A stretch of 32,527 bases of DNA from assembly GCA_030696285.1 (NCBI GenBank), contig JAUYSQ010000173.1, positions 1-32,527 on the forward strand, given 5' to 3'. Position 1 is the first letter of the stretch; the number at the start of each line of letters is the position of its first letter. Shown here in pieces: positions 1 to 32,527 of the stretch. Made by a program: the position numbers and the translations under genes. This DNA is from Sulfuricurvum sp. GTDB taxonomy: Bacteria > Campylobacterota > Campylobacteria > Campylobacterales > Sulfurimonadaceae. The notes under the pieces are model-generated. The model saw only the letters and a list, made by a program, of their open reading frames with translations. It made no database searches and was not told the DNA's origin.

Positions 1-273
1 TGTACGGATGACCCTTTTGAAGCGCTGGAACTCCAAGACGAGCTTCAGTGCAAATATACAGGGGGGACGGTGTTGCATCTCTATATGAGTGAGCGCATCG
101 GGACAGCAGAAGCGTGCCGACGGATGGTCAAAAATGTCTTAACCCATCACCGTCTGCCCTATATCACGATCACCCCGCTTTTTTCGGTGTGTCCGATACA
201 TGGCTATTTACATGGTGAACATGAGTTTTGCCCAAAATGTGACGAATTAATCTTATCCAAGGAGGTTGCATGA
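1..273 (+). CDS. nrdD: Anaerobic ribonucleoside-triphosphate reductase, large chain (C-terminal 90 residues)
   Basis: Only the 3' end lies in the window; the frame is open from base 1 to the TGA at 271-273. The visible part reads YTGGTVLHLYMSER, then RLPYITITPLFSVCP and finally GEHEFCPKCDE, which is the end of the class III ribonucleotide reductase catalytic domain and its C-terminal zinc site (CPIH and CPKC). Known role: reduction of NTPs to dNTPs without oxygen, using a glycyl radical. Oddity: the chain stops nine residues after the CPKC motif (CDELILSKEVA), whereas related NrdD proteins continue into the glycyl-radical loop. That loop is encoded by the next, overlapping gene. The nrdG activase lies just downstream. 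The family call is secure; the split reading is discussed in the findings. Confidence 0.9.
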   Translation, partial: CTDDPFEALELQDELQCKYTGGTVLHLYMSERIGTAEACRRMVKNVLTHHRLPYITITPLFSVCPIHGYLHGEHEFCPKCDELILSKEVA

Positions 274-434
274 AAGATGAAATGGTGCTGAAAAGCCAAG
301 AAAATAAACGAACACGGTGTATGGTTTATACGAGAGTAATGGGGTATCATCGTCCCGTCGAGAGTTTTAACATCGGGAAAAAACAAGAGCATAAAGATCG
401 AACGTATTTCAAAGAGTGTTTAAAAGTAAGCTGA
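270..434 (+). CDS. Separate NrdD glycyl-radical peptide (54 aa)
   Basis: A 54-codon frame begins at ATG 270, overlapping the nrdD stop as ATGA, with a strong Shine-Dalgarno AAGGAGG at 259-265. The product contains RCMVYTRVMGYHRPVESFN followed by IGKKQEHKDRTYF. This matches the C-terminal glycyl-radical loop of class III RNRs of the Thermotoga type (pattern VYxRVxGYYRPVxxWNxGKxxEF). The candidate radical glycine is Gly25 (codon 342-344), inside RVMGYHRPV. Gene order large chain - radical peptide - activase suggests that NrdG installs the radical on this small subunit, which then docks on the large chain. That is inference. A sequencing frameshift is less likely, because the start has its own well-placed SD and the peptide carries about 20 extra residues before the motif. 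Confidence 0.82.
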   Translation: MKDEMVLKSQENKRTRCMVYTRVMGYHRPVESFNIGKKQEHKDRTYFKECLKVS

Positions 435-460
435 TTAAATGGTGTGTTATACAATACTCT

Positions 461-564
461 GTCATTCCCGCGTAGACGGGAATCCAGCTTAGTATTTTTG
501 CGAACGAAGAAGGGGATGGAGCCCCGGGTAATACCCTATAGGGCACGTGAGCCCGAGGATGACG
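461..564. repeat. Intergenic inverted-repeat element, copy 1
   Basis: This copy begins GTCATTCCCG and ends CGAGGATGACG, so its ends are imperfect inverted repeats. Inside is a hairpin with 7-bp arms ATTCCCG/CGGGAAT, then GAATCCAGC and a GGGGATGGAGCCCC segment. Similar units occur at 19381-19485, 19979-20034 and 23794-23863. The right end finishes four bases before the nrdG ATG, so the element supplies the GAGG (555-558) that would serve as its ribosome-binding site. No transposase is encoded; it resembles a MITE- or REP-type non-autonomous element. Confidence 0.8.
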
Positions 565-568
565 AAAC

Positions 569-1234
569 ATGAAAGCACTGTATGACATAACTCCCTTTAC
601 CCTTCTTGATTTCCCCGATACCCCTGCGGCTATTTTTTGGTTCGCTGGGTGCAATCTGCGTTGTGTTTATTGCTACAATCCTGATATTGTTTTTGGCGAA
701 GCGCGTATAAAAGAGGAGGAAGCTCTCGCTTTTTTACGCAAACGGCAGGGATTGCTGGAGGGGGTAGTCCTCAGCGGAGGCGAATGCACGACCTATCCTC
801 ATCTTCTGGCTTTTTGTCGTTCCATAAAATCATTGGGATATAAAATCAAATTGGATACCAACAGTATGCGCCCTGATGTGATTGCCTCTTTGATCAAGGA
901 AAAACTTATTGATTATGTCGCATTGGATTACAAAGCTCCCGAGTCTAAAATGGGTGAAATTTGCGGAGCCGGAAGTGAAAAACGGTTTTGGGAAAGTTTT
1001 GAGGTGCTTCATCAAAGCGGTATCAATTATGAAGTACGGACGACGTATCATCCCCAGTTGCTGAGCGAAGAGGATATTATAGAGATGGCGTTGGGCTTAC
1101 GAGAGAGGGGATATAAAGGTAAGTATTTTCTTCAACTGTTTCAATCTGAAAAAAAGACGATAGGAGATATGCCGAGCTTGAGTTCTATCCCCAATCTTCA
1201 ACGTTTAGATGCGTATGTTTCATGGCGTACTTGA
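569..1234 (+). CDS. nrdG: Anaerobic RNR-activating radical SAM enzyme
   Basis: The 221-residue product has the radical SAM motif CX3CX2C (CNLRCVYC, about residues 28-35) after the FPDTPAAIFWFAGCN approach typical of NrdG-like activases. GGE follows in LSGGECTTYP, which contacts S-adenosylmethionine. It reductively cleaves SAM to generate the glycyl radical on NrdD. Its length is above the roughly 155 residues of E. coli NrdG and fits the longer activase subgroup common in Campylobacterota. It lies downstream of the split nrdD genes, separated by repeat copy 1, whose end provides the GAGG ahead of ATG 569. A TATACAAT sequence at 448-455 could be a private promoter. Its stop codon overlaps the FNR-type site of the cytochrome gene. 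Confidence 0.9.
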   Translation: MKALYDITPFTLLDFPDTPAAIFWFAGCNLRCVYCYNPDIVFGEARIKEEEALAFLRKRQGLLEGVVLSGGECTTYPHLLAFCRSIKSLGYKIKLDTNSMRPDVIASLIKEKLIDYVALDYKAPESKMGEICGAGSEKRFWESFEVLHQSGINYEVRTTYHPQLLSEEDIIEMALGLRERGYKGKYFLQLFQSEKKTIGDMPSLSSIPNLQRLDAYVSWRT

Positions 1235-1272
1235 TCTAAATCAAAGACATCGCTTGATAAACATATTACAAT
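1231..1272 (+). promoter_or_regulatory. FNR/CRP-type operator and promoter of the cytochrome c gene
   Basis: TTGATCTAAATCAA at 1231-1244 is a perfect match to the FNR consensus TTGAT-N4-ATCAA. A -10 box TACAAT lies at 1267-1272, which places transcription start near 1279. The operator centre (between 1237 and 1238) is then at -41.5, the standard position for class II activation by Crp-Fnr proteins. The operator overlaps the nrdG stop codon. I infer oxygen-responsive or otherwise redox-responsive activation of the downstream gene. Confidence 0.75.
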
Positions 1273-1298
1273 GGGTTATTCTTTTTTAGGAGTGTACG

Positions 1299-1598
1299 AT
1301 GAAAAAAAGTGTTTTAGTATTGGTCGCGTTGTTGGGGTTTGGTTCAGTATCGGTAATGGCAGAAGACGGTGCAGCATTGTATAAAAAATGCGCTGCTTGT
1401 CATGGAGCCGCAGGTGAAAAACCGGCACTGGGTAAAAGTAAAATCATCAAAGATATGGGTAAAGCTCAGGTTGCTGCAGCACTCAAAGGATACAAAGACG
1501 GTAGCTACGGTGGAGCTATGAAAGGCATGATGAAAGGTCAAGTAGCAACATTGAATGATGCGCAAATCGATGCGATCGCATCGCATATCGCCAAATAA
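1299..1598 (+). CDS. Small periplasmic c-type cytochrome (c553-like)
   Basis: The 99-residue precursor has a clear signal peptide (MKKSVLVLVALLGFGSVSVMA, predicted cut after Ala21) and one haem-binding motif CAACH at residues 31-35. A Met-rich stretch (GAMKGMMKGQ) offers the distal haem ligand, followed by the usual C-terminal helix DAQIDAIASHIAK. Such proteins of about 80 mature residues shuttle electrons in the periplasm between respiratory complexes and terminal oxidases or peroxidases. The SD AGGAG at 1289-1293 fits the ATG. It appears monocistronic: an FNR-type promoter precedes it and a hairpin terminator follows. The exact redox partner cannot be told from sequence. Confidence 0.9.
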   Translation: MKKSVLVLVALLGFGSVSVMAEDGAALYKKCAACHGAAGEKPALGKSKIIKDMGKAQVAAALKGYKDGSYGGAMKGMMKGQVATLNDAQIDAIASHIAK

Positions 1599-1602
1599 TC
1601 CT

Positions 1603-1627
1603 CCCCTCTCACTGTGAGGGGTTGTTC
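1603..1627 (+). terminator. Terminator after the cytochrome c gene
   Basis: CCCCTC (1603-1608) pairs with GAGGGG (1616-1621) around a seven-base loop, followed by TTGTT. It begins five bases after the stop codon. The T-tract is short, so efficiency is uncertain. Confidence 0.6.
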
Positions 1628-1713
1628 AAGCAGTATGGGCTAAAAAACCTCCTTAAAGATACTGTTTGACCAAAATCTCACTTACACTCAACCATTTAAA
1701 ACTATCTTTTATT

Positions 1714-1719
1714 TATAAT
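1714..1719 (+). promoter_or_regulatory. Putative -10 box for moaA
   Basis: TATAAT lies about 45 bases before the moaA start in an AT-rich stretch. No convincing -35 is visible, which is usual for Campylobacterota sigma-70 promoters. The region from 1628 holds nothing else I can identify. Confidence 0.5.
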
Positions 1720-1764
1720 ACGCTTTTGAGATAGACATGGTACTCTTTCGGTGGAATAAAAAGG

Positions 1765-2736
1765 ATGAACGTGTTAATAGATAGCTATGGCAGAACCGTC
1801 GATTATTTGCGTGTTTCGGTGACGGAACGGTGCAATTTTAGATGTCAGTATTGTATGCCCGAAAAACCGTTTTCATGGGTACCTAAAGAGAATCTTCTCA
1901 GTTTTGAAGAGTTGTTTGAATTTATCAAGGTTTCTATTGATGAAGGGGTCAAAAAAATCCGGATAACCGGAGGAGAACCTCTTTTACGCGAGGATCTGGA
2001 TAAATTTGTTAAAATGATTCATGATTATAAAAGCGGTATTGATTTAGCGATGACGACCAATGCCTATTTACTCAAAGGTTCCGCTCAAAAGCTTTACGAT
2101 GCAGGACTTCGCCGTATTAATGTCTCTATCGATTCTCTCATTCCTGATGTAGCCGAAAAAATTGCTAAAAAAGATGTATTGAGTCACGTTTTGGCAGGGA
2201 TTGAAGAGGCATTGCGCGTGGGATTTCGAGTCAAAGTGAACATGGTTCCGATGAAAGGGATGAACGACAACGAGATTTTGGACGTCTTGGAATTTTGCAA
2301 AGAACGCAAAATGACGGTGCGCTTTATCGAGTATATGGAAAACGTTCATGCTGAGGTCGATATCAAAGGGATGCAAAGCCATGAGCTTCTCGAGATCATC
2401 GGCAGCCGTTATGCGTATAATGACGAAGGATTTGACGGCCATTCCCCCTCACATTATTACCGCCTTGACGGCGGATATGAATTTGGGATCATCGAACCGC
2501 ACAAAGACGATTTTTGCGCCAAATGCAACCGTATTCGTCTCACTGCTGAGGGGAACTTGATCCCATGTCTTTATTTTGATGAGGCGATGTCTATCCGTGA
2601 TGCAGTACGGCGCGGGGATATTAAAGAAGCAGCCTTGGTATTAAAAGAGGTCATCCGAACCAAGCCGGAGAAAAACCGCTGGTCTGATCCGGATGGTGAA
2701 CTTTCCAAACGTGCCTTCTATGAAACAGGAGGATAA
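1765..2736 (+). CDS. moaA: GTP 3',8-cyclase (molybdenum cofactor biosynthesis)
   Basis: This radical SAM enzyme converts GTP to 3',8-cH2GTP, the first step to molybdopterin. Both iron-sulfur sites are visible: CNFRCQYC near residues 23-30 and [19 protein letters not shown] in the C-terminal third. TGGEPL is the SAM-contact motif, and the chain ends in the conserved Gly-Gly (ETGG). The ATG at 1765 is immediately preceded by AAGG, too close for a good SD. GTG at 1771 lies five bases after AAGGA (1761-1765) and would give MLIDSYGR, the usual start of the family, so 1771 may be the true start. The enzyme is needed for the molybdopterin formate-dehydrogenase-type gene at 5.8 kb. Its last codons contain AGGAGG, which can serve the next start. 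Confidence 0.95.
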
Positions 2737-2780
2737 AGATTGCTTTATCTAGTTGAACATTTTTATGACCATTACAATAC

Positions 2781-2804
2781 GACGTTTGAACGCGTCCAAA
2801 CGTC
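2781..2804. repeat. 24-bp near-perfect palindrome before queE
   Basis: GACGTTTG and CAAACGTC frame a central ACGCGT-like core. Eleven of twelve base pairs match; the exception is 2789 with 2796. It could be an operator or an RNA hairpin within the moaA-queE spacer. Confidence 0.6.
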
Positions 2805-2811
2805 TACGTTA

Positions 2812-2832
2812 ACACTGGGTTTTACTCAGCGT
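2812..2832 (+). other. Second hairpin in the moaA-queE spacer
   Basis: CTGGGT (2815-2820) pairs with ACTCAG (2824-2829), with one G-T pair and a TTT loop. Outer pairs extend it to 2812-2832. No T-tract follows, so it is not an obvious terminator. Confidence 0.4.
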
Positions 2833-2867
2833 AAGGCTCAAAAAGCTACACTTTCGACGGAGCAAAA

Positions 2868-3626
2868 GTGTTATATTTAGTTGAACATTTTTACTCGATC
2901 CAAGGGGAGGGAAAATACACGGGTGTTCCCTCTCTCTTTTTCCGATTTGGCGGATGTAACCTCAAATGCGAGGGATTCGGATGTTCTGAAAAAACACCTT
3001 CAGGGGATGTGATTGTCGGATGCGATACTGTCTATGCGGTCGATCGCAAAGGTTTCGGCGAACTGTGGCAAGAGGTCGAAGAGCTTCAGACTCTCATTTG
3101 GATTATGAACGGCTACCGACTTCCTCCCCACGTCGATGTCGTCCTCACGGGGGGTGAGCCTCTTATCTATGCGAATGAACCGATTTTTGTCGAGTTTATC
3201 GAGCATCTGATCTCCAGTGGCCATCGGGTGACATTTGAGACAAATGGGACGATTGCTCCTGATTTCAAGCGCTACCCTTTTTACGCTCAAGCGACGTACG
3301 CTCTTTCCGTAAAACTTTCCAATAGCGGTGAACCGTACGAACGGCGGGTAAAACCTGAAGCGTACAGTACGATTATCGCCTATGCCAAAGAGAGTTTTTT
3401 TAAATTCACGGTGGACGAACCCTCATTGGTCAGTCATATTGAGTCGGAAATTGATGCGATTATCGCTCCGCATCCTTACACGAGTGTTTATTGTATGCCC
3501 CTAGGCGGTGACAAAGCACACATCGAAGCCAACTGCGAAGCCGTCATCGAGTTTTGCAAACGACGAGGGTTTATCTACTCCGACCGTCTCCATATCCGTA
3601 TCTGGGATCAAAATCATGGGGTATAA
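2868..3626 (+). CDS. queE: 7-carboxy-7-deazaguanine synthase
   Basis: This radical SAM enzyme makes the 7-deazaguanine core of preQ0 from 6-carboxytetrahydropterin in queuosine tRNA modification. The start MLYLVEHFYSIQGEGK and the motif GGCNLKCEGFGC (an extended CX3CX4C cluster motif) are typical of the Campylobacterota QueE form. LTGGEPL follows, with CMPLGGDK and RLHIRIWD near the end. The start is GTG at 2868, with GGAG at 2858-2861 as SD. Just upstream lies an imperfect copy of the gene's own first 26 bases and two dyad-symmetric sequences. queD follows, so two successive pathway steps are adjacent; queC and queF are not in the window. Confidence 0.92.
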   Translation: MLYLVEHFYSIQGEGKYTGVPSLFFRFGGCNLKCEGFGCSEKTPSGDVIVGCDTVYAVDRKGFGELWQEVEELQTLIWIMNGYRLPPHVDVVLTGGEPLIYANEPIFVEFIEHLISSGHRVTFETNGTIAPDFKRYPFYAQATYALSVKLSNSGEPYERRVKPEAYSTIIAYAKESFFKFTVDEPSLVSHIESEIDAIIAPHPYTSVYCMPLGGDKAHIEANCEAVIEFCKRRGFIYSDRLHIRIWDQNHGV

Positions 3627-3627
3627 T
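3622..3627 (+). promoter_or_regulatory. Putative -10 box for queD
   Basis: TATAAT overlaps the queE stop codon. Transcription would start near 3634 and give a leader of about 67 bases before queD. That leader is purine-rich with several weak SD-like sequences. Confidence 0.4.
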
Positions 3628-3700
3628 ACTTATTAAACTTGCACACTCCCTTCTCTCCCGCACTTTTGAGCAGGAGAAAAAGAGGACAAAAAGAGTAACC

Positions 3701-4282
3701 ATGATAATTAGAAAACTTTTTAAATTTGAAAATGCCCACATCGTTCGAGGTTGCTCAACCCAGCGATGTCGTTCATCCCTTCATGGACACTCGTACAAAG
3801 TCGAAGTATTATTCGAATCGGCGTATCTCGATCACGGTCAGATGGTCTACGATTTTGGACTGATGAAGCAGGGGATGAAAGAGCTGATCGACAGTTTCGA
3901 TCATGCCATTGCCCTTTGGGATGGAGACGATGAGGACTATATTTCAGAGATGAAAAAACATTCGCAGCGTTGGGTACAACTTCCCGTTTCTCCCTCAGCG
4001 GAACAGTTTAGCCGCGTCATCTTCGTGATGATCGATATGCTTTTGGGCTGCACCCAATCGATTAATGGGGAGCGTGGCGTGAAATTTCATAGTATTATCG
4101 TTCATGAAACCGATACGGGATATGCGCAAGCTTTTTCGGACGATGCCTATTCCGAACTGATGGGACGTATTGAGCTGGATAAAATCCTTTTTAGTGATGA
4201 GGTTCAAAGTAGTTGGAATGATCCACAACTTTGGGAGAAAGTCAAAAAAGGGGAAACGTTTGTGAATCCCAAGACGGTTTAA
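3701..4282 (+). CDS. queD: 6-carboxy-5,6,7,8-tetrahydropterin synthase
   Basis: The product of 193 residues belongs to the QueD/PTPS fold family. It converts 7,8-dihydroneopterin triphosphate to 6-carboxytetrahydropterin, the QueE substrate. Zinc-binding histidines are visible in FENAH and SLHGHSY, the catalytic Cys region in CSTQRCRSS, and the conserved HETDTGYA near the end. The frame is open back to 3554, but the residues before 3701 overlap queE and lack family similarity. ATG 3701 (MIIRKLFKFENAH) matches the usual start. It is longer than E. coli QueD (about 120 residues), with an insert around the DGDDEDYISEMKK region, as in relatives from this phylum. Confidence 0.92.
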   Translation: MIIRKLFKFENAHIVRGCSTQRCRSSLHGHSYKVEVLFESAYLDHGQMVYDFGLMKQGMKELIDSFDHAIALWDGDDEDYISEMKKHSQRWVQLPVSPSAEQFSRVIFVMIDMLLGCTQSINGERGVKFHSIIVHETDTGYAQAFSDDAYSELMGRIELDKILFSDEVQSSWNDPQLWEKVKKGETFVNPKTV

Positions 4283-4335
4283 AAAAATAGTTTGGATGCT
4301 ATTACTTTAGATGCTCAAACTCTATTGATTTGCGC

Positions 4336-4341
4336 TAAAAT
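4336..4341 (+). promoter_or_regulatory. -10 box of the MNT/HEPN pair; likely leaderless mRNA
   Basis: TAAAAT ends six bases before the ATG at 4348, so transcription should begin at or next to the start codon. No SD is present, so the antitoxin-like gene may be translated from a leaderless message. Confidence 0.45.
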
Positions 4342-4347
4342 ACAACG

Positions 4348-4680
4348 ATGAAGCTAAGTGAAGAACTAAAAAGCGCTATTGTTGAGAGATTAATGCCATT
4401 AAAGCCTGAGAAGGTTGTATTGTTTGGCAGTTATGCGTATGGTCAGCCAAACGAAAATAGTGATCTTGATTTATATGTGGTAACTTCGGATGAGTATACA
4501 CCTCAAAATTGGCGTGAAAAAAGTGCTATTTTTTTAAAGACTATTAAAACGCTTGATGATATTCAAAAGCAAATCCCGATTGATCTTATTGCTCACACAA
4601 AACCAATGTATCAAAAATTCATCGAATTGGATGGAATGCTCAGTCGCAAAATTTTTCGTGAGGGAATTTCATTAATATGA
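4348..4680 (+). CDS. MNT-type minimal nucleotidyltransferase (antitoxin-like)
   Basis: The 110-residue product has the nucleotidyltransferase signature GSYAYGQPNENSDLDL at residues 27-42 (GS, then Asp39 and Asp41) and a third acidic residue, Asp79, in PIDLI. All three metal-binding positions therefore appear present. Proteins of this size beside a HEPN gene form MNT-HEPN modules, in which the MNT protein neutralises the HEPN partner, in studied cases by AMPylating it. The stop overlaps the HEPN start as ATGA. The pair looks AT-richer than its neighbours and sits between queD and an SDR, consistent with acquisition. Which partner, if either, is toxic here is unknown. Confidence 0.82.
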   Translation: MKLSEELKSAIVERLMPLKPEKVVLFGSYAYGQPNENSDLDLYVVTSDEYTPQNWREKSAIFLKTIKTLDDIQKQIPIDLIAHTKPMYQKFIELDGMLSRKIFREGISLI

Positions 4681-5066
4681 GATCATTGAGTGCAGAATGG
4701 CTTAAGGCAGCGCATGATGATTTAGCGGTTATCGAGAAAATCATTAGTGAAGAGTCTTTATCCCACATGGTTGCTTTTCATGCACAGCAATGCATTGAAA
4801 AAAGTTTGAAGGCAATGGGCGAAGAAAAGCAACTCGAAATTCCAAAAATTCATAAGTTAAAAACACTTTCAGTACGCGTTGGTATTGATTTGTCACTTTT
4901 TGAGAATGCGGAAGATTATCTTCATTTACTGGATGAGTTGTATATTGAATCACGCTATCCAGGGGATTTTGGATTATTACCTAGTGGAAAGCCAACACAA
5001 CAAGATGCCCAAGAATTTTACGATTTTGCAAAAAGCATTTACGAGATGGTAAATGATGAGATTTGA
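4677..5066 (+). CDS. HEPN domain protein (toxin-like partner)
   Basis: The 129-residue helical protein has the PF05168-type HEPN pattern: an N-terminal AEWLKAAHDDLAV helix, AFHAQQCIEKSLKA at residues 33-46, a HKL motif, and YIESRYPGDFG at 89-99. HEPN proteins are often RNases with an RX4-6H motif, but I cannot find that motif here. The protein may therefore be catalytically silent, act differently, or belong to the subgroup that lacks it. It starts in a four-base overlap with the MNT gene, implying coupled translation and a fixed ratio. Function as a toxin is inferred from family and arrangement only. Confidence 0.8.
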   Translation: MRSLSAEWLKAAHDDLAVIEKIISEESLSHMVAFHAQQCIEKSLKAMGEEKQLEIPKIHKLKTLSVRVGIDLSLFENAEDYLHLLDELYIESRYPGDFGLLPSGKPTQQDAQEFYDFAKSIYEMVNDEI

Positions 5067-5076
5067 TACGGTTTAA

Positions 5077-5829
5077 ATGCGCATAATCATCACGGGAGCC
5101 AGCAGCGGATTGGGCGAAGCGTTGGCGTTGCACTATGCCGAGGGGGAAAATGATCTTGTTCTTATCGCGCGTCGTCAAGAGAAGCTTCAAAAAGTAGCAG
5201 ATGAATGTTTGGTACTGGGTGCAAGGGTCGAAACCGTCGTGGCTGATGTCAATGATTTTATCCTTATGAAAAGTATTGGAGAGCAGCTGGCGAGTGAAAA
5301 AATCGACCGGCTTATTCTCAATGCAGGGATTTCTGTCGGCCATTCGGGCGGTGTTACCTCTTTTGACGATTTTCACCGATTGTTTCAAACCAATTTTTTG
5401 AGTATTCATGCATTGCTGGAACCGATCATCCCAAAACTCATAGAGCAAAAATCGGGAGAGATTATTTTTATCTCTTCTCTCGCCTCACTTCTCTCTATGC
5501 CCACTTCCATAGCCTACAGCAGTTCCAAGCGGGCACTTAATGCCTACGCTGAAGGGTTACGCTATCAGCTGAAACCGTACGGTATCGACGTGATGACGAT
5601 TTTACCGGGATTTATCGAATCGGAAATGACCAAAAAAAACAATTTTACGATGCCTTTTTTCCTCTCCACGCAGCAAGGAGTCAAAAGAATTACCAACGCG
5701 ATTGCAAAGAAAAAACACTTTTACCCGTTTCCGTTTAGATTTTACTTAATGATTCGGTTTGTACAGCTTCTTCCACACCCCTTAAGAGACAAAATTGTAA
5801 ACTTCACTAATTTTAAAAAGGGTGCGTGA
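5077..5829 (+). CDS. SDR family oxidoreductase
   Basis: This 250-residue short-chain dehydrogenase shows the NAD(P)-binding TGASSGLG near the N-terminus, NAG in LILNAGIS, the catalytic Ser in ISSLAS, and YSSSK for Tyr and Lys. The Arg pair in LIARRQEKL suggests NADPH preference. The C-terminal part is hydrophobic and basic (FRFYLMIRFVQLLPHPLRDK), a possible membrane-surface anchor as in several lipid-acting SDRs. The substrate cannot be assigned. It starts ten bases after the HEPN stop without a clear SD, and the molybdoenzyme gene follows 17 bases downstream. Confidence 0.88.
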   Translation: MRIIITGASSGLGEALALHYAEGENDLVLIARRQEKLQKVADECLVLGARVETVVADVNDFILMKSIGEQLASEKIDRLILNAGISVGHSGGVTSFDDFHRLFQTNFLSIHALLEPIIPKLIEQKSGEIIFISSLASLLSMPTSIAYSSSKRALNAYAEGLRYQLKPYGIDVMTILPGFIESEMTKKNNFTMPFFLSTQQGVKRITNAIAKKKHFYPFPFRFYLMIRFVQLLPHPLRDKIVNFTNFKKGA

Positions 5830-5846
5830 GTACCTAAGGAAGTTTT

Positions 5847-7919
5847 ATGGTCATCGACAGCGTTTGTACTTATTGTGGGGTAGGATGTGATATTTCTGCC
5901 GAGGTCGAAGACAACAAAATCGTCAAAATGTTTGCTAAAGAAGAGGGTGTTGTTTCACAGGGGAAACTCTGTATAAAAGGGAAACAAGGGTGGGATTTTG
6001 TAACCCATCCTAAACGTCTGCGAAATGCACGGGTTCGTAAGTCATTTTTAAATGCCAATTCTGCTTTGTTTGCTGATTTGGATATGGATTATCTCGAACC
6101 CATCGATCACGATTTTTATGAGATCAGCTATGAGAGCGCTTACGAGCTTGCCGCGAGAAAACTCAGAGAAATAACCGATAAATACACTCCATACAGTTTT
6201 GCCTCTATCGGCGGGGCACGTACGAGCTGTGAGAGTTCGTATCTGTTTCAGCACTTTACCCGCAATGTCGTAGGTTCTCCTCACGTTGACAACTGCGCGC
6301 GCGTGTGTCACTCTCCATCACTCAAAGGGATGCGTACGACGATCGGCGAGGGGGCAGCGACCAATCCGTTCGATGATATTTATGAAACCGAATTTATGAT
6401 CGTTATGGGTTCCAATACGACCGAGGGGCACCCCATCGTTGCTAACCGTATGCTTGATGTGATTAAAAAAGGGGTAGAACTGGCCGTCCTCGATGTACGA
6501 CGTATCCAGCTCTCGAAATCCGCCACCCATCATCTGAGTATCCCCTACGAAGCCAATCTTATGATGCTCAACATGATGACCTATGTCATTATCACTGAGG
6601 ATTTGGTCAATGTTGATTTTATAGCAAGCCGTACCAAGGGGTACGAAGAGTTTAAAGATGCCATACTCAATGACCCTTACGCAAATCCGGACTATCTTCT
6701 TCAAATTCCGGGATATGAGTCACTTGCCGAAGAGATCCGTATCGTGGCTCGCAAATACGCAACGCGCAAAAGCCTCTTTTTCTGGGGGCTTGGGATCACG
6801 GAACATCTTGACGGTTCGTATGCCGTAATGGCAATTACCCATTTGGCTCTCATTACCGGAAATATCGGCAAGCGGGGCGCGGGATTGATGCCGCTTCGGG
6901 GTCAAAATAATGTTCAGGGGACGTGCGATGTGGGAATGCTTCCGTATTATGCCCCCGATTATCAACCGCCCAAAGAAATTGGGATGATGACTCCCGATTT
7001 GATCAATGCGATGATCGAGGGAAAAATCAAAGCACTGTTTAACATCGGTGAAGATATCGCCCATATCCACCCGAACCAAAATAAAATCCACGCAGCATTG
7101 AAAAATCTTGATTTACTCATCGTCAATGAGCTTTTTGATAATGAGATTACCAAATTTGCCGACATTATTTTCGGGGTTAAAAGTGCCTACGAAAAGACGG
7201 GCGTCTACGTCAATGCGGAGAGACGCCTGCATCTCTCTCAACCGCTTATCAATGTAACGATGCCCGATGACTGGGAAGTTATTGCGGAAATTTCAAAACG
7301 GTATGGGACGGATTTTGGCTTTAAAAATTCCCGTGATGTCTGGGAAGCGGTACGCGTGGATGCACCTGTCCGTTTCGGAGGAGCGAGCTATGAAAAACTC
7401 GAAGCGAATCGTTTACGCGGATTGCAGTGGCCGGTTCAAGAGAATGATACTCCTGTATTGCATCTTCACGATTTCCGAACCAAAGACGGCATCGGCTCAT
7501 TTCGTTACAAGCAGTACGAGCCGCGCGGTCAGGTAGAAGAGCTTTTACGCGCTCCTACTCATGAGGGATATTATCTCACAACTGGGCGGGTATTGGTGCA
7601 CTATAACAACGCTGCCCAAACGAATAGTTGCGAAAAATTGAGCCGCAGTCACAGCGAAGATACGTTGCTTGTAAGTGTGGAGGATGAGGAATTTTTCGAG
7701 TATAAAGATTTTGTTGTTCTCAAAAGCGAATACGGTGAAAGTGCCCCTTTGCGGGTAAAAGTAAGCACGACCGTGAAAAAAGGGACCCTATTTACGACAT
7801 TTCACCATGCTAAAAGCCGTATCAACTTTTTGTTTGGAGATGAGCACGATGAGTTGATCAAAACGGCACGCTTTAAATCAATTAAAGTAGAGATTGTTAA
7901 ACCCGATTATTTGGATTAA
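5847..7919 (+). CDS. Molybdopterin oxidoreductase, formate dehydrogenase alpha type
   Basis: The 690-residue protein has an N-terminal [4Fe-4S] site CX2CX3CX27C (Cys7, 10, 14, 42), then the molybdenum active-site segment DNCARVCHSPS with Cys154 as metal ligand (cysteine rather than selenocysteine). SNTTEGHPI and RGQNNVQGTCDVG are typical formate-dehydrogenase signatures, and a C-terminal dinucleotide-binding domain starts around GYYLTTGRVL. There is no Tat signal, so it should be cytoplasmic. SD AAGGAAG precedes ATG 5847. No electron-transfer subunit or FdhD is nearby, so the redox partner is unknown. Assimilatory nitrate reductase shares the N-terminal motif, but its active-site sequence differs. 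moaA lies three kilobases upstream. Confidence 0.85.
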   Translation: MVIDSVCTYCGVGCDISAEVEDNKIVKMFAKEEGVVSQGKLCIKGKQGWDFVTHPKRLRNARVRKSFLNANSALFADLDMDYLEPIDHDFYEISYESAYELAARKLREITDKYTPYSFASIGGARTSCESSYLFQHFTRNVVGSPHVDNCARVCHSPSLKGMRTTIGEGAATNPFDDIYETEFMIVMGSNTTEGHPIVANRMLDVIKKGVELAVLDVRRIQLSKSATHHLSIPYEANLMMLNMMTYVIITEDLVNVDFIASRTKGYEEFKDAILNDPYANPDYLLQIPGYESLAEEIRIVARKYATRKSLFFWGLGITEHLDGSYAVMAITHLALITGNIGKRGAGLMPLRGQNNVQGTCDVGMLPYYAPDYQPPKEIGMMTPDLINAMIEGKIKALFNIGEDIAHIHPNQNKIHAALKNLDLLIVNELFDNEITKFADIIFGVKSAYEKTGVYVNAERRLHLSQPLINVTMPDDWEVIAEISKRYGTDFGFKNSRDVWEAVRVDAPVRFGGASYEKLEANRLRGLQWPVQENDTPVLHLHDFRTKDGIGSFRYKQYEPRGQVEELLRAPTHEGYYLTTGRVLVHYNNAAQTNSCEKLSRSHSEDTLLVSVEDEEFFEYKDFVVLKSEYGESAPLRVKVSTTVKKGTLFTTFHHAKSRINFLFGDEHDELIKTARFKSIKVEIVKPDYLD

Positions 7920-7922
7920 GGG

Positions 7923-8255
7923 ATGCACACCAAGGCAAAAGGTAATATTGCCGAAGAGAGAGGGTGTGAGTATTTACGTTCACACGGATGCAGAATTATT
8001 GACCGCAATGTCTACAATCGTTTCGGTGAGATAGATATTATTGCTCTCAAAGATAATGTCCTACGTTTCGTTGAAGTCAAAAGCGCTCAAAGCTACGAGC
8101 AAGCGGTCAACAATATCACCCCCTCAAAGCTCCAAAAACTAAACCGTGCGATCCAAACATACCTCCAGAAAAAAAAGTTTTCACTGGATTATTGCATCGA
8201 TGCGCTGATCGTTACAGATGGTGACATTGTATGGATTGAAAACATTACACTCTAA
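7923..8255 (+). CDS. yraN: YraN/UPF0102 family nuclease-like protein
   Basis: The 110-residue protein matches the UPF0102 family: KGNIAEERGCEYLRSHGCRI, NRFGEIDIIALKD and LRFVEVKSA. These carry the acidic and Lys residues of a restriction-endonuclease-like core (E..GEIDII..VEVK). The family is widespread in bacteria and its cellular role is poorly defined, with suggested links to DNA repair or recombination. It starts three bases after the molybdoenzyme stop, so it is probably cotranscribed, and precedes a promoter for trxA. Confidence 0.88.
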   Translation: MHTKAKGNIAEERGCEYLRSHGCRIIDRNVYNRFGEIDIIALKDNVLRFVEVKSAQSYEQAVNNITPSKLQKLNRAIQTYLQKKKFSLDYCIDALIVTDGDIVWIENITL

Positions 8256-8315
8256 GACTTTTGCTTAGAAAAATAATGAAAATTCTGCAATAAGACGTTT
8301 TAAAGAAAGGGGAGT

Positions 8316-8321
8316 TATAAT
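8316..8321 (+). promoter_or_regulatory. -10 box for trxA
   Basis: TATAAT lies 30 bases before the trxA ATG, giving a leader of about 24 bases that contains AAGGAAG as SD. Confidence 0.55.
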
Positions 8322-8351
8322 TGCTCATCATAACAAACTCAAGGAAGCACA

Positions 8352-8669
8352 ATGGGTAAATACATCGAATTAACAGCATCAAATTTCGCTGATACAACAA
8401 AAGAGGGCGTAGCTCTTGTAGACTTCTGGGCACCTTGGTGTGGACCATGTCGCATGATCGCTCCGGTTATCGAAGAATTGGCGAATGATTTTGAAGGAAT
8501 TGCCAAAATCTGTAAGGTAAATACAGATGAAGAGCAAGATATCGCAGTAAAATACGGTATCCGTTCTATCCCTACAATCCTTTTCTTCAAAAATGGTGAA
8601 ATGGTTGATCAAATGGTAGGTGCTGCTTCTAAGCAAGCGTTTACGGATAAGATTAATTCACTACTATAA
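8352..8669 (+). CDS. trxA: Thioredoxin
   Basis: This 105-residue thioredoxin has the redox motif WCGPC (Cys30 and Cys33) in LVDFWAPWCGPC, the cis-Pro in IRSIPTILFF, and the usual length. It reduces disulfides in cytoplasmic proteins, including peroxiredoxins such as the Bcp encoded at 19.5 kb, and is recycled by TrxB. SD AAGGAAG precedes ATG 8352. It has its own TATAAT promoter and a strong terminator, so it is expressed separately from trxB, which follows after about 180 bases. Confidence 0.97.
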   Translation: MGKYIELTASNFADTTKEGVALVDFWAPWCGPCRMIAPVIEELANDFEGIAKICKVNTDEEQDIAVKYGIRSIPTILFFKNGEMVDQMVGAASKQAFTDKINSLL

Positions 8670-8670
8670 T

Positions 8671-8697
8671 TTTTTGACCCTTCTGGGTCAGAATTTT
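8671..8697 (+). terminator. Terminator after trxA
   Basis: TGACCC (8675-8680) pairs perfectly with GGGTCA (8685-8690) around TTCT. It is followed by GAATTTTC and further T-runs to about 8712, two bases after the trxA stop. Confidence 0.75.
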
Positions 8698-8800
8698 CTC
8701 TTCTTTTTTTTTACTTCTCTTAACATCTCCTATAGTCTAAAAGTTTTCTAAAACGATTTTTTGTATAACACAATTGTGGTCTGATTTAACCCCAAAAGTG

Positions 8801-8806
8801 TATGAT
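8801..8806 (+). promoter_or_regulatory. Putative -10 box for trxB
   Basis: TATGAT lies 40 bases before the trxB start. The stretch from 8713 to 8800 is AT-rich and shows no clear -35 or operator. Confidence 0.35.
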
Positions 8807-8846
8807 ACGTCCAATTTAGAATCAGTCATATTAAGAGGTGTTAACG

Positions 8847-9794
8847 ATGTTGGATTGTGCGATTATTGGAGGAGGACCTGCTGGTTTAACGGCAGGTTTG
8901 TATGCAACGCGTGGTGGATTGGATGACGTTATTATGTTTGAAAAAGGGATGCCGGGCGGTCAAATAACTATGAGCTCCGAGATTGAAAATTATCCGGGAG
9001 CAACGGCGCATAATCTCAGCGGAATGGATTTTATGACCCCATGGCCTGAGCAGTGCCAGCGTTTTGGGCTTAAGCACGAGATGTCTGAAGTGACACGTGT
9101 TTCACGTAATGAGGATGGGACATTTACAATCCATAAATCGGACGGCAAAACTGATACCGCTAAAAGCGTGATTGTGGGTACGGGGTCGACTCCTAAACGT
9201 GCCGGATTTATCGGTGAAGATAAATATTTCGGTCGCGGTGTCAGTACGTGCGCAACGTGTGACGGCTTTTTCTATAAAGGAAAAGAGGTTGCGGTCATCG
9301 GTGGTGGCGATACGGCATTGGAAGAGGCTCTTTATTTGGCTAAAATCTGTTCAAAAGTCACTCTTATCCACCGTCGCGATACGTTCCGCTCCGCTCCCAG
9401 CACAATTGAGCGTGTTAAAAATACAGCAAATATCGAGCTTGTACTGAATGCTTCACCTGAAGAAGTATTGGGCGATGCTATGGGAGTTACAGGGATTCGT
9501 GTTGCCTTTAAAGATGGCTCTGCGCGGCATATAGATGCTCCTGGAGTTTTTGTCTTTATCGGAAACAACGTCAACAATCAAGTGCTCATCCAAGAAGACG
9601 GAAGTTTTTTATGTGATATGACCCCCTCGGGTGAAGTTATTGTAGATTTGAGTATGAAAACATCGGTTCCCGGATTGTACGCTGCTGGTGATATGCGCAT
9701 TCAGGCTCCTAAGCAAGTTGTGAGCGCTGCGGGCGATGGTGCGGTGGCGGCATTGCAGGCAATCAGTTACGTAGACGAGCATTTTCACGGATAA
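8847..9794 (+). CDS. trxB: Thioredoxin reductase
   Basis: The 315-residue flavoprotein has the FAD-binding GGGPAG at the N-terminus, the redox-active CATC at Cys135 and Cys138, the NADPH-binding [12 protein letters not shown], and the C-terminal FAD motif GLYAAGDMR. It transfers electrons from NADPH to thioredoxin. An upstream GTG at 8838 is in frame but sits on the SD itself (AAGAGG, 8833-8838). ATG 8847, eight bases downstream of that SD and giving [10 protein letters not shown], is the better start. It is followed by a promoter-like sequence and dapB. Confidence 0.96.
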
Positions 9795-9824
9795 TTTTTT
9801 TCGTCCTTTTAAAGTCTAAGGCGA

Positions 9825-9830
9825 TACAAT
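9825..9830 (+). promoter_or_regulatory. Putative -10 box for the dapB-purF operon
   Basis: TACAAT lies 36 bases before dapB. A start near 9837 would leave a leader of 24 bases containing the GAGGG SD. Confidence 0.45.
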
Positions 9831-9860
9831 ACGGTATCAATTGAGAGCGAGGGTATTAGC

Positions 9861-10634
9861 ATGATTAGAGTGGGTGTATTTGGAGCGGGCGGACGTGTCG
9901 GAAAGTTGATTATTGACGATCTGCATCATGAGAGCGAAATCTCTCTAGGTGCAGTGTATGTACGAAATGAACTTAATTTTTCGATTGATCCCTCTGTTCT
10001 TGTGACCAATGATATGAATGTACTGCTTAAAAGCTCTGACGTTATTATCGATTTTTCACTCCCTGAGGCAACACAACGGTTGCTAGAGTGTGCGATTGAA
10101 AATCCTCGTCCCCTTGTCATCGGGACAACGGGGATGGATGCGCATCAGCTTAATCTTCTTAAAACAGCGAGTGAATCGATGCCGATTTTGTACGCGACCA
10201 ATATGTCGTTGGGGGTAGCACTGCTAAATAAGCTCGTCTATGCCGCTTCCAAGACGCTCAAAGATTTTGATATTGAAATTGTAGAGCAGCATCATCGTCA
10301 CAAAAAAGATGCTCCAAGCGGTACGGCATTAACACTGGCGCATTCTGCAGCAGCGGGACGTCAGTTGGATTTGGATGCGGTTCGGGTGAGTGGACGTGAT
10401 GGAAATATCGGCGAGAGAACCAAAGATGAGATTGCCGTAATGGCGTTACGCGGAGGAGATATTGTCGGACGCCACACCGTTGGTTTCTACAATGAAGGCG
10501 AATTTGTTGAGCTTCACCACACCGCAACGAGTCGCAATACCTTTTCAAAAGGTTCGATACGTGCGGCAAAATGGCTCGTAGGTAAAGAGAACGGATTGTA
10601 TAATATCAGCGATTGTTTGGAATTAGGAGAATAA
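9861..10634 (+). CDS. dapB: 4-hydroxy-tetrahydrodipicolinate reductase
   Basis: The 257-residue product catalyses the NAD(P)H-dependent reduction step in the diaminopimelate/lysine pathway, feeding peptidoglycan. The nucleotide-binding [11 protein letters not shown] opens the protein, VIGTTGMD follows, and the family signature [18 protein letters not shown] contains the catalytic His and Lys. [15 protein letters not shown] closes the C-terminal domain. SD GAGGG lies upstream of ATG 9861. Its stop codon directly abuts the purF start, so the two are cotranscribed. Confidence 0.96.
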
Positions 10635-11984
10635 ATGCGTAGTATGAATGAAAAATGTGCGGTTGTTGGAATTTTTAATCATCCAGAGGCGTCTAAATTA
10701 GCCTATTTTTCACTCCATGCGCAACAGCATCGGGGTCAAGAAGCAGCAGGGATCAGTACGAGTAATGGAGAAAAACTTTACACCATCAAAGATCGAGGGC
10801 TCGTCACTCAAGTTTTTGACAACCAAAAGCTCGCAACCCTAAAAGGGGAGATGGCAATCGGTCACACCCGTTATTCTACGGCTGGAGATGACTCGATTCT
10901 TGATGCTCAACCGGTATTTGCCCGCTATGATTTGGGAGAAATGGCGATTGTTCACAACGGTAATCTCACCAATGCCAAAGAGGTACGTGACGCGCTCATC
11001 AAAAAAGGGGCGATTTTTCAAACCTTTATGGACACTGAAAACCTTATTCACCTGATTGCCAAAAGTGACCAGCATCACCTTACTGATCGTATCATTGATG
11101 CCGTTAAAAAAATCGAAGGGGCGTATTCACTCGTCTTTTTGAGCCGCTCTAAGATGTTTGCAATGCGTGACCGTTTTGGATTTCGCCCATTGAGCCTTGG
11201 GCGTGTGGGTGATGGCTATGTGGTAGCCTCGGAGACGTGTGCTTTTGATCTTATCGGTGCGGAGTACATTCGTGATGTAGAGCCGGGTGAACTGTTGATT
11301 TTCGAAAAAGGGAAAGCCCCTCAATCGATCAAAGTTTACGAGCCGACACCAAAACACTGTATTTTTGAGTACGTTTATTTTGCCCGTCCTGATTCGAATG
11401 TGTACGGACAAAACGTCTATGAGATGCGTAAAGCAATGGGTAAAAAGCTTGCGCAGGAGCAACCTATAATGGCCGATATGATTGTCCCTGTTCCGGATGG
11501 CGGTGTCCCTGCGGCGATAGGGTATTCACAGGAGAGCGGAATCCCTTTTGAGATGGCAATTATGCGTAACCACTACATCGGGCGTACATTTATCGAGCCA
11601 ACTCAAGAGATGCGCGATCTGAAAGTCAAAATGAAACTCTCTCCGATAGAGCATCTTATCAAGGGTAAACGGTTGATCGTCGTCGATGACTCCATTGTTC
11701 GCGGAACGACAAGCCGTCGAATCGTACGTATGCTCAAAGAAGCGGGTGCTCTTGAGGTGCATATGCGTATTTCGAGTCCTCCAACAACCGATCCGTGTTT
11801 TTATGGTGTTGATACCCCCGATAAAGAGAAGCTGATTGCTGCGAACATGACCAATGCAGAGATTTGTGCGTTTATCGAAGCCGATTCTCTTGGTTATTTG
11901 AGTAATGATGGATTATTGCTGAGTGTAAATGGCAAAGAAGAGACTTATTGTACTGCCTGCTTTACCGGCAATTACATTATTTAA
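10635..11984 (+). CDS. purF: Amidophosphoribosyltransferase
   Basis: This enzyme performs the committed step of purine synthesis, transferring glutamine-derived ammonia to PRPP. The class II glutaminase nucleophile is Cys8 in MNEKCAVVGIF, implying removal of a short propeptide. HAQQHRGQEAAG and GHTRYSTAG follow in the glutaminase domain, and the PRPP-binding VVDDSIVRGTTSRR lies in the C-terminal half. At 449 residues it has family length. ATG 10635 is used immediately after the dapB stop, with TAGGAG as SD; ATG 10644 is an alternative. A radical SAM gene follows nine bases later. Confidence 0.97.
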   Translation: MRSMNEKCAVVGIFNHPEASKLAYFSLHAQQHRGQEAAGISTSNGEKLYTIKDRGLVTQVFDNQKLATLKGEMAIGHTRYSTAGDDSILDAQPVFARYDLGEMAIVHNGNLTNAKEVRDALIKKGAIFQTFMDTENLIHLIAKSDQHHLTDRIIDAVKKIEGAYSLVFLSRSKMFAMRDRFGFRPLSLGRVGDGYVVASETCAFDLIGAEYIRDVEPGELLIFEKGKAPQSIKVYEPTPKHCIFEYVYFARPDSNVYGQNVYEMRKAMGKKLAQEQPIMADMIVPVPDGGVPAAIGYSQESGIPFEMAIMRNHYIGRTFIEPTQEMRDLKVKMKLSPIEHLIKGKRLIVVDDSIVRGTTSRRIVRMLKEAGALEVHMRISSPPTTDPCFYGVDTPDKEKLIAANMTNAEICAFIEADSLGYLSNDGLLLSVNGKEETYCTACFTGNYII

Positions 11985-11993
11985 AACCCTCTC

Positions 11994-12956
11994 ATGCGCG
12001 AACAGATTTTTACATTTGGACAATATTTGAATGAAAAATTTGGATGCAAAGTTTCTAAAATTCCCGTCTCTATCTCCGGTTTTACCTGCCCGAATATTGA
12101 TGGAAGTGTTGCAAAAGGGGGGTGTACCTTTTGTGAAAATGACTCTTTTAGCCCAAGTCTGGACAAAGCAAAACCGCTCAAAGGTTTTTTTCTCAACCTA
12201 GATTCCATTGAAAACCCTTATTTGACCAAACAGCTTGAACAGCTGGAATGGCAGTTTACGGCACTCTCCAAAAAATTGTCCGAACACAACGGTACCGAAA
12301 AGTACATGGTCTATTTTCAAAGCTTTACCAATACCTATGCTCCGCTTGATACCTTAAAAGCGTTGTATGAGAAGGCGCTTAGCTTTGAGAATGTTGTAGG
12401 GCTTAGTATCGGTACTAGATCGGACAGTATCAGCGATGAAGCGTTTGAATATCTTGCAGAGCTTTCCAAGAAAACCGAACTGTGGATTGAGTTTGGAATT
12501 CAGTCTATTTTTGATGAGACACTGGAGAAAATAAATCGTGGACATGACGCACAAAGTGTTAAAAATGCGATTCTAAAAGCCAAGCAGCATGGCTTAAACG
12601 TATGCGGACATCTTATCTTTGGACTTCCGGGAGAAGACAAAGAAATGATGCTTAAAACGGCGATGGCAGCGTACGATCTTGGGGTGGATTCGCTTAAATA
12701 TCATCCTCTCTATGTTGTCAAACGGACTGCTTTGGCAAATGAGTATGCCCGAGGGGAGTTTACGCCAATAGAGGAAGAACTTTATTTGGATGTCTTATGT
12801 GAAGCATTGAAAATGAAACCCGCACATATCAGCGTTCAGCGTATGAGTGCAGGGATCGATGATGATTCATTGATTGCCCCTCAATGGTGCCGTGATAAGA
12901 ATCGCCAGCTCCGTGCAATCAACAATGCCCTTAAATCGGTTGGGTTAAAGTATTAG
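11994..12956 (+). CDS. TIGR01212 (YhcC-like) radical SAM protein
   Basis: The 320-residue protein starts with MREQIFTFGQYLNEKFG and has a widened cluster motif CX11CX2C (TCPNIDGSVAKGGCTFC), the hallmark of the TIGR01212/YhcC family. EFGIQSIFDETLEKINRGH and HLIFGLPGE are conserved features of its barrel. The substrate of the family is not firmly established. It lies nine bases after purF without a clear SD, so translation may depend on coupling. Its stop codon overlaps the stop of the convergent minus-strand DUF2393 gene (shared TTAG). Confidence 0.9.
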   Translation: MREQIFTFGQYLNEKFGCKVSKIPVSISGFTCPNIDGSVAKGGCTFCENDSFSPSLDKAKPLKGFFLNLDSIENPYLTKQLEQLEWQFTALSKKLSEHNGTEKYMVYFQSFTNTYAPLDTLKALYEKALSFENVVGLSIGTRSDSISDEAFEYLAELSKKTELWIEFGIQSIFDETLEKINRGHDAQSVKNAILKAKQHGLNVCGHLIFGLPGEDKEMMLKTAMAAYDLGVDSLKYHPLYVVKRTALANEYARGEFTPIEEELYLDVLCEALKMKPAHISVQRMSAGIDDDSLIAPQWCRDKNRQLRAINNALKSVGLKY

Positions 12957-13492
12957 TTCCCAAATACCCTGACGTAATCTGTATACCCTTTGAAATAGGA
13001 TGGATGAGGCATGGCAATTCGAAAATCTTTGCGTTGCCCAGGTTTAAGATCCGTAGCCACAACTTCCGTTACCGTAAAAAAAGATCTTTTGTCTTTTAAC
13101 CCTTTGTCGCCTATTAATTCCGCAAAAGCGTTGGATTGGTACGCGGGCTCCCCTTCTTTTGCAGCACTGTCTTTATTGACAATTTTAATCTCAACGCTCA
13201 CCTCACCAATCGGGTAATCACCCGTATTCCGTACCGTTCCTGTAAAAATTATCTCTTCTGTGGCATAAAATCGATGGTCTTCAAGATTGGATAATGTAAC
13301 TTTTTTAGTGTAGGTGTCAATGACGAGAATACTCAAAAAGAGTAATCCAAACGCCACAATAGTGTACGTAATGATGATAGATGTTTTAGCAGTAATATTT
13401 CTCTGTCGAAGAGTAGCAATGATCGCGATTATTAACAGTAATGAAATAAGGATAGAAGCACCATAGTGCCAAACGGTAAAATACGTATTCAT
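12953..13492 (-). CDS. DUF2393 family membrane-anchored protein, second copy
   Basis: From ATG 13492 the protein has 179 residues with two N-terminal membrane segments (ASILISLLLIIAIIATL and TIVAFGLLFLSILVI). A soluble beta-rich domain follows, with DHRFYATEEIIFTGTVRNTGDYP and DLKPGQRKDFRI, resembling an extracytoplasmic immunoglobulin-like fold. DUF2393 is known essentially only from this phylum and has no assigned function. The frame is open to ATG 13507, but ATG 13492 overlaps the stop of the preceding gene as ATGA, matching the coupling seen one gene upstream. It shares topology and local sequence with that gene, indicating a tandem duplication. Confidence 0.8.
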   Translation of the reverse strand: MNTYFTVWHYGASILISLLLIIAIIATLRQRNITAKTSIIITYTIVAFGLLFLSILVIDTYTKKVTLSNLEDHRFYATEEIIFTGTVRNTGDYPIGEVSVEIKIVNKDSAAKEGEPAYQSNAFAELIGDKGLKDKRSFFTVTEVVATDLKPGQRKDFRIAMPHPSYFKGYTDYVRVFGN

Positions 13493-14001
13493 CTGCATTG
13501 CCCCCATGCCGTTACACTAAATTTTTTAGAATACTTAAAAGGCTCGATTAAAAGCTTGAAACTCTCCCCTTGGTGGGGTTTGATAGGGTTTGATAGTACG
13601 AGAGTCTGACGCCGAAAGGGGATATAAGGATACCCTTTATTAAGGGCTCCGATGGATGAAACTTTTGAGATCCCAAAAGTAAGGGTGCACTCTTTGAAGG
13701 TTTCTTTTGAGGTGTTGTTGATGTCACCCTTGATGAGCAGTGCTTCGGTAAATGCGAGATCTTGAATGGTAGTGAGAGTAACGGTATGTTTGTAAATAGC
13801 CGTATGCAACGCCATGTACGATAAAGGGGCACTCACGAGAAGAATAAACGCTGTTACGATGAGAGTGATGGCAAGGGCAAGTTTGTGATGAAGTAAAACA
13901 GCCAAAATAAGAAAAAAGAAAAAGAAAAAAAGAATTCCCCCAAAAAGGAGGTAATCGTAAAGAGAAAGGGTATCGATAAAGTGAAGCATTTGAGTTTTCA
14001 T
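13489..14001 (-). CDS. DUF2393 family membrane-anchored protein, first copy
   Basis: This 170-residue paralogue of the following gene has two N-terminal membrane segments (LLFGGILFFFFFFLILAVLL and ALAITLIVTAFILLVS). An outer domain follows with HTVTLTTIQDLAFTEALLIKGDINN, aligning with KKVTLSNLEDHRFYATEEI of the second copy. Its ATG overlaps the hisIE stop as ATGA, with AGGAT inside hisIE as SD, so it depends on hisIE translation. The role is unknown. The two copies differ enough to be old paralogues rather than a recent duplication. Confidence 0.8.
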   Translation of the reverse strand: MKTQMLHFIDTLSLYDYLLFGGILFFFFFFLILAVLLHHKLALAITLIVTAFILLVSAPLSYMALHTAIYKHTVTLTTIQDLAFTEALLIKGDINNTSKETFKECTLTFGISKVSSIGALNKGYPYIPFRRQTLVLSNPIKPHQGESFKLLIEPFKYSKKFSVTAWGQCR

Positions 14002-14672
14002 TTGATCCTAGAATTTTTCTCCGAAATCCCACTTACTCCTGCTCTTCGGACAAGCTCTTGTTTGATACGATCAGGAGAGATATTTTTATGCCCCAGCGCG
14101 ACTAGGACATGATAGACTAAATCGGCACATTCGTAAATAATTTCATCTTCATTGTCATCTTTGACGGCAAACGCGAATTCGCCTGCCTCCTCAACTACTT
14201 TTTTGAGAATAGCGTTGTCCCCTTTTGAGAGGAGTTTCGCTGTCCATGAGGTTTCAGGATCGCTGTTGCGACGCTCTAAAATGGTGTGATAAAGCTCATC
14301 GATAATTCCGTAGGTAGCGACTGTATCGATTTGAGGCTTACTAATGACTTCATTACTCTCTATATCGGTAAAGAAGCACGATTTGCGTCCTGTATGACAC
14401 GCAACCCCCTCTTGGCGTACCATGAGTAGAAGCGTATCGTTGTCACAATCCAGCAAGAAACGCTCGATATGCTGGAGATGTCCGCTGGACTCCCCTTTTT
14501 TCCATAAACGCTGTTTGGAACGGGAAAAATAGTGAGCCACTTTTGTGGAGAGGGACAGCTCTAATGATTCACGGTTCATGTACGCCATCATCAAGACCTC
14601 TAGTGTCGTAGAGTCTTGGACGATAACAGGGAGAAGTTCGGACTTTTCCCAATCGATAGTGTCTAAATTCAT
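13998..14672 (-). CDS. hisIE: Bifunctional phosphoribosyl-AMP cyclohydrolase / phosphoribosyl-ATP pyrophosphatase
   Basis: The 224-residue fusion performs steps two and three of histidine biosynthesis. The N-terminal HisI part shows MMAYMNRESLELSL, HYFSRSKQRLWKKGE, the metal-site Cys in LLDCDNDT, and GVACHTGRKSCFF. The C-terminal HisE part shows EEAGEFAFAVKDDNEDEIIYECADLVYH in the MazG-like fold (acidic EE..E and ..E..DL). GAGGA is the SD. It is first of a three-gene minus-strand operon with the two DUF2393 genes, and a terminator from the upstream SPFH gene separates it from that gene. Confidence 0.95.
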   Translation of the reverse strand: MNLDTIDWEKSELLPVIVQDSTTLEVLMMAYMNRESLELSLSTKVAHYFSRSKQRLWKKGESSGHLQHIERFLLDCDNDTLLLMVRQEGVACHTGRKSCFFTDIESNEVISKPQIDTVATYGIIDELYHTILERRNSDPETSWTAKLLSKGDNAILKKVVEEAGEFAFAVKDDNEDEIIYECADLVYHVLVALGHKNISPDRIKQELVRRAGVSGISEKNSRIK

Positions 14673-14692
14673 AAATTATCCTCTTAGAGAGA

Positions 14693-14713
14693 TTAAAAAG
14701 CACGCAAGCGTGC
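14693..14713 (-). terminator. Terminator of the SPFH gene (minus strand)
   Basis: Read on the minus strand, GCACGC and GCGTGC (14713-14700) form a perfect dyad followed immediately by TTTTTAAT (14699-14692). It is a classic intrinsic terminator between the SPFH gene and hisIE. Confidence 0.8.
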
Positions 14714-14737
14714 GTGAGCTCTCTGCTGAAGAGAACA

Positions 14738-14777
14738 TAGCGTTAGCGTAGCCAGCGGGATTTTATTCCGATGGCGT
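14738..14777. repeat. Left arm of the inverted repeat flanking the SPFH gene
   Basis: TAGCGTTAGCGTAGCCA, then GCGGGAT and, after TTT, ATTCCGATGGCGT. Each block recurs inverted in the right arm at 15848-15918. The arm ends just before the SPFH stop codon (14779-14781). Confidence 0.75.
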
Positions 14778-14778
14778 A

Positions 14779-15822
14779 TTAATTAGTGGCGCTGATTTTT
14801 TGCGTATCGCCTGATTTGGTATCAAGCCAAATATTTGGAGTTGAACCACCAGGGGTAAGGAAGATTTTCGCGTCTTTGTTCTCTTTGAGTGCGTCGTTAA
14901 ACTTGCCCTGAACTTTGATTTGTTCCAATTTTAGCAATCCTGGAGAGAGTGATTGGGCAATGAGATGGTTGGCTTTGGCTTGAGCACTTGCTTCGATGGT
15001 AAGTGCATTTGCGGTACCTTGTGCTTCCGTCTCTTTTTTGAATGCCTCTTGTTTGGCACGCTCTACATCTTGCTGCGCTTTTTCAACCTCTTGTTTGGCG
15101 ACTTGAACCCGCTCGATTTGATCTTTTACTTTTTGGGGAAGACCAATTTCACGCAGCTGGATCGATTCGAGATCGGCAGGACCATTTTTTTGACGATCAA
15201 CGCTGGCTCGGATACCCGCTTCGATTTTTAGAGCAATTGCATTGCGCATAATCGGTAATGTTTCCGCATCGTATTGACCGATGACATTACGAACGACATC
15301 GCGAGCAACAGGGTCGATGATTTTATCTTCCCAGCTAAAGCCCCAGTTGGAGATTGTTTGAGCTGCGAGCTGTGCATTAAGACGATATTGTACGGTAAGC
15401 TCGATCGTGACAGGAAGTCCCCGTTTATCCAAAACGGTGATAGCCGGTTTGAGCACGATCCCATCACCCGCGGTGGATGCACGCTCAATTTTATCGGCAT
15501 AGTTGATGATACGTACTTTGGTATCGACAATATACACTTGTTGGATTATAGGCATCAGGAAATGGAGACCCGGCATAAGGGCATGATCGCTGTATTTACC
15601 GTTGGTTGAGAGAATGCCGCGCTCCCCTTCATTGATGATGATAAATGGTTTGGCCAAAACGAGAAGGAGAACAAATCCCCCAATGAGCCAAAACATTCCC
15701 GCTTTTTGAGGGTTCATATTAAAATCAAATTTAGGCGGTTTTGGAGCATTAAAACCTCCACCTGTACTCTTTTTTTCTTCATTCTTTTTTTTGTTAAAAT
15801 AATCGTTCATATCGGTTGCCAT
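14779..15822 (-). CDS. SPFH/prohibitin-family membrane protein
   Basis: The 347-residue protein has a hydrophilic Gly/Pro-rich N-terminal tail (about residues 1-38), one transmembrane segment (MFWLIGGFVLLLVLAK), and then an SPFH domain beginning IIINEGERGILSTNGKY. A long charged coiled coil follows (QVAKQEVEKAQQDVERAKQEAFKKE), and the tail ends KIFLTPGGSTPNIWLD. Bacterial relatives such as HflK/HflC and prohibitin-like proteins form ring assemblies that regulate FtsH protease or organise membrane domains. No partner HflC or FtsH is nearby. AAAAGG precedes the ATG. The gene is bracketed by inverted repeats. Confidence 0.9.
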   Translation of the reverse strand: MATDMNDYFNKKKNEEKKSTGGGFNAPKPPKFDFNMNPQKAGMFWLIGGFVLLLVLAKPFIIINEGERGILSTNGKYSDHALMPGLHFLMPIIQQVYIVDTKVRIINYADKIERASTAGDGIVLKPAITVLDKRGLPVTIELTVQYRLNAQLAAQTISNWGFSWEDKIIDPVARDVVRNVIGQYDAETLPIMRNAIALKIEAGIRASVDRQKNGPADLESIQLREIGLPQKVKDQIERVQVAKQEVEKAQQDVERAKQEAFKKETEAQGTANALTIEASAQAKANHLIAQSLSPGLLKLEQIKVQGKFNDALKENKDAKIFLTPGGSTPNIWLDTKSGDTQKISATN

Positions 15823-15847
15823 AAATTGCCTTTTTACTATTTAATAA

Positions 15848-15918
15848 ACGCCATCGGAATACCTCAAGGAGGTTCTTGTACCCTTTAGGTTACATCCCGA
15901 TTGGCTACGCTAACGCTA
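15848..15918. repeat. Right arm of the inverted repeat flanking the SPFH gene
   Basis: ACGCCATCGGAAT (15848-15860) and ATCCCGATTGGCTACGCTAACGCTA (first base 15894) are inverted copies of the two blocks of the left arm. Between them lies an extra 33 bases, CCTCAAGGAGGTTCTTGTA and then CCCTTTAGG. These resemble the inner end of repeat copy 2 at 19451-19478 (CCTCGAAGAGGTTCTTGTG), linking the two repeat families. Confidence 0.7.
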
Positions 15919-15951
15919 AGTTTCCTTGACGCAGGAAGCCCAGCAACATTT

Positions 15952-16872
15952 TTAATCTATATACGTCAGATAGTGATCGTAATCAGGATTACGGCCATAT
16001 ACAATGTCGAAATAGCCGCTTTGTAGTTTTTCAGTGATTGGACCACGTCCGCCTGCGCCCAAAATGCGTGCATCTACTTCGCGAACAGGTGTGAGTTCTG
16101 CAGCTGTGCCTGTGAGAAATGCTTCATCCGCAATATAAATTTCTTCACGGCTGATACGACGGCGAGTTACTTTTATTCCCATATTTTCTGCCATTTCAAT
16201 GACCGTTTTTTGGGTAATAGAGGCCAAAGAATTATCATTTGGAGGGGTGATAAGTTCTCCGTCTTTGATCATGAAAAAAGAAGCACCGCTGGCTTCGGCA
16301 ACATAGCCCTCATCATCAAGAAGCAATGCTTCATCATATCCGCACTCAACTGCCTCAAATTTAGCCATTTGAGAGTTAAGATAGTTAGCAACGGCTTTGG
16401 CTTTCCCCATATTCGATTTGTTGTTTGGTCGGCTGAATGACGATATTTTGAGACGAATTCCCTTTTTCATACCCTCTTCACCCAAGTACGCGCCCCATTC
16501 CCATGCGGCAATGGAAACTTCAACAGGAGCTTCTTTATGATAAATCCCCATAACCCCGTATCCGAGATAAACGATAGGGCGAAGATAGACGTTTTCACCC
16601 GTAAAATCGTTGGATTTAATGAGATCAATTTGTGCTTGATTCAGTTCTTCAACGCTATAAGGAACCGTAATAAGGGTCATTTTTGCTGATTCAATCAAAC
16701 GTTTTGTATGGTCATTTAGACGGAAAATGGCATACCCTTTAGGGGTTTTATAGACTTTTGTCCCTTCGATAGCACCGTTTCCATAGTGCAATGTGTGGGA
16801 AAGGACGTGGATTTTCGCGTCATTCCAAGGAACTAAATTACCGTTCATCCAAATGTTTTTGGCTTCGTTCAT
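15952..16872 (-). CDS. ilvE: Branched-chain amino acid aminotransferase
   Basis: The 306-residue PLP class IV enzyme shows the N-terminal IWMNGNLVPWNDAKIHVLSH, HYGNGAIEGTKVYKT, the lysine region NMGKAKAVANYLNSQMAK, and the C-terminal EIYIADEAFLTGTAAELTPV with PLP phosphate contacts. It catalyses the last step of valine, leucine and isoleucine synthesis. GGAG provides the SD, and a TAAAAT (minus strand, 16916-16911) is a likely -10. The SPFH gene lies downstream on the same strand, after the right repeat arm. Confidence 0.95.
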   Translation of the reverse strand: MNEAKNIWMNGNLVPWNDAKIHVLSHTLHYGNGAIEGTKVYKTPKGYAIFRLNDHTKRLIESAKMTLITVPYSVEELNQAQIDLIKSNDFTGENVYLRPIVYLGYGVMGIYHKEAPVEVSIAAWEWGAYLGEEGMKKGIRLKISSFSRPNNKSNMGKAKAVANYLNSQMAKFEAVECGYDEALLLDDEGYVAEASGASFFMIKDGELITPPNDNSLASITQKTVIEMAENMGIKVTRRRISREEIYIADEAFLTGTAAELTPVREVDARILGAGGRGPITEKLQSGYFDIVYGRNPDYDHYLTYID

Positions 16873-16947
16873 AGTGAAAGTTCTCCGTTTGAAGATAAAA
16901 AATTGTGGTGATTTTAGCGTGAAACGTGTTTAATGTGTATTAAGCGA

Positions 16948-16953
16948 TATAAT
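16948..16953 (+). promoter_or_regulatory. -10 box for the exported protein gene at 16976
   Basis: TATAAT lies 22 bases before the ATG, followed by a very strong SD, AGAGGGGGAG. Confidence 0.5.
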
Positions 16954-16975
16954 TCGATAAAAAGAGGGGGAGAAG

Positions 16976-17374
16976 ATGGTACGCAAGATTATTTTATTTT
17001 TGCTGATGACGGGTTTATCTGGGGCTGTTGAGCTCTCAAGTATGGATTCTTTTCGCTCGAAGATTTTAACGTCTGCCGTATCGTTTTATTTTAATGCTCA
17101 AGGGTATGGCAAAGTCGAAAATGCGGTAGTGGATACAACCAAGAAAACGCTTCAGTTTATTTTACTTCCGGAGGGAGAAACTCAAAAGCTCTCAATTGGA
17201 ATCGGATATTATCACATAGAGAAGATTGAAGGGGAAGATACTTTGATCCTTCAAAAGGTTCAAACGAACCGTACTTGGCTGAATCGTATTTTTCAGGATC
17301 ATATGGAAGATGGCATTAAAATTCCCCTTGGGGCTGTTTCCAAGGGGGCAGGGGCACTGTTGCTTAATTTGTAA
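16976..17374 (+). CDS. Exported protein of unknown function
   Basis: I do not recognise this 132-residue protein. It begins with a signal peptide (MVRKIILFLLMTGLSGAVEL, cut probably after Gly-Ala). The mature part of about 115 residues has no cysteine and looks mostly beta-structured: NAVVDTTKKTLQFILLPEGE, KLSIGIGYYHIEKIE, then TWLNRIFQDHMEDGIKIPLG. Periplasmic location is likely. It has its own TATAAT and a strong SD, and ends two bases from the convergent truncated globin gene. The sequence gives no basis for a function. Confidence 0.75.
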   Translation: MVRKIILFLLMTGLSGAVELSSMDSFRSKILTSAVSFYFNAQGYGKVENAVVDTTKKTLQFILLPEGETQKLSIGIGYYHIEKIEGEDTLILQKVQTNRTWLNRIFQDHMEDGIKIPLGAVSKGAGALLLNL

Positions 17375-17376
17375 AA

Positions 17377-17823
17377 TTAGAACGTTGGGGTGTTGACCAT
17401 CCAGATCGAAAAAACATCAAGGTAATCCCAAAACGATTGAATGTATTCAGGATTGATCCCCTCCGCTTCAAGTGCCGGAAGCAAGACAGCATAAAACTCG
17501 AGCCAGCGACGACGTGCGCCCTCATCGATGCGAAAGGGAGCGTGACGTCCAACCATACGAGGTTCACCTCTGGATTCAGCAAAATAAGCCGGTCCGCCAC
17601 AAATTTGGATGAGGAAATCGGCAGCATGTTTTTTGGCGGCATTAAAATCCTCTTCGTCATTGACGGGGAACAAAAATGCGATGTCACTGTTTCGGATCAT
17701 TTCATAGTGATCATCGACCAGTTTACGGAAACGTTCTTCGCCTACTTGGAAATAAAATCCCGGATGGGGTTTGGTGACGGGAGGACGTACCCCTAAGACA
17801 CCGTCGGTAATCGTTAAATTCAT
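17377..17823 (-). CDS. Group II (trHbO-like) truncated haemoglobin
   Basis: The 148-residue haem protein closely follows the pattern of group II globins such as mycobacterial GlbO: GGPAYFAESRGEPRMVGRHAP, with the proximal histidine at His94, then FRIDEGARRRWLEF, where Trp107 corresponds to the conserved G8 tryptophan. The N-terminal part, FYFQVGEERFRKLVDDHY, covers helices A-B. Such proteins bind oxygen or NO and are linked to peroxide or nitrosative stress. C. jejuni Ctb is group III, so this is a different lineage. A TAGAAT box (minus strand, 17860-17855) precedes it. It diverges from the aldehyde dehydrogenase gene. Confidence 0.85.
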   Translation of the reverse strand: MNLTITDGVLGVRPPVTKPHPGFYFQVGEERFRKLVDDHYEMIRNSDIAFLFPVNDEEDFNAAKKHAADFLIQICGGPAYFAESRGEPRMVGRHAPFRIDEGARRRWLEFYAVLLPALEAEGINPEYIQSFWDYLDVFSIWMVNTPTF

Positions 17824-17923
17824 GGTAAATCCTATTAGTGTAATCTTGAGGGCTATTCTAAAGTGATAACAAAAAGAAACTCCTTAAACTGTTACCATCT
17901 TTCTCTTTTTAGGTGAGGGTTTG

Positions 17924-17929
17924 TATAAT
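17924..17929 (+). promoter_or_regulatory. -10 box for the aldehyde dehydrogenase gene
   Basis: TATAAT lies 31 bases before ATG 17960; the leader contains TGGAG as SD. Confidence 0.55.
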
Positions 17930-17959
17930 TGAAACATAATTACGCTGGAGACACTGTTT

Positions 17960-19375
17960 ATGAAAGCACATATTTGGATGGGATCGGATGAGATCCAAGG
18001 GGAAACGTATGATCAACGCTTGAGCCCTTATGATGGACGTGTTGTTTCGAGTGCTGCCGTGTGCAGTGTGGAGGATGTGCAAAAAGCATTAAAAATCGCT
18101 CAAGCAGCAGCAAAAGAAGCCAAAAAAACACCTCTGCATCAGCGGTGTTCGTGGTTATTGGATGTGGCACAGACACTACGAGAGCAGCGTGAAGAGTTTG
18201 CGCGTGTTCTGTGCGATGAGGTGGGAAAACCGATTACTTATGCCTTGATCGAGGTTGATCGCTGTATTGAGACAATCACGTTGAGTGCCGAGACTATGCG
18301 TACCTTGAGCGGTGAAACGATCAACACCGATGCGATGCCCAGCGGTCGTCGTGCCCAAGCGTATTGGCGTCGTGAGCCGGCGGGAGTCGTAGTAGCGATC
18401 ACCCCGTTTAATTTTCCTCTCAATCTCGTCGCGCACAAGCTCGCCCCAGCATTGGTGGCAGGAAATGCCGTTGTCCTTAAACCAACCCCCGAAGCACCGC
18501 TTTGTGCCTACAAACTTGCTAAACTCTTTATTGAGAGCCCGTACGCCATTAAAGATACTCTGAGTGTTGTTTATGGCGATGCGGAAGTTGGTAGCGCATT
18601 GGTAGGGAGTGATATTCCACGCGTCATCAGTTTCACTGGATCTGTAGGGGTTGGACATATTATCACCCGCACTGCCGGAATCAAAAAAATCTCTTTGGAG
18701 CTTGGCGGCAATGCGGCCACCTACATCGATGAGAGTGCTGATTTAGAGTTCGCCGCGTCTCGTTGCGCCATCGGTGCGTTTGTCAACTCAGGACAAGTGT
18801 GTATTTCCCTTCAGCGAATTTATGTAAACAGTGTGATTTATGATGAATTTGCGCTCAAGATGGCAGAGGAAACGTCCAAGCTCGTTGTGGGTTCACCGTA
18901 TAATGAGGATACCTTTTTAGGACCGCTTATCAATGATGAAGCGGCAGAGCGTGCGATGAGCTGGGTAGAGAGTGCAATAGCCGAGGGAGCTCGCGCGTTA
19001 ACACCTCCTAAATGCGAGGGGCGACTGTTTTACCCCTGTGTGATGGCAGATGTCACCGAATCAATGAAAATCGTGTGCGAAGAGGTGTTTGCCCCGATCG
19101 TGAGTTTGGTTCGAGTAGAGTGCGTTGATGAGGCGATTGAGAAAATGAATAATTCACCTTTTGGATTACAGTTTTCGATTTTTACGAACAACCTTGCCCA
19201 TGCGACGAAAGTAATAGAGGAGTGTGAAGCGGGGGGTGTTGTCATCAACGATATGCCCACTCTTCGTTTTGATATTCAACCCTACGGCGGAGTAAAAATG
19301 AGCGGAGTAGGGCGTGAAGGGCCTCGTTTTACCATCGAAGAGATGACGGAAATCAAGTCGATAGTAATTTTGTAA
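17960..19375 (+). CDS. NAD(P)-dependent aldehyde dehydrogenase
   Basis: The 471-residue ALDH-superfamily enzyme shows AGVVVAITPFNFPLNL (substrate tunnel and Asn), VVLKPTPEAPLCAYKL, FTGSVGVGHII (cofactor loop), the general-base Glu in SLELGGNA, the nucleophile in NSGQVCISLQR, and EEVFAPIVSL. The order and the ITPFNFPLN/NSGQVCIS spellings resemble archaeal-type non-phosphorylating glyceraldehyde-3-phosphate, lactaldehyde or succinate-semialdehyde dehydrogenases. The exact substrate cannot be fixed. It is probably monocistronic; repeat copy 2 begins five bases after its stop and may act in termination. Confidence 0.9.
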   Translation: MKAHIWMGSDEIQGETYDQRLSPYDGRVVSSAAVCSVEDVQKALKIAQAAAKEAKKTPLHQRCSWLLDVAQTLREQREEFARVLCDEVGKPITYALIEVDRCIETITLSAETMRTLSGETINTDAMPSGRRAQAYWRREPAGVVVAITPFNFPLNLVAHKLAPALVAGNAVVLKPTPEAPLCAYKLAKLFIESPYAIKDTLSVVYGDAEVGSALVGSDIPRVISFTGSVGVGHIITRTAGIKKISLELGGNAATYIDESADLEFAASRCAIGAFVNSGQVCISLQRIYVNSVIYDEFALKMAEETSKLVVGSPYNEDTFLGPLINDEAAERAMSWVESAIAEGARALTPPKCEGRLFYPCVMADVTESMKIVCEEVFAPIVSLVRVECVDEAIEKMNNSPFGLQFSIFTNNLAHATKVIEECEAGGVVINDMPTLRFDIQPYGGVKMSGVGREGPRFTIEEMTEIKSIVIL

Positions 19376-19380
19376 CCCCT

Positions 19381-19485
19381 CGTCATTCCCGCGAAGGCGG
19401 GAATCCAGCTCTGCATTTATGGGGATGGATCCCCGGGTCAAGCCCGAGGACCTCGAAGAGGTTCTTGTGCCCTTTGGGTATGACG
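19381..19485. repeat. Intergenic inverted-repeat element, copy 2
   Basis: It starts CGTCATTCCCGC and ends GGGTATGACG. Internal hairpins are ATTCCCGC/GCGGGAAT (loop GAAG), GGGGA/TCCCC and ACCTC/GAGGT. Among the four copies it is the longest together with copy 1. It lies between the aldehyde dehydrogenase and bcp. Confidence 0.8.
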
Positions 19486-19514
19486 GGATAAATTTAAAAA
19501 ACAAGGAAAAAATA

Positions 19515-19994
19515 ATGTTAGAACTAGAAAGTCAAGCCCCCGATTTTTGTTTGAGTAACCAAGACGATGTAGAGATTTGTTTACGCGATTTACGCGGAAA
19601 ATGGATTGTATTGTATTTTTATCCGAAAGATTCGACTCCGGGATGTACGACCGAAGCGTGTGAGTTTACGGCTGCACAAGAAGAGTATGATGATATGGGT
19701 GCGATTATTTTGGGAGTCAGCGCGGACAGTACCAAAGCGCATCGTAATTTTATTGAGAAGCAAAATCTCGGTATTACGCTGCTCAGTGATTCGACGACGC
19801 ACATGATGCAAGAATATGGCGTATGGGCAATGAAGAAAAATTACGGCAAAGAGTATATGGGGATTGTCCGTTCCACGTATATTATCAATCCAAAAGGGGT
19901 TGTAAAAGCGGTATGGACGAATGTAAAAGTAAAAGATCATATTGCAAAAGTGAAAGAAGAGTTGGTGAGGTTGCAACTCGTCATCCCCTCGTAG
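19515..19994 (+). CDS. bcp: Bcp-type thiol peroxidase (peroxiredoxin Q)
   Basis: The 159-residue peroxiredoxin has the peroxidatic cysteine in YPKDSTPGCTTEACEF, with the resolving Cys five residues later in the same motif, as in the Bcp/PrxQ group. GVSADSTKAHRNFI and VRSTYIINPKG follow. It reduces peroxides using thioredoxin, encoded at 8.35 kb. ATG 19515 has AAGGA as SD; upstream in-frame sequence lies in repeat copy 2 and is excluded. The last residues (VIPS) and the stop codon are formed by the first bases of repeat copy 3, so the natural C-terminus appears altered or extended by the repeat. Confidence 0.95.
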   Translation: MLELESQAPDFCLSNQDDVEICLRDLRGKWIVLYFYPKDSTPGCTTEACEFTAAQEEYDDMGAIILGVSADSTKAHRNFIEKQNLGITLLSDSTTHMMQEYGVWAMKKNYGKEYMGIVRSTYIINPKGVVKAVWTNVKVKDHIAKVKEELVRLQLVIPS

Positions 19995-20034
19995 GCGGGG
20001 ATCCAGCTAGATTCCCGCTTACGCGGGAATGACG
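19979..20034. repeat. Intergenic inverted-repeat element, copy 3 (short)
   Basis: Both ends match: CGTCATCCCC at the left and GGGAATGACG at the right. It holds a perfect hairpin ATTCCCGC/GCGGGAAT with loop TTAC (20011-20030). It sits between convergent bcp and the porin gene, and overlaps the last five codons of bcp. Confidence 0.8.
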
Positions 20035-20040
20035 AAAGGT

Positions 20041-21603
20041 TTAAAATTTATAACGAATATACGCGCGAATGTCTTGAGCTTTATCAACAATACTGCTTTG
20101 CATCGGTGCTGGAACATCGCTAATAGCCATAGGTGTTCCACTTGTACTACCAAAGAAGCCATTACTTCCACTATAATCATAATCAATATAGGTATAGCGA
20201 AGTTGGAAAGTAAGGATATCATCTACCAACGGTTCAGTGAAATAGAGCTCGTATGCATTACCGCGTGCGGCGATTTTAGAACCGATTAAAGTATCTTCAC
20301 CGTAGGTGATCGGACGCCAGTATTGTGAACCATGATTAAACTCAGCTCCCCATCGACCCTCATCGGTTAGCAAGGATGGAAATTGAGTTCCGATCCAGTA
20401 GCTGTAACCTGTTTCACTTTCAGTTGAGCCAAGCATTGTTTTTCCAACATGTGGATCGGTTTTTGACATAGCACCACTGACAAAGAAAGTCGTATCATCT
20501 AAAAAGTCATTAATACCATCGCCGATCCCGTTGACCATTGCAAATGCGGTTGCAGTATGTAGTCCCCCTACTGCTTCCATAGTAGGATTGTATCCAGTAG
20601 AAGTAGCAGGTATATTATTAGTATTAAATCCTGAATCGGTTATATCAATAAGATTATTTGCATAGGTGTATTGGAATCCAGTGCTGTATTGCTTATCATC
20701 ATAAGGAACAGCAATAATCCCTACCATATCAATGTTATTGGTTGTATCTTGGCTTGTTGCATAAGGTGCTGGATTAAAGCGTGGCTCTGCATTGCTCATT
20801 CCACGACCGGCACAGAGCTTGAAATACGAACCATCGAGACCGATAAGCTCTTCCGTACCAAATTTTGCACTGGCACCGTCAAACTCTACGTTGACGGTGT
20901 GAGCAAGCGGTGAAGATGCATGGTCATCATCACGAAGATTGATGAGGTGTCCTTCGGTAGAAGGGCGACGACCAATACTAATCGTCCATGGGATATCCAG
21001 TCCTGCGAGCTCATCATCAGTATAGAAGAAATAGGCAGAACGGACACGAAGGGTATCATCGTACGCAGATTCACCGCTTACCCAGTCGAAGCCATCATTA
21101 TTTTGAACGTTATCGGGGCTTAATGAACGTTCTCCAAAAGTTTTATTGTAGGCGAGCTGTCCTGTGAAGCTAAGGTTCTTGGTTGCCGCATAGTTCATAT
21201 TGAGCCACAAACGGTTTGTGAGGAGCGCATCATTGCTCTGCTTACTTCCATCGGCCATCGTGTATTGAAGATTATCATAGCTCGTGCGGAAATCGACTCC
21301 GAATTTGAGGTTATTGCCGTTTGTTTTCTTATTGAGATCAGCTAACTGATCTTTGATATCATCAATTTCTTTGGAGACATCCGCAGTGTTAGTCATCACG
21401 GTTTTTTCTGCAGCAGGAGTAACAACGACTGCCGTTTTTTTCGAAGCAGTCTCTTTTTCTTCCTTCAGCGTGTTCAGCTCAGCTTTGAGAGCCGCCATCT
21501 CTTTTTCCATCTTGTCAAACCGTTGTATAAGCGTATCATCTGCTACAACTGTCGTAGTGATAAGGGCTGCTGCTATGATCGATCCCAAAAAGCGTTGATT
21601 CAT
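20041..21603 (-). CDS. Outer-membrane porin-like protein (DUF3373-like)
   Basis: The 520-residue protein has a signal peptide (MNQRFLGSIIAAALITTTVVA). A coiled coil follows (LIQRFDKMEKEMAALKAELNTLKEEKE and DIKDQLADLNKK) as a likely periplasmic or trimerising stalk. Next comes a long beta-strand-rich region (KFGVDFRTSYDNL, LWLNMNYAATKNLSFTGQLAY, WTISIGRRPSTEG) ending in AYIRYKF, whose terminal Phe is the usual barrel-assembly signal. This matches the DUF3373 porin-like family of Campylobacterota. The transported solute is unknown. The single Cys lies in FKLCAGRG. AAGGAG is the SD, with ATTATAAAT about 25 bases upstream on the minus strand as a probable -10. Confidence 0.85.
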   Translation of the reverse strand: MNQRFLGSIIAAALITTTVVADDTLIQRFDKMEKEMAALKAELNTLKEEKETASKKTAVVVTPAAEKTVMTNTADVSKEIDDIKDQLADLNKKTNGNNLKFGVDFRTSYDNLQYTMADGSKQSNDALLTNRLWLNMNYAATKNLSFTGQLAYNKTFGERSLSPDNVQNNDGFDWVSGESAYDDTLRVRSAYFFYTDDELAGLDIPWTISIGRRPSTEGHLINLRDDDHASSPLAHTVNVEFDGASAKFGTEELIGLDGSYFKLCAGRGMSNAEPRFNPAPYATSQDTTNNIDMVGIIAVPYDDKQYSTGFQYTYANNLIDITDSGFNTNNIPATSTGYNPTMEAVGGLHTATAFAMVNGIGDGINDFLDDTTFFVSGAMSKTDPHVGKTMLGSTESETGYSYWIGTQFPSLLTDEGRWGAEFNHGSQYWRPITYGEDTLIGSKIAARGNAYELYFTEPLVDDILTFQLRYTYIDYDYSGSNGFFGSTSGTPMAISDVPAPMQSSIVDKAQDIRAYIRYKF

Positions 21604-21773
21604 CCTGACTCCTTAAGTCTTTATATTTTATTTATAATGCGATTCGTTTGCATTGCTAGGGCTGATATTAACAAAAATTATATAAAAGCAATTTGAAAGC
21701 ACTGATATTTAGTGATAAAAGTGTGACTTGTTTGTCTACTATTAAACAAAGCAAAGGTTAAGTGGCATTCCAG

Positions 21774-21923
21774 TATAATCCGCCCGATTTTCTCTCCTCT
21801 TTTAGACGTGGGAAAAAATTCGCAAGCGAAATTGCTGTTCTCGTGCACCCGTTGATCTCATCGGCTCTGTTAGCATTCGTCCAAGAAAACGAAGAACAAA
21901 CTATATTAATACAGGAGCCTCTT
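21774..21923 (+). promoter_or_regulatory. rpsB-tsf promoter and long 5' leader
   Basis: TATAAT at 21774-21779 implies a start near 21786 and a leader of about 138 bases before rpsB, long for this window. It contains a small hairpin TTCG/CGAA (21819-21830). Ribosomal protein S2 represses its own leader in E. coli; a comparable control here is possible but not shown. Confidence 0.5.
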
Positions 21924-22697
21924 ATGGTAACTATGAAAGACCTTTTAGAATGCGGTGTACACTTCGGTCACCAAACACGTCGTTGGAATCCGAAAATGAA
22001 AAAATACATTTTCGGTGTTCGTAAAAACATTTATATCATCGATCTTCAAAAAACATTGCGTTTTTTCCGTGCTGCATATCAGCAAGTTCTCGATGCTGCT
22101 GCTGAGGGACAAACAGTTCTTTTCGTAGGTACAAAAAAGCAAGCACGTGTAGCTATCCGTGATTCTGCACTTTCTTGTGGTATGCCATACGTTGATAACC
22201 GCTGGTTGGGTGGAATGTTGACTAACTTCCCAACAATCCAAAAATCAATCCGTAAACTTGAAATCATCGAAGAGATGCAAGCAAATGGTCAAATGGGTCT
22301 TTTAACTAAAAAAGAAGCGTTGATGATGGGTCGTCAAAAAGACAAATTGATCGCATACCTTGGTGGTATCCGTAACATGAAAACATTGCCTGATATGATG
22401 TTTGTTATCGATGCAGTAAAAGAACACATCGCGGTTCAAGAAGCGCGTAACCTCGGTATTCGTGTTGTTGCTCCACTTGACACTAACTGTGATCCGGACG
22501 TAATTGACATTCCAATCCCTGGAAATGACGATGCTATCCGTTCAATTCAACTTTTCTGTAAAGAAATGGCGGAAGCGATCAATGAAGGTAAAGCACTTCG
22601 TAACGGCGGAAACGACGAAGAAGTAACTGAAGAAGAAATGGCTCCGGAAGCAGCAGCTGTTGAAGCACCTGTTGCAGCAGTAGCAGAAGAAGCGTAA
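21924..22697 (+). CDS. rpsB: 30S ribosomal protein S2
   Basis: The 257-residue product has the S2 signatures [47 protein letters not shown] and [11 protein letters not shown], with [11 protein letters not shown] near the end and an Ala/Glu-rich tail. The frame remains open back to 21762, but that stretch contains the promoter. ATG 21924 has AGGAG six bases upstream and gives the family start. tsf follows two bases after the stop, the usual bacterial pairing. Codon choice is visibly biased, as expected of a highly expressed gene. Confidence 0.98.
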
Positions 22698-22699
22698 TC

Positions 22700-23767
22700 A
22701 TGGCAGACGTAACAGCAGCAATGGTCAAAGACCTTCGTACGGCGACTGATGCGCCTATGATGGATTGTAAAAAAGCACTCACTGAGTGTGATGGCGACAT
22801 GGAAAAAGCAAAAGAATTTTTGCGTGACCGTGGTATGGCACAAACCGCTAAAAAAGCGGATCGTGTAGCAGCTGAAGGACTTTTGGGTCTTAAAGTTTCT
22901 GAAACTTTTACGTCGGCTTCATTGGTAGAGATTAACTCTGAAACCGATTTCGTTGCAAAAAATGACGGCTTTATCGCTCTTGTCGGCAACACAGCAGCAC
23001 ACGTATTTACTACAGGTGTCAGTTCGGTAGAAGAGTTGAATGAAACTTCATACGAAACAGGAACTTTTTCAGAGTATTTTACGTCTCAAGTTGCTCGTAT
23101 CGGTGAAAAAATTGTAACTCGACGTTTTGTCACTCTCAATGCTGGCGAGCACGGATGTGTTAACGGTTACGTTCACACAAACGGCCGCGTAGGTGTTTTG
23201 GTAGCAATCACATGTGATTCTCAAAAAACAGCGGACGCATTGGCTCCAATGGTACGTAACATTGCAATGCATGCATCCGCAATGAAACCTACGACTATGA
23301 GTTACAATGATTTTGATGCTACGTATGTTCAAGAAGAGACTATTGGGCGTATTGAAGCGATCAAAACGGAAAATGAAGAACTTGCACGTTTGAAAAAACC
23401 ATTGAAGAATGTTCCTCAGTATATTTCTATGTCACAACTGACTCCGGAAGTTATGGCTGAAGCTGAAGAAGCGATCAAAGCGAAGTTGCTAGCGGATGGA
23501 AAGCCTGAAAAAATTTGGGCAAACATCATCCCTGGACAATTGGCTCGTTTCGTAGCGGACAATACAACTTTGGATAAAGAACTTGCATTGTTGGATCAAA
23601 ACTACGTTATGGACGATTCATTGACGGTTGCGCAAGCCCTTACAAAAGAAGCTGCTGCTCACGGCGGAACAGCTAGTATCGTTGAATTCGTGAAATACGA
23701 AGTAGGCGAAGGCTTAGAGAAGAAAGTAGACAACTTCGCAGAAGAAGTCGCTGCTCAAATGGCGTAA
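22700..23767 (+). CDS. tsf: Elongation factor Ts
   Basis: The 355-residue product exchanges GDP on EF-Tu. The N-terminal UBA-like domain [19 protein letters not shown], the EF-Tu contact [11 protein letters not shown], and the C-terminal module are all visible. It is longer than the E. coli protein (283 residues), with an enlarged core domain. It is cotranscribed with rpsB and followed immediately by a hairpin terminator. Confidence 0.98.
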
Positions 23768-23768
23768 A

Positions 23769-23790
23769 TAAACCTTTTGGTTTAGCTTTT
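23769..23790 (+). terminator. Terminator after tsf
   Basis: TAAACC (23769-23774) pairs with GGTTTA (23779-23784) around TTTT, followed by GCTTTT. It lies directly after the tsf stop. Confidence 0.65.
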
Positions 23791-23793
23791 CCC

Positions 23794-23863
23794 CGTCATT
23801 CCCGCGAAGGCGGGAATCCAGCTTTTTAAGAGATGGATTCCCTGATCAAGTCAGAGGATGACG
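23794..23863. repeat. Intergenic inverted-repeat element, copy 4
   Basis: It starts CGTCATTCCCGC and ends GAGGATGACG. The first hairpin (ATTCCCGC/GCGGGAAT, loop GAAG) is identical to copy 2. A shortened middle contains GATGGATTCCC. It lies between the tsf terminator and the ABC ATPase promoter. Confidence 0.8.
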
Positions 23864-23901
23864 AAATCGTAATTTACTCTCTTTTTTTAATTTAATTCTC
23901 C

Positions 23902-23907
23902 TATAAT
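23902..23907 (+). promoter_or_regulatory. -10 box of the ABC ATPase gene; likely leaderless mRNA
   Basis: TATAAT is followed by TCCCCC and then ATG 23914, so the expected +1 is the A of the start codon. There is no SD. Confidence 0.5.
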
Positions 23908-23913
23908 TCCCCC

Positions 23914-24558
23914 ATGATACTTTTAAAAGCAACCTCACTTTCCCATCGTTTTGATTACCCTCTTTTTGACAACCTCTCGTTGGAACTCCATGCGCGTGAG
24001 TCTATCGCTATTGTTGGGGTAAGCGGCAGCGGTAAATCAACCCTTTTGCATATTCTCTCTTCTTTGTTAAAACCTAACAGCGGGAATGTTGAACTTTTTG
24101 GAAAAGATATTTATACGTTGGATGAAAAATCACTTGTCACTCTTCGCCGTCATGATTTGGGACTCATCTATCAAAGTCATTATCTTTTCAAAGGGTTTAG
24201 TGCGTATGAGAATCTCGAAGTAGCGGCGATTTTAGCGGGAGAAAAAATTGAACCTGCGCTATTGGTCAGCCTAGGGATAGCGCACGTCATCGAGCAAAAA
24301 GTGACGGAGCTCTCAGGCGGTCAGCAACAGCGCGTCTCTATTGCTCGGATACTTTCCAAGAAGCCGCGTCTTATTTTTGCCGATGAACCGACGGGGAATT
24401 TGGATCATGCAACGGCTACGGAAGTTATGGATCTTTTTATGGATTATTTAAATGAACACAATGCGGGTTTGCTATTGGTAACACACGATGAGGCATTGGC
24501 TTCCAGATGTGATCATATCTATCGAATGACAGACGGCATGCTGGTCAAGGGTAAATAA
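23914..24558 (+). CDS. ABC transporter ATP-binding protein (LolD-like)
   Basis: The 214-residue ATPase has Walker A GVSGSGKST, the Q-loop in LGLIYQSHYLFKGFSAYENL, the ABC signature LSGGQQQR, Walker B LIFADEPTGNLD and the switch His in VTHDEA. It belongs to the LolD/MacB/FtsE-like group that works with MacB-type permeases. No permease gene is adjacent, so the partner must be elsewhere. The position between tsf and fliR matches Cj1180c of C. jejuni. Its ATG lies directly at the predicted transcription start, and fliR follows three bases after its stop. Confidence 0.9.
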   Translation: MILLKATSLSHRFDYPLFDNLSLELHARESIAIVGVSGSGKSTLLHILSSLLKPNSGNVELFGKDIYTLDEKSLVTLRRHDLGLIYQSHYLFKGFSAYENLEVAAILAGEKIEPALLVSLGIAHVIEQKVTELSGGQQQRVSIARILSKKPRLIFADEPTGNLDHATATEVMDLFMDYLNEHNAGLLLVTHDEALASRCDHIYRMTDGMLVKGK

Positions 24559-24561
24559 GAA

Positions 24562-25326
24562 ATGGAATGGGCGGAAATTTTTAGTGAGGGGCGTTCCGCC
24601 GCATTTTTACTCCTCTTCACCCGTTTTACGGCACTATTCATGGCAGTTCCCATCTTTTCGCATGCGAATATCCCTATGTCGGTCAAAGCGGCTATGGCGT
24701 TTTTTTTCACCGTGGTATTTTTTAGTTCTCTCCCCCCGTTGCAAATTCCTTTGGATGCTGCTAGCCTAAGTGTTGCCCTTTTGGGTGAAATGCTCTTTGG
24801 GCTTACCGTGGGGATTATTTTGCAGCTCGCATATCACGTTATCACCTTTGCGGGGGGGCAGATTTCGTTTATGATGGGTTTTACGCTGGCATCCGCTATT
24901 GATCCTCAATCGGGTGTTTCGATGCCGATTATCGGTCAGTTTTTGGCCTTGGTCTCTTTGATGATACTTTTGGCTCTTGATTTGCACCACTGGATTTTGC
25001 TTTTTGCCTCTGAATCGATTGCCTCCGTTCCCTTGGGCGGATTTATGCTCACCCCTGAGCTTTTCAAATACATCATGCACGCAACTCTCAATATGTTTAT
25101 AGTCGGGTTTATGATCGCCTTTCCGATAACGGCACTCTCGATGCTCGCCGATGTTATTTTTGGGATGTTGATGAAAACGATGCCGCAGTTTAATCTCTTG
25201 GTTATCGGGATGCCGATTAAAATCGGAGTGGCGTTTGTAGTGCTTATTGCAACACTCAGTGCGACGATGCTGATCGTCAATTCGCAGATGGAGAATGCTT
25301 TTTACTTTTTAGAAAAATTATTCTAA
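24562..25326 (+). CDS. fliR: Flagellar export gate protein FliR
   Basis: The 254-residue integral membrane protein belongs to the FliR/SctT family. It has about six hydrophobic segments, from FLLLFTRFTALFMAVPIF to VAFVVLIATLSATMLIV. It retains GQISFMMGFTLASAIDPQSG and the C-terminal MPQFNLLVIGMPIKI typical of the type III export gate. It forms part of the flagellar type III secretion pore with FliP and FliQ. It starts three bases after the ABC ATPase stop. Its 3' end overlaps the stop region of the opposite-strand PLD-like gene by nine bases. Confidence 0.95.
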   Translation: MEWAEIFSEGRSAAFLLLFTRFTALFMAVPIFSHANIPMSVKAAMAFFFTVVFFSSLPPLQIPLDAASLSVALLGEMLFGLTVGIILQLAYHVITFAGGQISFMMGFTLASAIDPQSGVSMPIIGQFLALVSLMILLALDLHHWILLFASESIASVPLGGFMLTPELFKYIMHATLNMFIVGFMIAFPITALSMLADVIFGMLMKTMPQFNLLVIGMPIKIGVAFVVLIATLSATMLIVNSQMENAFYFLEKLF

Positions 25327-25800
25327 GTAACGCTTGGAATGAGATCGTAGTAAGATTATCGCTTTTCGTATTTTAGCAATCGCAAGAGCATCTTCATGAC
25401 ATACTATTTTTTCGTTATTATCGCTGAGTTGCTCTGCATCCAGTGCCCCTTGGTGATGACACATGAAGGCAGTATCCATAATAATAGTGGTGTCATTAAG
25501 AGATTTTTCAGAATGCAATAACAGTTCTACATTCTCATACGCTATAAGAGCAAGAGGGTCATACGCAGGATTGTGTGTAATGATGGTGAGGTTAACCCCT
25601 TTTGATACCGATTGAATAAGTTTGGCTTTTAATGAGGGATAATTGAGTGAGGGAGTCAGAATGATGATTTCTTCACGCGTATTTTTTAGGTGCGAGTTGA
25701 GGGAATGTTCAAAATGACTTGTATCCTTTGGAAGAACATAGAAATTGCTTTGAGCATTTGCAACACTGAATGTCAAAAGTAAAGCTATAAGTTTTATCAT
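25318..25800 (-). CDS. Exported PLD/NucT-like protein with degenerate active site
   Basis: The 160-residue protein has a signal peptide (MIKLIALLLTFSVANA) and one domain with the fold pattern of single-domain phospholipase D family nucleases: NTREEIIILTPSLNYPSLKAKL, SKGVNLTIITHNP, then LNDTTIIMDTAFMCHHQGALD. The last segment corresponds to the HxKxxxxD(x)nGSANW region of H. pylori NucT. The catalytic His and Lys are not at the expected place, while the Asp seems to remain. From memory, nucT lies beside the poly-E-rich protein gene in H. pylori, which supports the assignment. It may be an inactive relative with a binding role. It is convergent with fliR. Confidence 0.6.
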   Translation of the reverse strand: MIKLIALLLTFSVANAQSNFYVLPKDTSHFEHSLNSHLKNTREEIIILTPSLNYPSLKAKLIQSVSKGVNLTIITHNPAYDPLALIAYENVELLLHSEKSLNDTTIIMDTAFMCHHQGALDAEQLSDNNEKIVCHEDALAIAKIRKAIILLRSHSKRYLE

Positions 25801-25876
25801 TTTATTTTTTTTTAGTTACAATGATACCATTAAGAGCTGAATAAACAATAGCCAGAGATGAGGGGTCAAGTACGCC

Positions 25877-27100
25877 ATGAGAATTTTGTTGTTAAACGAT
25901 AATCCGGTTGTGCGCAAATTGGTTGCACTAAGCGCACAAAAAACAAAAGATGATTTGAATGTCGTTTGGTCAGCAGATGAGATTGAACATGATAAATATG
26001 ATCTGCTTATCGTGGATGATGCCCATTACAGCGACGAAGTTATGGCTGTGCTCAAAGAAAAAATAGTATTTGAGAGAAGTTTATTAATGGCGACACGCGG
26101 GAATGCTATTCCTGCCGGATTTGATCATGTGATTAACAAACCGTTTTTGCCGACCGATTTGGTTGAGTTGTTTGCAGGGATCGAAAATTCCCTCTCAAAA
26201 GCTGCGCTAAAAGAAGAAGAGAGTGCTGTAGATACGCAATCTGTTGATCTTGAGTCGATGCTGGAAGGGCTTGAGGATGAGGAGAGTTTTGATACATTAG
26301 ATTTGGATGAGATGTTCGATTTTGACGAGCCAATCGAGCTAAGTGATGAGGTTCCAGACACATTTAAGACCAATGTACTTGATCACGAAGAGGTGCAAGA
26401 GTTACAAGATCTTTTGGACGACACGGATGAACAAGAGAGTGGAGATGAGTTTATTCTGGATGATTTGGAGTTTGAAGAACAAGCCATCAATGAAATTGTT
26501 GATTTAGCGGATGAAGAGAGTGACGATGACCTTTTGGACGGGATGGATCATTTTGAGCTAGAGGATGATGAGAAGGGAGTAGATGATCTTGACGATTTGA
26601 TACCAGAAGAGGATATTACAGAATCTGAAGCAGCGGTATTGAGTGATGAAGAATTTGGTGATCTCGAATTGCAAATTCAAGAAGCAGTCGGAGAACTTGG
26701 GCTCGAAGATTTAGAGCAAGAGTTGGAAGATGAGCAACTGGAAGATCTTGATATTGGCGATTTGGATATGCTCGAAGAAACAGATATGTTTGACGGGATG
26801 GATATGTTCGGCGATTTGGACGAATTGGATAGTATTGATGAACGGGAGATGAAGCTTGCAGTCGGAGAGGCCGTGGAGCCTGAAATCCAAGCAGAGGAAG
26901 AGCCGTTTAGTATGGATGTTAGAGATGAAGCAGTCTTTGAAAGCAAGCCTTTAACGACAGCTATGGAAGAAAAAAACTTGCAGCATGAGGGGATGGAAGC
27001 ATTGAATACCCTCTTGAAAGTACTTTCAAGTGATGACGTTGTTAAATCACTTAAAGGGCTTAATATCAGTATCAATATCAATTTCGGGAATGAGAAGTGA
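25877..27100 (+). CDS. Receiver-like domain plus long acidic region (highly acidic protein)
   Basis: The 407-residue protein has an N-terminal receiver-like domain of about 100 residues: acidic site N7 D8 after the first strand, candidate phospho-acceptor Asp47 in DLLIVDDAHY, Thr73, and Lys88 in INKPF. Residues 115-350 are dominated by Asp and Glu (LEDEESFDTLDLDEMFDFDE, LEDLDIGDLDMLEE) with hardly any basic residue. The end, EALNTLLKVLSSDDVVKSLKGL followed by NISININFG, is ordered and looks conserved. By position upstream of gmk-tatA-argS it corresponds to Cj1178c (highly acidic protein) and H. pylori HP0322 (poly E-rich protein). The function is unknown. Confidence 0.8.
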   Translation: MRILLLNDNPVVRKLVALSAQKTKDDLNVVWSADEIEHDKYDLLIVDDAHYSDEVMAVLKEKIVFERSLLMATRGNAIPAGFDHVINKPFLPTDLVELFAGIENSLSKAALKEEESAVDTQSVDLESMLEGLEDEESFDTLDLDEMFDFDEPIELSDEVPDTFKTNVLDHEEVQELQDLLDDTDEQESGDEFILDDLEFEEQAINEIVDLADEESDDDLLDGMDHFELEDDEKGVDDLDDLIPEEDITESEAAVLSDEEFGDLELQIQEAVGELGLEDLEQELEDEQLEDLDIGDLDMLEETDMFDGMDMFGDLDELDSIDEREMKLAVGEAVEPEIQAEEEPFSMDVRDEAVFESKPLTTAMEEKNLQHEGMEALNTLLKVLSSDDVVKSLKGLNISININFGNEK

Positions 27101-27720
27101 ATACTAAAAGTGGCGCGATACTCGTATTATCAGGACCCAGCGGTGCGGGGAAGAGCTCGCTTATTCGTAAAATAATGGATGACATCGGTCCCATCTATTT
27201 TTCGATTTCTACGACAACAAGAGCCATGCGAGAGGGTGAAGCAGATGGAAGAGACTACCATTTTGTGACCAAGGAAGTCTTTGCGCAGGAGATCGAAGAA
27301 GAGATGTTTTTAGAGTACGCTGTGGTACATGGAAATTATTACGGAACGTCACTTGGCCCTGTTAAAAAGGCACTCAAAGAGGGGAAACTGGTTATTTTTG
27401 ACATCGATGTTCAAGGACATGATGCAGTGCAAAACCGTTTGAGTGACATTACAACATCAGTTTTTATTACCACTCCAACGCTCCAAGAACTTAAAACACG
27501 GCTCCTTAACCGTTCAACGGACAGTGATGAGGTGATTGCTAAACGTCTTGAAATGGCCAAGCGTGAAGTTCAACGGATTAGCGAATACGATTTTTTGATT
27601 GTCAATGATGATTTGGATGAAGCAGCGGCGGTACTGGTTAATATTGCTAAAGCGGCACGAATGAAAATCCCCACATTGCAAATCAATGAATTTGTGCAAA
27701 CATGGGAAGAAAAAGCGTAA
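27097..27720 (+). CDS. gmk: Guanylate kinase
   Basis: The 207-residue kinase converts GMP to GDP. The P-loop is LSGPSGAGKSS; FSISTTTRAMREGEADGRDYHF binds GMP; and VIFDIDVQGHDAV and RLEMAKREVQ complete the fold. The start is GTG 27097, overlapping the stop of the acidic-protein gene as GTGA, so translation is probably coupled. The only nearby ATG (27090) is out of frame. A new promoter follows before tatA. Confidence 0.96.
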   Translation: MNTKSGAILVLSGPSGAGKSSLIRKIMDDIGPIYFSISTTTRAMREGEADGRDYHFVTKEVFAQEIEEEMFLEYAVVHGNYYGTSLGPVKKALKEGKLVIFDIDVQGHDAVQNRLSDITTSVFITTPTLQELKTRLLNRSTDSDEVIAKRLEMAKREVQRISEYDFLIVNDDLDEAAAVLVNIAKAARMKIPTLQINEFVQTWEEKA

Positions 27721-27754
27721 GAAAGGTGTAAGGACAGTTACAGCTAGAAGCCGT

Positions 27755-27760
27755 TATACT
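27755..27760 (+). promoter_or_regulatory. Putative -10 box for tatA-argS
   Basis: TATACT lies 36 bases upstream of the tatA ATG, in the 75-base gap after gmk. Confidence 0.4.
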
Positions 27761-27795
27761 GCACCCATTAATTTTCTAAAAAAGGAACTCTACAG

Positions 27796-28032
27796 ATGAG
27801 TATGCCAAGCGGGACTGAATTATTATTGATTTTCGGAATTGTTATTTTGTTGTTTGGGGCGAAAAAGATCCCAGATCTTGCAAAAGGGATTGGACAAGGT
27901 ATCCGTAATTTCAAAAAAGAGATGAAAGATGACAAAGCTGAAGAAGCAGAGGCTACTATCGTAGAAGCTCCAAAGCAAGTGGAAACGACGACTACAAGCG
28001 TTGAAACTCCAAAAACTACAACACAAGCGTAA
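27796..28032 (+). CDS. tatA: Sec-independent translocase subunit TatA
   Basis: The 78-residue protein has one membrane helix ([15 protein letters not shown]), the hinge and amphipathic helix with the conserved [22 protein letters not shown], and a hydrophilic Thr/Glu-rich tail. TatA oligomers form the pore that exports folded Tat substrates such as periplasmic molybdoenzymes. AAGGA is the SD ahead of ATG 27796; ATG 27802 is also possible. The position between gmk and argS is conserved in the phylum. Confidence 0.95.
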
Positions 28033-28034
28033 TC

Positions 28035-29615
28035 TTGAAACAACGAGTAGCTGCGCTTTTGCGCGATAAATTTAACTGCGACGTTATCCTCGAAAAACCG
28101 AAAGATCGTTCTTTCGGACATTTTTCAACTCCCATTGCCTTTTCCCTTTCAAAAGAGCTTCGTAAATCACCTATGATTATTGCCGAAGAGATTGCAAACT
28201 CTTTTGGAGACGAATCTGTCTTTAGTGCGGTTGAATCCGTTAAGGGATACATCAACTTTCGCCTTTCCGAAGCTTTTTTAGATGAGTATGCTACATGGGC
28301 ACTGCGACATGGAGATCAGTTCGGAAGTGACGATAAAAAAGGGACGATTCTCCTCGAGTTCGTCAGTGCAAATCCGACGGGACCGCTTCATATCGGACAC
28401 GCTCGCGGCGCTGTATATGGGGATACTCTCCTTCGTCTCGGCCGTCATTTAGGGTATGAGATCACGGCTGAGTATTACGTCAATGATGCGGGAAATCAGA
28501 TCGATTTACTTGGAGTTTCACTCCAGCTTGAAGGGCGCAGTGCATTACTCGGCGAAGAAGTAGAGTGGCCTGAAAAATATTATCGCGGTGAGTATCTAAG
28601 CGATCTTGCCCGCGAAGTGTTGGAGCAGTTTGGCGAAGAAGCTTTGCGGGATGAGAGTCGCCAAAAAGAGCTCGCATTGTGGGCAAAAGATAAAATTTTA
28701 GCACTTATTGTCAATGATTTAAAGGCGATTAACGTCCATTTTGATACCTTTGTCGGTGAAGCATCATTGTATGGTGAGTGGGATCGTGTCATGGCAAAAA
28801 TGGGTCAGGGTGTTTACCAAAATGAGGGTAAAACCTTTATTCACTCTTCTGATTTTGGCGATGACCATGACCGCGTGGTTGTACGTGAAGATGGCCGTCC
28901 AACGTATCTTGCCGGCGATATTATTTACCATAATCAAAAATTTGAACGCGGATATGAAGACTATATCAATATTTGGGGAGCCGATCACCACGGGTATATC
29001 GCACGTGTCAAAGCGGCGGTGAGCTTTTTAGGGTATAACCCTGAAAAACTGGAAGTACAGCTCTCACAAATGGTCAGTCTTCTCAAAGACGGTGAGCCGT
29101 TCAAGATGTCCAAGCGTGCAGGGACTGTGATACAAATGAGTGATGTCGTTGAAGAGATCGGCTCCGATGCTTTACGTTTTATGTTCGCGTCTAAAAAATG
29201 CGATACAGCTTTGGAGTTTGATATCGAAGAGCTCAAGCGTCAAGACAGCTCAAACCCTATTTACTACGTCCAATATGCACACGCTCGTATCCAAACCCTC
29301 GTCTCTAAAAGTGAAATAGGATTGGAAGAGATTATGGGATCGTATTTGATCGGATTGAGTCCGGACGCGGATGGTTTGCTGTTTGAAGCATTGCTGCTTC
29401 CTGAAATCATCGAGGATGCGTTTGAATCGCGTCAAGCACAAAAACTTCCCGATTATCTTAAAGCTCTTGCGGCTAAACTGCATAAATTTTATTATGATAC
29501 CCGTATTATCGGCAATGAGGATGAAGCAAAACTTCTTAAACTCCTATTGGTTGTCGCTCTCTCTTTCAAAACCGGCTTATCTCTGCTGGGAATCGAAGCC
29601 AAAGACCGGATGTAA
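28035..29615 (+). CDS. argS: Arginyl-tRNA synthetase
   Basis: The 526-residue class I synthetase has the HIGH motif in SANPTGPLHIGHARGAVYGD, the KMSK motif in FKMSKRAGTV, and the N-terminal additional domain. The start is TTG 28035, two bases after the tatA stop, with no clear SD. The resulting MKQRVAALLRDKFN agrees with the usual start of Campylobacterota ArgS (MKQ..), so a TTG start with translational coupling is likely. A weak terminator hairpin overlaps its stop codon. Confidence 0.97.
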   Translation: MKQRVAALLRDKFNCDVILEKPKDRSFGHFSTPIAFSLSKELRKSPMIIAEEIANSFGDESVFSAVESVKGYINFRLSEAFLDEYATWALRHGDQFGSDDKKGTILLEFVSANPTGPLHIGHARGAVYGDTLLRLGRHLGYEITAEYYVNDAGNQIDLLGVSLQLEGRSALLGEEVEWPEKYYRGEYLSDLAREVLEQFGEEALRDESRQKELALWAKDKILALIVNDLKAINVHFDTFVGEASLYGEWDRVMAKMGQGVYQNEGKTFIHSSDFGDDHDRVVVREDGRPTYLAGDIIYHNQKFERGYEDYINIWGADHHGYIARVKAAVSFLGYNPEKLEVQLSQMVSLLKDGEPFKMSKRAGTVIQMSDVVEEIGSDALRFMFASKKCDTALEFDIEELKRQDSSNPIYYVQYAHARIQTLVSKSEIGLEEIMGSYLIGLSPDADGLLFEALLLPEIIEDAFESRQAQKLPDYLKALAAKLHKFYYDTRIIGNEDEAKLLKLLLVVALSFKTGLSLLGIEAKDRM

Positions 29616-29637
29616 ATCCGGCTGTAATCCTCTTTTG
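29606..29637 (+). terminator. Possible terminator after argS
   Basis: CCGGAT (29606-29611) pairs perfectly with ATCCGG (29616-29621) around GTAA, which includes part of the stop codon. A T-rich stretch, CTCTTTTG, begins nine bases later. The delayed T-tract makes it uncertain. Confidence 0.45.
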
Positions 29638-29638
29638 T

Positions 29639-29644
29639 TATAAT
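29639..29644 (+). promoter_or_regulatory. -10 box for aguB
   Basis: TATAAT lies 31 bases before the aguB ATG, leaving a leader of about 24 bases with AAAGG as SD. Confidence 0.55.
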
Positions 29645-29674
29645 CACATAAATTACTTTTTTCAAAGGCTAATC

Positions 29675-30526
29675 ATGGTCAAAGTCGCTGCAATACAAAT
29701 GCACATGAGTGCAGATAAATCTGCCAATATTGCCAAAGCTGATGCAATGGTTCGTGAAGCGGCAGCTAATGAAGCAAATATTATTTTATTGCCAGAGCTT
29801 TTTGAAGGCTATTATTTCTGTAAAGATATGGATCAAAAATATTTCGACTGGGCCCATCCGCGTGAAAATCACCCTATGATCGAGCATTTTTCCTCCGTTG
29901 CAAAAGAACTGAACGTTGTATTGCCGATCAGCTATTTCGAGCGTGACGGGGAACGCTATTTTAACTCTCTCGTGATGATTAACTCTGATGGAACGGTGAT
30001 GGATAATTATCGTAAAACACACATTCCCGATGGCCCTGGATACGAAGAGAAATTTTATTTTCAACCCGGCGATACAGGCTTTAAAGTATGGGAAACAGCG
30101 TATGGCAATGTCGGTGTCGGTATCTGCTGGGATCAGTGGTTCCCGGAAACGGCTCGATCTTTAACCCTTATGGGTGCCGATATGATTTTTTATCCGACTG
30201 CGATCGGAAGCGAACCGGAAATCGGTGTCGATTCGGCATCGCATTGGCAGCGAGTTCAGATGGGGCACTCTGCGGCAAATATCATCCCTGTCATCGCTGC
30301 GAATCGTATCGGCGAAGAGGTGGGGGAGAGTTGTACACTTACTTTTTACGGCTCATCGTTCATTACTGACCATACAGGTGCAAAAGTGGCGGAAGCGTCA
30401 CGGGATAAAGAAGAAATTCTCTACAGCGAATTTGATCCTGCTTCTATTCGCGAACACCGCCACTACTGGGGATTGATCCGCGATCGCCGACCGGAGTGTT
30501 ATGGGCGGCTAACTGAAAATACATAA
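29675..30526 (+). CDS. aguB: N-carbamoylputrescine amidase
   Basis: The 283-residue nitrilase-superfamily enzyme hydrolyses N-carbamoylputrescine to putrescine, the last step of the agmatine route to polyamines. The catalytic triad is visible: Glu41 in LLPELFEG, Lys114 in YRKTHIPDGPGY, and Cys151 in GVGICWDQWFPE. HIPDGPGYEEKFYF and the ending RDRRPECYG are typical of AguB. It appears to be transcribed alone; the agmatine deiminase partner is not in the window. Confidence 0.93.
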   Translation: MVKVAAIQMHMSADKSANIAKADAMVREAAANEANIILLPELFEGYYFCKDMDQKYFDWAHPRENHPMIEHFSSVAKELNVVLPISYFERDGERYFNSLVMINSDGTVMDNYRKTHIPDGPGYEEKFYFQPGDTGFKVWETAYGNVGVGICWDQWFPETARSLTLMGADMIFYPTAIGSEPEIGVDSASHWQRVQMGHSAANIIPVIAANRIGEEVGESCTLTFYGSSFITDHTGAKVAEASRDKEEILYSEFDPASIREHRHYWGLIRDRRPECYGRLTENT

Positions 30527-30615
30527 AACATTTGATGTTAAAAAAAATGTTAACTTAACACTATTTTAACTTTATTGTGAAATAATGGCATGAAAATATC
30601 CAAATAGGATTCCTC

Positions 30616-31149
30616 ATGCAAAACTTCCTCCGTCTCTCCCTCATCAGTCTCGCTGCTGCATTATTACTAAGCGCTTGTCGCGCCGATGAATATGATGCCA
30701 ACACTACCGCACCAATCACATCCATCGGACAAGCGATACTCGCGGCAGAAGCCAATGGCACAATCCCGAAACTCAACCATGATGACACCATCGTAGGACC
30801 TGATACGGATAACAACGGTATTCGCGATGACATTGATGCGTATATCGCTACGCTCCCTTATACTGAGGTGCAGAAGAAAGCCGTTCAGCAAGATGCACGG
30901 GCTTTGACAGCTACATTGATCATCGATACAAATGATTCAGTAGCCCTGAAAACAGCAGGAGAAAAAATTATGCGTGCAGTTAATTGTATATTCGATAAAT
31001 TTGATTTACAAATAGCTGATCAAGTCACAAACGATATGGAAAAGATGACTATAAATACTAAAAATAGATTTATGCAATATGAAAAATATAATTCTGCCCG
31101 TAGCGGAAGTGTAACAAGTTTACCAAGTGGAGATACATGTGAGCAGTAA
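30616..31149 (+). CDS. Lipoprotein with Asp-rich calcium-type loop
   Basis: The 177-residue protein has a lipoprotein signal: hydrophobic core LISLAAALLLSAC with the lipidation Cys21. The mature part contains GPDTDNNGIRDDIDAYI (Asp63-Asp74), which resembles a DxDxNGxxDD calcium-binding loop of the dockerin or thrombospondin-repeat type. Two further cysteines (NCIFDKF and DTCEQ) may form a disulfide. The remainder is helical. It starts after SD AGGAT and overlaps the hydrolase gene downstream, so the pair is coupled. I do not recognise a family. It could be a chaperone, tether or inhibitor of the hydrolase; this is inferred from arrangement only. Confidence 0.75.
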   Translation: MQNFLRLSLISLAAALLLSACRADEYDANTTAPITSIGQAILAAEANGTIPKLNHDDTIVGPDTDNNGIRDDIDAYIATLPYTEVQKKAVQQDARALTATLIIDTNDSVALKTAGEKIMRAVNCIFDKFDLQIADQVTNDMEKMTINTKNRFMQYEKYNSARSGSVTSLPSGDTCEQ

Positions 31150-32380
31150 ATTTCTTCAAATCTTTTTATTTGGATTATTATTAACAATATCTGCGAATGC
31201 TACAACGTGTAGTAAAAGCTATACGCTAGGCTTTTTTAACGGTGTATGGAATACGGAGCAACAAGCTGATAAAGGATTAAAAGCACTAAGTCAACTTGTT
31301 GGAGATACCTACAACAAGGAACCCGTCAACTACAAAACCTTCTACAACCACACCGCCCCAGGTTACGATGTATTGGGTTTACAAGATGTTGCCGAAACAT
31401 TTATACAGCGTGCCGCCGAAATCGATGCATCAGGGGAATTTGGAAAACGGTTCGAGTATTTTTGGGAGTTTATGGGTTCATCTGAGCCGACTTTTATAGA
31501 TAAAATCAAGGGGATATTTCCTAATGCAGTAAGTCTCTTTGATTCTTTCTATACTTTGATCATGGGCAAACTCACATCAATCATCTCCTATTTTTTGAGC
31601 AATCCCCCGACCGAAACGGATTATGCGTCGCATAACGCCAAACTCGATGCCCTCGCCGCCGATGGACAAAAACTGATGCTAGTCGGTCACTCACAGGGAA
31701 ATTTGTTTATGAATCATGCGTATGATCATATCCTCCCGACTGTAGGAGCAGATCGTGTTAAAGCGGCTCATATTGCTCCGGCTTCTCCAACACTGAGAGG
31801 GGATTATGTATTGGCAAATATCGATTTGGTGATTAATGCTCTGAGGATACAAGGGGTGACATCCGTTCCAGTAAATAATCTGGATATTAATGCATCGAGA
31901 GTGGATGTATCAGGGCATACCCTTATCGGTACCTATCTCGATCCGACGCGGGATGGGAGAGGACAGGTTAAGACGATGATTGTGGGGGAGATGGGGAAAT
32001 TGGAGTGTCCAAGCTTGCTGCAAGTGACTCGATATATTTATTTCCGATATATGGATCTTGCTACTGCATTGGCTGAAGAACAAGCCAAGCTTCGTTATCC
32101 ATACACGCTAGATCCAGTTTGGGTTCGAGAGTTTTCGATAGAGTTTAACGAATTTAAAGCTACACGTCCTGATTATGAGTTTGGTGCTCCTGGTGATTTT
32201 TGTTCTGGTCCTTTTAAGTATTCTCATTATGGAGGAGATTTATATACCTTGTTTTATAATAATGGCACTACGGAAAAGTACCGGAAAGACCGTATTATTG
32301 ATGCAGACAATGAAGGAGGACGTTTATACTACATCTCTACATCTCAATTGCCTGATTTATCGGACTATATTATATTTTGA
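31139..32380 (+). CDS. Exported alpha/beta-hydrolase (lipase-like)
   Basis: The 413-residue protein has a signal peptide (KFLQIFLFGLLLTISANA). The nucleophile elbow GHSQGN centres on Ser185, embedded in QKLMLVGHSQGNLFMNHAYD, and a plausible catalytic His260 lies in VSGHTLIGTYLDP, so a lipase or esterase is likely. The C-terminal part has two aromatic-rich repeats (YDPVW-like and FKYSHYGGDLYTLFYNNG). The frame opens at ATG 31127, but GTG 31139 has GGAG six bases before it and gives a cleaner signal peptide; it overlaps the lipoprotein gene by 11 bases. No secretion-system genes are visible. The substrate is unknown. Confidence 0.75.
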   Translation: MSSKFLQIFLFGLLLTISANATTCSKSYTLGFFNGVWNTEQQADKGLKALSQLVGDTYNKEPVNYKTFYNHTAPGYDVLGLQDVAETFIQRAAEIDASGEFGKRFEYFWEFMGSSEPTFIDKIKGIFPNAVSLFDSFYTLIMGKLTSIISYFLSNPPTETDYASHNAKLDALAADGQKLMLVGHSQGNLFMNHAYDHILPTVGADRVKAAHIAPASPTLRGDYVLANIDLVINALRIQGVTSVPVNNLDINASRVDVSGHTLIGTYLDPTRDGRGQVKTMIVGEMGKLECPSLLQVTRYIYFRYMDLATALAEEQAKLRYPYTLDPVWVREFSIEFNEFKATRPDYEFGAPGDFCSGPFKYSHYGGDLYTLFYNNGTTEKYRKDRIIDADNEGGRLYYISTSQLPDLSDYIIF

Positions 32381-32442
32381 GTTAAAATTTGGAACTCCTT
32401 TTGCTTTAGTGAGAGTAAGAATTGTTAAGCAGGGGGGTATCC

Positions 32443-32527
32443 GTGAGAGTCGTTTTGCGCAATAATGCTATTTTCGTTCAAGGTGGCTCGAACACCCTCG
32501 AAGAGCCGTGGATGGAAAATTTTTTCG
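32443..32527 (+). CDS. Start of an unidentified gene, cut by the window end
   Basis: A frame opens at GTG 32443, preceded by AGGGGGGT (about 32431-32438) as SD, and stays open to the last base (28 codons, MRVVLRNNAIFVQGG...). It is too short to identify. The 60 bases between the hydrolase stop and this start show no promoter or terminator I would defend. Confidence 0.45.
   Translation, partial: MRVVLRNNAIFVQGGSNTLEEPWMENFF

Follow-up and report, generated by a model that had tools for sequence, protein, structure and literature searches.

A dispersed repeat composed of two hairpins lies between two copies of the start of queE in a Sulfuricurvum sp. genome, at a junction with moaA where related genomes either carry the same insert or lack it. 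This REP-like repeat was inserted with duplication of the queE start, and we propose that a short leader frame restored the coupling between moaA and queE, an overall reading to which we assign a probability of roughly 55%. The beginning of a conserved gene was entered without the gene being broken, because its start was duplicated, and an open leader frame was left in eight species. The arrangement would therefore illustrate, in a specific case, how a region of translational control can emerge from a dispersed repeat.

Anatomy of the moaA-queE junction

The DNA analysed here, hereafter called the window, is a stretch of 32,527 nucleotides (contig JAUYSQ010000173.1 of assembly GCA_030696285.1), and all junction features described below are encoded on its forward strand. 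The moaA gene (1765-2736) is identified by matches to the Pfam families for radical SAM enzymes (PF04055) and Mob_synth_C (PF06463), and its 3' end contains the motif AGGAGGA (2727-2733). This motif is the Shine-Dalgarno sequence of the original queE start, as judged from relatives that lack the insert (‘empty’ genomes), wherein queE starts a few nucleotides past the end of moaA. In the window, the motif instead precedes a first copy of the queE start (copy 1; 2740-2765), which is identical to the second copy (copy 2; 2868-2893) at 22 of 26 positions. For comparison, the best ungapped 26-nt repeat obtained from 300 shuffles of positions 2600-3100 had 19 equal bases.

Copy 2 is in frame with queE (2868-3626), a gene for 7-carboxy-7-deazaguanine synthase, which is a radical SAM enzyme. 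Pfam yields only radical SAM and Fer4_12 matches for this gene, and its name is based on an earlier, sequence-only reading of the window, on gene order, and on a neighbouring PTPS-family gene (3554-4282) that is queD-like. Directly behind the queD-like gene, a nucleotidyltransferase gene is followed by a HEPN gene (Pfam; 4348-5066), which is the order observed for MNT-HEPN toxin-antitoxin systems.

The two start copies are separated by a 102-bp insert (2766-2867), whose limits were defined by aligning the eight genomes that carry it. Within the insert is the core of the dispersed repeat (2779-2841), which matches our model of the family (R1, 63 positions) over its full length (model positions 1-63) with 76.5 bits. 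Hairpin 1 of the repeat is a 24-bp palindrome (2781-2804) with 11 of 12 arm positions complementary, and its pairing is supported by covariation over 37 other copies. A CTAC tag follows (2804-2807), and a second hairpin, recognized by comparison of repeat copies, occupies positions from about 2817 to 2839. The insert also contributes the sequence GGAG (2859-2862), which is the Shine-Dalgarno sequence of copy 2. A separate hairpin (2858-2898) is predicted to extend across this sequence and the queE start codon, based on folding scores for filled and empty starts.

Copy 1 now opens a leader frame of 46 codons plus a stop codon (2740-2880) that overlaps queE by 13 nt. The frame is open, equal in length and without indels in all eight genomes that carry the insert, and its TAG stop codon (2878-2880) resides in or near the loop of the start hairpin. 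The sequence-only reading had described the duplicated start, the Shine-Dalgarno sequence supplied by moaA, the palindrome with its neighbouring hairpin, and the 46-codon overlapping frame, and each of these descriptions is corroborated here.

The insert is polymorphic among relatives

Among 41 genomes of the genus, the order moaA, copy 1, insert, copy 2 and queE is present in eight (the window, G002, G005, G013, G016, G327, G332 and G335), whereas in 29 others moaA and queE match as two pieces without the insert and with one clean start directly behind moaA. One of the remaining genomes (G015) ends at the junction, where its contig ends, and three gave no match. Given eight filled and 29 empty genomes, the repeat at this junction is an insertion polymorphism and not a preQ1 riboswitch. 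The comparison of relatives that the sequence-only reading had called for thus upholds its suggestion that an insertion separated two start copies. The new GTG start that it assigned to queE proved incidental, as copy 2 begins with ATG in six of the eight genomes and with GTG in two.

Structured RNA located ahead of a gene of the preQ0/preQ1 pathway is suggestive of a preQ1-type or other ligand riboswitch that controls queE. However, Rfam returned no family for positions 2600-3000 even at an E value of 10, and at the gathering score no riboswitch or other matching RNA was found in the window; the sequence-only reading had also recognized no known preQ1 pattern. The same structure is also found behind unrelated genes genome-wide, and we regard riboswitch control of queE as barely credible. 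No tRNA or tmRNA was found.

Trees constructed for the two flanking genes (8 filled, 26 empty and 3 outgroup rows) do not group the filled genomes as one clade, either for moaA (5 changes; AU p 1.5e-7) or for queE (7 changes; AU p 1e-39). A single origin of the insert would require about 10 losses on the moaA tree or about 9 on the queE tree. Because the two trees disagree, recombination at the moaA-queE locus is likely. Moreover, the empty locus L030 and the filled locus L034 (from G005) share 63 identical bases that extend precisely to where copy 1 ends, as would be left by clean excision between the two start copies. In a Sulfurimonas genome (L060), a moaA-queE gap of 143 nt contains a different palindromic insert, and the queE start is not duplicated there.

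Rates of divergence were also compared along the junction. In comparisons between filled genomes, moaA third positions differ by 0.40-0.59 up to the end of the gene, and those of queE codons 10-21 differ by 0.51. Third positions of copy 1 yield values of 0.378 for filled-filled (FF), 0.391 for filled-empty (FE) and 0.415 for empty-empty (EE) comparisons, and therefore copy 1 resembles the single starts of empty genomes. Divergence among filled pairs is 0.119 overall for the insert and 0.170 at the third positions of copy 2, and so the patch of low divergence corresponds to the insert plus copy 2. This patch might be explained either by strong constraint, given that the start hairpin covers copy 2, or by movement between genomes that landed behind a native start. 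For pairs that are not independent of each other, insert distances do not track moaA distances (rho 0.14, p 0.47) and are moderately correlated with queE distances (rho 0.49, p 0.008).

These patterns bear on an alternative in which the insertion has simply been tolerated and has no regulatory role. Under such conditions, queE would use its new Shine-Dalgarno sequence, the leader frame and copy 1 would be leftovers, and the insert would be spread and lost by recombination. Consistent with this alternative, the element is one of many genomic copies, its distribution is patchy and does not follow clades, copy 1 has diverged at third positions like a native queE start, and the element and copy 2 alone exhibit low divergence, as if they were recent arrivals. 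However, the inserts of the window and G005 differ at only 5 of 102 positions even though fourfold sites of both flanking genes differ by 0.55-0.61, and thus either transfer or constraint is needed. With the properties of the leader also considered (see below), we judge a tolerated insertion to be possible but rather unlikely.

The repeat belongs to a dispersed, structured family

A search with the 157-bp region identified one further related place in its own genome, and many short matches to the middle of the region were found among 41 genomes (this genome and 40 relatives). An alignment was prepared from 37 copies that reside at locations other than queE; L096 and L099 were dropped from the 39 copies listed, and L097 and L098 had been dropped earlier due to their odd loop lengths. 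Common to all aligned copies are two hairpins joined by TACGTTAACACT. Compensatory changes affecting both sides are present in 12 of 16 pairs, and 94.2% of pairing cells are paired compared with 75.3% in shuffles. The covariation score of 0.532 (0.170 when shuffled) was not equalled in any of 500 shuffles, and the signal was lost when the pairing partner was slid. The evidence for structure comes from this comparison of copies; the folding energy of the spacer by itself is unremarkable (z values of -1.5 and -1.6). The standing U-G pairs of hairpin 2 point to the strand shown as the one that folds. Rfam gave no match for ten other copies of the repeat, and the two-hairpin repeat was found in neither Rfam 15 nor the literature searched.

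The covariance model R1 was built on the repeat, and matches with E values up to 0.01 were accepted. By this measure, at least 43 copies are carried by the genome from which the window derives. Matches are present in all 25 genus genomes searched, ranging from at least 1 to at least 56 copies each, and, elsewhere in the order, in at least 4 of 16 genomes. Class-wide, matches were obtained for 54 of 298 genomes and 12 of the 58 sampled genera, and a family with such a distribution and such strong covariation deserves a name and a function. The exact repeat core was not found in viral contigs, and plasmids and phages gave no match. That the insert also occurs elsewhere as a repeat is one of the outcomes that the sequence-only reading had listed as refuting a special element.

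Two additional copies are present in the window. One, on the reverse strand (14714-14777; 71.9 bits with R1), is located directly behind the stop codon of the frame at 14779-15822, and the other is a divergent, longer copy on the forward strand (15848-15943; 44.7 bits with R1). Extra length is also observed for L097 and L098, which carry about 20 additional bases in the loop of hairpin 2. More generally, 55 of 68 copies lie beside stop codons, compared with 130 of 1256 points drawn at random from the loci in which these copies reside. A copy was counted as adjacent if it followed a stop on its own strand by no more than 20 nt, or if a stop on the other strand was no more than 60 nt away; the set of 68 is without tandem groups, rRNA-linked groups and the queE copy. 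Hairpin 1 is followed by CTAC, which reads GTAG on the opposite strand, in 62 of these 68 copies. The repeat is called REP-like because most of its copies adjoin stop codons and bear this tag.

Palindromic repeats that reside behind genes and that sometimes occur in tandem could also represent attC-like sites, in which case the insert would have been placed by an integron or a related recombinase. We consider this explanation highly improbable, since none of the seven matches to integrase TIGR02249 in this genome is over the cut-off, and since tandem copies are spaced 88-112 bp apart without cassettes.

Grouped copies are found in several arrangements. Five tandem units with a 90-bp period are present at L119 (G282:C9), positions 605-1027, and shorter tandem arrays are present at L120, L121, L125, L126 and L128. 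Two inverted copies reside inside an apparent 23S rRNA, recognized by eye, in the manner of an intervening sequence (L127; G280:C1:465000-466200, positions 504-659). Inverted pairs are also located next to apparent 23S rRNAs at four places in G193 (L114-L117). Recent transposition was considered for these four equal copies; because their flanks beside the apparent 23S rRNA are identical, we take them to be parts of rRNA operons, and they were not used.

Origin of the duplicated start

Under our preferred reading, the two-hairpin repeat entered queE 26 bp into the gene with duplication of the preceding 26 bp, and queE therefore retained a complete start behind the repeat. At a second junction, which we named rpoA-rplQ by inspecting the encoded ends, the repeat is accompanied in this genome by a 24-bp duplicate, and in the empty genomes G331, G007 and G014 the flanking pieces share an overlap of exactly 24 bases. 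Other filled genomes carry the repeat at this junction without the duplicate. The rpoA-rplQ spacer (L068, L154-L170) contains a strongly diverged repeat in several genus genomes and is empty in others. The queE copy of the repeat is less diverged than the rpoA-rplQ copy in 13 of 15 shared genome pairs (0.03-0.125 versus 0.03-0.42).

Across 70 copies of the repeat, a flanking duplication score of 10 or more was reached by three, with 0.74 expected. Most copies are without flanking repeats, and a general target-site duplication by the repeat is not supported over this set. The repeats at L074 and L087 lie at a distance from the element and were not taken as duplications. The duplicate at queE may have arisen by a long staggered insertion, or by recombination between filled and empty loci at short T-rich matches.

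A leader frame that could couple queE to moaA

The insertion would have cut queE off from the Shine-Dalgarno sequence in the end of moaA. Ribosomes that load at this sequence would now translate the 46-codon leader formed from copy 1 and the repeat, and would stop 13 nt inside queE. Although the 3' end of the repeat provides a new Shine-Dalgarno sequence, both this GGAG and the start codon are base-paired to codons 6-11 of queE. A ribosome translating the leader could open the start hairpin and stop in its loop, such that the same or another ribosome might then start queE. We infer that this leader step would restore moaA-queE coupling, replacing the lost proximity to the Shine-Dalgarno sequence of moaA. 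The presence of two start copies would also permit clean loss of the insert through recombination, by which the insert probably moves between relatives as well. The related proposal made in the sequence-only reading was that a leader peptide with RNA structures controls queE; an open leader frame and structured RNA are indeed found ahead of queE in all eight genomes, and may control the gene. A frame shift joining the leader to queE was also considered and set aside, as the queE frame of the window is closed by a stop codon about 12 codons upstream of copy 2 (by eye).

Codons 2-9 of copy 1 include seven variable columns, all of them synonymous, and the amino acids after the start codon are the same in all eight genomes. 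If copy 1 were free to change, the chance of observing no amino acid changes in these columns would be 1.5e-4 or less. The start hairpin has a mean z of -3.84 in the eight filled genomes versus -1.23 for 26 empty starts, and one covarying pair is seen in G332. A tolerated insertion does not readily account for a leader frame that stays open without an indel in every filled genome, for a leader stop placed in the loop of the start hairpin, for a hairpin stronger than in empty relatives, or (unless acquisition was very recent everywhere) for the absence of amino acid changes in copy 1. In its favour, the repeat-derived part of the leader has a pN/pS of 0.61, versus 0.70 and 0.72 in the other frames, and thus exhibits no peptide-like selection.

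The same lack of selection on the repeat-derived part also counts against coupling through the leader, as do several other observations. The start hairpin of the window is the weakest among the eight (z -1.83), and some local structure is present in many empty queE starts too. Covariation of the start hairpin among the eight genomes is modest, with both-side changes in 3 of 30 pairs, a count reached by 109 of 500 shuffles. Furthermore, most other repeat copies have no flanking duplication, and complete constraint on the amino acids of copy 1 would be unnecessary for coupling alone.

The tRNAs for His, Tyr, Asp and Asn carry queuosine, and NAY codons are clustered near the beginning of the leader. 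Specifically, codons 3-13 include five to seven NAY codons in all eight genomes, compared with zero or one among codons 14-46, and seven NAY codons are reached in 5 of 8374 eleven-codon windows drawn from 27 genes of the window. Together, these facts raise the possibility of a leader-peptide attenuator that senses queuosine, wherein the speed of decoding at His, Tyr, Asp and Asn codons (mostly NAU) would set the fold of the repeat RNA and hence the output of queE. Queuosine has been linked with NAU codons (PMC10570037). If this mechanism were operating, the cell would read the queuosine content of its tRNA from the speed of decoding and tune queE accordingly, with no need for a ligand-binding riboswitch. 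Such sensing would help explain the retention of amino acids in copy 1, and codon 11, which alternates between His and Tyr, stays within the NAY class. However, the cluster was recognized post hoc, and QueE itself is the source of three of its NAY codons. Codon 12 is Cys or Phe in four of the eight genomes and codon 13 is Lys in three, whereas all amino acids of copy 1 are retained rather than those of NAY codons alone. The alternative RNA fold is also hypothetical. We view queuosine sensing as quite improbable and retain coupling through the leader as the preferred reading.

Comparison with known elements

GTAG-tagged REP elements are repetitive extragenic palindromes (Di Nocera et al. 2013, PMC3733652). 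As described there, these elements share several characteristics with the repeat examined here, including dispersal, a palindromic structure and, at the base of hairpin 1, a GTAG/CTAC tag. Also common to both are a position adjoining the 3' ends of genes, stems that include G-U pairs, grouping in tandem or inverted order, and occasional copies in coding sequences (PMC3733652). Sulfuricurvum and Sulfurimonas are not named in the main text of that article. REP elements are described as single palindromes of 20-40 bp, whereas the conserved unit of our repeat is 63 nt long and includes a second hairpin, joined to the first by a fixed TACGTTAACACT linker. A Y1/RAYT transposase (PF01797) is absent from the genome of the window and is matched in 10 of 25 genus genomes, and the repeat anchor, with up to four mismatches allowed, was not found at eight transposase loci. 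An origin from Y1/RAYT transposases was rejected given their patchy distribution in the genus and their absence here. We use the term REP-like rather than REP because the unit is longer and the Y1 transposase is absent from this genome.

Rickettsia palindromic elements (RPE) are palindromic repeats, roughly 100 nt in length, that may be located within an open frame, and the queE insert resembles them in these respects. In contrast to genes that host such elements, queE is neither extended nor interrupted; its start is duplicated, and any translation of the repeat would be confined to a distinct leader frame. RPE are mentioned in section 15 of PMC3733652. The enterobacterial repeat units RU-1 to RU-3 measure 103-168 bp, contain open frames and, like the repeat described here, invade gene loci, but they differ in being MITE-like (Delihas 2007, PMC2759123). 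With regard to the MITE criterion of a fixed-length target-site duplication, our repeat has 26 bp at queE, 24 bp at rpoA-rplQ (relative to the empty genomes G331 and G007) and none at most copies.

Translationally coupled leaders consist of a short upstream frame whose stop codon overlaps the next start, and their translation can open a hairpin that blocks this start. The queE leader has the same overlapping stop and start, together with a hairpin that covers the start. It differs in that its coupling is putative, and in that the leader arose from a duplicated gene start joined to a dispersed repeat.
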